Below, piece by piece: positions 1 through 64,000 of a stretch of 64,000 nt of DNA. Position numbers and translations under genes: made by a program. A model generated the notes under the pieces. It saw only the letters and a program-made list of their open reading frames with translations. It was not told the origin of the DNA and did no database searches. How positions within the stretch are numbered: position 1 is the stretch's first letter; each line of letters opens with the position of its first letter. This DNA is from Erinaceus europaeus (lineage: Eukaryota; Chordata; Mammalia; Eulipotyphla; Erinaceidae): contig NC_080175.1 in assembly GCF_950295315.1 (NCBI RefSeq), positions 83,579,566-83,643,565 on the forward strand, given 5' to 3'.

Positions 1-493
1 AGAAACAATTTGACTCATTGATATCTCCCCAAACCTACAAAAATCATCTGTTACATACAGAATAGGTAAGTAGTGAATCAACAGTTCAAAAGTTGAACAA
101 GTTCCCCCTTTTTTTTTTACTACTATCAACAATGTTGTGATGAACTTAATGTTTTCACATCTGTATATATCTTTTAATTTATAGAGGTGAAATTATTAAA
201 TCAAATGACATCTTCAAAGTTCCTACTGTTTATTGCCAAGTCATTTATCAAAGTTTTCCAGTTATCTCCTAGGAGAGATAGATCTACTGGTTCAGTAGTA
301 CATTTGGGGGTGCTGTCGTTGGAGGGAGACTGGGGTGGGGGATTGGAATGAGAATGGGAATAGGACTCAGCCATTGTACCAGCTTCCTATATTATGCCTA
401 CCCCTGGGCCACTTTCTTTAGGAGTATTTGCTGAGTCCTGGTCAAATAGCAAAACATAGTACTTAATGAGACAACATGGTAATATGAGATTGT
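1..493. other. Unassigned intergenic DNA
   Basis: I see no recognisable gene or repeat. It is AT-rich sequence with a G-rich patch near 300-360 and no long open frame. Confidence 0.5.
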
Positions 494-660
494 GGGAGCT
501 GGGTGGCCATGAGCTCTACACTGCACAAGGAGCTGGGTTCAAGGCTCCAGTCCTACCAGGAGAGGGGAAGCTTTGTGAGTGGTGAAGCAGTGCTGCCAGT
601 ATCTCTCTGTCTCCTCTTTCCCTCTGGACTTCTCTCTGACTCAACCAGATCTATGTATTC
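494..660 (+). repeat. SINE-B, diverged
   Basis: The sequence keeps GCTGGGTGGCC at the head, the GGGTTCAAGGCTCC box-B-like segment, GGGGAAGCTTTGTGAGTGGT and a CT-rich 3' half. Many changes relative to other SINE-B copies suggest an old insertion. Confidence 0.65.
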
Positions 661-665
661 AGGGT

Positions 666-790
666 GGGTGGAGGAGATAATATAATAGTTATGCAAAGAA
701 ACTCCTATGCCTGAGGCTCCAAGATTTCAGGTTCAATGTCCCATACCACCATAAAGCAGAGCTGAGTAGTGCTCTGATAACAGAAGAAAA
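666..790 (+). repeat. SINE-C
   Basis: The head ATAATATAATAGTTATGCAA, the CCTGAGGCTCCAAGATTTCA segment and the end GAGCTGAGTAGTGCTCTGAT match other SINE-C copies in the window. It is followed by an A-rich tail that grew into a microsatellite. Confidence 0.75.
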
Positions 791-795
791 AAAAA

Positions 796-857
<62 letters not shown>

Positions 858-868
858 ATATATATATT
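796..868. repeat. (TA)n(TG)n microsatellite
   Basis: Alternating TA then TG dinucleotides follow the SINE-C A tail directly, so the microsatellite probably seeded in that tail. Confidence 0.9.
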
Positions 869-1039
869 TAAGAATATTTTTTAAATGAGATTGTGCATTG
901 AAGTGTATACTCTCAAAGAGTTTGCTATATCTGAGTGCCTTCCATAATTACAAATGCATACCATGTAAAGTAACAAGTGATTGACTTTGGTTTTTCTTTT
1001 AATGATTATTAATCTTTTCTCTTTATTTCTCTTCTTTCT

Positions 1040-1224
1040 TAAGATCTATTTATTTATTTGTACAGAGACAGAGAAGTTGAGCGGTAAGGGGGAGGGAGAG
1101 AAAAAGAGACACACACAGTACTGCTTCACAACTCATAAAGCTCTACCTCTGCAGATGGAGATGGGGGCTTGAACCTGAGTCTTCACACATGGTAACAGTG
1201 CCCGGTATACCAGTGCCCAGCCCT
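1040..1224 (-). repeat. SINE-B
   Basis: Antisense copy. It opens with TTTATTTATTTGTACAGAGA, carries GTACTGCTTCACAACTCATA and GGGGGCTTGAACCTGAGTCT, and ends at CCAGTGCCCAGCCC. Confidence 0.75.
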
Positions 1225-1574
1225 GTGTCTTTAGTTCTTTTGGTTCAGCCAGATTTCTCTTACAATTAGATTTTCGGTCCATTTTTCTAAAACATAACTA
1301 TACAAATTTTAAATCTACACAACTCATTACTTAGTTGAATATGTCTCCTGTATGACACATTTTGTTATTTAGAGGTGTGTTTAATGTCTTGAGTAAGAGA
1401 GATCAGAGCACTGTTCTGTCATAAGAGGCTACACGGGGCCTGTAGCATCATGCAAGTCCTGCACATTAATGGAAGAGTTTCCTACCTGACCTCCACCTTA
1501 AACTTTCTTGACTGAATATAGCTTCATGTACTTCTAGTCGTTTAATAATTTTCTATTCAGAACAAGAAAAATAA
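1225..1574. other. Unassigned intergenic DNA
   Basis: No gene or repeat recognised; AT-rich single-copy-like sequence. Confidence 0.45.
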
Positions 1575-1735
1575 TTGACTTGGATAGTGGACCCATTTGC
1601 CTTATATGCAACCCAGGTTCGATCCACCACACTGAAGGAAGCTCTGGTGTTATAATTTCTTTCCCTCTGTCTCTCCATCTGAAAAAGTCTGTCTGGAGCA
1701 GTGAATCCCCAGTGAATGATAATTGTTATTATCAT
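1575..1735 (+). repeat. SINE-E
   Basis: It contains CAACCCAGGTTCGATCC, GGAAGCTCTGGTGTTATAAT and GTCTGGAGCAGTGAATCCCC, the same order as the copies at 18.4, 40.4 and 52.0 kb. Confidence 0.6.
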
Positions 1736-2149
1736 CACTATTTTCTATTCAACATATATTACAGCATCCCAATAGTTGTCTAAGCAAAGTACAGCTACCA
1801 CTTTCCTCACTGTTGATGGTGTTCTTCTACTAATGCCTGCTAATTCTATTGGCTAGTGCAACACTTAGCTGGTTCACTAAGTATCACAATGAGAATATTT
1901 CCCATTTGGTGTTGAACTCAACCTCTCTTTCTCGGTATCAATACTTATGTCCTTGGTTTGCTCATTCCTTTGACTTAGCTTCAAAACCTTGCATACTATT
2001 GTGCCCAAGGAAAGAAGTTTACTATATACCCTATAGCAGGTACTTGTTCATTTCAAGATAGTTTTAACTCCATTGTAATTTCATGCTTATAAGAAGCAGT
2101 TTAAAAAAAAAAAAGGAAATGAGATATGGTATGCTTTATGTGGAGTTCA
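1736..2149. other. Unassigned intergenic DNA
   Basis: Nothing recognised apart from a short A run near 2104. Confidence 0.4.
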
Positions 2150-3158
2150 CGCCATACACAATCAGCAAGGGATGCTTCAGAGTTTTTTGCAGCAAAATTC
2201 TAAGCCAATTTTAAAGGATGCTGACTGTGGAAAACTGATACAGAAAATAAGCAGCAAAATAATATATAACACAAAGGGCAGTGGATGTGCTGAACATGAG
2301 ACCTTTCCTTTCATGGTATTCTCTAATTCCATTTCAGCTGGTTCACTTCCTAACAAAGTCCCAAAACCTACATATAGACCAGGTCCCATGAGATAGAGTA
2401 TATGTTCACATGTATCCATAAATTAGGGCAAAATATATACCTGAAAGCAAAAGTGCACAATAGTCTGCAGTGAGTCAGTATATTCAGCAAGCAAGTAGAA
2501 AGGCCTAAAAAGACACCATAAAATGACCAATGAAACAGTTTCTACCTAGACCTAGATAACCTCCCCACCCACTTTCTATTGCACCTCCCTCACTCACTCC
2601 AAAGCTAACCTTATCAAAGTAAGGACTGAAAAAGCTAAATAAGGGCAAGAGACTAGCATACTTTAATGATGACTCTTTAGTCACTATCAGGCCACCCCAT
2701 CATCTGGGGGTCCTAGCTGGGGAGTCCTGAGATTCCCAAACAGACATGATAGGCCTAGACCTTGAATAGAATCCTCTCTCAACTGTTACTGATCATCTCT
2801 ATCAAGAACAACACAACAGACCCCTTTGTGAGCCACCTAGAGTGTGTGTCCTAGAGCCCTGCTTCCCCAGAGCCCCACCCCACTAGGGAAAGAGAGAGAC
2901 AGGCTGGGAGAATAGATCAACCTGTCAATGCCCATGTTCAGTGGGGAAGCAATTACAGAAGCCAGACCTTCCACCTTCTGCATCACATAATGACACTGGG
3001 TCCATGCTCCCAGAGGGTTAAAGAATAGAAAAGCTATCAGGGGAGGGGATGGGATACAGAGCTCTAGTGATAGGAATTATGTGGAGTTGTACCTCTGTTA
3101 TCCTATGGTTTTGTCAGTGTTTCTTTTTTTATAAATAAAAATTTTTTAAAAAAGAAAA
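2150..3158 (+). repeat. Repeat F, long copy with internal deletion
   Basis: The left part (about 2290-2470) matches the F copy at 15.2 kb (GAGACCTTTCCTTT, AACAAAGTCCC, CAAAATATATACCTGAAAGC). The right part carries the diagnostic 3' block with GAAGCAATTACAGAAGCCAG, GGGTCCATGCTCCCAGAGGG and GTTGTACCTCTGTTATCC. It ends in an A-rich tail near 3158. The block from about 2690 joins directly to the 3' block, so several hundred bases present in the 12.2-kb copy are missing. No coding capacity is visible. Confidence 0.75.
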
Positions 3159-3466
3159 AGTCATCATGTTGTGGTTTATAAGCATAGGGTAAGCAATCAT
3201 CAGTTAGTTGATTTTTATGATGGCACATATCCTACAGCTTTGTTTTCATGCCTGAGTTTCATGTAACCATTTTTAGTAATTAATGTATTTACTTTGAAGG
3301 TGTATTTCTAGGAGAATTACTTCAATCACATATTCTCCTGCTTCAGACTGACATAGAGTCCTTCAATAGGGGAAGAAATTATGTTCTTAGGTATTTCTTA
3401 TTTTTACCCTACACTAGTGGGTATAACTATCTTGTAAGATGAAATACTAGGGCAAAGAGTCCAGGA
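3159..3466. other. Unassigned intergenic DNA
   Basis: No gene or repeat recognised. Confidence 0.4.
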
Positions 3467-3602
3467 CAAGAGTAGATAGCATAATAGTTATGTAAAGAGA
3501 CTCTCATGCCTGAGATTCCAAAGTCCCAAGTTCAATACCCTGTACCATCATAAACCAGAGCTGATCAGTGTTCTCATTAAAAAAAAAATTTTTTTTTAAA
3601 GG
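3467..3602 (+). repeat. SINE-C
   Basis: Head AGATAGCATAATAGTTATGT, middle CTCTCATGCCTGAGATTCCA and end CCAGAGCTGATCAGTG, with an A/T-rich tail. Confidence 0.8.
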
Positions 3603-4020
3603 AAAGAAAGTCCAGATTAAACAGAGGAAGCAGTGTTTTTTAGAAAGCCAGACTGGATGAAGATTTTTTTTGAAATTACAGAATATTTGTCACATTTACT
3701 TTTTTTCACATGTTAAAATATAATTTCTCTGTATCTCTTCTATCAATATCATTGTCCCTGGTCTCCTTCTGTCATTCAGACTTCTCTGACTTGTGTTCCA
3801 TTCTACTGGGAATCAGCCAGTTGACTATCTAATTAATAACTTAACATGAGCTGAGAATTATTATGGAGAATGTGTGCTTTTATCTTAGAGGACTCCAGGG
3901 ACCTTTCAAAAATTCCCCAAACTCAATTTACCCAGATGTTCTCACCTTGCGTCTTAAAAGGAACAATTCTAAAAGTGTATAGTAGTTGTCAAGTTACTAA
4001 GTCTTATGTTCAGCAACAGC
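3603..4020. other. Unassigned intergenic DNA
   Basis: No gene or repeat recognised. The short open frame from 3870 lacks any recognisable family. Confidence 0.4.
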
Positions 4021-4150
4021 CTCATCACCTAAAGATTCTAGTGATCAAAATATGTTCAAATTCTATCTCTTTCAGTTCCTAGATGTGTGACATAACCTCT
4101 CTGGACCTCCATTTGCATATGAATAATGAAGATATGACTACAAAATGTGT
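4021..4150 (+). repeat. MIR-like ancient SINE
   Basis: The segment TGTGTGACATAACCTCTCTG followed by a degenerate CTCCATTTGCATATGAATAA resembles the MIR core, which has the form gtgacct...taacctctctg...cctcatctgtaaaatg. Confidence 0.45.
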
Positions 4151-4227
4151 GGGTCAATACAAGATTGAAATCATGTACCTTTTTTTTGTAAATTGGAAGG
4201 CATTCAATAAATACAGTTGTGATTAAT

Positions 4228-4440
4228 TGCATGCTGCTGTGTAACGCATTTACTTCAAATCATAGTGGTTTAAAACAACACTTTTTTCTCATATTTCTTA
4301 TAGGTCCAGAGTTTGGGAGCAGTTTACCTAGATGGTTCTGACTCGGGATCTCTCATGAAGCTGTAAACAAAATGTTGACAAGAACTACAGTAATCTGAGG
4401 CTTGTCTGGGGCTGAAGAATCCACTTTTTTATTTAAAATT
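4228..4440 (+). repeat. Ancient mammalian interspersed repeat, family not named
   Basis: The order TGCTGTGTAAC, TAGTGGTTTAAAACAACAC, TCTCATGAAGCTG and CTGAGGCTTGTCTGGGGCTG is typical of a widespread eutherian repeat that I recognise but cannot name with certainty. Confidence 0.45.
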
Positions 4441-4775
4441 GATAAGGGGTTGATATTCCTTTCTTCCCCCAAAGTAAATGATTCAAAAGGGAAAGATACT
4501 GCATTATAAGTTACATATAATTATTTCCACAAGGTCTTATTGGCCATCTCTATTCAGCATGGAAAAGGCCTACACAAGGATTTCAACATCAGGAATAAGA
4601 CTGAGGAGGCACTATCTTAGGAACCAGGTACATCAAGATGCTGCTGACCTGGAGGCCAAAGATAGAACCTGGCTCACATAAAACCAAGAGTAAATGACCA
4701 GTCTTTGCCTCAGGATACAGGAAAACAAATAAGGAAGTGAAGGCAGGACAGCAGGAAAAAATGGGCAAAAAACAG
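4441..4775. other. Unassigned intergenic DNA
   Basis: No gene or repeat recognised. Confidence 0.4.
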
Positions 4776-4819
<44 letters not shown>

Positions 4820-4858
4820 GATGGATGGATGGATAAATAGATAGATAGATAAATGATA
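4776..4858. repeat. (GATA)n microsatellite with GATG variants
   Basis: About eleven GATA units are followed by ATGG and further GATA units. The Tyr-Leu-Ser-Ile repeats read on the minus strand are translations of this tract and not a protein. Confidence 0.95.
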
Positions 4859-6019
4859 GACATATGATATAAAATCAACCCATATCTGTGATCTTGGGAG
4901 AACTGGAGCAAGATGATGACACAACTCTGGTGGTGGAAATCACGGATAATCTAGCAGCAGGGATAACTATGAGTGATGTCCAACCCAAAGAAAGGGTAAT
5001 AGACTGGGAAGTGTCCACCTACCAGAGATTTCCAACTTCAAGATCACTGCAGTAATTCTTCAGGATACTATTGCCAGCTCCATTTCACAGAACAGGAAAA
5101 CTCTTATTCAGAAACCAAATGACGTATTAAACATTTGACTCATTTCAGGGATTATGTTCTTTCCCTAGCTCCTAGCTCCTTTCCCTAGAAGAGTCTATCA
5201 CTTCTTCTAAGATATTTTTGGACATGTGGTAGGGAAATAATAGCATTGATAAGAGACCTGAAAGTGTTGAGGTATCACTTGTGGTTCTATATATGGAATG
5301 CAACAAAGGCCACAAATTTAAATTTGTTTATAGCGCTATTAAGGCACATAGTGTTGATGCCAAACTCCTCTTGACATCTTCAAACAAGATTTCTTAAATT
5401 ACATGAGGCACAATGTAAACACCACTTAGAACTACTACTCTCTCCCAAAAATCTCTGTATACATACCAGAAATGACAAGTAATAGAATTCAGTGTTTCCT
5501 TTGCCAGTATGGAACTTCATGATTTTCTTTCTGTCATTCCTGGTGGACACATGAAGGCCCCACTCCCCAAAACAGTCTGAACTCATTGTGGGTGCAGTAG
5601 CTAAACTAAAGAAACAGATACTTTCTTTTTCAATCCATCTAATGTTCTTGTTGAGCCAGAAAACTGACAGAGACATATTAATAAAGCAAATATTTATTAT
5701 TATAAGTCTTACCTGACAGTGAAGCTTTCACATGAAAAGCAAGACCTAAAGAAATGATTTCCCTTGAATATTGTTACACAGATTTGATGAAGGGCAGGAA
5801 GTTAAGAGAAAACGATTGGACAGAAGGATATGAGGTAGCAAAATTAGGGAAAACAAAAATCTACTTGTACTCATTGTTTTTCTTGTCCCTTCAGAGGTAA
5901 ATATCCTTTATACCAAATATAGGGAGAGTACATCTCATTGGAGAGTCTTACCTCCTATTTAAGGGGGTAGAGGGAGTATCAGAGTATCCTTCCTGTACCT
6001 GTTGTCCTGTTGTTCCTCA
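4859..6019. other. Unassigned intergenic DNA
   Basis: No gene or repeat recognised over about 1.2 kb. Short open frames have no recognisable domain. Confidence 0.45.
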
Positions 6020-6112
6020 AATCTTTTGGCTTAAACAGTCCAAAAAGTCCTAGATTCAATCCCTGACACCACCAATAGTCAGAGCTGAACATGTGCTGGT
6101 TAATAAGATAAT
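6020..6112 (+). repeat. Diverged SINE-C remnant
   Basis: TAGATTCAATCCCTGACACC and AGTCAGAGCTGAACATGTGC resemble the 3' half of SINE-C; the head is not clear. Confidence 0.4.
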
Positions 6113-7571
6113 ATAAGATACTCGATACATCAAGGTGCCATGTTTTGGGGTGGCATCTTCTGAATCTCGTCACTATGAACTTCTGTTAAACAGTTCTCAC
6201 TTAATGGGCTATAACCAAGTAAACAGAATCAAACTAATCACAAACACTCGACTAGAAAATGTTGTAGATGATCATACTTATAATTATTACTTGATAAGAA
6301 TTACAGTGTTCTACTTATTTGGAGGCATTTTGATACACAAATGGCCTGACCCCAAATAGCATGTCATACTGGGAAACATAAGGAAAATCTAAATATACTT
6401 TTCTGAAGAATTTCTAAAGGCTACAGTTGTCTTTACACGAATTTTTCCACTTGCAAAATGTAAAGACCATTCTTTCTAGCATCACAAAAGCAGAAACAGA
6501 GATGACAGCTAAAGAAAACCACAGCTCCTAGGAAAAAGTGAAAGGCCTAGAGTATCCATCATAATATGGAAAGACAGTATGCATCCAGTGGAGTTCTCTT
6601 GTGATGGTCCAATAGATGAATATCTGCCTGAATTTTTAACATCATGACCCATGTCCTTGCAGCATGATGTTAAATAAATGTTCGGGTCATAGAAAATGTG
6701 TACCAATGGCTTAAAAGTATGAGACGGCAGAATTAGCTTGCCAAATAAATACAATTTCAACCTCATTGTGCTCTTTGTCAGAAAATTATGTATTCCTATA
6801 CATAAATCATAAGCTCACTAAGTACAGCCTCATAATTTGATACCAATCTTTTCCCCTGAGAACTATTACTCAGGTTCTCATCTTTGAAATAGAAGAGTGA
6901 CATTTTTGCTTTAAAAAGAACTCATTTTCATTTTAATTTCTACCCACCCTGCATTTTAAATCAGGCGGTGGGAGCAGAGGAACGCTTGCCTCTGCCCTAG
7001 CTGGTACAGGCAAATCAGTCCAAGGAAAAGAATAAAGAAGAAGGGAAACACTTGTCAAGTCCAGCAGAGCCTGAGGATGCACAAAAGAGGTAGAGAGGCC
7101 TCACTAATCAACACAAGTTTTTGACAGATGTTGAATTCCTGTTGTCATCTCCCCTTTGCCAATTTTTATCTCTCTTATCATATTCAAGAATTAAATTCTC
7201 AACTTTACAGAGAGGATAACGAAGGAGACCATGTTTATTCCCTATCCTCTTAACTCTGCTTTGCCAAGTTGACTTCTGAATATGTAAATAATTTTCACAG
7301 AGAGATGCAAAAGACTCTCTTCAGTGGTCTTGTTCAAGTGAGCCAGGATGTTCTCAGTACAGGCTGACAGAGAAGCCAGGGAGGTATAGTTCCACTTATG
7401 TAGCTGTTTAAGCCAATTTATCTGGAAGGCCTGACAAAATAACTAAGTACCTTTAGATCTTTGCTTTAGAAAGATGGTCTACCTGGATGGGTAAGGGTAG
7501 TGGGGAGCAAATAAGGGGTTGCGTTTTTGTTTTATTGCCAAGGAGTTATTGCTGGAGCTAGATGTTGGCAT
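6113..7571. other. Unassigned intergenic DNA
   Basis: No gene or repeat recognised. It is AT-rich and I found no splice-flanked coding block. Confidence 0.4.
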
Positions 7572-8055
7572 TAGAAATCCACAGCTCCTGGCAGCCATTT
7601 TCCTTTTTTTTTCTTTTCTTTTTTCCTTTCTGTTTTATTTGATAGGACATAAAGAAATTGAGAAGGGAGGGGAAGATAAAAAGAGAGACAGAAAAGCACA
7701 AGGACTTGCCCAAGGATCCCGGTTGGAGCCCCTGGACCCCCACCTGCAGGGGAGTCGCTTCACAGGCGGTGAAGCAGGTCTGCAGGTGTCTTTCTCTCCC
7801 CCTCTGTCTTCCCCTCCTCTCTCCATTTCTCTCTGTCCTAGCCAACAACAATGACATCAATAACCACAACAATGTTAAACAACAAGGGCAACAAAAGGGA
7901 AAATAAATACATATTTTTTTTAAAAGGGAGACAGAAAGATTCTTGCAAACCTGCTTCACTGCTCTTGAAGCTTCCTCCCTAAAAGTGGGGAGTGGGGGCT
8001 CAAACAGGGTCATTGAGCATAGTTGAGGGTATGCTCAACTGGGTATGCCTCAAAT
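7572..8055 (-). repeat. Old A2-tailed SINE split by a younger SINE-A
   Basis: The left part, 7572-7694, starts with the reverse complement of the A2 tail (CTCCTGGCAGCCATTTTCC) and runs into the purine block. The right part, 7928-8055, resumes with GAGACAGAAAG and then ACCTGCTTCACTGCTCTTGA. The interruption is the plus-strand SINE-A at 7695-7927. Confidence 0.65.
7695..7927 (+). repeat. SINE-A, 5'-truncated, nested
   Basis: It begins in the tRNA-like region (GCACAAGGACTTGCCCAAGG), carries CACCTGCAGGGGAGTCGCTT and ends GGGCAACAAAAGGGAAAATA. GAGACAGAAA is repeated at 7685-7694 and 7928-7937 as a short target duplication. Confidence 0.8.
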
Positions 8056-8094
8056 AAAAGTTTGTTTTTATTGTTGTTTTTTGTTTTTGTTTGT

Positions 8095-8408
8095 TTGTTG
8101 CCTCTGGGGTTATTGCTGGGGTTCGGTGCCTACACTATGAATCCACTGCTCCCTGTGACCATTTTTTCCCTATTATTGGTGGTGGTGGTGGTGTTACTGT
8201 TAGATAGGACAGAGAGAAATTTAGAGAGGAGGGGAAGACAGAAAGGAAGAGAGAAAGACAGACACCTGCAGACCTACTTCACCACTTGCAAGGCTACTGC
8301 TCCCCACCCCCTGCAGGTGCAGAGCCAAGGGCTCAGACCCTGATCCTTGTGCCTGCCCTTGCGCTTCACACTCCGTGCACTTAACAAGGTGCACTACTGC
8401 CCATCCCT
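8095..8408 (-). repeat. SINE-A2, full length
   Basis: Antisense copy with the long tail (GCCTCTGGGGTTATTGCTGG, ATGAATCCACTGCTCC), a GGT-rich stretch, the purine block and the head ending TGCACTACTGCCCATCCC. Confidence 0.85.
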
Positions 8409-9065
8409 CAGATAAAGGGTTTAAAAGAAGAGAATGTTCAGCTCTAGATAAGGCTCGTTCTATGGTAACTCACCAGTGAGGCTGCCAGGCATAGCGCATA
8501 TCTTAGAACAGAGCATGGACATGTAATGCTACACAATAATGGACTTATGGTGAGACACTTGAGAGTCATTAGGCCTTTGAGGTATTTTAGAAATCTGTGA
8601 CATTCGATACTTGAGTTAAAAAAAAAAAATCAGTCAGGAGAGAAAAAAAATTAGTTACATTGTACAGGGTAAAATATATGATTAGGACTTCATACATTTC
8701 TTTTAAAAAAGACATCTGTGCACTAAACTTGGAAAAGCAGTAAGTAATGATAAGCTATTTTCAACAGATCTTCCAGATAAGGCTTGATTTTTCTACTATA
8801 TCCTTTTGCCCTCTAGGCTAGGCTGCCTCTCAAAAGAAGCAAAAATCAAAAGGAAAAATGAGTAGCAGTATATAAAGCCAGAATGTTAGGTGGCCAGTAT
8901 CAATTCTACCACCAACCCTGTGACCTCCTATCCAAATTTTGGATGTACTAAGAATGACTATCTAAAGACTGACAATGAAATAAAGAGAGAAAGAAAGAAA
9001 CGAACTTGGCAAAAAGACAGTAAAATATAAAGCAGGACAAAATGTTTAATAATCAGGAGTGAAGT
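8409..9065. other. Unassigned intergenic DNA
   Basis: No gene or repeat recognised; includes a short A run near 8618. Confidence 0.4.
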
Positions 9066-9379
9066 GCGCCAGGCGGTCACCCAGCCGGTTAGGTGGACAT
9101 GGCGTGAAGCCCAAGGACCCCTGTAGGAGTCGGTTCAAAGCTCCACTGTTCCCCACCTGCAGGGGGGGTCGCCTGCTTCACAGGCGGTGAAGCAGGTCTG
9201 CAGGTGTCTATCTTCCTCTCCCCCTCTCTGCCTTCCCCTCCTCTCTCGATTTCTCTCTGTCCTAACCTGCAATAACAACAAAGGCAACAAAATGGGGGGG
9301 AATGGCCTTCAGGAGCAGTGCATCTGTAGTGCAGGCCCCAGTGATAATCCTGGAGGCAAGAAGAAAGAAAAAAAATAAA
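9066..9379 (+). repeat. SINE-A2
   Basis: The diverged head GCCAGGCGGTCACCCAGCCG is followed by a normal body and the long tail AATGGCCTTCAGGAGCAGTG through ATAATCCTGGAGGCAAG. Confidence 0.85.
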
Positions 9380-9403
9380 ACAGGAGCCAAAAAGTAGGAA
9401 TAG

Positions 9404-9672
9404 GGAGTCGGGCGGTAGCGCAGCTGGTTAAGCACACGTGGCGCAAAGCACAAGGACCAGCATAAGGATCCCGGTTTGAGCCATGGCTCCCCACCTGCAG
9501 GGGCATCGCTTCACAAGTGGTGAAGCATGTCTGCAGGTGTCTGTCTTTCTCTCCCACTCTGTCTTCCCCTCCTCTCTCCATTTCTCTACCCTATCCAACA
9601 ATGACGACAACAGTACTAGCTACAACAACAACAACAACAACAAAGGGGCAACAAAAGGGAATAAATAAAATG
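9404..9672 (+). repeat. SINE-A
   Basis: The head is GGGAGTCGGGCGGTAGCGCA and the 3' end AAGGGAATAAATAAAATG. The CAA-repeat spacer is expanded to about six units. Confidence 0.9.
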
Positions 9673-9771
9673 ATTTTAAAAAGTAAGAAAAAAGTTTTAA
9701 AAAAAAGTAGGAATAGAGCAGATGAAATTAGGGACCTTAGAGTGGAAAGAAGCTAGGAAGTCTTTTTTAAC

Positions 9772-10620
9772 TAAGGACTGCCCCATTCTCTAAAGGGAGG
9801 TTGGGCCAACATAATCGGCCACACAAGGAAGATGGGTCCAGTAGTGAGTGCAGCCTAGAATGTTCCTAGCTATGACCATAGAATGCAAGCTCACACCTAG
9901 AGGGATGCAGAGATTAACAGGCTCCTATGCTGAATATGAGCCCCAGATTAAGTCGACAGGCCTTACAATCAACAATATTTATACACTTTTCTCATATTTG
10001 GGAGCTACTCTCTTCCCTGGTCCAGCTTTCTAGTCCTATTTCCAACTCTGACACCATCTCCCCACACAATACCACTAGCCACCTGCATATTAGTTGTCAG
10101 GCTCAAGCAACAACTAGTAAAGTCATGGGCCCCTTGGAATATACCTAAAATAGACCTACTAGCTTTTTCCAAAATGGAGACCCCAAATATCATCTACTCT
10201 ATTCTTACCCTTAGGTTCCTGATTATTAAACTTTTTTTGTTTTATATCTTAATGCTTTTTAAGCCACCAAGTTGCAGATGCTCTCATGATTCCAACTTGA
10301 CTTCCCTGGGCAGACTGCCCTACCAATGTGTCCTGGAGCCTCACTTCCCCAGATCCTTGACCCACAAGGAAAGAAAGAGAAAGGCTGTGAGTATGGATTG
10401 ACATTGCCCATGTCCAGTGGAGAAGTAATTACAGAAGCCAGACCTTCCACCTTCTGCACCCCATAATGATCCTGGCTCCATACTCCCAGAGGGGTAAATA
10501 GGAAAGCTTCCAATGGAGGGGATGGGATATGGGACACTGGTGGTAGGAATTGTGTGGAACTGTAACCCTCTTATCCTATGGTCTTGATGACATTTTTATC
10601 TAATAAATAAATAAATAAAG
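9772..10620 (+). repeat. Repeat F
   Basis: It starts at the GACTGCCCCATTCTCTAAAG block, continues through TATTTGGGAGCTACTCTCTT and ACCAAGTTGCAGATGC, and ends in the 3' block (GAAGTAATTACAGAAGCCAG, GGAATTGTGTGGAACTG) plus (AAAT)n. Confidence 0.8.
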
Positions 10621-10621
10621 A

Positions 10622-10757
10622 TTTCATAACACACACAGTTCCATACAGCTAAAGCTCTGGTTAAAAATATGAGATCCTGAGTCCAATCCCCACATCATAT
10701 ATACCAGAGTTCATGCTTTGGCTCTCTCTTCTCTCTGTCAAAAACAAATAAATAACC
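10622..10757 (+). repeat. tRNA-derived SINE fragment, probably SINE-D
   Basis: GCTCTGGTTAAAAATATGAG, CCTGAGTCCAATCCCC and a final (AAAT) run fit a truncated tRNA-type SINE. Confidence 0.45.
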
Positions 10758-11040
10758 TGACCAATGTACCCTGGAATCCCTTCTCTAAAGAGCCCCGCCC
10801 CACTAGGGAAAGACAGAGATAGGCTGGGAGTATGGATCAACCTCTCAACGCCCATTTTCAGCAGGGAAGCAATTACAGAAGCCAGACCTTCCACCTTTTG
10901 CACCCCATAATGATCCTGGGAGACCTTCCAATGGAGTGATTTGTGGTTTGTGGAACTCTGGTGGTGGGAATTGGGTGGAATTATACCCCTCACCCTACAG
11001 TCTTGTTGATCATTATCAAATCGATAAAAATAATGTAACC
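10758..11040 (+). repeat. Repeat F, 5'-truncated
   Basis: It begins at CCTGACCAATGTACCCTGGA and includes GAAGCAATTACAGAAGCCAG and GGTGGAATTATACCCCTCAC. Confidence 0.75.
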
Positions 11041-11084
11041 ACAAAACATACACACTAAATAACTAGTTTTTAAAGGTTCAAAAA

Positions 11085-11252
11085 ATGGGTAGACAACCTC
11101 ACCAATATATCTCAGAACCTCATCTCCCCAGAGGTCTACCCCATTAGGGAAAGACAGAAATAGGCTGGGGGGTGTGGATCCACCTGCCAACGCCCATGTC
11201 CAGTGGAGAAGCAATTACAGAAGCCAGAACTCTCACCTTCTGCACCCCATAA
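11085..11252 (+). repeat. Repeat F fragment, 3' block
   Basis: CCTCACCAATATATCTCAGA to TGCACCCCATAAAAACTTTT matches the 13.0-kb part of the next long copy, then stops before the usual 3' end. Confidence 0.65.
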
Positions 11253-11760
11253 AAACTTTTGATCCAATCCCATCACCTGGGACCCTAGTTAGAGAATCCA
11301 TACAGATATGATGGACCTAGACCTCTGACAGATCCCTCTCCCACCACCACTGGTCACTTCCACCAGGAACATCAGTATAAGCCCTCTTGAGGCCACTCCA
11401 GGAACTTGTGCTCCCTATAAAGCATCATTGGTAGAGACTGCCCCACTCTCTGAAGGGAGGCTGGGTGATCCTACCCTGCCACATAAGGAACACTGGTTCT
11501 GAAATGAGTGCAGCCTAGAATGTTTCCAGCTGTGACCATGAAATGTGAACTCATACTGACAGGGACTTAAGAGGTTACACAGGGTCCTGTGTTAAATGTG
11601 AATATATATGGGCCCTGGGTCAGATTGATGGGATAAATTGTTAATTTTATTCATAGATTTTCTTCAAGTTTGGGAGCTACTCTCTGCCCTAATACAACTT
11701 TCTAGCCCTATTCTCAACTCTTGACTACATCAGAATCTTATCAAAGTTCTATAAAAACAA
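11253..11760 (+). repeat. Repeat F fragment, 5'/middle block
   Basis: CCTGGGACCCTAGTTAGAGA through GAGACTGCCCCACTCTCTGA to TAGCCCTATTCTCAACTCTT corresponds to the left and middle of the 12.2-kb copy. It lies head-to-tail behind a 3' block. Confidence 0.65.
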
Positions 11761-12209
11761 TATCACACTGAAGTCATTAGACAGTTCTTAAGAGTACGGC
11801 ATTTCAACATGCTGATTAAAAGGAGACCTTCACGCTTGATATTTCAGGCAGAGAAGCGGAAAGGAAATCATTCCATATTGAAAGAGGTTTTCATTTATGC
11901 TGAGATGAAAGCCCATCTCATTTTTGCAAAGGGGAATTCCAAGAACGTGTAGGCGAAGGGCTACAGCATTCCTCACCAAACACGAGATCTATTTAACCTG
12001 CTAACATACACAAGAGCCCTTCTTCATGCACATTCAGTGGGTTGTTGGCAAGGTCATGGCCCATTTTGTTTTTGCATAGAAAAACAGGAAAAAATATATC
12101 ATGACTTTTCTGACAACCTCAATACAAGATCTTTGTGTCTATGATATCACTGGCTCCATAGGTTGCCTTAATATAACTCTTAACAGATAATCACTCCACT
12201 CACAAACAT
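11761..12209. other. Unassigned intergenic DNA between F copies
   Basis: No gene or repeat recognised. Confidence 0.4.
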
Positions 12210-13483
12210 ATCCTGAATGAGACTACCCCTTCACTTGGGGCCCTAGTCGGGGAATCGTTGGATTCCACATAGACAATATAGGCCTGAACCTCTAATAGAT
12301 CCCTCTCTCCACCATCACTGGTCACTTCCATCAGGAATATCATCATAAACCCTCTTGTGGGCCTCTCTAGGACCCTGCCCTCACTTAAAAAATAGCAATG
12401 GTAGAGACTTCCCCACATCTCTGAAGGGCAGCTGGGTCATCCTACCCTGCCACTCGAGGAGGACTCGTCCTGGAATGAGTGCAGCGAGCTCTGGCCATGG
12501 GCTACAGGCTCAGACTGACAGGGACTCAGAGGTTACACAGGCTCCTCTGCTAAATATAAATATACATATGTTCCCTGGGTCAGCTCGATAAATAGTTAAA
12601 TGTGAGTATATATATATATGGACCCTGGCTCAGACTGATGAAGTAAACAGTTAATTGCATTTATATTTTTTCTTCAAGTTTGGAAGCAACTCTCTGCTCT
12701 AATCCAGCCTCCTAGCCCTATTCTCAACTCTGACTAATCTTCCCAGACAATATTTTTGTCCATCCCCATGTTACCTATCAAGCTTAGACAAAAACTAGTA
12801 AAATCAGGGGCATCTTGGAACATCCCTAAAATAGATTTCCTAGCTTCTTTCCACCCCAGGGCCCCTATTCTCATCTACTCTATTCCCACTTTTTGGTTCC
12901 TGTTTTTTTTTTTCCTTCTTTATATCTTACTGCCTTTCAGCTACCAAGTTGCAGATGGTAACATGACCTCTCTGAGGTAGACAACCTCACCAGTGTGTCC
13001 TGGAACCTCACCTCTCCAGAGTCTTACCTGACTAGGGAAAGACAGAAACAGGCTGGAGGTACGGATCAACCTGCCAATGCCCCATGTTCAATTACAGGAG
13101 CCAGGACACCCACTTTCTGCACTCCATAAAGAATTTTGGTCCATATTCCCAGAGTATGAGAAATATTAGTGGATGATGACCAGAGGGCTCTGAACTTCAA
13201 CTCCATTAGGCCCCAGAAAGAGAAGAAGAAAAAAGAAAGGACATTCAGAAGTAGTATTTAGTGTAGATGTGACCGAGAAAGAAAAGACAGAGCCATAGAA
13301 AAAAATGGGCATATATATAAATATATATTTATAGAAATTATAGACTATTTTCTGTGACCATAGGAGAACTATTGCAGTTTCCAATGGAGGGAGTGGGGAC
13401 ACAGAACTCTGGTGGTGGGAACATTATGAAATTATACTCACTAACAGCTTTGTAAATCAATATTAAATCATTAATTAAAAAAG
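12210..13483 (+). repeat. Repeat F, longest copy
   Basis: About 1.27 kb, from the CACTTGGGGCCCTAGTCGGG block through the middle to a 3' end with GGAGGGAGTGGGGACACAGA and an A-rich tail. It is colinear with the partial copies at 9.8 and 11.3 kb. About 190 bp near 13,190-13,370 are AT-rich and not matched in other copies here. Confidence 0.75.
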
Positions 13484-14042
13484 AAAAACACCACACATAA
13501 AAAGTTTCCTGGTTGGGTGATAAATTATATGATAAATTACATAGTTATTACATATAATAAATATATTATTGTCATAAGCAAGGAAAAGTTGTTTCTATCC
13601 TGGAAAGAAGTACTTTTTGGAAAGGTTATATATCAAAGTTATTCTAACCTCATTTTTATGTTATGGTTTCTCCACACTTCTCTTTTTCCTGGTAAGTTCT
13701 CTGAGACAGACTTAAAAAAAAAAAAAGAAAAGAAAAAAACCTCAGTTTTCCTGTTTAGGGGTATCATGAAAGACCAGTAGAGATTGCCATACCAAAGATC
13801 ATGAATTTGAAGTTCTATAATGATTCTCAGCTAATTGAGCTTCTGGTGAGAATTCAGCTTTTTTTTTTGAAGGTGTTCCCTCTCTCTATGAATATGCATA
13901 TATAGTATATATAATATATACATATGTATGTATATATAATAGATATATATTATAAAGAGTCTACATGAGCTAGATGATTACAGTAAAATTCCACTGTCTG
14001 TCAGTGATATTTTTTTATTATCATCAAGTTAAAAATCAAGCA
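13484..14042. other. Unassigned intergenic DNA with AT microsatellite
   Basis: No gene recognised. A TATATG-rich simple stretch occupies roughly 13,895-13,955. Confidence 0.4.
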
Positions 14043-14171
14043 GTTGGGTGGGGATATAACATAATAGTTATGCAAAGACACTTTCATGCCTGAGGCTCTC
14101 AAATCCCAGGTTCAGTCCCCTACACTGCCATAAACCAGAGCTGAGCAGTGCTCTGGTTAAAAAAAAAAAAT
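14043..14171 (+). repeat. SINE-C
   Basis: Head GGATATAACATAATAGTTAT, middle TCATGCCTGAGGCTCTCAAA and end GAGCAGTGCTCTGGTTAAAA. Confidence 0.85.
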
Positions 14172-14617
14172 CAAGCAGTATTATTTTAATAATTGTGAAA
14201 TAGTAATTTCAAAAACCCAAAGTTGTATGTTTAATACACAAATTTTATATTCATAAGAAATAGAGACAAAATGGCACAAAATGGCATCAAGGCACATCAC
14301 AAAAAGTTTTTCCTGTTGTACAAATAGAGAAAATGGCTGAAAGAACTGAGACATTATACAGCACCTGACAGTTGGGACAGAGACACTCCAAAGCGCTACA
14401 CCTTAACAGCCAGCACCATGCTCAGATTTAAGTGGCAAACAGTTTCAACAAAATAGCATCATCTGAAATGATAAATTAATGCTACTTATTATAGCCTTTA
14501 AATTTTATAGGGTTTTATGGATTTTAGTTGTATAAAACATGGGCATACAAAATTTTATGCACTCTTGTTTATTATTTTTTTATGCTGTCCTGGGTAGCAA
14601 AATAAGGCCTCCTACAT
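14172..14617. other. Unassigned intergenic DNA
   Basis: No gene or repeat recognised. Confidence 0.4.
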
Positions 14618-14632
14618 AAAAGGCATATTACC

Positions 14633-15852
14633 CCTTTGGTGGTGGGAATGGTGTTTATGTACACTCCTAGCAAAATGTAGACATATAAATCAGTAGTTAA
14701 TTAATATGAGAGGGGGAAATCAATTGTATGTCTCAAAGTTTCTCAAAAGACAAACTGAATCTTTTTATTATATAGGCTGTGTATTTCATATGCGGACTCT
14801 CTCAAAAGCCTAGACCAAGTAGATTAGAAGCATCCAATAGCACAGCTATATACAAGATACTGGGTACTGTACAGCAAACCATAACAAAGGGACTTTTCAA
14901 AGTTAACCCAATTAACAAATAATGTGATGATAATATTAACTATCGATTGTCTTTTTGAACCCTAAGACAGCAGGAACCTCACATCTTCACTATAGAGCCC
15001 CTACTTCCCCCAGTCCTGGAACCCTTGGATAGGGCCCACTTTCCCGTATGCATCTCCCAATCCAAACCAAATAATATTGCATCCACCGATCACAACCTAA
15101 CCAAAGCAATGATTGCCACCTCAACATGCTTCACCTCAGACTGTATCCAGAGACTTCACGTGTGGAATGACAACCCTTCAGCTTCATTACTCGGGTGAGA
15201 CCTTTCCTTTTATAGTACACTCTAATTTCATCTCAGGTAGTTCACTTTCTAACAAAGTCCCATAATCTAGATATACACCAGTTTCTGTGCACACGTATCC
15301 ATAAACTACTGCAAAATATATACCTGAAAGCAGAAGTACACTAGAGTTTGCAGTGAGTACCTCCCTAACACTTCCTCTCCACTATTCCAAGCTTGGGATC
15401 CATGATTGCTCAACAAATTGTTTGGCTTCATATGTTAACTCTCTTTTCAATCACCAGGTTCCAGATGCCACCAGGATGCTGGCTAGGCTTCCCTGGATTG
15501 AAGACCCCACCAATGTGTCCTAGAGCTCAGCTTCCCCAGAGACACACCTTACTAGGGAAAGAGAAAGGCAGACTGGGAGTATGGACCGACCAGTCAACGC
15601 CCATGTTCAGCGGGGAAGCAATTACAGAAGCCAGACCTTCTACCTTCTGCAACCCTCAAGGACCCTGGGTCCATGCTCCCAGAGGGCTAGAGAATGGGAA
15701 AGCTACCATGGGAGGGGGTGGGTTATGGCGATTGGGTGGTGGGAATTGTGTGGAGTTGTACCCCTCCTACCTTATGTTTTTGTTCACTAATCCTTTCTTA
15801 AATAAAAAATTTAAAAAATAAATAAATAAATAAAATTTAAAAAGTTAAAAAA
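14633..15852 (+). repeat. Repeat F insertion bounded by a target duplication
   Basis: AAAGGCATATTACC occurs just before the element (ending 14632) and just after its A tail (ending 15867). This marks the whole 1.2-kb unit as one insertion. Order: GGTGGTGGGAATGGTGTTTA, AGACAAACTGAATC, GGAACCTCACATCTTCACTA, GCTTCATTACTCGGGTGAGA, TTGTTTGGCTTC, then the 3' block and AAATAAAAAATTTAAAAAAT. The A tail and duplication indicate LINE-type target-primed insertion. No open frame of useful length is present. Confidence 0.85.
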
Positions 15853-16014
15853 AAAAAGGCATATTACCATTAAACCACCTCTCTAGCTTTGTTTGTTGTC
15901 TGTAGTAGGGCTTCATCACTATAGGCTGATATTTTCAGGTAAACATGAGTCTCCTGCATGGCAAGAAAGATACCTTTCCAGATGAGTTATCTTGCAGGCC
16001 CTGTTTATTTCCTT
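15853..16014. other. Flank between repeats
   Basis: Unassigned; nothing recognised apart from the right-hand target duplication of the F insertion. Confidence 0.4.
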
Positions 16015-16218
16015 TATAGATTTATTTATTAATGAAAGAGACAGGATACAGAGAGAGGGGGAGGGAAAGGGAGAGGGAGAAAGAGGGAAAGAGAGAGAGA
16101 GAAACAGAACACTAGAGTATCACTCTTGCACATGCAATGCTAGGAATCAAAAACTGGGACCTTATGCTTGAAAGTCCAATGTTTTATGACTTATACACAG
16201 CACCACCTCCCAGGCCAT
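16015..16218 (-). repeat. SINE-D
   Basis: Antisense copy: TTTATTTATTAATGAAAGAG, a long GA tract, TATCACTCTTGCACATG, AAACTGGGACCTTATGCTTG and ACACAGCACCACCTCCCAGG. Confidence 0.6.
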
Positions 16219-16399
16219 GTGTTTAATCTTTAAAATAAGTAATTAACAAATCAACAGAATCTCAGAGAATGCTTTTGTTATTTATAGGGGTTACTTATAT
16301 TACCAAAATCGAAATTTATGATAGTCAACACCATCATGGTATGAAACAGCTTTCTGTTTTGCTTTGGATTTCCTTGTCACCAGTTCCTCATCATTCTGA

Positions 16400-16545
16400 G
16401 TCAACTTTTCCAGAGAAAAAGACAGCGGGAGACAGTAAACGCTACCACAGCATTAAAGTTTCGTCCTGTGTGTTGGGGACCAGGCTTGAACCAGAATCAC
16501 ATGCATGACAAAGTGTAAGCAATATCCAGTGAGCTATTTTGCCAG
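16400..16545 (-). repeat. Diverged tRNA-derived SINE, family unclear
   Basis: GGCTTGAACCAGAATCACAT and CAGTGAGCTATTTTGCCAGC look like the box-B and box-A ends of an antisense tRNA SINE. Confidence 0.4.
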
Positions 16546-16574
16546 CCAAAACCCAGCTGTTAAAAATGATGAAA

Positions 16575-16864
16575 TACGGGAGTCGGGCGGTAGTACAGCG
16601 GTTAAGCGCAGGTGGCTCAAAGCACAATGACGGGCGTAAGGATCGCAGTTCAAGCCCCTGGCTCCCCACCTGCAGGGGAGTCACTTCACAAGTGGTGAAG
16701 CAGGTCTGCAGGTGTCTGTCTTTCTCTCCGCCCTCTGCCTTCCCCTCCTCTCTCCATTTCTCTCTGTCCTATCTAACAACGAAGACATCAATAACAACAA
16801 TAATAACTACAACAATAAAACAACAAGGGCAACAAAAAGGGAAAATGAATAAATAAATATCTAA
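16575..16864 (+). repeat. SINE-A
   Basis: Head GGGAGTCGGGCGGTAGTACA, body with CACCTGCAGGGGAGTCACTT and tail GGGCAACAAAAAGGGAAAAT. Confidence 0.9.
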
Positions 16865-16889
16865 ATATCTGAAAAAAAAAAGACTTAAA

Positions 16890-17475
16890 AAAACAATGAA
16901 ATACTTTCCTTTGCTTCAGCTTGGATGGAGCTTGAATCATGTTCAATAAGTTCAGTAAAAATAAAACTGAAAAACACCAGGTAATTTCACCCACAGGTGG
17001 AACTTAAAGAACAGAAAGGGAAAACAAAGTAAAACCTGGACTGGAAAGGACGAGGTGGTGGCGCACCTGGTTAAGCGCACATATTACAGTGCGCAAGGAC
17101 CCGGGTTCAAGTCCCTGGTCCCCACCTGCAAGGAAAAAGCTTCACAAGTGGTGAAATATGGCTGCAAGTGTCTCTCTGTCTCTCCCTCTCTATCTTCCCT
17201 TACCTTCTCAATTTCTCTCTGTCTCTAATAAATAAACAAAATTAAAAAAATTAAAATTAAAAAAACCTGAACTGGATTTGATGTATTGCACCAAAGCAAA
17301 GGACTCTGGGGAGGAAGCAGAAGAGGTGGTGGGAGATACTGGGGTCCTGGTCCATGATGGAGAAAGAGACTTAAGTTGTGGGTGAAAATATATACCTCTC
17401 ACAGAGAGATGAGAAATGGTGCCCACAAGTCATTAACTGTACTATGATTCATTAACTCCTCAATAAATAAAAAAG
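16890..17475 (+). repeat. L1 3' end, diverged, split by a SINE-B
   Basis: CAGCTTGGATGGAGCTTGAA, GGTGGAACTTAAAGAACAGA, then after the SINE TGTATTGCACCAAAGCAAAG, GACTCTGGGGAGG and TTAACTCCTCAATAAATAAA. These match the order of the L1 3' ends at 25.7, 28.4 and 63.4 kb but with more changes. Confidence 0.7.
17046..17261 (+). repeat. SINE-B nested in L1
   Basis: GGTGGTGGCGCACCTGGTTA to the CT-rich end and (AATA)n. AAAACCTGGACTGGA at 17031-17045 and AAAACCTGAACTGGA at 17262-17276 form the target duplication (14 of 15). Confidence 0.85.
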
Positions 17476-18409
17476 CAGGTTGGGTAAAATGCCAAGAGTA
17501 ACAAAGTAAACAAAAAACAGACAAAAACCCAGGCTTCTGGCATATTGGCTGAACAGAGATACCACATTTTGTATGTCATGTTTTAGTAACATACATAGAT
17601 GTTTAGTAAAATAAGTATATGTCAAAATGTGTACTGACATGTTCTTCAACTTGTTTCTTTTGTCAGTTCCATTGCCTATGCAAAACTTAGTCTCCTGTTT
17701 ATCAACTTCTTCCTAAACCTATTTTGTTTCATTCGACTTCCCCCAGGTTAGAAAGCTTGAGACCTACTTGGCATGACAGGTTAAGTTAAAGAACTAAGTT
17801 GCTCCAAATCACACTGATGTTCAGATTTCAAAAATAAATAAATGAACAACTCAGAGAAACTGATGAGTTTATAGAGAAACATTTTTTTCTCTAGTTTTGC
17901 AAATGCTACTATGATTTTCTATTTTTTGACTCTCCTAGCTGTGCAGAACACTTTCTTTTTCTATATCAAGACATTCTCATCTACATTTCTGCTCTTGCTT
18001 ATTCCTTGTAGGTTTGAAGTATCCTCCAAAATTATGGATTTATCACTGGCATTATCCACTGGCATTCCAATCTTATTATGAAGTCTATTTCATTTTGAAA
18101 TTTCCCTACACTTTAAGCATGCCTAGGCATGCCCATAATATAATGGGTTCTCTACTTAATTTACATCTCATTCCAGTGATCAAGCTCGTGAATATGGCTG
18201 TACTGTCCTTTCAATTCACTATGGAAAGATAAAATATTGCAGCCCAAAATATACCTATACTCTTTTCAGATGGAGGTATTAGTCTAAGGGGGAAAAAGGG
18301 AGTGTATTATGAAATATCAGGGTCCCTGTAAAAAAATGATTATTAAGCCAGCTAGTAGAACTCTAGCTGGTTATAGATTGAGAAGAAATATCTAAGATAA
18401 GTTACTTAG
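17476..18409. other. Unassigned intergenic DNA
   Basis: No gene or repeat recognised over about 0.9 kb. Confidence 0.4.
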
Positions 18410-18580
18410 AAGGCATCCCAACCAATAAGTGTGCCTGCTTTGTCATGCATCTGAGCCCAGGTCCTCTGCACTGGGAGGTCTGGTGCTGTGATGTCTTTCC
18501 CCCTCCTCCCTCTGGCTCTTTGTCTCTGGCTCTTTCTATCTGAGAAATTGGTCCCAGAGCAGTAAAATCCTAACAAGAAC
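18410..18580 (+). repeat. SINE-E
   Basis: GTGCCTGCTTTGTCATGCAT, GGGAGGTCTGGTGCTGTGAT and GTCCCAGAGCAGTAAAATCC in the usual order. Confidence 0.7.
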
Positions 18581-18617
18581 AGATTAACAAACAGGGGCGA
18601 TTTACAAATGCAATATT

Positions 18618-18742
18618 AAGGGGTCGGGTGGTGGCACACCTGGTTGAACACACAAGTTACCCAGGTTCGATCCCCCAGTCCCCACCTACAGGGGGAAAAT
18701 TTTGCGAGTGGTATCTTGCAGGTGTCTCTGGCTCTCTCCTCG
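18618..18742 (+). repeat. SINE-B, 3'-truncated
   Basis: GGTCGGGTGGTGGCACACCT and CCCAGGTTCGATCCCCCAGT begin a SINE-B that stops after CAGGTGTCTCTGGCTC. A second tRNA-like box (GCCCGGGTTCAAACC) follows at about 18,748. Confidence 0.65.
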
Positions 18743-18796
18743 TGGAGCCCGGGTTCAAACCTCGCGGGGCTGGGGTTTCTTGAAAATCAGAAAGTA

Positions 18797-18992
18797 GGGA
18801 TGGTGGAGGTGGTGCATCTGGTTCAGTGCATGTTACAATGCACAATGACCTGGGTTCAAGCCCCTGGTCTCCATCTGCAGAGGGAAAGCTTTTCAAGTGG
18901 TGAAGCAGGACTACAAGTATCTCTCTCTCTCTCCCTTTCTATCTCCCTCTTGATTTCTGTCTCTATACAATAAATAAATAAAGTTAATTTTA
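18797..18992 (+). repeat. SINE-B
   Basis: GGAGGTGGTGCATCTGGTTC, CCTGGGTTCAAGCCCCTGGT, a CT-rich block and AATAAATAAATAAAG. Confidence 0.8.
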
Positions 18993-20714
18993 ATAATAAA
19001 AACTTGAAAAAGAAACCAAAAGTAGGATACTAAGTAAGGTCTATATAGGCATGAATTCAGCCTGTGGTCATTCCCAATGCAGAAAATAAGAACTGGACAC
19101 TGAAGTCCTCTCAGTGAATATAGGGGTTAACCAAACAGATAAAAACACTTAAACTTCATTGGATATGGAAATATGTCCTGGTAACCAATATCCCTTGCTT
19201 TTGATATGTTTGGCTAGCAGTTTATGCTTTTCCCCACAGAGATGCTCCAAATCTTTAAACTACCTGTGAACCATAAACCTGCTTGAAAATTCACTCTACC
19301 AGGTTGCTTTACACTCTCAAAATTGTGAGGGGGAAGAGGATCTGTTGGGCTAACTCCATGTAGTCAAGTTAACTAGGTAGTTGAAAATAAAGCACATAGA
19401 GGTTTCACATGCAGATTTGATAGAGACTATCTGTATCTCAATGCCCTTGACAAAAGCCATTATTTTAAAGAGCATAGGTAGTCTGTGCATATGTACCAAG
19501 CTTATCTACATAGTATGGAACTTACACTGGACTGTTTTTATGATCAATTCAAGATGAATGTCTATCAATGTAGAAATGTGGTATAGTTATCTGTGTTAGC
19601 TATTCGTGGCTAAAGATAGCAGGCTTCCAGTGGCCGTACAGCTACTTGCCAACACCATGATTCTCTCTTTTTTGTTTCTTGGTTTTGTTTTGTTTTTTAT
19701 TTTAAGTTGAAGGCTATGAGCAACAAGCCTATTCTAAGCTTTCTCTATTTGCAACAATTCATGAATCAGCAGATTCTCTACCTCTCTAATTCCTTCATCT
19801 TTCATTCCAGTGGTTGTAATCCAGAAGGGGGAAATGTTGACCATGTTGAACAGATTGTTGATATCTTGCTTAGATGAGCAAGCAAAACATTTTTCTCTTT
19901 ATAGCCTAATAATTATCAACTGAAATAAACCTACTGCCATTTCTCTCCTTTTTCCCACTGCTAACCCTTCTTGCTCCATTCTTGGTATTACTGTAGCTTC
20001 AACTTTACTTTTACTTTCCTAAAAGTTAGAAAGAGCTTGGGTGCCATCGTCCTATTTTTATTTATTTTTCAATAGGCTATACATTTTTAGTCTCTGTTAT
20101 CCTTGCCAAGTTGTATAGTTATTTGTGTGTAATAGGCTCTTCCATAGCAATATGTAGCAGAAAATTCCTTTTGACAAGCCATAACAAACTTAATTGAGTC
20201 ATGGAGCATGCTATTAAATAGCTTCCAATGAAGCAGACCATCTTTTTCCTAAGGCAGCATATGCTATCACCAAGTTTCAGCATGACTATATGATCTCATA
20301 TGACTAAGAAAATTACTTTGTTCATTTGTGAAAAGTTACAGAGAGGTAGGAAGTTAATATTTGAGTGGGGTAATTAAAATTTGAAGAGGTATGTCCTCCA
20401 TCAGTTTTTTTTTCCTCCTTAGAGTTAGTGAGACCTATTTTTTAAATCTTACTAATGAATTACAAGTAAAATTTTAAAATTCTGTTCTTTTACTCAACTT
20501 AAAATTATTCCCTAGTGAGAATTCCCAAATTTTCCATTTTTATTTTACTTTAAATGTCACACAATAAGTAGTATTAATAGAAACTACTATGTCAAAATAG
20601 TATTTCTGATAGTGTGCCATTGACTTTGCAGCCTGAAGCTGTTCTAAATTCTGACATTACTTTTTATGTTTCCAGGACAGCTGCTGTTAGGGCTTTCAGC
20701 ACAAGAGTAGATTA
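18993..20714. other. Unassigned intergenic DNA
   Basis: About 1.7 kb without a recognisable gene or young repeat; the longest repeat-free stretch in the first half. Confidence 0.45.
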
Positions 20715-21170
20715 TCAGCAGACATTAGTTAACCTGTGAGCCTTCATCTGATTACCCTTCAGATCCCCATGGGATCTGGGTGATATTATTGCTCCAATGT
20801 CAGTCTGACAAGCAACATCAGTAATGGGCATCATTCCTACTTGCCTCCCCAATGCAGCAATAAGGCAAAGAAACAGAGCTTGTAAACCATCGATTTGAAC
20901 CACATAAATGTGTTGAAAATAAATTGTGCTATCTGCTATTTGTCCCCAAAGTCAAATTTACCTAATACATAATACAAGTAGTCCCATTCAATTGCATCAA
21001 AGGATTTCTTGGCATCTAATAAGATAACTGTTCACAGTTCCAATTTTCTCTTTGTATTCCAGATGAGTTGCATTAGCCTATGCAGATTATCTGATGCTTA
21101 GCTCTCAGATATAAACCCCTACTGGTGAAGAGTCTAGGAAGTAGATTTGTGATTTAGTCACATAGCAAGT
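20715..21170 (-). pseudogene. Fossil LINE reverse-transcriptase fragment, not the usual mammalian L1 type
   Basis: On the minus strand, 21024-20938 reads LLDAKKSFDAIEWDYLYYVL and then GKFDFGDK before a stop. This is the layout of RT motif A (a catalytic aspartate beside K-x-F-D) in LINE ORF2 proteins. Mammalian L1 proteins normally follow the F-D with K-I-Q-H-P. An I-E-W-D-Y-L continuation is instead typical of Tx1/L1-like elements of fish and amphibians. Upstream, 21125-21030 reads in broken frames like the preceding helix (ATHLEYKEKIGTVNSYLI). Downstream reads such as LFLCLIAALGRQ could be the decayed motif-B region. Frameshifts and stops show it is dead and old. The class is moderately supported; the clade is inference. 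Confidence 0.5.
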
Positions 21171-21796
21171 GTTCTCTTATGCTCTTTTTTTTAATGCCTG
21201 CTCCCAGCATACCAAAGTACATTTCTCACAATACAGCTATAAGGGTAATATGCAGTCGAGTATAAGGCGATATAGATATAGGTAAGAGAATAAAGGGCTG
21301 TACACAGTCTCTTGCTACTAAGCCACAGGCAATATCAGAAATTTAAAAAAAAATCAGTACAAACCATTTAAATGCATCACATTTATTCATAGCCTGTTTC
21401 AGAAACTAGAGGCTATTCAGTGTGCTGATGACAGAGAGAAGTTATTATGTTGGTAAGCAACCAAAATTTTTATAAAACTATTTTGAAAGCAACTCAGTGC
21501 CTCAGAAAGTAATATCAATTACTGCTTGCTTTTCAGTTGGCATTACAAGGGGGTTCTAAATTTCCATTCTTCCGTTCTACAAAAGAAAGGGAGGCAGAAA
21601 GAATGCCTCCATGGGAGACTTGGTATCACAACCATGAGAGGCACTTCTTTGAAAGATGTCCTGAGATCATCTGAAGGATTCCACCCCTCACCCCAAGTAC
21701 TGACTAACCCCCCCCCCCTTAATGTCGTGGGTAAAAGAAATTGCATACAAATAGAAAACTGAACAATGCAGAAAAAATATAAAAACCTCATTTGAG
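21171..21796. other. Unassigned intergenic DNA
   Basis: No gene or repeat recognised; contains a run of nine C near 21,710. Confidence 0.4.
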
Positions 21797-22023
21797 GGCT
21801 AGGGAGAAAGCACAATTGTTATACAGTAAGATTTTAATGCCTGTGGCACCAAAGGCCCCAGGTTCAATCCTCAACACCACCATAAACCAGAGCTGAGCAG
21901 TTTTCCTTCTCTCTCCCCTCCCCTCTCTTTCTCCCTCCCTCTCTCTCTCCCCTCCCCTCTCTCTCTCTCCTCTCCCTTCTCTCTTTCTCTCTCTCTCTCT
22001 CACTAAAAAACAAATAAAAACAT
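21797..22023 (+). repeat. SINE-C with expanded CT tail
   Basis: GGGAGAAAGCACAATTGTTA, CCCCAGGTTCAATCCTCAAC and CATAAACCAGAGCTGAGCAG, then about 95 bp of CT-rich simple sequence and an A tail. Confidence 0.8.
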
Positions 22024-22578
22024 TTTTAATATATTTTTGAACAAAAGTCAGTTGAACATTTGAGTATCCTATGAATCCACATTGTGAGACAACATTGTAA
22101 GGTCAGAAGGGCATGGTGGTTGGAGAAGTCTAAATCTTGACTTGTTCCATCACTGTATCTTACCAGTACAGCTTTGCAAACTATCAACAACACTGTTTGG
22201 GTTTTCTCATTCACAAAAGGGATTTACAATACTTACCCTAGAGTTTCTTTGACAAATAAAAAAAAAATACATTTATAAAGAATTTGATAAAAACATTTGA
22301 TGTTCAGATGCCAGCTGTTTTATTATTATTATTAATAACAAAATGAGCTATATGTACTTATCCCTGCATAATAATGCATATATGTCCATTATACACATAT
22401 ATATGTATGTATTTTTCAGTAGTCATTGCATTAGGAAGGCCTAATGGCAACTGAATATTCAGATTTTCATGACTGATGGGAAAAAAAAAGTAACTTTTAA
22501 CACAATACACAACAAAACCCCACTTTTGTGATTAACCTACACAGAAAAGATGATTTTTAAATTACATTTTATTTTATT
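22024..22578. other. Unassigned intergenic DNA
   Basis: No gene recognised; small TTA and TATATG simple repeats near 22,320 and 22,400. Confidence 0.4.
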
Positions 22579-22860
22579 TTTATTTTTTTAATGTTTATTC
22601 ATTTACTTATTCCCTTTTGTTGCCCTTGTTGTTTTATTGTTGTTATTGATGTGGTTGTTGTTGGCTAGGACAGAGAGAAATGGAGAGAGGAGGGGAAGAC
22701 AGAGAGGGGGAGAGAAAGACAGACACCTGCAGACCTGCTTCACTGCCTGTGAAATGACTCCCCTGCACGTGGGGAACCGGGGCTCGAACCAGGATTCTTG
22801 GGTGTGTCCCTGCGCTTTGCGCCACCTGTGCTTAACCTGATGTGCTACTGCCCGACTCCC
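22579..22860 (-). repeat. SINE-A
   Basis: Antisense copy from the A-tail (TTCCCTTTTGTTGCCC reversed) to the head TGCTACTGCCCGACTCCC. TACATTTTATTTTATT at 22563-22578 and 22861-22876 is a 16-bp target duplication. Confidence 0.92.
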
Positions 22861-22929
22861 TACATTTTATTTTATTATGGCTACCATATTATCACTGGGG
22901 ATTGATGTTTGGATGATGTTTTTAAAATG

Positions 22930-23060
22930 TATTTTCTTTCTTCCAGATGGAGAAACAGAGGAAGACAGAGTCAGAGAGGAAAGAAGAGACACAGGAGCAG
23001 AGCCCCACCGCTCGTGGGACTTCCCTACTGGAGACTCCCATCTGCCCACCCCCTACGACA
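22930..23060 (-). repeat. Possible SINE remnant
   Basis: A purine-rich stretch followed by GAGCCCCACCGCTCGTGGGA and CTCCCATCTGCCCACCCCC looks like the body of an antisense tRNA-derived SINE, but no family match is clear. Confidence 0.3.
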
Positions 23061-23221
23061 TGAATTTTTAAACTTATATGATGACAGAATTTCAGTTGGA
23101 AAAAAAAGCATAGGTACAACTCCACAATAGTCAATACACTTTTCATTGTCATTAACCTTGTGTGTTAACTCAGTATATGACTTAGTCCAAGACATCCAGC
23201 TTTTGTTTAAACATATCAGTT

Positions 23222-24402
23222 AGTGCATCTGGGTGACAAGTCTAGCAGATGGAGACTTGTCTCAAGTGGCCTCCCCCAGGGTTCTGTTCTGGCTCCTACG
23301 CTATTTAATACTTACATCAATGACCTCCCAGAAACTTCTTCAAGGAAGTTCATCTACGCCGATGACATCTGCTGTGCAACTCAGGCATCCAAGTTCGACA
23401 TCCTCGAGGAAACACTCACGAAAGACATGTCTCTGATATCTGATTACTGTAAAAAATGGCGACTAATCCCTAGCACTGCAAAAACGGTATCATCTGTTTT
23501 CCATCTACACCATGCCTCGGCCTCGCTTAATGTGAGCTTAATGTGCAGCTTAATGTACAGCTTGGCGATACGAGAATCCGGCATGAAGCCCAGCCAGTCT
23601 ATCTTGGCGTTACTCTCAATCGCACCCTGTCATTTCACGAACATCTCATAAAAACTGCAGCAAAGGTGGGCGCGAGGAATCACATCATTGCAAGACTGGT
23701 CAGCTCCTCATGGGGCGCGAGCGCTTCCACACTACGATCATCATCTCTGGCATTATGCTATTCCACTGCAGAATACTGTGCCCCAGGATGGTTCCGTAGC
23801 CCCCATGTCCACTTGGTCGATTCCAAATTATATTCCTCCATGAGGATCATTTCTGGAACCATCCGTTCCACCCCGGTTCCATGGCTGCCAGTTCTTAGCA
23901 ACATTGCCCCGCCAGATATTCGTCGGGATGCGGCATCATCTAAGTTCATTTCCCGCGTCTACGCTCGACCGCACCTGCCAATATACGCGGATATCTTCGC
24001 CCACCCTGTCCAACGCTTGACATCTCGTCATCCAATCTGGTCCCCTATGCCTACACTGAACTTCTCTGTTCCAGACTCTTGGAAACAGAGTTTGCAGTCA
24101 GCTGAGGTCAAGAACAAACACCTCATCACAGACCCCTGCGAGCGTCAACCCGGCTTTGACCTAGCACGTTATGATCGGGCCCTCCTCAATCGCTATCGAA
24201 CAGGCCATGGCCGGTGTGCCGCTATGTTCCATCGCTGGGGAGCCAGAGATGACCCGAACTGCCCCTGCGGCTCCAGACAGACTATGACCCACATAGTCAA
24301 TGACTGCCACCTCTCCAGATTCAAAGGAGGTCTCGAAACTTTACATCAGGCTCAACGTGACGCTGTTAACTGGCTACAGAAGAAGGGCAAACGCTAGAAG
24401 AA
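23222..24402 (+). mobile_element. Jockey-type non-LTR retrotransposon, 5'-truncated (copy 1)
   Basis: This carries the C-terminal half of a LINE reverse-transcriptase protein. 23268-23285 encodes GLPQGS (RT motif B), followed by LFNTYINDLP. 23355-23366 encodes YADD, the catalytic aspartate pair. KKWRLIPSTAKT follows, then a thumb and connection region (STAEYCAPGW, RTGHGRC), and near 24,259-24,307 a C-P-C-G ... H-I-V ... C cysteine/histidine cluster. The layout and wording match Jockey-superfamily elements of arthropods; I know of no such element as a normal part of mammalian genomes. The reading frame shifts once, at 23525-23565, where GCTTAATGT is present three times. After that the frame is open to the stop at 24395-24397. 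Endonuclease and N-terminal RT motifs are absent, and the element ends about 5 bp past its stop codon without a poly-A tail. Clade and origin are inference; the RT identity is clear. Confidence 0.85.
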
Positions 24403-25324
24403 AAGTTAGATGAAAGAAATGATTAATGAAATGAAGGTACGGGAAGAAAAAAAACAAACATTTTTCCCAAGACTTTGCACTTAACAAATGCCTGCAAACC
24501 AAAGAAAGCGAATGAGCCAACATACTCTCAATACAGGGTGTAATAAAAATTCAAAAGGATTCAGCTTCAGCAGAATTTTGTATTTTTATACTCAGATTTT
24601 ATTTTTCTTTTACTAACTTCCAAATAGATATAATTTGTTAAAATATGCTGCAAATTTTTTCTTAATAATTGGAAAATTTTGTTTGGCCTCCAAGTGAAGC
24701 AATTTCTGGAGAAAATACATGATTGAAACCTGAAGAGAAAATGCAAAGCATGTATTCAGACTGTATATCATATTCCCAGGATATACGTAAATGGGAAGAG
24801 TCACTGAGTAAATGGTATTGGGTTTGGGTAATAGTATAAACCACTGTCATTAGGCAACTCCCCTTGTGCATTAATATGTGACATCATACTCTCATAACAT
24901 TTCACATGGGAGTGAAATAAAAAGCCCCTCCAGATTGCAACTCTAAGATAATCAGATTCTGTAGTGCTCATTATGACTGCAATTATGTAACAAAACTCTC
25001 CAAATATAGTTCGGTTATTGCAGTTATTAATCATTCTGGTTATGTTTCAAGTACTTGCTTTACAGTCTGCTGGAGAGACTCCATTATTCTACAAACTGAA
25101 TGTCGAAAGTCAAACATGCGCATGTGAATCTGCTTGCTGTTCTAACGGGTTTTCAACATAACTTACCCTTTCAGTTTGGATTTGTGAATACAAAAAAAAA
25201 AAAGTGGATAAATGAAGCTGGTTGTCAATAGAGTCACTGACTTCTGTGGTAAAGAGAAGACTGTCCTTAACAAAAAACAAGTTGGCAAATAAGTCATCTA
25301 TTTTGCTAGATCTATAAATAATGC
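24403..25324. other. Unassigned intergenic DNA
   Basis: No gene or repeat recognised over about 0.9 kb; includes an A run near 25,192. Confidence 0.4.
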
Positions 25325-25600
25325 TGGGGCCATGATTGCTCTACAATTTGTTTGGCTTTGTAAGTTAACTCTCTTTTCAGCCACCAGGTTCCAATTACAG
25401 AAGCCAGACCTTCCACCTTCTGCAACCTACAACGACCCTGGGTCCATACTCCCAGAGGGATAGAGAATAGAAAAGCTATTGGGGAGGGGGTGGGATATGG
25501 AGATTTGGTGGTGTGAATTGTGTGGAGTTGTACCCCTCCTATCCTATGGTTTTGTTAATGTCTCCTTTCTTAAATAAAAAATTTAAAAAAAAAAAAAGAA
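25325..25600 (+). repeat. Repeat F, short copy with internal deletion
   Basis: ATGATTGCTCTACAATTTGT joins after CAGCCACCAGGTTCC directly to AATTACAGAAGCCAGACC, skipping about 150 bp present in the 15.4-kb copy. The 3' end and A tail are normal. Confidence 0.8.
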
Positions 25601-25622
25601 GAGGAAGAAGTTAGTCTCTGAA

Positions 25623-26185
25623 CCTCCCCTATGATCCTGCAATTCCTCTTCTGAGGATATATCCTAAGGAGCACAACACACCCATCCAAAAAGATTTGTG
25701 TATACCTATGTTCATACAGCACAATTTGTAATAGCCAAAACCTGGAAGCAACCCAGATGTCAAACAACAGATGAGTGGCTGAGCAATTTGTGGTATATAT
25801 ACACAATGGAATACTACCCAGCTATCAAAAAATGTGACTTCACTATTTTAAGCCCATTTTGGATGGAGCTTGAAGAAATCATGTTAAGTGAAATAAGGCA
25901 GAAACAGAAGATGAATATGGGATGATCTCACTCTCAGGCAGAAGTTGAAAAACAAGAGCAGAAGAGAAAACACAAGTAGAACCTGAACTGGAGTTGGTGT
26001 ACCACACCAAAGTAAGAGACTCTGGGGTGGATGGGGGTGGGGGAGAATACAGGTCCAAACAGGATAACAGAGGACCTAGTGGGGGTTGTATTGTCATGTG
26101 GAAAACTGAGATATGTTAGACATGTACAAACTATTGTATTTATTGTCGAATGTAAAACATTAATTCCCCAATAAAGAAAAAACAA
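25623..26185 (+). mobile_element. L1 3' end
   Basis: GAGGATATATCCTAAGGAGC, CAACAGATGAGTGGCTGAGC, TACACAATGGAATACTACCC, GTGAAATAAGGCAGAAACAG, then the 3' UTR and TAATTCCCCAATAAAGAAAA. AAGTTAGTCTCTGAA (25608-25622) and AAGTTGGTCTCCGAA (26186-26200) probably are the target duplication (13 of 15). Confidence 0.85.
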
Positions 26186-26200
26186 AAGTTGGTCTCCGAA

Positions 26201-26476
26201 TACCAAACAGTTCTTACAGAGAAAGGTGGGGAAATCTGAAAGAAGTTGTATATAAGGAGAGAAATAAAAGCCCCAGCAATCATGGGGCTCGGGGGTAGTT
26301 AATAATGTATGTTCTTAGGGCAGGCCCGGGCTCATAGGGCTCAGAGCAAGACAGAGTAGAAAATAAGAGCTATTTCCCAAATACCAGTTGTAAACCCATG
26401 GAGCCTCCCCACAGCCCACATCAAAGCTGAACACTGTTCACCATCAACACCAGGAGACACCAGGAGTTCCTTCCAG
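26201..26476. other. Unassigned intergenic DNA
   Basis: No gene or repeat recognised. Confidence 0.35.
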
Positions 26477-26570
26477 CAAAACACAAGGACTGGCTCAAAC
26501 CGGGATCCTTACACCAGTCCTTGTGTTTTGCGCCGCCTGCGCTTAACCCGCTGAACTAGCGCCCACTCCC
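26477..26570 (-). repeat. SINE-A head fragment forming a snap-back inverted repeat
   Basis: The antisense tRNA-like head (TTTGCGCCGCCTGCGCTTAA, TAGCGCCCACTCCC) is present without a body. A perfect 17-bp inverted repeat, 26477-26493 and 26514-26530, surrounds a 20-bp loop that holds the CCGGGATCCTT box. Confidence 0.75.
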
Positions 26571-26890
26571 TTCAATCTCTCTTAGCTCTTCCTATTTTAG
26601 TGCCTGGATGGGCCAGAGTTCATGTGGTCATCACATGTTGGTATAGCTCGGTTGCCTGCAAATTTAGACTTGCCCAGATAAAGCAAGTACAGATAAAGCT
26701 GCTATAAATTTTAGTGTGATGATTTTTGGGGGGCATGTGAGTGTTCCACTCCTTTGAATCAAAACCAGGGAGCATGGCTGCTAACTATTATACTGATAGT
26801 ACATTTAATTTTGTAAGAAACTCACATTGGGTGGGGGGAGTAAATTTTTGGTCTCAGATTGCAGTGCTGAGACTCCTGAGAAGGGTTTAG
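26571..26890. other. Unassigned intergenic DNA
   Basis: No gene or repeat recognised. Confidence 0.35.
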
Positions 26891-26906
26891 AAGGATAGGC
26901 TGCAGG

Positions 26907-27175
26907 GGAGTCAGGCGGTAGCGCAGCGAGTTAAGCGCACGTGGCACCAAGCACAAGGACCGGCATAAGGATCCCGGTTCCAGCCCCCAGCTCCCCACCT
27001 GCAGGGGAGTCGCTTCACAGGCGGAGAAACAGGTCTGCAGGTGTCTTTCTCTCCCCCTCTCTGTCTTCCCCTCCTCTCTCCATTTCTCTGTGTTATCCAA
27101 CAACAACAATAAATAACCTCAACAATAAAACAACAAGGGCAATAAAAGGGAATAAATAAATATTAAAAAAAAAAA
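26907..27175 (+). repeat. SINE-A, first of a tandem pair
   Basis: GGAGTCAGGCGGTAGCGCAG to GGGAATAAATAAATATTAAA. The pair shares one flanking duplication, AAGGATAGGCTGCAGG at 26891-26906 and 27471-27486. Confidence 0.92.
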
Positions 27176-27178
27176 GAA

Positions 27179-27470
27179 GGGGGAGTGGGGCGGTAGCGCA
27201 GCGGGTTAAGCGCACATGGCGCAAAGCTCGAGGACTGGCCTAAGAATCCCGGTTCAAGCCCCCGGCTCCCCACCTATAGGGGGGTCACTTCACAGGCGGT
27301 GAAGCAGGTCTGCAGGTGTCTGTCTTTCTCTCCCCCTCTCTGTCTTCCCCTCCTCTCTCCATTTCTCTCTGTCCTATCCCAGAACGACGACAACAATAAT
27401 AATAACCACAACAATGTTAAAATAAGGGCAACAAAAGGGAAAATAAATAAATATTAAAAAATTTTAAAAA
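27179..27470 (+). repeat. SINE-A, second of a tandem pair
   Basis: GGGGGAGTGGGGCGGTAGCG to AAATAAATAAATATTAAAAA. It follows the A tail of the first copy with only a few intervening bases. Confidence 0.92.
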
Positions 27471-27599
27471 AAGGATAGGCTGCAGGAACAGAGGGGGTCT
27501 AGTGGACTCTGGTGGAGGGAGGTTGATGAGTTGATGAAGGCCAGCATTTATAGTCTTGCAAACACAGGCTACTTCAAATACAAAACATCCATAAAAAAA

Positions 27600-28290
27600 G
27601 CAATTGCCCTTCTGTCTTAGAGATTTAAACCGTGAAAACAGAAACCAGACGTGACACATAACTCCACACGCAGGAAGCGTCGCGTGAGTGGAAAAGAAGT
27701 GGAAAGCTTACCCCATGGTGCATCTGAAACCTTGGTTTCCGTCCGCACTGGAAAATGCCCCCAGAAAACAGAGGACAGAGAGCAAAGCGGCCACTGCTCA
27801 GGGGTTGTTTATCGAGCAAGCCTTCCACCACCAAACTGTGGAAGTTTTTGTCCAGATGACCTTAATCACAATCAGTCCTGATTCCCTCCAAGTTTGAGCA
27901 ATTCCAGTGAGCATGTGCAAGCAAGTTTCCTGCTGCTTGCTGCCCTCCCCCTACATCAGGCTGTACCTGTGAAAACTTGGCTGAAGACCCACCCAAAGAT
28001 CAAAGAGAAGCCACAGAGCCTAACTGCCTGGGGTCAGCTCAGGGTCATGGGGGCAAAGGCATATTCTAAGCACAGGGAGTGGCCACAGAGCCTAATTGCC
28101 TGAGTCCACTTCAGGGTCAACCGGAAGTCAGGTGCCTTCCATGACCTCCCAGCACCCAGCACGCCACTCCTGAGCCCATTCCTACCATTTCCCTCAGGTG
28201 CTGCAGCCTCGTGTGACCAGAGATGACAGTCAGGGGATGTCACCAGCACAGCAGAGGGTCATCTGTGAATTCTCTGGCTGCAGAAAATGT
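27600..28290 (-). repeat. Possible solo LTR
   Basis: The segment is GC-richer than its surroundings and has no SINE. Read on the minus strand it has a retroviral-like order. First come two imperfect copies of a block ending AGGCTCTGTGGC (near 28,008-28,022 and 28,080-28,094), like a U3 enhancer duplication. Then comes GCTCGATAAACAACCCC near 27,805, resembling a polyadenylation region, and then a CT-rich U5-like stretch. I could not define TG...CA ends or a target duplication, so this is a tentative call. Any ERV here is a non-coding remnant. Confidence 0.35.
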
Positions 28291-28322
28291 GTATTTTTTA
28301 ATGGTTCAAAACACCAACATAA

Positions 28323-28767
28323 CCCAGGTGTCCAACAACAGATGAGTGGCTGAGCAAGTTGTGGTGTATATATACACAATGGAATACTACTCAGCTGTAA
28401 AAAATGGTGACTTCACAGTTTTCAGCTGATCTTGGATGGACCTTGAAAAAATCATGTTGAGTGAAATAAGTCAGAAACAGAAGGATGAATATGGGATGAT
28501 CTCACTATCAGGCAGAAGTTGAAAAACAAGATCAGAAAAGAAAACACAAGTAGAACCTGAAATGGAATTGGCGTATTGCACCAAAGTAAAAGACTCTGGG
28601 GTGGGAGGGTGGGGAGAATACAGGTCCATGAAGGATGACAGAGGACCTGGTGGGGGTTGTATTGTTAAATGGGAATCTGGGGAATGTTATGCCTGTACAA
28701 ACTATTGTATTTACTGTTGAATGTAAAACATTAATTCCCCAATAAAGAAATAAATTAAAAAAAAAAC
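28323..28767 (+). mobile_element. L1 3' end
   Basis: CCCAGGTGTCCAACAACAGA, AATGGAATACTACTCAGC and the 3' UTR to AATTCCCCAATAAAGAAATA. ACACCAACATAA at 28311-28322 and CACCAACATAA at 28768-28778 form the target duplication. Confidence 0.88.
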
Positions 28768-28914
28768 CACCAACATAATGGGTAGAATGTATTCCTAAAC
28801 TTTCTTTTTTGTATAAACCATGCATTTTGATTAATTTAACTACATAGTGCCAAGTCAGTGCAGCAGATTCACTCTACGGAATAAACAGCATCTGCACTAC
28901 TTTATCACTGCTCT

Positions 28915-29193
28915 TTCTTTTTTTCTCTAGATGCATTTCTTTTCCTTCCCCCCCTTTTGTTACCCTTATTTTTTATCATTGTTCTTGTTTTTATTGTTGT
29001 TATTGCTGTCATTGCTGGATAGGACAGAGAGAAATCAAGAGAAGAGGGGAAGACAGAAGAGGGAGAGAAAGACAGACAGACTTGCAGACCTGCTTCACTT
29101 ACCCCATGCAGGTGAGGAACAAGGGGCTCAAAGCAGGATCCTGAAGCTGATCCTTTTGTCTTGCACCATGTGCATCTAACTCGCTGTATTTCT
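28915..29193 (-). repeat. SINE-A
   Basis: Antisense copy with CCCCCCTTTTGTTACCC, GGATAGGACAGAGAGAAATC, AGGTGAGGAACAAGGGGCTC and a diverged head. It lies just downstream of NSUN3 and supplies a minus-strand AATAAA-type hexamer near 28,990. Confidence 0.8.
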
Positions 29194-29371
29194 AAGAAGA
29201 AAATATAACTGGAAAATCCTCATGCCTAGACTTTAAGATAATACAATATTATTTAAATACGATTCCAAGAAAAATGACTTTATACTGATTATTTCTGTCC
29301 AAGACTATTTATATATTTAATAATAACAGTGATAAGGTTTTAAAAAATACATTCTGTCAATTTCACATAGT

Positions 29372-29633
29372 TTATGATTTTTTCAATTTGGCCATATACA
29401 TTGGGCCCCATGCTTTGCCCTTATCTGGAATCACCAAGAGTCCATGGTCCTGGCCAGTGGGAGCAAATGTGAAGTCCTGGGAGCAAGTCTTTGCCATTTT
29501 CTCAGTGTCCACAGGCATGATGTTACTGTAGGAGCTTAAGATTTCATCAATCACATCTTGATTTTCTGATCTGGAAAGTGTGCATGTAGAGTACACAAGT
29601 AACCCTCCAGGGCGTAAAGCTTTAATTGCAGAC
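29372..29633 (-). CDS. NSUN3: NSUN3 terminal coding exon
   Basis: NSUN3 is the mitochondrial methyltransferase that makes 5-methylcytosine at position 34 of tRNA-Met, the precursor of 5-formylcytosine. This last coding exon is 262 bp. It follows an acceptor (AACTACATGCAG on the minus strand) and starts with the G completing the arginine codon split from the exon at 59864-59985. It encodes [20 protein letters not shown] and onward to the stop at 29372-29374. YSTCTL holds the catalytic cysteine of NSUN/RsmB-type m5C methyltransferases. Later blocks ([25 protein letters not shown]) match vertebrate NSUN3 as I recall it. The frame is fully open. The C-terminus may be a few residues shorter than in human. 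A variant polyadenylation hexamer ATTAAA lies about 50 bp downstream (29316-29321); the true 3' end is unknown. Confidence 0.93.
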
Positions 29634-30196
29634 CTGCATGTAGTTAAGAAAACGAAGAAGCTTGGTTAGTTACATGAAAACAAAAGCATGGAATTCAGAG
29701 CAAGGAAGCTCACACACTTGACTGGAAGTTTTCTTGTCTTACATTCTGGGATGACAGGAATCATGATAATCAGATCAGTCAACATGGGGGAAGCAGAATG
29801 TATTTGGTTTTGGGGTGTTTTTTCCCTTTCTTTTAAAGGTAGGGGATGAAAGCAGAGCATGGAATAATGGGTTTTTACTTCAATATAGTGAGTGTTCATA
29901 ATGAGTAGGTCGGGAAGGGGCTATTTAGTCCTTAGTGACAGTGGGAATATTAAACTTTTCTAGGAAAAGCATGAGAAAATAAAAGTAGACAAAAAACAGA
30001 TAATTCTTATATTAAAAATAAGGTATAATTTTAGAAGGAAATTAAGGTTTCACACATGAAAAGAATAGCTCCAGTGAAAATATGGGAAGTCCCCTCCCCC
30101 CTTTTTTTAATCAATGGAGGAGACTTGAACATATTTGTAAAAAAAAAAAAAAGATATACAAAGCAGTTACAGACTTCAAATGCAAAACTCGGCTTC
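29634..30196 (-). other. NSUN3 last intron, acceptor-proximal part
   Basis: Unique-looking intron sequence with no recognised repeat. The full intron runs from 29634 to 59863, about 30.2 kb, and contains the repeats and pseudogene listed below. Confidence 0.7.
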
Positions 30197-30212
30197 AGAA
30201 ATGACAGACATC

Positions 30213-30444
30213 TGGGCTGGGTGGTGCAGCACCTGGCTGAGTGCACATGTTACAATGTGCAAGGACCCAGGCTCGAGCCCCCGGTCCCCAACTTGCAGGG
30301 GGAAAGCTTCAGAAGTTGTGAGGCAGTGCTGTAGGTATCTGTCTCTCTCTTTGTCTCCACCTCTTTCTCTCCTTCCCTCTCGATTTCTGGCTGTCTATAT
30401 CCAATAAATAAATAAAGATAATAAAAATAATTTTTTTTAAAAAA
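30213..30444 (+). repeat. SINE-B
   Basis: GGGCTGGGTGGTGCAGCACC to ATCCAATAAATAAATAAAGA. AGAAATGACAGACATC (30197-30212) and AGAAATGACAGATATC (30445-30460) are the target duplication. Confidence 0.9.
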
Positions 30445-30656
30445 AGAAATGACAGATATCCAGTTCTGTGTAGAAAACAACAAGGGAGCAGGGAATAGAG
30501 ATATCTGAGATTAACGGATGGAGAAGGAATCAAGATCATGAGGGAAAACTGAAAACAATTTACTCCTGTTGCTGTGGTAATAAGCTCAGAGCAATTATTA
30601 CTATGGGAAAAATACTAAGTCATGTTTCCATCACAAAATACACAGAAGAAAACAGT

Positions 30657-30828
30657 GCAGCCCAGCAGGTGGCACTGTAGATGGGGCATTAGAGACTCAG
30701 ACACATTTCTGAGCTCAAGCCCTGGCATTACAGCTGCTGGAGTTGATGCACTGGTCCTGCTTTTCTCTGCCTCCTCCTTTCTTAACTCTCTCTCTCTCTC
30801 TCTCATTAGCAAGCAAATACACTTTTTA
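30657..30828 (+). repeat. Diverged tRNA-derived SINE
   Basis: GCCCAGCAGGTGGCACTGTA, GAGCTCAAGCCCTGGCATTA and a TCTC run before an A-rich tail. The family is uncertain, nearest to SINE-D or SINE-B. Confidence 0.5.
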
Positions 30829-30867
30829 AAAAAATTTACTTATTCCCTTTGTTACCCCTTTTTAAAT

Positions 30868-31775
30868 TTATTTTTTATTATTTATTTATAAAAAAAAAAA
30901 CAATAGGATAAGAGGGGTACAACTCCACACAATTCCCACCACCAGAAACTCCATATCCCATTCCCTCCCCTGATAGCTTTCCTATTCTTTATCCTCTGGG
31001 AGTATGGACCCAAGATCATTGTGGGGTGCAGAGGGTGGAAGGTCTGGCTTCTGTAATTGCTTCCCTGCTGAACATGGGTGTTGACAGGTCGATCCATACT
31101 CCCAGCCTGCCTCCCTCTCTCCCTAGTGGGGCAGGGCTCTGGGGGATTGGAACTCCAGGACACATTGGTGGGGCTGCCTGCCCAGGGCAGTCTGGTTGGC
31201 ATCATGTCAGTATCTGCAATCTGGTGGCTGAAAAGAGAGTTAACATATAAAGCCAAAGAATTTCTTGACTAATCATGAACCAAAAGGCTGGAATAGTGCA
31301 GATGAAGAGTTGGGGGGTGTCTCCTTTCTGTAGATAGTAGGCATATTTTAGTTATATTCCAAAGGGCCTATGGCTATACTAGTTTTCTTTTTCCCCTGAG
31401 CCTGAAATATGATAATCAGGTGGATCTAAGTTATTGTCTGTGGAGATGATGTCATGGCTGGAAAAAGGACCAGAAAGCTAGATCAGGGAAGAGAGTAGAG
31501 AGTAGCTCCCAAATATGGGACAGGTGTACAAATATTGTTGACTGTAAACCCCATCGATTTGATGTGATCTGGGGTCCATATTCAGCTTAGGAGCCTATGT
31601 GATCTCTGCATCCCTGTAGATCCAACCTCACATTCTGTGGTTATCAGTAGGAACATTCCAAGCTGCCCCAATATCAGGACTCATCTTCTCAGTTATAGCA
31701 TACAGTATGTTGTCCAGCCTCCCTTCAGAGGATGGAACATTACCTTTGTTGATCCAAGTTGAGGGCAAGGTCCTA
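30868..31775 (-). repeat. Repeat F, long antisense copy
   Basis: It starts with an A tail (T/A run, then GGATAAGAGGGGTACAACTC) and runs through CTGGCTTCTGTAATTGCTTC, CACATTGGTGGGGCTGCC and GAGAGTTAACATATAAAGCC. It continues to the left-hand blocks near 31,750, where a SINE-A abuts it. Confidence 0.8.
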
Positions 31776-32011
31776 TTGTTGCCCTTTTTTATTGTTGTCG
31801 TCATTGTTGGATAGGACAGAGAGAAATGGAGAGAGGAGGGGAAGACAGAGAGGGGGAGAGAAAGACAGACACCTGCAGACCTGCTTCATCGCCAGTAAAG
31901 GGACTGACTCCCCTGCAGGTGGGGAGCCGGGAGCTCAAACTGGGATCCTTAGGCCGGTCCTTGCACTTTGTGCCACGTGCACTTAACCCACTGTGCTACC
32001 GCCCGACTCCT
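31776..32011 (-). repeat. SINE-A
   Basis: Antisense copy. TTGTTGCCCTTTTTTATTG to CTACCGCCCGACTCC, with GGGACTGACTCCCCTGCAGG in the body. Confidence 0.9.
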
Positions 32012-32149
32012 ACATTTTGTTTGTTTGTTTGTTTAAGATGAAAATGTGGGCAGAACATTACAAGATACCTGCTCATAAGTGTCTCCAGAGAGTCTATCAC
32101 TGTACTACTTCCTAGGCCACCTTAGTGAGGCTTGTTAGTTTATTGTGTT

Positions 32150-32326
32150 TTTTAAAAAGCATATTTATTGGATAAAGATATTGAGGGGGGAGAGAGAGAG
32201 AACGAGACACCTGCAGCACTGCTTCATTGCTTATGAAACTTCCCCCCTGCAGGAGGGGATGGGGGCTTGAACCATTGCATATTGTAGCATGTATGGTCAA
32301 CTGGGTGTGTCACCACCTGGCCTCCC
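32150..32326 (-). repeat. SINE-B
   Basis: TTTATTGGATAAAGATATTG, ACACCTGCAGCACTGCTTCA and CAACTGGGTGTGTCACCACC in antisense order. Confidence 0.8.
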
Positions 32327-32599
32327 ACCTGTTACTTTTTTTTTTAAAGGAAGTTTCAGTTTGTTTTAGTCCCTTTCCTTTCCATGGAGGAATAGGAATA
32401 TAAGGAAGGATACATCAAATTCCAACTCTTTAATCACCTAGTTGGTTTACCTGGCAACCAGCAATATCATCCTTAGAGGCTTCCCCAAGTCCCAACACTC
32501 ACTTAATTCAAGTATGAACAGAAGGCTTTATTATGAATAATAAGATATTCCTTTCATCTTTACCAAAACCAGATATTAAAAGAGGTTCCTACAAGAAGA

Positions 32600-32732
32600 A
32601 GAGGGACGTTTGCAATAGAGGGAATGGGACACAGAACTCTTGGTGGTGAGAACTGTATGGAATTATGCCCCTGTTACCATAAAATCTTGTTGATCGTTAT
32701 TAAATCACTAATAAAAATGTTTAAAAAGAGAG
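32600..32732 (+). repeat. Repeat F, short 3' fragment
   Basis: GCAATAGAGGGAATGGGACA, GGTGGTGAGAACTGTATGG and ATCACTAATAAAAATG are the terminal 130 bp of an F subfamily. Confidence 0.65.
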
Positions 32733-33099
32733 AGGGGTAAGAGTGCATGTGAGAGAGGTGGAGGGGAGAACATCTGTACTTAGATGTACTATTATAAACT
32801 ATGGAATTTCAAGAAAAGAAAATGATAAAATTTTTAGAGATAAATGGATCGTAGAGAAAGGCCCAGGAATCAGACTGGCAACAGTACTGCTGTGCACTCC
32901 AAATCAAGTGCACTACTCCTATTGAAATTCTAGAGGAAAGCAATTCAGTGTGGATTCTATTAACAGTCAAACTGTCAGGCAAATATATAGAAGGGATACA
33001 GAGTGTCCAGGTTATCTGATGAGTCAGAAACTCTACCTCCAGCAAAATGAGGAAACAAATTACGAAAGAACTGTGAGACAGAAAAGAGTGGTAGCAGCT
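32733..33099. other. Unassigned intron DNA
   Basis: No gene or repeat recognised. Confidence 0.35.
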
Positions 33100-33109
33100 G
33101 AGGAGAACA

Positions 33110-33824
33110 AGGAATCACATCATTGCAAGACTGGCCAGCTCCTCATGGGGCGCGAGCGCTTCCACACTACGATCTTCATCTCTGGCATTATGCTATTCCA
33201 CTGCAGAATACTGTGCCCCAGGATGGTTCCGTAGGCCCCATGTCCACTTGGTCGATTCCAAATTATATTCCTCCATGAGGATCATTTCTGGAACCATCCG
33301 TTCCACCCCGGTTCCATGGCTGCCAGTTCTTAGCAACATCGCCCCGCCAGATATTCGTCGGGATGCGGCATCATCTAAGTTCATTTCCCACGTCTACGCT
33401 CGACCAGACCTGCCAATATACGCAGATATCTTCGCCCACCCTGTGCAACGCTTGATGTCTCATCACCCAATCTGGTCCTCTACGCCTACACTGAACTTCT
33501 CTGTTCCAGTCTCTTGGAAACAGAGCTGGCAGTCAGCTGAGGTAAAGAGCAAACACCTCATCACAGACCCCTGCAAGCGTCAACCCGGCTTTGACCTAGC
33601 ACGTTATGATCGGGCCCTCCTCAATCGCTATCGAACAGGCCATGGCTGGTGCGCCGCTATGTTCCATCGCTGGGGAGCCAGAGACGACCCGAACTGCCCC
33701 TGCGGCTCCAGACAGACTATGACCCACATAGTCAACGACTGCCACCTCTCCAGATTCAAAGGAGGTCTCGAAACTTGACATCAGGCTCAACCCGACGCTG
33801 TTGACTGGCAAACGCTAGAAGAAG
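33110..33824 (+). mobile_element. Jockey-type non-LTR retrotransposon, 5'-truncated (copy 2)
   Basis: This copy matches bases 23674-24402 of copy 1. Counting by eye gives about 29 substitutions over roughly 0.7 kb plus one 14-bp deletion (after GACTGG near 33,808), so about 96% identity. It encodes the region after the YADD motif: STAEYCAPGW, the RTGHG helix, and the C-P-C-G ... H-I-V ... C cluster. The frame stays open until a TGA near 33,776, where copy 1 has TTA. The two copies end at the same place, AACGCTAGAAGAAG. GAGGAGAACAAGGAA (33100-33114) and GAGGAAAACAAGGAA (33825-33839) flank it, a 14-of-15 target duplication overlapping the 5' junction by about 5 bp. This is a genuine insertion made in this genome. 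Confidence 0.88.
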
Positions 33825-34055
33825 GAGGAAAACAAGGAAGGGAAGTGAGGACGTGGAGATCTAGGGGGCAACTCCCCCAGGTTAGAATCCCTGACATCAG
33901 AGGGAGATTTCCAAAGAGAAGTGAAAAAGGAGCAAAGGAGATGCAGTGACTAAAGGAGGAGAAAAACCAAACTACCTGAGATACACAGAAGGAGAAAAAT
34001 ATGGAGAGGAAAAGGAAGAGGTCCATCTAATTTAACTATAGAAATAGCCTCTTCT

Positions 34056-34355
34056 TGGGAGTCGGGCTGTAACGCAGTAGGTTAAGCGCTGGTGGCACAA
34101 AGCCCAAGGACTGGAGTAAGGATCCCGGTTAGAGTCCCCCGCTCCCCACCTGCAGGGGAGTGGCTTCACAAGCAGTGAAGCAAATCTGCAGGTGTCTATC
34201 TCTCCCTGTCTCTGTCTTCCCCTCCTGTCTCCATTTCTCTCTGTCCTATCCAACAGCGACATCAATAACAATAAGGGCAACAAAAGGGAATAAATAAATA
34301 AATATTTAAAAAACAAAAGAACTTTTAAAAAAGATATATTAAAAAAAAAAGGAAA
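34056..34355 (+). repeat. SINE-A
   Basis: GGGAGTCGGGCTGTAACGCA to GGGAATAAATAAATAAATAT. AGAAATAGCCTCTTCT (34040-34055) and AGAAATATCCTCTTCT (34356-34371) are the target duplication. Confidence 0.92.
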
Positions 34356-34403
34356 AGAAATATCCTCTTCTCAGTGTGACACTCAGCCAAGAAAGAACAT
34401 TTA

Positions 34404-34693
34404 AAAAATTCATTTTTATTTTAATTTTTTAAATATTTATTTCTTTTCCCTTTTTGATGCCACTGTTGTTTTTGACTGTTGTAGTTGTTGTTGTTAGATA
34501 GGACAGAGAGAAATGGAGAGAGGAGGGAAAGACAGAGAGAGGGAGAGAAAGATAGACACCTGCAGACCTGCTTCACCACCTGTGAAGTGACTCCCCTGCA
34601 GCTGGGGAGCCAGGGGCTCGAACCGGGAACCCTACGCCAGTCCTTGCGCTTTGCGCCACATGCGCTTAACCAGCTGCGCTACCACCTGACGCC
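34404..34693 (-). repeat. SINE-A
   Basis: Antisense copy ending in GCTACCACCTGACGCC. CAAGAAAGAACATTTA at 34388-34403 and 34694-34709 is a perfect 16-bp target duplication. Confidence 0.93.
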
Positions 34694-35033
34694 CAAGAAA
34701 GAACATTTAGCCCTAGCATTATGCAGGAAACAGTATTTACAAAACTGAACAATGCATAAATATGTTCTTTAATGTTCAAAATTAACTTGATTAAAATTAC
34801 ACATATTAACCATGATAGTGTTTCAGACTTAGAGAAAACTATAAACCTTGACAAAATAAGTGCTGGGGGGAAAAAAAAAGAAGGAAGTTCAAAATGGTGT
34901 CCGGCATGCTGGATTTAATACCTCACCTAATTGCAGCTTCTGCTTCTCCCTACAGTGGAATTCTAAACCAATCAATATGGAATTTCCAGATCATTACTAG
35001 AGAGGCAATCTGCCTAAAAACAACCTGCCACGG

Positions 35034-35260
35034 GGAGTTGGGCATTAGCGCAGTGGGTTAAGCGCAGGTGGCGCAAATCGCAAGGACCAGTGTAAGAATC
35101 CCGGTTCCAGCTCCGGCTCCCCACCTGCAGGGGAGTCACTTCACAGGTGGTGAAGCAGGTCTGCAGGTGTCCGTCTTTCTCTCCCCCTCTCTGTTCTATC
35201 CAACAAAGACGACATCAATGGCAACAAAAGGGAAAATTAAAAATTAAAAAAAAAAAACGC
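35034..35260 (+). repeat. SINE-A with 3' internal deletion
   Basis: GGGGAGTTGGGCATTAGCGC to GGCAACAAAAGGGAAAATTA. The CTTCCCCTCCTCTCTCC block is missing between CCCCCTCTCTG and TTCTATCC. Confidence 0.88.
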
Positions 35261-35335
35261 CCTGCCTTACCCTGAGAGAAAGTAGCTTTGCCTGAAATAA
35301 TCTTTTCTTTTAAAAAGGAAAAAAAATAATTAAAA

Positions 35336-35874
35336 AAAACTAGTATAGCCACAGGCCCTTTGAAATTTAACTAAAATATATCTATCTACTAGCTATCTAC
35401 AAAATGGAGGACGCCCCCCCAACTCTTCATCAGCACTATTCCAGCCGTTAAGTTCATGATTGCTCAACAATTTGTTTGGCTTTGTATGTTAACTCTCTTT
35501 TCAGCCACCAGATTCCAGATGCTAGCATGATGCCAACCAGACTTCCCTGGACAGACAACCCCACCAATGTGCCTTGGAGCTCCGCTTCCCCAAAGCCCTT
35601 CCCCACTAGGGAAAGAAAGAGACCCACTGGGAATATGGATCGACCTGTCAACGCCCATGTTCAGCGGGGAAGCAATTACAGAAGCCAGACCTTCTACCTT
35701 CTGCATCCCACAGTGACCTTGGGTCCATACTCCCAGAGGGTTAAAGAATAGGAAAGCTATCAGGGGAGGGGATGAGATACAGAGTTCTGGTGGTGGTAAC
35801 TGTGTGAAGCTATACCCTTCTTATCCTATGGTTTTGTCAGTATTTCCTTTTTATAAATAATAAATTTAAAAAAA
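35336..35874 (+). repeat. Repeat F
   Basis: Begins near ACTAGTATAGCCACAGGCCC, passes ATGATTGCTCAACAATTTGT and CACCAATGTGCCTTGGAGCT, and ends with TTATCCTATGGTTTTGTCAG and an A-rich tail. Confidence 0.82.
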
Positions 35875-36164
35875 ACTTTTCTTTTGCTAATAACCTTATC
35901 CCACATCTTTTGGACTATAAAAAAACTCCCATATTGTACAATCCCTGAAGAACTTTTCTGCTTGCTAAACTCGATGCTGTCTGACTCATGAACCCTTTAA
36001 TAGAGATGATTAGATCTCTAAATCTATTCAGATGAATTTTGCTTTATAACAATAATAAAAGCACAGTTGTTCTAAAACAGTGGCAATCAAGATAGACACA
36101 GAAGGCAGAGTGCAGTGTAAATCACCTTATTTTACAGAAAGAGGAAGCAAGAAAATATGCCCCT

Positions 36165-36512
36165 GATTAGAAAAAGAGAAGTGGCATCTCACTATTGTCT
36201 TTACTTGCATTTCTCTGATAATCAGTGACTCTGAATGATTTTTCTTATGTCTGTTGATCATCTGGACCTCCTCTTCAGTGTACATTCTGTCCATTTCCAT
36301 TTTTAATGGGTTTTTGTTGTTGTTATCATTATTGTTGAGTTTTGAGAGTTGTTTATATATTTTGAATATTAGCTCTTTTTCTTGTTTATATATATATATA
36401 AAGATCTTCTCCCATACAGTAAGATGTCTTTCTATTTTTGGTGATACTTCCTTTTGCTGTGCAGAAGCTTTTCAGTTTGATGCAATCCCACTGGTTTTGT
36501 TTTTGTTTTCCT
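36165..36512 (-). pseudogene. L1 ORF2 C-terminal fragment
   Basis: Read on the minus strand it contains AAAAGCTTCTGCACAGCAAA, GGGAGAAGATC, AGAGCTAATATTC, TGGAAATGGACAGAATGTAC and TCAGAGAAATGCAA. This is the familiar order of the last part of mammalian L1 ORF2. Small AT expansions and stops show it is inactive. Confidence 0.8.
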
Positions 36513-36580
36513 AGCTGTTGAACTGGGTTCACGCACATGGTAACATGTGTATTTAACCAGGTGCACTACCATCCAGCCCC
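36513..36580 (-). repeat. SINE-B head fragment
   Basis: GAACTGGGTTCACGCACATG and AACCAGGTGCACTACCATCC are the antisense tRNA-like head of SINE-B; the body is absent. Confidence 0.65.
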
Positions 36581-36840
36581 CTAACTGGGATTTCTTGCAA
36601 ATCAGGCACTTTTCCACTGCTCAACCTTCTAAGCTGCTCTACTCTTTAATACTAAGAATTACCTTACGCTATTGAAGACATTTTCTCATACTGGTGGGCC
36701 ACCCTGCAGTCTACTGCTGGCTTTGTAGTCAGCATAAAGTAATCTCTATGATTAGCATCTGGATATGTACAACAGTTATGTATTAAAAGAAATTCAGAAC
36801 ACTCTTCAACTGTAAATACTGTTTGAATCACACAATATTC

Positions 36841-37192
36841 GGGGGTCGGGCGGTGGCGCAGTGGGTTAAGCGCATGTGGCACAAAGCACAAGAACCGGCA
36901 TAAGGATCCCGGTTCGAGCCCCCGGCTCCCCACCTGCAGGGGAGTCACTTCACAGGCGGTGAAGCAGGTCTGCAGGTGTCTGTCTTCCTCTCCCCCTCTC
37001 TGTCTTCCCCTCCTCTCTCCATTTCACTCTGTCCTATCCAACAATGAACAACATCAACAATGGCAATAATAATAACCACAACGAGGCTACAACAAGGGCA
37101 ACAAAAGGGGGAAAAAAATGCTTCCAGGAGAGGTGGATTCATGGTGTAGGCACGGAGCCCAGCAATAACCCTGGAGGAAAAAAAAGAGAAAC
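36841..37192 (+). repeat. SINE-A2, full length
   Basis: GGGGTCGGGCGGTGGCGCAG to ATAACCCTGGAGGAAAAAAA. ACACAATATTC at 36830-36840 and 37193-37203 is the target duplication. Confidence 0.93.
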
Positions 37193-37485
37193 ACACAATA
37201 TTCTACCTATCATAGTGTATTTGGTATAAACCATCTGCTTTCATAACAATTCATATGTATTTTTGAAATAATCCATTGGAAGTAAGTAATCATAGGTTTT
37301 ATCCACATCATAAACAGAAGTCTATATTAAGTGTTTTTAGAATAGCTGATATAGTATATGAGAAAGGTTGTGTTGCTTTACTATGATTCCAATCAGAATG
37401 TTAGAAAGGTTTTAACAGATCTTAGGAAGTTCACTAAGGAGTTTAAAATTCTGGAGGGGGAAACATTTAAGAGGTAGAGGCAGTG

Positions 37486-37740
37486 GGTGTCAGGCAATGA
37501 CGCACCCAGTTAAGTACACATGTGCAAGGACCTGGGTTTGAGCTCCTGCTCTCAACTTGCAGGAAGCTAGTGAACCAGGCCTGCAGATATCTTTCTCTCT
37601 CCCTCTCTATCTCTGCTTCCTCCCTCAAAATCTCTGTCCTAACCAATAAAGAGAAAAAAAGAAAAATGGCCACCAGGAGCAGTGGGTTTATAGTGCTGAC
37701 ACTGAGCCCCTGGGATAACCTTGATGGAAAGAAAAAAAAA
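37486..37740 (+). repeat. SINE with B-like head and A2-like tail
   Basis: The head CAATGACGCACCCAGTTAAG and the body are B-like and lack the CCTGCAGGGG box. The 3' end carries AATGGCCACCAGGAGCAGTG and GATAACCTTGATGG. Confidence 0.7.
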
Positions 37741-37989
37741 ATAAAAAGAGTTGAGACAACTAAAAAAAAACACTAATCAGCAAAATGTCATAATAAACAT
37801 ACAAAAAAATATGTTAGGATTAGAGAAGAAAACAATATATTCAAATAAGGCAAAAGAGCTCTTTCTGCTTATAAAAATTTCAGTGCCATAGAAAGTTAGT
37901 CTTAAATTTTCTCTTTTCATAAAAAAAAATTGGGGGGGGAGCAGGACAACATTCGTTTTGGCATAATGTTACTCTCTACCAAATTCCAA

Positions 37990-38085
37990 TGAACCAGCTA
38001 GGTGGCTCAGTGGGTCAGTACAGGACTACACATAAGGTCGCAAGTTCAATCCTTGGCACTGCATATGCTAAAGTGATGTTAAGAG
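37990..38085 (+). repeat. SINE-D
   Basis: CAGCTAGGTGGCTCAGTGGG, AAGTTCAATCCTTGGCACTG and CTAAAGTGATGTT; the 3' part is truncated. Confidence 0.6.
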
Positions 38086-38204
38086 CTAGAAATCCTTGGT
38101 TTCTCAAGGATTGTTAAGTTTCATGGTTTACCAACATAATGTACTTTTCACCTGTATTGAATCATTGTATTGCCTGGAAGTATAACTAAGTTGTATTTAA
38201 ACTG

Positions 38205-38335
38205 TTATTAGATTATTGTACTGTTATGTGGAAAACAGAAATGTTATGTATGTACAAACTATTTTATTTATTGTTGACTGTAAAACATTAATCTTCCAAT
38301 AAGGAAAAAATGTTAAAAAAATAAAATAGTCATAC
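38205..38335 (+). repeat. L1 3' tail
   Basis: TGTTATGTGGAAAACAGAAA, GTACAAACTATTTTATTTAT and TGTAAAACATTAATCTTCCA match the last 100 bp of the L1 copies here. Confidence 0.7.
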
Positions 38336-39049
38336 CAAAAAATAAAAATAAACTGTTATTATTTAACAGTGAGTTATAACTGATGCTAGTATGATAGTTA
38401 GCAATATATTCTAATAATAATTGTAAGCAGAAGACAGAAAAAGATATGGACTAAAGCAGATGAAGCCAAAGTATTATTTTGATCAGATACACTAAGCTAA
38501 TGTAAATGTTTTAAAATGACGTGGAAACTAGTACGCATTTATCTTGGGCTTTATACATTACTCAGCGACCAGTGTCCGACTATGCAGAGCTGGAGGAAGC
38601 ACGTCTAAAGGAAGGAGAACTGCCACTCAATTGAACACATCTAGCATGTCCCCGGAGCACAGACTTTCTCTTCAAAAGCTGTCTACTTCTAAGTGCTGAT
38701 TAGGCCTACCCCTACTTAAAATATGAAATAAGATTCCATCACTGTTGAGGAAAATAAAGCTGCCGATGATAACAGGGCAGCATAAACTAGAGCGGGAACT
38801 GCTTTTACTTCCAAGTACTCCTAACAGAACAAGAATGATGGTTTTCTTACCACAGAAGAGACGCAGATAACCTGTTGCTTTATGGCAGATATTAACCTAC
38901 ACAAATCTCTGGAATAGTTGATTGTCTTTCAGTGTATTTTAGAAGTAGCTGAAATGTATTTTGCTTTCAAATCACAGTTAGTAAAACAGCTAAGACAATT
39001 CTTTAAAAAAGGAAGCAAGGGGGTGAAGAAAGAGAGCTCTCCAGGTACC
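38336..39049. other. Unassigned intron DNA
   Basis: No exon-like block or repeat recognised. Confidence 0.4.
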
Positions 39050-39162
39050 GCAGCCAGGGAGACAGCACACTGAAGCAAAAAAAACCTTTCAAGATTTTCG
39101 TGTCTGAGGCTCTTAGATCACAGGTTCAATCCCTGGCACCACCATAAGCCAGAGAGATAAGG
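39050..39162 (+). repeat. SINE-C
   Basis: CCAGGGAGACAGCACACTGA, GTGTCTGAGGCTCTTAGATC and TTCAATCCCTGGCACCACCA. Confidence 0.65.
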
Positions 39163-39254
39163 CCATTATAGAGGATATAACATTAAGTTAAAATTTACCC
39201 ATTTATGAACAAAATCTTACGCTGACTTTTTTTTTAAAAATAAACCTTTTCTGT

Positions 39255-39461
39255 TATTATATTTATTTATTTATTGGATAGAGACAGCCAGAAATCAAGA
39301 GGGAAGGGGGTGATAGAGAAGGAGAGAAACAGAGAGATGCCTGCAGCCCTGCTTCACCACTTGCAAAGCTTTCCCCCTGCAAGTGGGGACTAGGGGCTCA
39401 AACTTGGGTCCCTGAGCATTGCAGCATGTGCGCTCAACCAGGTGTGCCATCATCCAGCCCC
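39255..39461 (-). repeat. SINE-B
   Basis: TATTGGATAGAGACAGCCAG, CCCTGCTTCACCACTTGCAA and CAACCAGGTGTGCCATCATC in antisense order. Confidence 0.85.
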
Positions 39462-40425
39462 ATTAAGTTGGCTTTTGACCGTATAAGACTGCATACATCT
39501 GAGTGACACTTTGCCTACTCTGAAATCCAAAAAAGCTCTGTAACCTGGAATTTTTCTTTTTAAGTTTGAAGCAGAATCATTTGATCTAAAAATCAAATCT
39601 AATTTGATTCAATGCTATTTATGACCAAATTTAGCCTATGTGGTATAAGCATTCATATGGTTTTCTGAAAACATATAAAATGTTTGATTATCCCTTCTGG
39701 GGAAAATGGATGAGGTGATACACTTAATATGTGCTGCATTGTTTTCTTTAAATCCAAAATAAACCAGAAATATGAAACACAGCCTCAGAGGTTTTGAATA
39801 AGATTTTATACTCATATTTTAGATTCAAATGAGCTACATTACAAAGTGAAATAAAATCTTTTGTATTATACCTATATTATAAGACAATCACATAGTTATC
39901 TGACGTAATTACTAGTATAATTGCTTTTACAGATAAACCATTTAAACTGTTATTAAAATTTACTTAAAAGTAGTATTATATTGGAAAATTTACAGGCTAT
40001 ATACAGGAGTTCATTGCCTTATTGTAGCATAAATAAAAAGAAAGCCAGATTATTTCATGTCCCAGTGGTCCTCCCCATGTCCTATGGAAAAAGCACTTTG
40101 TAAGTTTTTAGTTTTTTTCAAAAACACTTTGTACAATCAATAATAAAGCCATTTAGAAATTGTGCAGTGCTTTTAACTGAATTTCTCCATCCTTGAAATA
40201 CCTTAGGGTAGAAAATCAGCATACCCCCCCACCCCCCCGCCAGTCAGTTAATATACTTGCTTAGAAAACTCTGCAAGAGGATGCGATTCACACACCATGT
40301 GTGGATGAAACCTCACCCCTGAAATTTTATAATTTTTAAAACACTGTTAAATAACTAATTAAAATGGGGGGGAAAAAAGAGCATGGACAGTTTAGAAAAA
40401 GTCTATATATTGGCTTAGAAACAAG
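39462..40425. other. Unassigned intron DNA
   Basis: No exon or repeat recognised; a C-rich run lies at about 40,223-40,240. Confidence 0.4.
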
Positions 40426-40572
40426 GCGAGGCACTGGCAAGACAGTTTACCTAGATAGCGTGCCTGCTTTGGCATGTGTTAGACTCAGGTCTAGGTTGGC
40501 CTCCTTACTGCAATGGAGGGAGCTTGGGTGTTGTGACATATCTTTCCTTCTTTCTGTCTAAACAAATCATTT
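40426..40572 (+). repeat. SINE-E
   Basis: GAGGCACTGGCAAGACAGTT, AGCGTGCCTGCTTTGGCATG and GGAGCTTGGGTGTTGTGACA. Confidence 0.6.
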
Positions 40573-40590
40573 TAGGGTGGTGAGGCCAGA

Positions 40591-40594
<4 letters not shown>

Positions 40595-40623
<29 letters not shown>

Positions 40624-40627
40624 CACA
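40595..40627. repeat. (CA)n microsatellite
   Basis: About fifteen CA dinucleotides, then CACCACACAAACAAAC. Confidence 0.9.
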
Positions 40628-41310
40628 CAAACAAACAAAGAAGGTGAGAACATGCTGCTTTTCTGTACAAGAAAGAACACCCTTACACTTTTAGAATGGT
40701 TCGTGCAGTCTGTCAGCTGCCAACAACCACAGTGACTGAGGAACATTATGTAAAATGATCACCTGATTCTAAGACCTGGGGGGGACTCTACCTGAATGAA
40801 AAGATTCATTCAATGACCTTGAAAAACAAAACAAAACAAACAAAATCTGAATGCTTGAAATTCTGCCAATTATCAAACTTCCAAAGGAAGTTATTCAAGA
40901 TTTAATCAATTAAAAACACAATGCAAGTTATCTGTGCTGTTATTCCTAGGGAACATCTGAGTCACAAATACAGTTATTTTTATAAATAGCTATTTTAGAA
41001 ACCCTAACACATTTTTAAAATACAAATTCTGTTTTTGTTTTTCTGGTCCTTGATTAGAAATTTGGCATTCTATTGAGAAGGTCAGTGTTAATTAGATCAC
41101 TAAAGTTAACTGGTTTTTTTCTGCATTGAAAAAGACTAACTTGCAGAAGAAAACACCAGCACAGCAATACTGCCATCTTTTGACCGAAGTAGAAAGTGAT
41201 TCCCCCCTTTTCTTTAATTTCTCATCAGAAGATAATCAATTTTTTGCATCTCCCTTGTAACACCTTATAAGTTATAATCAATAATTTCTGATGTAGAAGT
41301 AAGTAAACCA
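40628..41310. other. Unassigned intron DNA
   Basis: No exon or repeat recognised. Confidence 0.4.
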
Positions 41311-41822
41311 GTCTGAAAGGACTCTAGTGGTGGGGGGGCTCTCAGATCTTGGAGCATGATGGTGGAGGTTCTAGGCCAGGGTTAGAATGTTATGCACAAA
41401 AGTAAGAAATGTGGGGGCTGGGCGGTAGCACAGCAGGTTAGGCACACGTGGCACTAAGAGCAATGACCGGCATAAGGATCCTGGTTCGAGCCCCCAGCTC
41501 CCCACCTACAAGGGGTCGTTTGACAAGTGGTGAAGCAGGTCTGTAGATGTCATCTCTCTCTCCTCCTCTCTGTCTTCCCCTCCTCTCTCAATTTCTCTCT
41601 GTCCTATCCACCAATAACAACCAGAACAAGAGCAACAACAAATGCAACAAAAATGGGAAAAATAGCCTCCAGGAGCAGTGGATTCGTAGTGCTGGCACCA
41701 AGCCCCAGAGATAACCCTGGAGGCAAAAAAAAAAAGTGATAAATGTTATATATGTACCAACTACTATATTTAATGTTGACTGTAAACCACTAACTCCAAT
41801 AATTTTTTTTAATAATAAAAAT
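41311..41822 (+). repeat. L1 3' tail split by SINE-A2
   Basis: The left part (41311-41412) has GAATGTTATGCACAAAAGTA. The right part (41737-41822) has GTTATATATGTACCAACTAC, TGTTGACTGTAAACC and a T/A tail. Both look like the two halves of an L1 3' UTR. Confidence 0.5.
41413..41736 (+). repeat. SINE-A2
   Basis: GGGGCTGGGCGGTAGCACAG to GAGATAACCCTGGAGGCAAA; the body has CCTACAAGGGG in place of CCTGCAGGGG. Confidence 0.9.
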
Positions 41823-42544
41823 AAAGGTATATGTATTCACCGGGAAAAAGTTAACATTGGAAGTAAGCACTACTATGATTAATATATTTATTCTACCTCT
41901 TCATATTCCTTCTGTCATTAATTACAGTATCAAGACAACAGTTAACAACATAACTTTGGACGGAAATGTGGATAAAGGGAACAATGACTCAGATATTCCT
42001 TTATTGTCAGAAAAATTAGCAAAACAATTCCCTTTAAGTTAGAAATACTAGCATTATTCATTTTTTAAAACCATGAAAGACTAAAGTGATTTCAAATTTT
42101 GTAAATGAACATAGAAACACTGATCTTCCAATTGGTCTCTTGTAATCACATGATATTCAATTACTATTTCAGAGATGATTCTATACAAGGCTACTTCATA
42201 AAGTTATCTTCAGCTTATATAGAAAAGAAAGTGTTATGTAATTAACAGAATAAAAAATGCCTAAGTACTGCTGGCAGTCGTATGTCACTGCCCAAAAGGC
42301 AAACCAAATCCAAAAGTGAGAAGATGAAATGCTGACAGACAACATGGCACACAGAAACTCATCCTTTCTTGAAGAAGAAGAAGACTTCTGAATTAATGGA
42401 AATGTGGATTTGATAGAAGATTCAAATAAGATACTAATTCCTATGTTAGCCAGGTAAAGGATAGGTGATCAATCTAATTAAAAATGTGACCTTATGTTTA
42501 TATGATACTTAATTTAAAGAGCATTTCACACACAGAATCTTAAT
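41823..42544. other. Unassigned intron DNA
   Basis: No exon or repeat recognised. Confidence 0.4.
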
Positions 42545-42665
42545 GAAACCTTTTGAAGTGTACAGGGTAAATAGTCTGGCCTAATTTATCAAGTGAAGGG
42601 TCACACAGACTGACTCAGTGACTCGCCTCCAGTTGTAGAGCTAATGCGTGCAGCACACTGCCATC
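42545..42665 (-). repeat. MIR-like ancient SINE
   Basis: GTGAAGGGTCACACAGACTG and GTGACTCGCCTCCAGTTGTA resemble the antisense MIR core (tgacttgcccaaggtcacac). Confidence 0.35.
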
Positions 42666-43213
42666 CTCATCTAATAGCAGGAAACGAACTTCAAGTTTTA
42701 CTGCTGCCAAGTACCCTGAAGCAAATATTGCCACTGCTGAAATAAGTAGAGAATCTAGGGCAATAAGACATAGGACACTGCTTGCATCTATTTGATCGTA
42801 CCAACTGTTGTCCCAAATAGTCACTGAAGGCAAAGAATAACTACATGCTTTCAGGCACTTTCGACATAAAGAAACTGAGAATTACTAGGTCTTAAGCTAT
42901 GACCTGAGAAGTCTGGCTACTTATTCCTTTTACAGAGCATACAAACATTACCTGCTAAGGTCCTGCTATACAGACTTCATGGTGAGGTAAATGGCAGCAA
43001 ATGTCTCATGGTGAGGCAGAGTTTGAACTTCTATCACAGACTGACATCTCAAGGACAGCTTTAGAGAATTTTAACAAATCGTACTCATAGAAATTCAAGT
43101 TTGACATTAAAATTCCAAATAATTTAGAGTAATTTGGTGATTATTCCAAGTACTAAGTGTTCTGGCAAAGAATTTAATTTTTGTTTCTATAAGTATAAAA
43201 AGTAGATAAAATG
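42666..43213. other. Unassigned intron DNA, possibly further MIR remnants
   Basis: No exon recognised. GTGAGGCAGAGTTTGAACTT near 43,013 is MIR-like but too short to call. Confidence 0.3.

Positions 43214-43253
<40 letters not shown>
43214..43253. repeat. (TA)n microsatellite
   Basis: About twenty TA units, adjoining the A/T tail of an antisense SINE-B. Confidence 0.9.
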
Positions 43254-43257
<4 letters not shown>

Positions 43258-43259
<2 letters not shown>

Positions 43260-43455
43260 GTATTTTATTTACTTATTAGATAAAGACAAAGAAATCGAGA
43301 AAGAGGTGAGGGAGATCAAGTGGGAGAAAGACACCTGCAGCCCTGCTCCACCACTTGTGAAGCTTTCCCTGCAGGTAGGGACCAAAGGCTTGAACCTGGG
43401 TCCATGTGGATGATAATGTGTGCACTCAACCAGGGGTGCCATTACCCGGCCCCGA
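43258..43455 (-). repeat. SINE-B
   Basis: TTATTAGATAAAGACAAAGA, GCCCTGCTCCACCACTTGTG and CAACCAGGGGTGCCATTACC. Confidence 0.82.
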
Positions 43456-43485
43456 TAAAATCCTTTAAAGAAACATATAAGTGCA

Positions 43486-43768
43486 GGGGAGCAGGCAGTA
43501 CAAGGACCGGCATAAGGATCCCAGTTCAAGCACCCAGCTCCCCAGCTGCAGGGGGGGTCACTTCACAGGCAGTGAAGCAGGTCTGCAGGTGTCTATCTTT
43601 CTCTCCCCCTCTCTGTCTTCCCCTCCTCTCTCCATTTCTCTCTGTCCTATCTGACTATAATTACAGCAATAGCAACAAGGGCAACAAAATGGAAAAAAAT
43701 GGCCTCCAAGAGCAGTGAATTTATGGTGCAGGCACCGAGCCCCAGAGATAACCCTAGAGGCAAACAAA

Positions 43769-43770
<2 letters not shown>
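43486..43770 (+). repeat. SINE-A2 with deleted head
   Basis: GGGGAGCAGGCAGTAC jumps to AAGGACCGGCATAAGGATCC, so the middle of the tRNA-like head is missing. The long tail AATGGCCTCCAAGAGCAGTG is present and is followed by a GAAA/GA microsatellite to about 43,815. Confidence 0.88.
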
Positions 43771-43799
<29 letters not shown>

Positions 43800-43815
43800 A
43801 AGAAAGAAAGAAACA

Positions 43816-45250
43816 GGGGGTTCCCAGAAGATGGCTGACTGAGAAGCTGCTAGTGGCTTGAGCTCTGACCACATCTCCTGGAAACGGTAGGATTTTCTGT
43901 CTTTTTTTTTTTTTTTTCCCTCCAGGGTTATTGCTGGGCTCGGTGCCTGCACCATGAATCCACCGCTCCTGGAGGCCATTTTTCCCCTTTTTTTGTTGCC
44001 CTAGTTGTTGCAGCCTCGTTGCAGTTATTATTATTGCCATTGTTGACGTTGCTTTGTTGTTGGATAGGACAGAGAGAAATGGAGAGAGGAGGGGAAGACA
44101 GAGAGAGAGGGGGAGAGAAAGATAGACACCTGCATACCTGCTTCATCACCCGTGAAGCAACTCTACTGCAGGTGGGAAGCCAGGGGCTCGAACCGGGATC
44201 CTTACACCAGTCCCTGTGCTTTGCGCCACATGCGCTTAACCCACTGCACCACCGCCCGACCCCCAGGATTTTCTGTCTTTAGTAAGCCAGTCAATAAGGG
44301 GTCCTAGAGGTGACACCAAGGAGGTGACTATAACTTAATTTGGGTTAAAAAATAGAGTGGAAAGAAAGGGAAAAATTGTTTTACTTTTAAATTATTATTC
44401 CCAAAGCGCACCTCCTCCCCCTTCCCCCTCCATAACCAGTCCCTGGGGACTGGCTCCTAGCAGGCTCCCCTGCTGAGCTTCTTTACCAAGATTCCTGTCC
44501 CACCAGGGAGTATCATTCATTCTAAGTCTATTCCCTTCTGAAACCTCTGGCCTTTTTTCTTTCTAAATAGCCAACCAGCTGCCTCTGCACCACAGCTCCC
44601 CTCCCTCCCCCCCCATAGCTAATTAAATAATAAAAAATAAATAAAAAACTCTTTCACCACTTTTTATTACTGTTCTTTTTCTTATCTTTTTCTTTTTTCT
44701 CTCTCTCTTTTTTTTCTCATTCTTGTCATCCTTTCTTCCTTAATCCTACAGCTTTCTGAATTCACTGATACACATTTGGGAATTATTTAGGGGAAGAAAT
44801 CTGACTCAGAGTGGACTCTCTCTGCGAGTATCTCTGCTCAACTTCCCTTCCTCCTTTAGCCACCCCTAGAATATACAGTGGATAGTAGATTTGCATGACT
44901 GTCTATTTCTGCTATCCTTGTCTAGTCCTGAGGTTGTTTTGTTTTTTTTTTCTTTCTTAACAATCAGCTGCCACTGCTCAGGAGGCTTGAGGCAATGTGG
45001 GACAGGGTGTTTTACCCTGCTCTATTTTATTATTAATATTATATAAAGGCATATATCTCCCCCCCCTTTAGGTTAATCAGAATTAACTCTTAGGGTATCT
45101 TTCATTGCTAGGGTAGTGGGCATCTTATCTATTGTGGGAGGAACTTGTCTCGTTACTTCTACTTCCTCTACAGACTCTCCCCTTCTTCCTCCTCCTAGCT
45201 AATTAGAAAGAAAGAAACATAAGAGTGAATACAGTACTAGCCTAAAATGA
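43816..45250 (+). repeat. L1 5'-region-like segment, split by SINE-A2
   Basis: GGGGTTCCCAGAAGATGGCT at the left end has the look of an L1 5' UTR start. Blocks such as CCCTGGGGACTGGCTCCTAG, CTTTCTGAATTCACTGATAC, CTGACTCAGAGTGGACTCTC, GTGGATAGTAGATTTGCATG and CCTCCTAGCTAATTA also occur at 58.0-59.1 kb. No protein frame is present. The L1 assignment is inference. Confidence 0.5.
43904..44264 (-). repeat. SINE-A2, full length
   Basis: CTCCAGGGTTATTGCTGGGC to CACCACCGCCCGACCCC. AGGATTTTCTGTCTT at 43889-43903 and 44265-44279 is a perfect 15-bp target duplication. Confidence 0.95.
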
Positions 45251-45374
45251 TGTGAGTACACATTTAGCCTTCAGTTAATGATATAACTTGGTGATGCAGT
45301 TCACATTCTATTTCTTTTTTCTCTTCTGGAACTGGGGCCTTGAACATATGTTATTTCACCATTCACAGGCTGCT

Positions 45375-46225
45375 GTTTTCATTCAGATAAAGCAAGACAG
45401 AAGGAGAGAGGGAGAGGGAGAGGGAGAGGGAGAGGGAGAGGGAGAGAGAGAGACAGAGAGGGAGGGAGGGGGAGAGGGAGAGAGAGAGGGAGGGAGGGAG
45501 GGAGAGGGAGAGAGGGAGGGAGAGGGAGAGAGAGAGAGGGAGGGAGGGAGAGGGAGAGAGAGAGAGGGAGAGAGAGGGAGAGAGAGGGGGAGGGAGAGTG
45601 AGAGAGAGGGAGAGAGAGAGACAGACAGAGAGGGAGGGAGGGAGAGGGAGAGGGAGAGAGGGAAGGAGGGGGAGAGGGAGAGGGAGAGAGGGAAGGAGGG
45701 GGAGAGGGAGAGAGAGGGAGGGAGAGAGAGGGAGAGGGAGAGAGAGGAAGGGAGAGAGAGAGAGAGGGAGGGAGAGAGGGAGAGGGAGAGAGAGGGGGAG
45801 GGAGAGAGAGGGAGGGAGAGGGAGAGAGAGGGAGGGAGAGGGAGAGAGAGAGAGGGAGGGAGAGGGAGGGAGAGTGAGAGAGAGAGAGGGAGAGAGAGAG
45901 GGAGAGGGAGAGAGAGGGAGGGAGAGAGAAAGGGAGGGAGAGAGAGAGGGAGAGGGAGAGAGAGGGAGGGAGAGGGAGAGAGAAAGGGAGGGAGAGAGAG
46001 GGAGAGGGAGAGGGAGAGAGAGGGAGAGAGAGAGGGAGAGGGAGAGAGAGAGAGGGAGAGAGAGAGAGAGAGGGAGAGAGAGAGAGGGAGAGGGAGAGAG
46101 AGAGAGGGAGGGAGAGGGAGAGAGAGAGAGAGAGAGAGGCCCCTGAAGCATTGCTTCACTGATTATGAAGCTTTTGAACCTGGTTCTTTAGGCGTGGTGG
46201 TAATGTGTTCTCTATAGGTCCTCCT
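45375..46225 (-). repeat. SINE-B carrying a 0.75-kb (GGGAGA)n/(GA)n expansion
   Basis: SINE-B sequence lies on both sides: CAGATAAAGCAAGACAGAAG on the left and CTGAAGCATTGCTTCACTGA, AAGCTTTTGAACCTGG on the right. Between 45393 and 46138 every base is G or A apart from a few T and C. The unit is a mixture of GGGAGA, GAGAGA and GGGAGG. The CT/GA block is normally about 60-80 bp in this family. Long reading frames across it are low-complexity translations, not proteins. Confidence 0.88.
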
Positions 46226-47310
46226 GCTTCTCTCTCTCTCTTTCTCTGCCTCCTACAGCCCTAAATGTTTAATTTCTCTACATTTTATGCCTTTTACTCT
46301 TTAAGCATTTTAAGGAATTTCGTTTCATTTACTTTTCTTACTATTCCATTTTTTAAAATTATCATTACAACACTCACTTCTAGTATTCCTTTCCAATTTT
46401 TCTATTTTCATTCCTTTTCAGCAGCTCCCATTTCTTCTTCTATTTTTGCTGCCTGATTCTCATTACTTCGCTCTGCTTGTAACAGTTTACTATTTCTGCT
46501 GAGAAACAGCAGTCTGGGCAAGAAAGCAAATAAAAAAAATCTCTAACACTATTATGTGCTATGGCCAAATAAAGCATTAAGGTGAAAAGTTAAAGTTCAG
46601 GTACAATCTATCAAATAAATGCAGATGGAGAATTAAGCTTCAGGTACGATAAGCATCTAAATCGTAGATATTTCTAGCCTGATAGTTACCTAGTGCTATC
46701 ACCGGTTTTAAAAGCACTGTTTTACAAGCCTTGAGGGTAATCTTCACTGCTTTCACAGTAAGTAATCAAATTTATATCAAACAGATATCAAAATGTTTAT
46801 TATCAAAGAAGTCCGGTAAATTCAAGATAAAGAAACATGACCAAGTTTGCTATTTTCAGAGATACTGTGCCCAGTAGCTATTCATCCGTCAGGCGAAAAA
46901 ACAAAAAGCAATACTGATAATTACCTTTCAGACACCAGCAGCAGGTTTTTACCTTGAGGAAAGGATATTCTTTACACTGTACAGAGTGGAATAATAATAC
47001 TAAACATTTTTGGCAAAAGATTATAAATGCCAAGTCTTATGCTTCCACTTCATATTCTCCACAGCTAATTACCTCATTAAGATGGGTATAGGAGATTTGA
47101 TTAGAGACAGAAGCGATGTGTTAAGACTAAATAGAAAGAATCCAGCTTTGTGATACTTAAATTAGAGAAAAGGAACAATAGGCTACATTAGACTAGTCTG
47201 ACTTCAAGACAGGAACTTTGATCTACTATCACATATAATCTTTTCACTCATACAAAAGAAAAAGAACAAAAAAAAAGAAAGGAAGAAAGAAAGAAAGCTT
47301 TCAAGAAAAC
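46226..47310. other. Unassigned intron DNA
   Basis: No exon or repeat recognised in about 1.1 kb, except a short GAAA run near 47,280. Confidence 0.45.
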
Positions 47311-47401
47311 TAAGAGAAGAGTCCTTTTAGTGAAGAATGGCACCAGCGGCAAAGAAGGAAGTGCCTGCTGCTCCCAAAGCCAAAGTCAAAGTCTTGCAGG
47401 C

Positions 47402-47714
47402 CGGGAGTTGGGCGGTAGTGCAGCGGGTTAAGCACATGTGGTGCAAAGCACAAGGACCAGTGTAAGGATCTTGGTTCAAGCCCCTGGCTCCTACCTGCAG
47501 GGGAGTTGCTTCACAGATGGTGAAGAAAGTATGCAAGTGTCTATCTTTCTCTCCTCTTTTCTGTCTTCCCCTCCTCTCTCAATGTCTCTCTGTCCTATCC
47601 AACAATGACATCAGTAACAACAACAATAATAACTACAACAATAAAAGAACAAGGGCAACAAAAGGAAATAAATAAATATATTTAAAAAAATAAAATAAGA
47701 TATTTTTTAAAAAA
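47402..47714 (+). repeat. SINE-A nested in RPL23A pseudogene
   Basis: CGGGAGTTGGGCGGTAGTGC to an A-rich tail. CAAAGTCTTGCAGGC at 47387-47401 and 47715-47729 is a perfect 15-bp target duplication. Confidence 0.95.
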
Positions 47715-48034
47715 CAAAGTCTTGCAGGCTAAGAAAAGTGCTGGACACATACACAAAGATTGGCAAGTCACAGACCTGCCAACTGCCCAAGATACAGAAG
47801 AGCCAAAGACAGCTCAAATATTCTTGGAAGAATACCCCTAAGGAAAAGCATGCTTAGCCATTCTGCCATCCTCACGCTTCTCCTGACCAAGTGAGTCATG
47901 AAGAAAACAACACCCCTGAGTTCCTTGTGGATGTCAAGACCAACAAACAGATCAAAAAGGTTATGAAGAGTCACATGACGCTGGTGTTGCTGAGCTCAGC
48001 AGCCAAACCAGACCTGAAGTGAAGGCATGTATCT

Positions 48035-48236
48035 TTTTTTAAAAATAGTTCTTATGCAATTTTTAATTCTTTTATTTTTTATTATTTTTTAAAGATTTTA
48101 TTTATTTATTAATGAGAAACAGTAGGAGAGAGAAAGAACCAGACATCACTCTGGTACATATGCTGCCAGGGACTGAACTCAGAACCTCATAATTGAGAGT
48201 CGGGTGCTTTATCCACTGTGCCATCTCCCGGACCAC
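48035..48236 (-). repeat. SINE-D nested in RPL23A pseudogene
   Basis: Antisense SINE-D (TTTATTTATTAATGAGAAAC, ACATCACTCTGGTACATATG, TTATCCACTGTGCCATCTCC). TGAAGGCATGTATCT at 48020-48034 and 48237-48251 is a perfect 15-bp target duplication. Confidence 0.93.
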
Positions 48237-48312
48237 TGAAGGCATGTATCTAATGATCTCTTGCTCTCGACTATTAAGTTTTGGTGACGCTAACAAACTT
48301 GGGGTCATCTAA

Positions 48313-48388
48313 AGTGGGGGCAGTGTGGAACTATTTCCCTTTAATCTTGTGAATTGTTATTTGATTCCCTGATCAAATTTTTTAAAAG
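48313..48388 (+). repeat. Possible repeat F 3' tail
   Basis: GTGTGGAACTATTTCCC and AATCTTGTGAATTGTTATTT resemble the F tail at 32,650-32,720. The match is short. Confidence 0.35.
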
Positions 48389-48474
48389 TAACAAAGCTTT
48401 TTCAAAGTCTCTGTTTTTTTATGTGGCACCAGAGCCTTATGCATATGCAATACTACTGTCTGCTGGCAAATTTT

Positions 48475-48658
48475 CTTATTTATCTATTTTAGAGAAAGAG
48501 GAGAGAGGGAGAGACAGACAGAAAGAGAGAGACACCAGAGAATCACTCCATCATCCACTGACCTCCATCACGTAATGATGCCATGCAATGCCGGGGTTCC
48601 ATCCTACAGTCCTGTGTGTGGTAAGAACTGTATCCTTCCAAGTAAGCTATCTCTCAGA
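48475..48658 (-). repeat. Diverged tRNA-derived SINE
   Basis: TTATTTATCTATTTTAGAGA, a GA tract, CGGGGTTCCATCCTACAGTC and AAGTAAGCTATCTCTCAGAC in antisense order; nearest to SINE-D. Confidence 0.5.
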
Positions 48659-48849
48659 CACAAAACTTTTTTTTTTAACAAGAAACTTTCCCTCAAATGA
48701 AATGCTGTGAGTTTAACCTGGTGGCAATATCATGCCTCTAGTTGGACTGGGTGTGATCAGAAAGGTCCTTCTAGTCATCCCACCTACCATTTCCTTCAGT
48801 ACTACAGAAGCCCTCTCTCATCGCAAGATGGCATCTGGCTTTGTTTTTC

Positions 48850-48972
48850 TTTACCAGAACACTGCTCAAGTCTGGCTTATGGTGGTGCGAGGGACTGACT
48901 GAATCTGGGACCTCAGAGCCTCAAGCATGAGACTCTTTTTGTATGACCATTATGTTATTTCACCCACCTATA
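48850..48972 (-). repeat. SINE-C
   Basis: CAGAACACTGCTCAAGTCTG, ATCTGGGACCTCAGAGCCTC and GACCATTATGTTATTTCACC. Confidence 0.8.
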
Positions 48973-49600
48973 AAGCAGCATTTGAAAACAACTAGTTTTA
49001 AAACAATTATCTGTAGGGCCAAAAAAAAAAAAAAAAAAACCAACCTAGTTGTCTATATTGACTACTATACTGGTCAGGTTATAAAATATAAAAATTCCAC
49101 AAAGTATATTATTTTGTGACTCCATTTAGGTCAAGAGTATGATGAGTTCAGATACCTGTAGTGTGTAGTAGAAGGAGGCTAAGTGCAAGAAAACCTTTCT
49201 GATGGAAAAAAAAAAAATCACAGAAAGAAAAGAAAAGAAAAAAAAAAATCACAGAGACTCCTGAAGGATAATTTGATTCAATGTTGTTTTTTCAGAGGTC
49301 AAACCTCTGGATATCAAAGTCAATGTTCCTATAAGAAGGAAAATTCAGGGGAGAGAAGAAGAACATAGAACTGCATGTGATATCTAGAAATACTCAAGAC
49401 AAAGAAACATTTGTTTTCAAGTTAAAAATAGTCAAGTCATCCTCAGCCATATTTTATGGTCACTATTTAGAAGTAATGGGGGGATAATTTCTAAAAAACA
49501 GAATTCAGTTTCTCCTATATATATTATATATTTACCATTATATTAATTTGCTCAGTTTTATTTTGTCTGATATCACAGGATTTCCAAGCTATTATGGACA
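48973..49600. other. Unassigned intron DNA
   Basis: No exon recognised; A runs near 49,022 and 49,206. Confidence 0.4.
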
Positions 49601-49611
49601 TATAAATTCTT

Positions 49612-49753
49612 TTTTTTGAATTTTTATTTATAAAATGGAAACACTGACAAGACCATAGGATAAGAGGGGTACAATTCCACACAATTCCCACCACCAGAAT
49701 TCCGTATCCCATCCCATCCCCTGACAGGTTTCCTATTCTTTAGCCCTCTGGCT
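49612..49753 (-). repeat. Repeat F, short 3' fragment
   Basis: Only the last 130 bp of F (GGATAAGAGGGGTACAATTC, CCATCCCCTGACAGGTTTCC). TATAAATTCTT at 49601-49611 and 49754-49764 flanks it, so it is a severely 5'-truncated insertion. Confidence 0.88.
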
Positions 49754-49764
49754 TATAAATTCTT

Positions 49765-50157
49765 ATCAACACTACAAATGCTATTTTATATACTGAATAA
49801 AATATGTCAATGAAATTATGAAAGTGTCATCTTTGAATATTTTGGTTTTAACTTTATTCTATGCACAAACACCATTCATTTGGAAAAATTTGATAACTTT
49901 CCTATGAACTTTCTTCTATTTGTTTGATGCTTGTATCCTACCTTCATGTGGAATAATCTTTCTAAAATAAATGTCAACATTTTATTCCACAATTAAAAAT
50001 ATTTCAAACATGCCACAGTAAAATATACAGAATGAAACTTGAAAGAATAATAAAAAGAAGTGTACATATGTAAACTACAACTGGAAATTTTAATATACTT
50101 CTTGAAATAATTTGAGCAAATCCCAGGAAATAGATGATTATTAAAAATAAAAGAGGA
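49765..50157. other. Unassigned intron DNA
   Basis: No exon or repeat recognised. Confidence 0.4.
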
Positions 50158-50158
50158 G

Positions 50159-50375
50159 GGGCCAGGTGGTGGCATACCTGGTTAAGTGCACACATTACAA
50201 TGTCCAAGGACCGGGGTTCAAGTCCCTGCTCCCCACCTGCAGGGGGGAAGCTTCATAAGTGGTGATGCAGAGATGCAGGTGTCTCTGTCTCTTTCTCTCT
50301 ATCATTCCCTCTCCTCTCAGTTTCTCTCTGTCTCTATCTAATAATAAATAATAAGTAAAATAAATATTAAAAAAA
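50159..50375 (+). repeat. SINE-B
   Basis: GGGGCCAGGTGGTGGCATAC to CTAATAATAAATAATAAGTA with GGGGTTCAAGTCCCTGCTCC. Confidence 0.88.
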
Positions 50376-51567
50376 TAAATAAAAAGAAGACAGGGCATCA
50401 TTATAAACTTTGCAGATAATTAAATGGTAACAAAGAGTTACTGTGAGTAGCTTTTATGTCAGTAAGTTTAGACACACTGATAAAAAGCAACAATTTAAAA
50501 GTATGTTTCCGAATAGAGCATGTCCAAAGTAGAGCTGATCCTCTCCTACTTGACTGATGAGTTCCAATATGAGACTAGAATAAGATCCTTGATTTAGATT
50601 CATTGGAGAAATCTGCTTAATTAGGGGTGAACTAACACAAACAATCAGATTGTCATATCGGACTCATATGAATTAGAAATACCTGTTATCAACCTTTCTA
50701 ATGATTTCTAGTACACAAGTAAGCAAGTGGCACAAGGAAAGATCTCAGATATCTGATCTGACCTCCAAGATCTTGCTTCCAATACAGGAAATGTACTTTC
50801 AAGCTCACGACAGATGAGTTCTCTAAGCAAAGATCACAGGTCATCTCACACAATTGATGGCATTTAAGTTATGTCATATGTCCCATATGCCTTAGCGAAC
50901 AAAATAGTTTCTATGACATTTTCCAGAAAGCCATGCCTCATAAATCTGTAGATTCTGTGTTGTGTTTGCCATAGGCAATCCTAGGCAGAAACATTCTGCT
51001 CACAGCGTGCCATAATATTCATTAGTCTATTTATCAAAGAAATTAATTATCAACATGTTTATGTGAGGACTTAACTGGGTCACCTGCCTTCTATCATTTC
51101 ATGGGAATGTTTCCCTAGAAATCAAAAGAAATTGTTCATAGGCTAGTAGCCCATTTCCCTTAAGACCTTCTCTGGATCATTAAAAAGAAGGTAAAAAAAA
51201 AGTTTTATGTTTTGTGACTATTTCTTGCAATAATCAAATTCTGTCAGAAATGAACAACTTTAGAATATGTGAAAAGATAAATGAATAAATGACAGTTCAT
51301 ATGATATGACCATTTCAAAAGTATGCCTTCAAAAACCGACATTAAAATGTTCATAATTAAGTGAACAAAGATATAAAACTGCAGATTCTTATGATTTATT
51401 CATTTTAAGTACTATATGTAAAGTAAGTAAATACAATAGTTTATTTCAATGAATGGTTTAACTCTTACTGTATTTTCTTTGAATGTATTCTCAATGCTTT
51501 ATGAGATGTTTTACTGTCATGATTAGGAAAAATTACTAGAAAGATATCTTCAGTCAGAATACCTGCC
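50376..51567. other. Unassigned intron DNA
   Basis: About 1.2 kb with no exon or repeat recognised. Confidence 0.45.
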
Positions 51568-52135
51568 TGGGGTCAGCCAAATAGCACATAAAAATCAGTT
51601 CTTGCGGGGGTCGGGAGCAGTGGGTTAAGCGCATGTGGCGCAAAGCGCAGGACCAGCGTAAGGATCCCGGTTCGAGCCCCCGGCTCCCCACCTGCAGGGG
51701 AGTCGCTTCACAGGCGGTGAAGCAGGTCTGCAGGTGTCTATCTTTCTCTCCCCTTCTCTGTCTTCCCCTCCTCTCTCCATTTCTCTCTGTCCTATCCAAC
51801 AACGAATTGCGTCAACAAGGGCAATAATAATAACCACAACGAAGCTACAACAAGGGCAACAAAAGGGGGGGAAAAATGGCCTTCAGGAGCGGTGGATTCA
51901 TGGTGCAGGCACCGAGCCCAGCAATAACCCTGGAGAAGGAAAAAAAAAAAAAAAAGGAAAAAAAAAAATCAATTCTTGCTTGGTCATGCAAAAGACCCAG
52001 GTTTAAACCTGGCTTCCACCAAACTGCAAGAAGCTTTGGTGCTCTGGTACGGTGTCTTTCTCGCTCTCCTTCTGTCTCTCTATTGGGAAAAAAAAATCTA
52101 TGAACCTGGAGCAGTAAAACCTTAGCAGTGGCAGA
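51568..52135 (+). repeat. SINE-E split by SINE-A2
   Basis: The left part (51568-51604) has GGGGTCAGCCAAATAGCACA. The right part (51979-52135) has CTTGGTCATGCAAAAGACCC, GAAGCTTTGGTGCTCTGGTA and CCTGGAGCAGTAAAACCTTA. Confidence 0.72.
51605..51964 (+). repeat. SINE-A2 with short head deletion
   Basis: GGGGGTCGGGAGCAGTGGGT lacks the GCGGTAGC segment. The long tail reaches CAGCAATAACCCTGGAG. AAAATCAGTTCTTG (51591-51604) and AAAATCAATTCTTG (51965-51978) are the target duplication. Confidence 0.93.
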
Positions 52136-52208
52136 AACAAACAAACAAATATATCAATCTGCTCCATATTCTGTAAGATATACCTTTTTGTGCCTGTACC
52201 CCATTCTT

Positions 52209-52352
52209 TTTTTATGTTTTATTTCTTTATTAACAAGAAAAATAGGAGGAGAGAAAAAACCAGACATCACTCTGGTACATGTGTTGCTGGGGATTGAACT
52301 TCAGGACCTCCTGTTTGAGAGTCCAGTACTTTATCCACTGCGTCACTTCCCA
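52209..52352 (-). repeat. SINE-D
   Basis: TTTATTTCTTTATTAACAAG, ACATCACTCTGGTACATGTG and TTATCCACTGCGTCACTTCC. GCCTGTACCCCATTCTT at 52192-52208 and 52353-52369 is a perfect 17-bp target duplication. Confidence 0.93.
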
Positions 52353-52369
52353 GCCTGTACCCCATTCTT

Positions 52370-52736
52370 AATCTGAGTACAATTTGGTGTTCCTCTTTCT
52401 GGTCCCTCTAGACCTTAGCTATAATTACCTCCAAGGTCCTTAAAAAGAAGGCCCTGAGTGAGAGACAGAGATGAGATAGAGATAGAGATGTCTTTGTTTA
52501 ATACAAACTTGTAACCCACTATTAATCACAAATAAAGATTGAAAATTAAAAAAAAAAAACAAGATTGTATCACATATTGCCAACCAACATATGAAACATA
52601 TTTGTATGACGGACAACAATATAGCCAGCCATAAGCTGTAAGGATGGGAGCATCTGCAGACATTTTCCAATTCATCAACATACACATTCATTTCACGTGG
52701 GACTTTTTGTTATCTCAACTTTTACAAAGAGTGAAG
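52370..52736. other. Unassigned intron DNA
   Basis: No exon or repeat recognised; A run near 52,549. Confidence 0.4.
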
Positions 52737-53030
52737 GGGCCAGGTGGCGGCACACCCAGTTGAGCACACACAAGTCTATATGCAAGGACCTGGGTTTGAG
52801 CCCACACTTCCCACCTACAGAGGGCTTCCTTTCACAAGCTGTGAATCAGGTCTGCAAGTGTCTTTTTCTCTCTTTCTTTCTATCTCCTTCTCCTCTCTCA
52901 TTTTCTCTCTGTCCTACCAAACAGCATAGAAAGAAAAAAGTAAAGGAAAAAATAGTCACTGGGAACAATGGATTCATAGTATTGGCACCATGTCCTAGCA
53001 TTAAACATGGTGGCACAAAAAAAAAAAAAA
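52737..53030 (+). repeat. SINE with B-like head and A2-like tail
   Basis: GGGGCCAGGTGGCGGCACAC starts as SINE-B; the 3' end has GTCACTGGGAACAATGGATT and CATTAAACATGGTGG, which is an A2-type tail. Confidence 0.72.
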
Positions 53031-53088
53031 AGAAGAAGAAGAACAAGAACGAGGAGGAAGGAGGAGGAGGAAGAAGAGGAGAAGAAAA
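53031..53088. repeat. Purine (GAA/GGA)n simple repeat
   Basis: Purine-only tract grown from the A tail of the preceding SINE. Confidence 0.85.
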
Positions 53089-53240
53089 ATGGGGTGGCCT
53101 AGGAGATAGTGCAGTGGATAAGGCATTAGACTCTCAAGCATGAGGTCCTGAGTTTAATCCCTAGCATCACATATGTTGAAGTGATGCTGTTTCTCTATCT
53201 TTCATCGCTTACATAAGTAAATAAATATTAAAAAAGAGAA
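53089..53240 (+). repeat. SINE-D
   Basis: GGCCTAGGAGATAGTGCAGT, ATTAGACTCTCAAGCATGAG, TTTAATCCCTAGCATCACAT and an AAATAAATATT tail. Confidence 0.75.
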
Positions 53241-54439
53241 GTATGTGTTTTTCACCCTCTCCAAAAAAAGTTAGATATTTTAATTGTAAAGCCTGACTCC
53301 TGGCACTTAATTTACAGAAAGAGAAAGAAGAATTAGTAGTACTAGAGATGGTGATAGTTTTTCCTCAATTGCAAACATGACTAAGGAGATATAAAAATCT
53401 GAAATTGTGGTGGAAAGCTTCCATTCTAATAGAACTGTAAGTCTAGAGATTATTTTTCCACTAAGACTATGTTGATGAATGATGGAGGCCTGTATTCCAT
53501 AGTTACTAAGTATACTTTATCTCAGCTCAAGAGCATGACAGAAGAGATGTTAGTGATTTCTTTAATGTTTCTTTTAAAGCACAATTCTTGCTGTCATGGT
53601 ACTACTTTTTAAGGATTGTTATCTGGATGATTTATACAAATTTTCACAATGTTACAAAATGATCTAAGCTTCCTTTTTCAATAAATTCAGAAATTAGATT
53701 TTATTTGTCAAGCAGTAAGAAAAGAAAACCAGGAGGGGTCAGTATTTTAAATGTGATTGATTTCCTCTGAGGAAATAATTGACATGATACATTACAGCAA
53801 TAAGATAGTTATATTTTTGTTATAAATCATACACTTCAGCTCATGCTTCCCCACCAAAAATCATGTAAACTTCTCCTGCACAAGTATCATGGCCATTTTC
53901 CAAAAAGACTACTTGTTCATTATTCTAGCATACTGTTCCACTTTGTTTTTTTCTCAATACATTTAAATAAAATGTCAGGCAAAAATACTCGTTATGCAAT
54001 CTGTACATACAGCATATAATAAAAGTGGTTAGTTACAGAAATTATTTTGAGAAATAATAAATATTTCCTTTCAAATGACACCCTATTAATAGAATTGATG
54101 CATGTTCATTTATGTTGCAAATCTTTGCCCCACATTCTAGAAATGTTTTCAGGGACAGTTATATGAAAGAATTTTTATATAATGTATATTTTTAGATATT
54201 ATAAATGTATTAAAAGATTCTAATTTTTTACTTCTCTATAGATAAATCAAAGAATGCTCAATAAAAATACAATAAATTCACATGCTTTGGGATCTGTCTC
54301 CTGTCATGACTCACTATGCCTTATAATAAACAGTGAATGCTAAAAAAATGAGTTTAGATTATTATTGTCATGACTATATGGGACATAAAATGTGCTTAGT
54401 ATTTGGTTGAAAATTTGATCTTTTTAGAAGATAAAGTTC
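53241..54439. other. Unassigned intron DNA
   Basis: About 1.2 kb of AT-rich sequence with no exon or repeat recognised. Confidence 0.45.
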
Positions 54440-54704
54440 ACGGAGTCGGGCAGTAGCAGTAGACTAAGTGCACGTGGCACTAAGCGCAAGGACCAGCTTA
54501 AAAATCCCGGTTGGAGCGGGCTCCCTACCTGCAGGGGAGTCGCTTCACAAGCTGTGAAGCAGGTCTGCAGATGTCTATCTTTCTCTCCCCCTTTCTGTCT
54601 TCCCCTCTTCTCTCCACTTCTCTCTGTCCTATTCAACAACAACAATATGAATAATAAAACAACAAGGGCAACAAAAAGGGATAAATAAAGAAAATTTTTT
54701 AAAA
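54440..54704 (+). repeat. SINE-A
   Basis: CGGAGTCGGGCAGTAGCAGT to GGGATAAATAAAG. AGATAAAGTTC is repeated on both sides (ending 54439 and 54715). Confidence 0.9.
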
Positions 54705-54766
54705 AGATAAAGTTCTGAACATTATGCATGTTGCTTAGTGATTTACAGCAAGATAAATAAATAGTG

Positions 54767-54966
54767 GGCCAGGTGGTGGTGCACCTGGTTAGGTGCATGC
54801 GTTACCATGTGTAATGTAAGGACCTGGGTTTCTTCATGTGTCCAGCCCCCAAATTCAGGGATAAAGCTTCAAGAGCAGTGAAGCAGGGATGCAGGGATCT
54901 CTTTTTCTCTCTTCCTCTCTACCCACTTTCCTTCTCAATTCCTCTCTATCAAATAAAATCAATAAC
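54767..54966 (+). repeat. SINE-B
   Basis: GGGCCAGGTGGTGGTGCACC, then a diverged body with AAGCTTCAAGAGCAGTGAAG and a CT-rich 3' end. Confidence 0.78.
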
Positions 54967-55074
54967 TGTAAGTCACGGAGGCCATAAAGTACTTTTGAGC
55001 CTCAACTCTGTCAGCAGACAAATGTGGATGTAAGCTTAAGACCTACCAATATTATATATGAGTAAAAAATCATC

Positions 55075-55186
55075 TGGTGAGAGAGAACAGAGCAGTTTAT
55101 GCCTGAACCTCAGAGGATGCATTTTCAATCCTTTGCACCAATGTAAGTCAGAGCTAAGCAGTGCTCTGGTAAAAAAAAAAAAAAGA
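55075..55186 (+). repeat. SINE-C, left arm of an inverted pair
   Basis: TTTATGCCTGAACCTCAGAG, TTTCAATCCTTTGCACCAAT and GAGCTAAGCAGTGCTCTGGT. Confidence 0.75.
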
Positions 55187-55207
55187 CACATTTCACTCTC
55201 TCTCTCT

Positions 55208-55326
55208 CTCTTTTTAATCAGAGCACAGCTCAGCTCTGGCTTATGGTGGTACAGTAGATTGAACCTGGCATCTGAGAACCTCAGGCATGAGTCTGTTTGC
55301 ATGACCATCATGCTATCTCCCCCACC
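55208..55326 (-). repeat. SINE-C, right arm of an inverted pair
   Basis: AATCAGAGCACAGCTCAGCT, GGCATCTGAGAACCTCAGGC and CATGACCATCATGCTATCTC. It lies 21 bp from the plus-strand copy. Confidence 0.82.
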
Positions 55327-55372
55327 CTTACTTTCTTCTCTTTTATTTTTTAGTTGAGAGACTTTAAAGAAA

Positions 55373-55660
55373 AATTATTGCTACCAGGGTTACTGCTGAG
55401 GCTTAGTGCTGCCACCACAAATACACAGCTCCTAGTGACCTTTTATTTTCTTTCTATTTTTGTATTGGATAGGATAGAGAAAAATTGAGAGTGGAGAAAA
55501 AGATAGAAAGGGAGAAAGATAGAAACCTGCAGACCTGCTTCACTGCTCATGAAGCTTCTTCCATCCTACAGGTGGGGAGTTGGGGGGGGAGGGCTTGAAC
55601 TTGGGTCCTTGTACATGGTAATGTGTGTGCTCAATCAGGTGTGTCACTGCCCAGCCCCCT
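55373..55660 (-). repeat. SINE with B-like head and A2-like tail
   Basis: CCAGGGTTACTGCTGAGGCT (A2-type tail), a purine block, and GTGTGTCACTGCCCAGCCCC at the B-like head. Confidence 0.75.
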
Positions 55661-55699
55661 ACTTCTTTACTTTCTTCTGAGTGCCTTCTTAAAGTTGAG

Positions 55700-55885
55700 A
55701 GCACACAGAACGCTGTGCAAGAACCCTGTGTGTGTGGGGGGGGGGGGAGGGAAGCTTCAGGAGTGGTGTAGCATAGCTACAGGTGTCTCTCTTCCTCTCA
55801 TCTTCTGTATCTCCCCCTTCCCTCACAGCTGTCCTCTGTCTCTATCCAAAACAAATAAATGGATAAATAAAATATTTTTAAAATA
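55700..55885 (+). repeat. SINE-B, truncated, with a G run
   Basis: GTGTGTGTGGGGG then AGGGAAGCTTCAGGAGTGGT, a CT-rich block and AATAAATGGATAAATAAAAT. Confidence 0.65.
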
Positions 55886-56181
55886 ATATATTTTTAAAAG
55901 AAGCAACTTCTGTGTCCATAACTAAGGAATCTGTCTCCTTTATCATCATAATCCCAGAGCCCAGGAACTCAGAGTCTCAGCTGCTATAAACTCTCTCAAA
56001 CAAACGTAGCAGATGAACAGGGAAAGTAGAGACTCTGCTCAAGGAAAAGAACGGAATGGAATGATCTTTCCCAATTACATGTGGCTCCATGGAACTCTAT
56101 CCTCATTGTATACGAGATGTCAGCTTTGTGCTCTGTCAAGATACCACAACAATGATATAGTTGTACAGCTATTCTTTCTTT

Positions 56182-56246
56182 TTTTAATTTTCTTTATTGG
56201 GAAATTAATGTTTTATATTTGACAGTAAATACAATAGTTTTGTAAA
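56182..56246 (-). repeat. L1 3' tail fragment
   Basis: TTCTTTATTGGGAAATTAAT and ACAGTAAATACAATAGTTTT are the antisense last 60 bp of L1. Confidence 0.75.
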
Positions 56247-56964
56247 GCCATTCTTTTGGGGGATTAAGATGGTAAGAAAGAGAAGTAATCACTAAAGAAT
56301 AGTCTCAGCTCCCCAGGCGAGATTTTTCTGGCTTAAACTCCACTGAATAACGAAGAGTCATTTCTGCCTTGATTCTCCTTGGTGCACCTTTCTCTTTTTT
56401 CTCTCTTCCATCATTTCCTTTTATCTTCACAAAATCCATTATTGTTTTCTCTAAACAACAATTCTCAGTTTCTTTTGTAGTTATACAACTGTTGTGAATA
56501 TGCATGGTATTTTTTCAGGAGTATTATATATGATAAGAAATATGAGTCTTTGATCAGTATTTTCTCTTAAAAACCTTATGCATCATGGGGGGTAAAAAGA
56601 ATAGTCTCAGGTGATAGTGTTTAAGAAGGTCTCGGTGTGAGGTTTACATGAAAACGGTCTTTGTAACAATGACTGAAATAATGTATGATGTGAAGGGAAA
56701 TATATTAAAAGCAGGCAAAAGTTAAAACTAAAACCATGTCTTGGTTCTATAAAAGCAACACTAAGCAAAACAAATTATGTGAATTGCTTCCATTTATGCC
56801 TAATTTCCATGTAGCACAATGCTTATATAATTATTTTTGCCGTATTAACTTTGTTTTACATTTAGTTTCAGATATAAAATCATAAACAAGCTTTGCTATT
56901 TACTCTTTTTGTACAGTTACTTACAGAACCTTTTCTACATGCCAGCTACCAAATACATAGTGGG
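56247..56964. other. Unassigned intron DNA
   Basis: No exon or repeat recognised. Confidence 0.4.
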
Positions 56965-57385
56965 AATAAAAACAAAAGGATAACCTTTACTCCCATGGGG
57001 CTTACGATCCTGTCAAAAAGAAAGACAAATATTGGGCAAATACTAAGTAGAGAAACTGAAAATCAATATAATTTTACATGAAAGTAAGAGCTTAAAAGGA
57101 GTATCAAATCCCAGCACAAGGGAATCAAGTACTCAATAAGGAGATGTCAGAGCTGATTCCTGAAGAATCAGAAGTATTAGTCATCCTTCCTAGAAGAAAA
57201 GGATGAATTAAAACTAAGCAAAGAGAACAGGAAATGTACTGGCCTTAGAAATAAAACTCTGGAGGGTGAGGAATTGTTCAGACGATGAAGCTAATAAAGT
57301 AAGAAGGAATCACATCAAAGGAGGACTTGGATATCACACGAAGGAGTTTGATAATTATCCTTTTCATTGTTGAAAAGGTGGCACA
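56965..57385 (+). repeat. Ancient mammalian interspersed repeat, family not named
   Basis: CCCATGGGGCTTACGATCCT, GAGATGTCAGAGCTGATTCC, GTGAGGAATTGTTCAGACGA and GGACTTGGATATCACACGAA follow the layout of an old DNA or LTR relic common in mammals. Confidence 0.35.
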
Positions 57386-57609
57386 ACCTATCTATAGAAA
57401 TACCTCGTTGGTGTAGTATTCCATATATAGCAAGTACAAATAAGCATAGACAGTAACAACAATGACAAAAAACGGCTGACAGTAAAGCACACTGCCAGAC
57501 GTACATAAGAATTATTGCTCATTCTTAGCCCATATATAAGAAATAATGAATGTGTGATAAGGTATCATTTAACTATATATTTTTAAATTATTTATTTGTT
57601 TTTTGTTTG

Positions 57610-57895
57610 TTTAGTAACCAGAGCTATTGCTGGATTATTGCAGGCTTAGTGACTGCACAAAATAAATAAATAAAATTAAATTAAAAATCCATAACTCTGT
57701 TGGTGGCCTTTTTTTTTCTTTCTTTCTTTGATAAAAGAGGGAGAGAGATGAGAAAGAGAGAGATAGATCATCTTTTTTTTTCAGCACTGCTTCACTGTTC
57801 ATGAAGGCCTCCTGTAGGTGGGGGCTGGTGGCTTAAACCAGGGCCTTCTCAATGGAAATATGTCCAATTTACTGTGTCTACTAGCACCTGGGCCC
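57610..57895 (-). repeat. Diverged SINE with A2-like tail
   Basis: AACCAGAGCTATTGCTGGAT, TTGGTGGCC, a purine block, CAGCACTGCTTCACTGTTCA and TAGCACCTGGGCCC. AAATAAATAAATAAAATTAA interrupts the tail region. Confidence 0.6.
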
Positions 57896-57959
57896 TCTCC
57901 AAACTGTTTTGTTCAGAATCACACAACAGGAATTCCTTTGAAGTAGGACAGAAGCAGAA

Positions 57960-59120
57960 AACTCTCTCGCAAGATGGTGAGTTTGGAGCAGCAGCTGCCA
58001 TGAGCTCCAGCAAGCAGCAGCTTGCGACCTGGGATTCTCTGGAGAGGGTAGGAAACTGTGCTGTCTACGGGAGGGTGAACACGGGCTGGTCAGGGTGTCA
58101 CCAAAATACAGTCCCATAACTCACTCTTGGACTGATAAATGGAGGCCAGGGGGACAAAGAAAGGAAAATCTTTGGATTATTTCTGAGCTCACCCCTCCCC
58201 CACCCACCCCAGAACCAGCCCCCAGGGGCTGGATAGCTGCTTCTAGCAGGCTTCCCGCTGAGCTATTTTCTTTACCAAGATTCTGGCTCACCAGGGGCAT
58301 CACTCCAAGCCTTTTCCTTTTTGTTTAACTTCTCTTTTTTTAAGTGGCTGGAGATCTATTTGAATGACAAAATACCTGACCAATCATAGCCTCATCCCTG
58401 CCTGGGGAAGACTACCTGGAGGTTTTTGTTTGTTTGTTTTGACACTTCTTACAATTGGCTGTCTTTGTTCAGGCTGCCTGCAGCCAATCTGGAAGAGCCC
58501 TTGACTGTTAAGGTTTTTTAGTCTGTTTTATTTTATTATTACTATTAATATATATGCGTGTCACTTTCCCCTCCTCCTTTTTCAGGTTGACCAAAATTAA
58601 CTGTTGTTGTTTTTCCATTGCTAGGTGACTGGGTATTGTATCTACTGTGAGAGGAACTTATTTCTCTCTACCACTTCCCTCCACTTTCCTTTTTCCCCTC
58701 CTCCTAGCTAATTTAAAAACAAACAAACAAAAACCCTCTTTCCTTTCACTGCTCTTGCTTTTTTTTTCTTTCTTCTTTTTAATTTTTTTTTCTTCCTTCT
58801 TTCTTCTTTTGCTTTCTGAATTCACTGATACTCGTAAATTATTTTGGGGACGAAATCTGACTCAGAGTGGACTCTCTGTGTGTGTGTCCCTTCTTCCCTC
58901 TCTCTTTCTGTCCCTAGAATTTGTAGTGGATAGTAGATTTGCATGCTTGTCTATTTTTGCTTTTCCTTTATCCTTTCTCGTTCTTTTCTTTTATTTGGTT
59001 GCTATTTTTTCTTGGACTGGAAGTTTTGTTTGGCTAACTGATACTGGTTGAACTGCAACAATCCTTGCTTCAGTTACTATTGTTGTAATTGCTGAGGTTG
59101 GTGACTGCACCTATAATAAA
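57960..59120 (+). repeat. L1 5'-region-like segment
   Basis: It shares several blocks with 43.8-45.2 kb: CCAGGGGCTGGATAGC, CTAGCAGGCTTCC, TATCTACTGTGAGAGGAACT, CCTCCTAGCTAATT, TTTCTGAATTCACTGATACT, CTGACTCAGAGTGGACTCTC and GTGGATAGTAGATTTGCATG. The block order differs between the two segments. It is T-rich in the second half and has no protein frame. Confidence 0.5.
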
Positions 59121-59359
59121 GGTCTTTAGTATAAGCAGAAAACTCTCTTAAAACTAGAACAGATTTCAAATGCCTCTGTTCTGACGAAAATCAAGTATCT
59201 TTAAAGGCCATACCCTTCTGGGAGTATCTTAATCAAGAAGGTAAGTATTAACAAGGAGCAAGAACTTCCTAGGAAGCAAACTCATCTAAAATAATGTGCC
59301 CCTGCCCCCCCCAACCAAAAAAAAAAAGAAAAAAGAAAAATCTTACAGTTATGCTGATG

Positions 59360-59535
59360 AGAAAAGAATAGGTATGAATAGTCCTCAAAAGCAAACAAAC
59401 TTAAACCACAAAAAACAACCAACCAAACCTTTAAAAAACAAAGCATAGCAAAAATATATGTCACAAGGAAGGGGGCAAGGACAGAGACAAAGGGAACATT
59501 CCAGTATGAGAGCTGAAAGAAGTAGAGAGTTTTCT
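59360..59535 (+). repeat. Direct repeat, uninterrupted copy
   Basis: CTTAAACCACAAAAAACAAC, CAAAGCATAGCAAAAATATA, GACAGAGACAAAGGGAACAT and CCAGTATGAGAGCTGAAAGA. It matches 60235-60352 joined to 61106-61147, where an LTR has inserted. Confidence 0.8.
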
Positions 59536-59547
59536 AGGTATAGTCTA

Positions 59548-59770
59548 TTTGTTTGTTTGTTTGTTTATTCATTTATTTATTTACTGGACAGAGACAACCA
59601 GAATTTGAGAGAGAAGAGGGTGATAGAGAGGGAGAGAGACAGAGAGACACCTGTAGCCCTGTTTCACCACTCATGAAGCTTTCCCTCTGCAGGTCAGGAC
59701 TAGGGGCTTGATCCTGGGTCCTTGCACATAGTAAATTGTGTGCTCAAACAGGAGTGAAACCACCTGGCCC
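59548..59770 (-). repeat. SINE-B
   Basis: TTATTTACTGGACAGAGACA, GCCCTGTTTCACCACTCATG and GGAGTGAAACCACCTGGCCC. Confidence 0.85.
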
Positions 59771-59863
59771 AAGAACCTTCCACTTGGGGACTTTCAGGTA
59801 TCACGTTTTCTGTGTCTATTTAAATTGACATTAAAAATCAAAATATGTATGAATAGCTCTCAC

Positions 59864-59985
59864 CTTAAGAGTTCTAGTTGTAGAAGAGGCAAATTCTTCC
59901 TCTGGCCTATCCTATGGGCTGCCATTTGAGAATCAGATGAAAACAACCAACTCCGATCATTTGAACATGGAGCATCAACTAATAC
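59864..59985 (-). CDS. NSUN3: NSUN3 internal exon (motif IV)
   Basis: A 122-bp coding exon. The minus strand reads CCTCCTCTAG then GTATTAGTTGATGC. It encodes VLVDAPCSNDRSWLFSSDSQ, continuing MAAHRIGQRKNLPLLQLELL, and ends in AG before GTGAGAG, a good donor. DAPCS is motif IV of the m5C RNA methyltransferases; its cysteine helps release the product. The exon starts in phase 0, after the upstream exon ends on a whole codon, and finishes two bases into the arginine codon completed by the terminal exon. The frame is open. A SINE-B ends about 95 bp away on the downstream side, and an ERV LTR lies about 370 bp away on the upstream side. Confidence 0.94.
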
Positions 59986-60164
59986 CTAGAGGAGGAAAAG
60001 GACACATGATGCAAATAGTATTGCAAATACAATCTCAGACACAAAATATACAGGAAGCAATGTAAAGCATGACTAAAATATCAAATAAATGAAAGTAAAA
60101 TACACTATGGTAAATTTTTTTACATTTCCTCATTAGTAGTTTTCCATAAAATTTGCCATGCAAT

Positions 60165-60215
60165 ATGTGTGTGTGTGTATATATATATATATGTATATAT
60201 ATATATTTTTTTTTT
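60165..60215. repeat. (TG)n(TA)n microsatellite
   Basis: GTGTGTGTGT followed by TATATATATG units and a T run. Confidence 0.85.
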
Positions 60216-60234
60216 GAGGAGGGGAATTAAGAGA

Positions 60235-60352
60235 ACAGAAAGAACAGGTATAAAAAAAAAAACCTTAAACCACAGAACAATCAACCAAATCTTTAAGAAA
60301 CAAAGCACAGCAAAAATATACATGTCATAAGGGGACAAGGACAGAGACAAAG
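60235..60352 (+). repeat. Direct repeat, left part of the interrupted copy
   Basis: CCTTAAACCACAGAACAATC to GACAGAGACAAAG. It continues after the LTR at 61106-61147 (ACAAAGGGAACATTCCAGTA). Confidence 0.8.
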
Positions 60353-61105
60353 TGTGGGACTGTGTGAAAGCTTGGTGGAGCTTAGGGGAGCTCTCCCATC
60401 CTTGGATGGAGGTCTGGAAAGAAAGCCCACTTGTTAGCCTCTCTCCTTATAGAGATGAGCCAAGAGGAAAAGTCTCCCAGACTCAGTTTCTCCTTGTTAG
60501 TCTCTCAAGCTCACAGAATGCCTACTGCCTCTCACAGTTCATTTTCTTGCTAGCAGACTAAGTGGATGCTTGCTTCAAAGTTCATTCAAAGTTCACACAT
60601 TCACTATAACTTCACCTTTTGATCATATAGGAGAACACACTCTATCATACACCCCTGCCAGTACCCCGGCAGTGAGACCCCATGTTCTATTTCCTTGTGT
60701 CCTTTGATATCTGTGATTTACATCAAGTTTTGTTTTTCTTCTTCTCTACCTCACCTTACTGGTTTAGCCCCTATGCTTTTTGCAAATACCTTTGGATAAT
60801 TAACTTGCCTGCATCATGGAAACTAATTGTCTTGACCTGTATGTATCTCATCAGTTCTTGTCATACCAACCCCCTACCATGGGGGCAAGCTGACCTTTAA
60901 GAAACCTGTAATTTCTAACATATGTGAAAAATGTTCTTTGTTTAACAGTATAAAATCCTGTACCCATCTCCAAATAAATGGATGTCCATACCAGAATATC
61001 TCCCGATGCCTCTTTCTCTATCATGCAGTCACTAGAACTGGTGAGGGAGGGTCGGAAGCTTACCCCCACCCCCTGGGTTGGAGCCACCTCACGTGAGCAC
61101 CAGCA
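60353..61105 (+). mobile_element. Solo ERV LTR
   Basis: A 753-bp segment beginning TGTGGGACTG and ending GAGCACCAGCA, so it has TG...CA ends. It is flanked by ACAAAG at 60347-60352 and 61106-61111, a 6-bp target duplication. Inside are TATAAAA at 60949-60955 and AATAAA at 60973-60978, as expected for a retroviral promoter and polyadenylation site. No internal viral genes adjoin it, so it is a solo LTR left by recombination. The orientation is plus, opposite to NSUN3. The class is uncertain; the 6-bp duplication fits several ERV groups. Confidence 0.85.
60949..60978 (+). promoter_or_regulatory. LTR TATA box and polyadenylation hexamer
   Basis: TATAAAA and AATAAA lie 18 bp apart inside the LTR. 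This short spacing suggests a compact R region or that one of the two motifs is not used. Confidence 0.5.
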
Positions 61106-61150
61106 ACAAAGGGAACATTCCAGTATGAGAGCTAAAAGAAGTGGAGTTTT

Positions 61151-61262
61151 ATGACACCTGAGAACACCTGGAGAGGTTACTTAGTTCTTGAAATATCTGT
61201 TTCCTTATCTATAACAGGAGAAATGCTCAGAATCTATATGCCATTTTTGTTGTAGTGATTAG
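61151..61262 (+). repeat. MIR-like direct repeat, copy 1
   Basis: TGACACCTGAGAACACCTGG, TTAGTTCTTGAAATATCTGT and ATATGCCATTTTTGTTGTAG also occur, with few changes, at 62677-62799. The CAGTTTCCTCATCTATA-like core recalls MIR. Confidence 0.7.
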
Positions 61263-61419
61263 TTTACTAAGAATGTATCCTGCCAATACATAATACTTGA
61301 TATTCTTCACTACTATAGCAAAAACTTTAGCCAAAGTTATTCACTTTAAACAGATATAACCATATCTCTGAATTCCTAGTACTTATTTTTAATAACTAAT
61401 ATTTAAATTTCAGTTTTCT

Positions 61420-61514
61420 TTATTTTTTAAATTTCTTTATTGGGGAATTAATGTTTTAAATTCAACAGTAAATACAATAGTTTGTACATGCATAACATTT
61501 CTCAGTTTTCCATA
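61420..61514 (-). repeat. L1 3' tail fragment
   Basis: AATTTCTTTATTGGGGAATT, ACAGTAAATACAATAGTTTG and ATGCATAACATTTCTCAG. TTCAGTTTTCT on both sides (ending 61419 and 61525) is the target duplication of a very short insertion. Confidence 0.85.
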
Positions 61515-61525
61515 TTCAGTTTTCT

Positions 61526-61873
61526 AAAATACTCTCTTCATCAGCTATTATACTGACATAACGTTACCAAATTAAAACATTACAGTGCACATGTTTGTGT
61601 ACTGACGTAAACAAGATCTAATCTTTTCCTGAATATCTCTGAGGTACCTGGAAAACAAATACTATAATCCCCAGCCCCAATGTTACCACTCCTTTGAACC
61701 ATGCTGACTAACAAATAAAAACTTCTTCTATGTTAACTTTATCAAAATTTCCCAGAGTGCTGAGAAATGAATGGTAACAGGCTCTGTCTGGAAGGAGAGA
61801 GAAAATAACAACAAAGCAACCTAGAACCATATCACTGATCCTCCATTAGTTAGTCATAATGTTATGAAATTAC
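61526..61873. other. Unassigned intron DNA
   Basis: Intron sequence between the L1 tail and the NSUN3 exon; no repeat recognised. Confidence 0.45.
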
Positions 61874-62028
61874 CTTGTCAAATGATTCAGGCTGGGCATC
61901 TCCCATTTCTCTGCCATCCAATTCAGACACTTTAATTACATTTATCAAAGGCTGCGGGATAAAAGATTCTAATGTCTGCTTTAGCCTCTTCAATCTTATA
62001 GTATCATATTCATTACAGTTAAGATAAC
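61874..62028 (-). CDS. NSUN3: NSUN3 internal exon (SAM-binding region)
   Basis: A 155-bp coding exon. The minus strand reads TTTTTTTTAG then GTTATCTTAAC. It encodes (G)YLNCNEYDTIRLKRLKQTL, continuing ESFIPQPLINVIKVSELDG and REMGDAQPESFDK, then the donor GTAATTTC. The acidic NEYD segment lies where Rossmann-fold m5C methyltransferases bind the ribose of S-adenosylmethionine. The first two bases complete a glycine codon begun in an upstream exon outside the window. The exon ends on a whole codon, in phase with the exon at 59864-59985. The frame is open and matches vertebrate NSUN3 closely as I recall it. Confidence 0.94.
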
Positions 62029-62290
62029 CTAAAAAAAATAATCAAAAACATTTTCTTGAAATTGTTAAATTTTCACTTTTGCTTAAAAAGTAAAAAATTG
62101 ATTTGTCACAATCATACAGAAACAGGCCTAAAAAGGAAATATAATTATCACATGTTTTAAAGACAGGAAAAATAAACTACATGAAACATTAATTATAGTC
62201 TATACAGCTTAAAGCTCTCATAATTTTCTCCATCAAATTTAATTTCATTGATGAAAATTATAACAGAATTATGGATCACTGTAGATTTTC

Positions 62291-62493
62291 CTTTTTTTAT
62301 TGCCTTTATTTATTGGATAGAGACAGCCAGAAATGGATAGGAAGAGGGAGATAGAAAGAGAGACAGAGAGACACCTGCAACACTGCTTCATCACTTGCAA
62401 AGCTTTCCCCCTGCAGGTGGGAACCAGGAGCTTGAACCCAGGTCCTGTGCACTGTAACATGTGCACACAACCAGGTGGGCCACCACCCAGCCC
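62291..62493 (-). repeat. SINE-B
   Basis: TTTATTGGATAGAGACAGCC to GGGCCACCACCCAGCCC. CTGTAGATTTTC at 62279-62290 and 62494-62505 is the target duplication. Confidence 0.93.
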
Positions 62494-62676
62494 CTGTAGA
62501 TTTTCTATACACCCTGTACTTCCACACTTCAGTTTTCCTCCCAAAACATACACACACATTATAGATATAGCTATCTTCTTCTAGAATAGAATACCTTTAT
62601 TTTAAATAAAGGTTAATATGGTATAGAAAAAGAAAGCATATCAAATGTGATGGGCTCTATATGACAAACTCAAATT

Positions 62677-62799
62677 ATGATGCCTGAGAACACCTGGAGA
62701 GGTGACTTAGTTCTTGAAAAATCAGTTTCCTCATCTATACCAGAAATGTAAATAGTAAGGTATTCAGAACCTATATGCCATTTTTGTTGTAGTGATTAG
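62677..62799 (+). repeat. MIR-like direct repeat, copy 2
   Basis: TGATGCCTGAGAACACCTGG, TTAGTTCTTGAAAAATCAGT, TTTCCTCATCTATACCAG and ATATGCCATTTTTGTTGTAG. It has about 12 bp more than copy 1 in the middle. Confidence 0.7.
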
Positions 62800-62911
62800 C
62801 TCAAAGCACCTGATTAGCAGCAGATATTGAATGAACATTCTGGTCACTGTTCTTCTGCAAAGCAGGGGGTGCACTTCCATGCAAATCAGGCAAGATGAAA
62901 AAAATAAACTT

Positions 62912-63198
62912 TTTAAAATATTTATTTATTTCCCCTTTTGTTACCCTTGTTTTTTATTGTTGTAGTTATTATTGTTCTGATGTCGTTGTTGGATAGGACA
63001 GAGAGAAATGGAGAGAAGAGGGGAAGACAGAGAGGAGGAGAGAAAGACCTGCAGACATGCTTCACTGCCTGTGAAGCGACTTCCCTGCAGGTGGGGAGCC
63101 CAGGGCTCGAACAGGGAACAGGGATCAGGGATCCTTACACCGGTCCTTGCACTTAGCACCACGTACCTTTAACCTACTGCGCTACCACCCGACTCACC
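62912..63198 (-). repeat. SINE-A with a local duplication in the head
   Basis: CCCCTTTTGTTACCCTTG to GCTACCACCCGACTC. Near 63,113-63,140 AACAGGGAACAGGGATCAGG shows that the box-B segment has been partly repeated. Confidence 0.92.
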
Positions 63199-63286
63199 AA
63201 CTTTTTTTTTTTTTATCAACAAACTTGAGGAGTCAAAGCTAAGAAAAAGTTTGCACAAACAGTTCTGGTTAGAAATATCTCTTCCT

Positions 63287-63815
63287 TTATATCCTAAGGA
63301 GCCCAATACACCCATCCAAAAAGATCTGTGTACACATATGTTCTTAGCAGCACAATTTGTAATAGCTAAAAACTGGAAGCAACCCAGGTGTCCAACAACA
63401 GATGAGTGGCTGAGCAAGCTGTGGTATATCTACACAATGGAATACTAGTCAGCAACAAAAAATGGTGACTTCACTGTTTTCAGCCCATCTTGGATGGACC
63501 TTGAAAAATTCATGTTAAGTGAAATAAGTCAGAAACAGAAGGATGAATATGGTGCCCTCTCAGGCAGAAGCTGGAAAACAAGATCAGAAGAGAAAACACA
63601 AGTAGAACCTGAACTGGAATTGGCGTATTGCACCAAAGTAAAAGACTCTGGGGTGGGTAGGGGGGAGAATACAGGTCCAAAAAGGATGACAGAGGACCTA
63701 GTAGGAGTTGTATTGTTATATGGAAAACTGGAAAATGTTATGCATGTACAAACTATTGTATTTACTGTCAAATTAAAACATTAACTCCCCAATAAAGAAA
63801 TAAAAAATATATATG
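63287..63815 (+). mobile_element. L1 3' end
   Basis: TATCCTAAGGAGCCCAATAC, CACAATTTGTAATAGCTAAA, AACAGATGAGTGGCTGAGCA and the 3' UTR to TTAACTCCCCAATAAAGAAA. TATCTCTTCCT at 63276-63286 and 63816-63826 is the target duplication. Confidence 0.9.
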
Positions 63816-63826
63816 TATCTCTTCCT

Positions 63827-64000
63827 GGAGTCGGGCAGTAGTGCAGCGGGTGAAGCGCACTGACCTGAGCAAGCGCCCATGTAAGCACCGGCGTAAGGAT
63901 CCCGGTTTGAGCCCCTGGCTCCTAACCTGCAGGGGAGTCACTTCACAGGCGGGGAAGCAGGTCTGCAGGTGTCTGTCATTCTCTTCCCCTCTCTGTTTTC
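63827..64000 (+). repeat. SINE-A, cut by the window end
   Basis: GGAGTCGGGCAGTAGTGCAG with extra sequence in the head (CTGACCTGAGCAAGCGCCCA), then GGATCCCGGTTTGAGCCCCT and the body. Confidence 0.92.

Follow-up and report, generated by a model that had tools for sequence, protein, structure and literature searches.

A broken, 5′-truncated copy of a little-diverged LINE, most likely Vingi-1_EE, in the genome of the hedgehog Erinaceus europaeus

The window, by which is meant the whole 64,000-nucleotide stretch of Erinaceus europaeus DNA that was analysed (contig NC_080175.1, positions 83,579,566 to 83,643,565 of the forward strand), carries two open reading frames that together hold the landmarks of a non-LTR retrotransposon. 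The first (23211–23651, 146 aa) contains GLPQGS, YADD and KKWRLIPSTAKT, and the second (23531–24397, 288 aa) contains RTGHGRC and CPCG...HIVNDC; the motifs, the C-P-C-G cluster among them, thus lie where the initial annotation had described them, and the frame that it took to be open for about 285 codons after one shift is the second of the two. The first frame matches the Pfam family RVT_1 at 6.4e-11 over profile positions 110–191 of 205, which marks window positions 23224–23651 (forward strand) as the later part of a reverse transcriptase (RT) domain containing GLPQGS and YADD. The second frame returned no family above the cut-off in the Pfam profile search and corresponds to what follows the RT core, including the CCHC-like cluster (23531–24397, forward strand), closed by a TAG stop codon at 24395–24397.

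Both frames belong to a single insertion, a 5′-truncated 3′ end of a Vingi-like LINE (copy 1, 23224–24403, forward strand), which corresponds to positions 4333–5495 of the long genome copy L031, differs from it by a duplication of 17 nt, ends in a short tail rich in A, and is 95.8 per cent identical to L031 over 1,180 aligned columns (window 23223–24402; blastn). Pairwise alignment to L031 places the short tandem duplication at 23525–23557 on the forward strand, where a net gain of 17 nt shifts the frame. The frame shift caused by the duplication is best read as a defect of this copy; programmed frameshifting was considered and rejected because the duplicated 17 nt are missing in L031. Flank comparison gives copy 1 putative target-site duplications, AGTTAG on the left (23218–23223) and AGTTAG on the right (24404–24409), though at 6 bp this repeat is barely longer than the 4.6 bp that mismatched flanks average.

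A more strongly 5′-truncated copy of the same family lies at about 33115–33824 on the forward strand (copy 2), with a small deletion just ahead of the stop codon, after which a brief tail of the (GAA) type runs to 33824. It is 97.0 per cent identical to L031 over 700 nt (33110–33809; blastn) and is bounded by target-site duplications of 15 bp at 33100–33114 and 33825–33839, which differ by one mismatch and share an exact core of 9 bp. The distance between the two copies (K2P 0.043 over 700 nt) bears out the earlier estimate that they are about 96 per cent identical. They differ in their 5′ borders and in their flank repeats and are therefore separate insertions rather than parts of a duplicated segment. 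Judged from their sequences, both would be broken, inactive insertions.

The structure of the family can be read from L031, in which positions 2420–5502 form a near-full element of 3,083 bp (the family element being about 3.08 kb), its 5′ end set at 2420 by the start common to short derivatives of the element. The 967-aa frame of L031 matches an APE endonuclease (PF03372/PF14529) at residues 2–184 and a reverse transcriptase (PF00078) at residues 465–707, and it carries an in-frame stop close to its start, such that L031 is itself not an intact copy. The leader from the 5′ end to the in-frame ATG measures only 92 nt, which leaves no room for an ORF1 upstream of the single ORF, and a Pfam search of the L031 and L032 frames found no RNase H at E≤0.1. 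At the other end the element finishes with its stop codon, which is followed directly by a (GAA)n tail.

When copies are aligned to L031 by blastn they share this 3′ end and start at many different points. Flank repeats of at least 7 bp border 23 of 37 copies (the remaining 14 have shorter ones) as against 4.5 per cent of mismatched flank pairs, and the mean length of the flank match is 8.3 as against 4.6; the 37 comprise 35 loci and the two window copies, and exclude L001 (window copy 1), L040 (a second occurrence of L014), the reference L031, L025 (which the end of its locus truncates) and L002 (inverted 5′ part). In L002 (1489–3261) the 5′ part is inverted at a breakpoint, and 5′ inversions arise by twin priming in L1 and other LINEs. 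The common 3′ terminus, the 5′ truncation, the flank repeats and the 5′ inversion are marks of target-primed reverse transcription, by which the element is predicted to copy itself: its endonuclease would nick the target DNA, and its RT would prime on that nick at the element's 3′ tail.

The family is a little-diverged one of high copy number that likely moved recently. The genome searched comprises 2,720,570,532 bases in 1,172 contigs (2.72 Gb). With the C-terminal frame as query, the best 136 of 38,800 loose candidates are 93–96 per cent identical in amino acids (the query itself aside) and many keep long open frames, and with the last 295 nt as a DNA query the best 40 of 2,140 candidates are 97–98 per cent identical, again leaving the query aside; both numbers are minimum figures, and the scored copies lean towards the best ones. 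The genome holds many copies, at least 136 of them closely similar. Among 40 copies (38 loci and both window copies, omitting L001, which is window copy 1, and L040, which is L014 again) the mean pairwise K2P distance is 0.027, or 0.018 outside CpG-prone columns, in keeping with the proposal that a non-LTR retrotransposon unusual for mammals had moved recently. The window copy lies at a mean distance of 0.034 from the others (0.021 outside CpG-prone columns), and subtracting half of the 40-copy mean leaves a private change of about 2.1 per cent (1.2 per cent outside CpG-prone columns). Mammalian rates are 2.2–4.5 substitutions per thousand million years per site, and at these rates the window copies would be roughly 3–10 million years old, an estimate that leans to young copies because those scored are the best of many. 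Changes among the hedgehog copies number 122, 135 and 274 at codon positions 1, 2 and 3; as the copies were chosen by a protein search, these counts are not taken as evidence of selection.

Such low divergence bears directly on the alternative that the feature is an old L2 or CR1 relic of the kind common to all mammals. These relics bear the same RT motifs, but relic copies are old and highly diverged whereas the 40 hedgehog copies differ by 2.7 per cent on average and long open frames persist in many of the best 136; a relic of this kind is thus highly improbable, as the initial annotation had also argued. That foreign DNA has contaminated the assembly might be suspected given that many relatives are known only from metagenomes, but the copies lie on many long contigs of the one genome, beside hedgehog-type repeats and with target-site duplications, and the possibility is practically negligible.

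The element also has a much shorter derivative. Positions 748–945 of L038 (198 bp) fuse ∼130 nt from the 5′ end of the element with ∼66 nt from its 3′ end, and with this sequence as query the best 40 of 612 genome candidates are 97–99 per cent identical (query aside). Flank repeats of at least 7 bp accompany 11 of 12 examined copies, as against 4 of 132 mismatched pairs. The derivative has therefore spread on its own as an internal-deletion form of the element. It would have been mobilised in trans by the machinery of the autonomous element, and the signal recognised by the RT would then lie in the terminal ∼66 nt, a stretch that consists mostly of coding sequence. Folding of these 66 nt is no better than that of shuffled sequences (z −0.38), and a folded 3′ signal in them was rejected for want of excess stability. 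A comparable pairing is known from the lizard Anolis, in which Vingi-2_Acar is listed as the partner of SINE2-1_Acar (PMC3747384). The likeness is that of a Vingi element with a short non-autonomous partner; SINE2-1_Acar, however, is a tRNA-derived SINE, whereas the hedgehog derivative consists of the LINE's own two ends.

These features speak to the identity of the family, which the initial annotation had placed in the Jockey type of arthropods. Jockey elements combine APE and RT, with GLPQGS, YADD and a CCHC-like cluster downstream of the RT, and carry a gag-like ORF1 upstream of the APE/RT ORF. The hedgehog element has a single ORF and lacks ORF1, and the named arthropod relatives fall outside the group that it forms with fish and turtle sequences; the missing ORF1 and the RT trees speak against the Jockey assignment, which was set aside as unsupported. 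The motifs that had been read as a Jockey pattern call for a correction: GLPQGS, YADD and the CxCG...HI...C cluster show no variation among the eight aligned rows (hedgehog and seven relatives), and they are common in LINE proteins and not known to be diagnostic of Jockey. Ingi, the sister clade of Vingi by published classification, carries an RNase H, and the hedgehog element differs from it in having none. Vingi is defined by the absence of that domain, and the single ORF of L031 with its APE endonuclease and RT, together with the lack of RNase H in the L031 and L032 frames, agrees with Vingi. Kojima, Kapitonov and Jurka (2011, Mol Biol Evol 28:17–20) reportedly described Vingi-1_EE as having APE and RT without RNase H, and are said to have found internal-deletion derivatives of it and to have surveyed other mammals.

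In its hedgehog host, in its recent expansion (the K2P mean given above) and in its non-autonomous internal-deletion family, here the 198-bp derivative, the element is like Vingi-1_EE of Erinaceus europaeus, and no difference was found in a comparison made by description. PMC3183009 gives 311 hedgehog copies of the non-autonomous Vingi-1N3_EE at under 1 per cent divergence, and the L038-type derivative, likewise an internal-deletion form, may be likened by description to such published N families. The feature is of a known kind in its known host, and its family is most likely Vingi-1_EE, going by the citing papers and by these features. We are accordingly confident that the feature is a broken, 5′-truncated copy of a hedgehog LINE, most likely Vingi-1_EE, for which copying by target-primed reverse transcription is predicted. 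Another LINE with a proposed horizontal transfer is present in a eulipotyphlan mammal, RTE1_Sar of the common shrew (PMC6542046); it is a different transferred element, since RTE1_Sar and BovB are of the RTE class and a nematode is proposed as partner.

The relatives of the element were gathered in two protein searches, each of which contributed its best 120 matches (out of 254 and 1,083 respectively). Of the resulting 240 rows, 14 are listed with an organism name. Four of these are from fish or turtle (Synaphobranchus twice, Trachemys and Latimeria, that is, eel, turtle and coelacanth) and ten from arthropods (Cordylochernes six times, Aphis, Uroleucon, Phlebotomus and Nilaparvata), and there is no mammal, tick or mite among the 14. 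The fish and turtle rows are 52–54 per cent identical and partial (215–420 aligned residues), and the arthropod rows are 37–48 per cent identical and nearly complete. One sequence from ENA (P0121, on a contig of 2,072 bases) is 96 per cent identical to the hedgehog LINE and is possibly hedgehog DNA in a hedgehog-associated metagenome; apart from it, none of the 240 rows listed exceeds 62 per cent amino acid identity over most of the query.

Of the 240 proteins, 116 span 500 or more of 538 residues, and thinning by similarity left 101 of these. The larger tree used 74 rows (the best 62, three further named rows, five hedgehog copies and the four partial fish and turtle rows). The hedgehog copies fall in a 48-row clade with eel, turtle and coelacanth (SH-aLRT 100), and all ten named arthropod rows lie outside it. 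These eel, turtle and coelacanth proteins, the nearest rows with an organism name, carry no clade label. A smaller tree of 34 hand-picked rows, which omitted the divergent Aphis row and four of the six pseudoscorpion rows, has a 100/100 branch that parts the hedgehog, fish and turtle sequences from the five named arthropod rows used. An AU test in which the arthropod rows were constrained to group with the hedgehog, apart from the four fish and turtle rows, did not reject that arrangement (p 0.326). The nearest neighbours of the hedgehog element, and most of its clade, are metagenomic proteins of unstated host. No relative turned up in two scans of viral contigs (2 and 6 peptide patterns) or in one of genome contigs (6), and carriage of the element by a virus or a bacterial contig was rejected on that ground, if weakly.

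The initial annotation offered the hypothesis that a Jockey-clade LINE had reached the hedgehog from arthropods, ticks or mites for example. Relatives in aphids, a pseudoscorpion, a sand fly and a planthopper among the best 240 rows would fit such an origin, as would the outcome of the AU test and the unstated hosts of most rows in the hedgehog clade, and Vingi-clade elements are reported in a locust (PMC3391268), so that the clade extends beyond vertebrates. Against this stand the lower identity of the ten named arthropod rows relative to the four partial fish and turtle rows, the exclusion of all ten from the 48-row clade and of all five from the hedgehog side of the smaller tree, the full element's lack of ORF1, and the want of any tick or mite among the named rows. 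An arthropod donor is thus unlikely, and a Jockey-clade element of arthropod source very improbable.

The proposal of horizontal transfer itself holds up better, and here the alternative is vertical descent, in which an early-amniote Vingi lineage survived in hedgehogs and was lost or fossilised in other mammals. Human repeats include the Vingi fossil X12_LINE (PMC5753468) and one pre-amniote Vingi protein fossil (PMC9004415), and Vingi is reported in reptiles; a passage of PMC4476161 is silent on Vingi. Long survival would also agree with the lack, P0121 aside, of a listed relative beyond the 62 per cent already given. It would nevertheless require the element to have stayed active for long in a single lineage, the 14 named rows of the best 240 include no mammal, and PMC3183009 already names the hedgehog Vingi a likely horizontal transfer. 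Vertical descent is thus possible but doubtful, and a transfer out of a vertebrate-type lineage has somewhat the better odds. The combined reading, which we put forward tentatively and with less than even confidence, is of a transfer from an unsampled aquatic or reptilian vertebrate (or from a parasite carrying the vertebrate type) and not from an arthropod, joined to a 3′ signal in the coding end of the element, such that a 66-nt tail suffices for the spread of a derivative that parasitises it.

The hedgehog Vingi is an established case of a recently expanded LINE clade and is cited as a likely horizontal transfer. What is added here is modest: crisp copy ends in a chromosome-scale genome, and a smallest mobile derivative that would narrow the 3′ signal to about 66 nt. 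A donor, moreover, would best be looked for first in fish, in reptiles and in the parasites of either, sooner than in ticks and mites.

Other sequences bear on the host or were noticed beside the element. Contig C5 carries a nuclear cytochrome b copy whose identity is 94 per cent to Erinaceus amurensis, 91 per cent to an unnamed protein, 89–90 per cent to Mesechinus and 84–85 per cent to Atelerix (among the best 120 of 7,999 scored), which makes Erinaceus the most likely host genus. Separately, 28 of 35 cytochrome b matches lie on contig C87 within about 67.86–72.39 Mb (4.5 Mb) on both strands, some being two pieces of one copy, a cluster suggestive of nuclear mitochondrial DNA arranged as a repeated block. 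Within the window, Rfam and tRNA scans found nothing. Copies of a tRNA-like SINE, which we take to be of the hedgehog ERI type, lie at 22634–22860, 31780–32010, 34057–34310 and elsewhere, 64–90 per cent alike in the repeat listing. Direct repeats at 25793–26182 and 28366–28753 stand ∼2,573 bp apart and are 85–89 per cent identical over ∼390 nt. A GA-rich low-complexity tract of ∼0.9 kb (45282–46217) holds open frames of 251–311 aa in five frames on both strands and coincides with strong GC skew at 44–46 kb.
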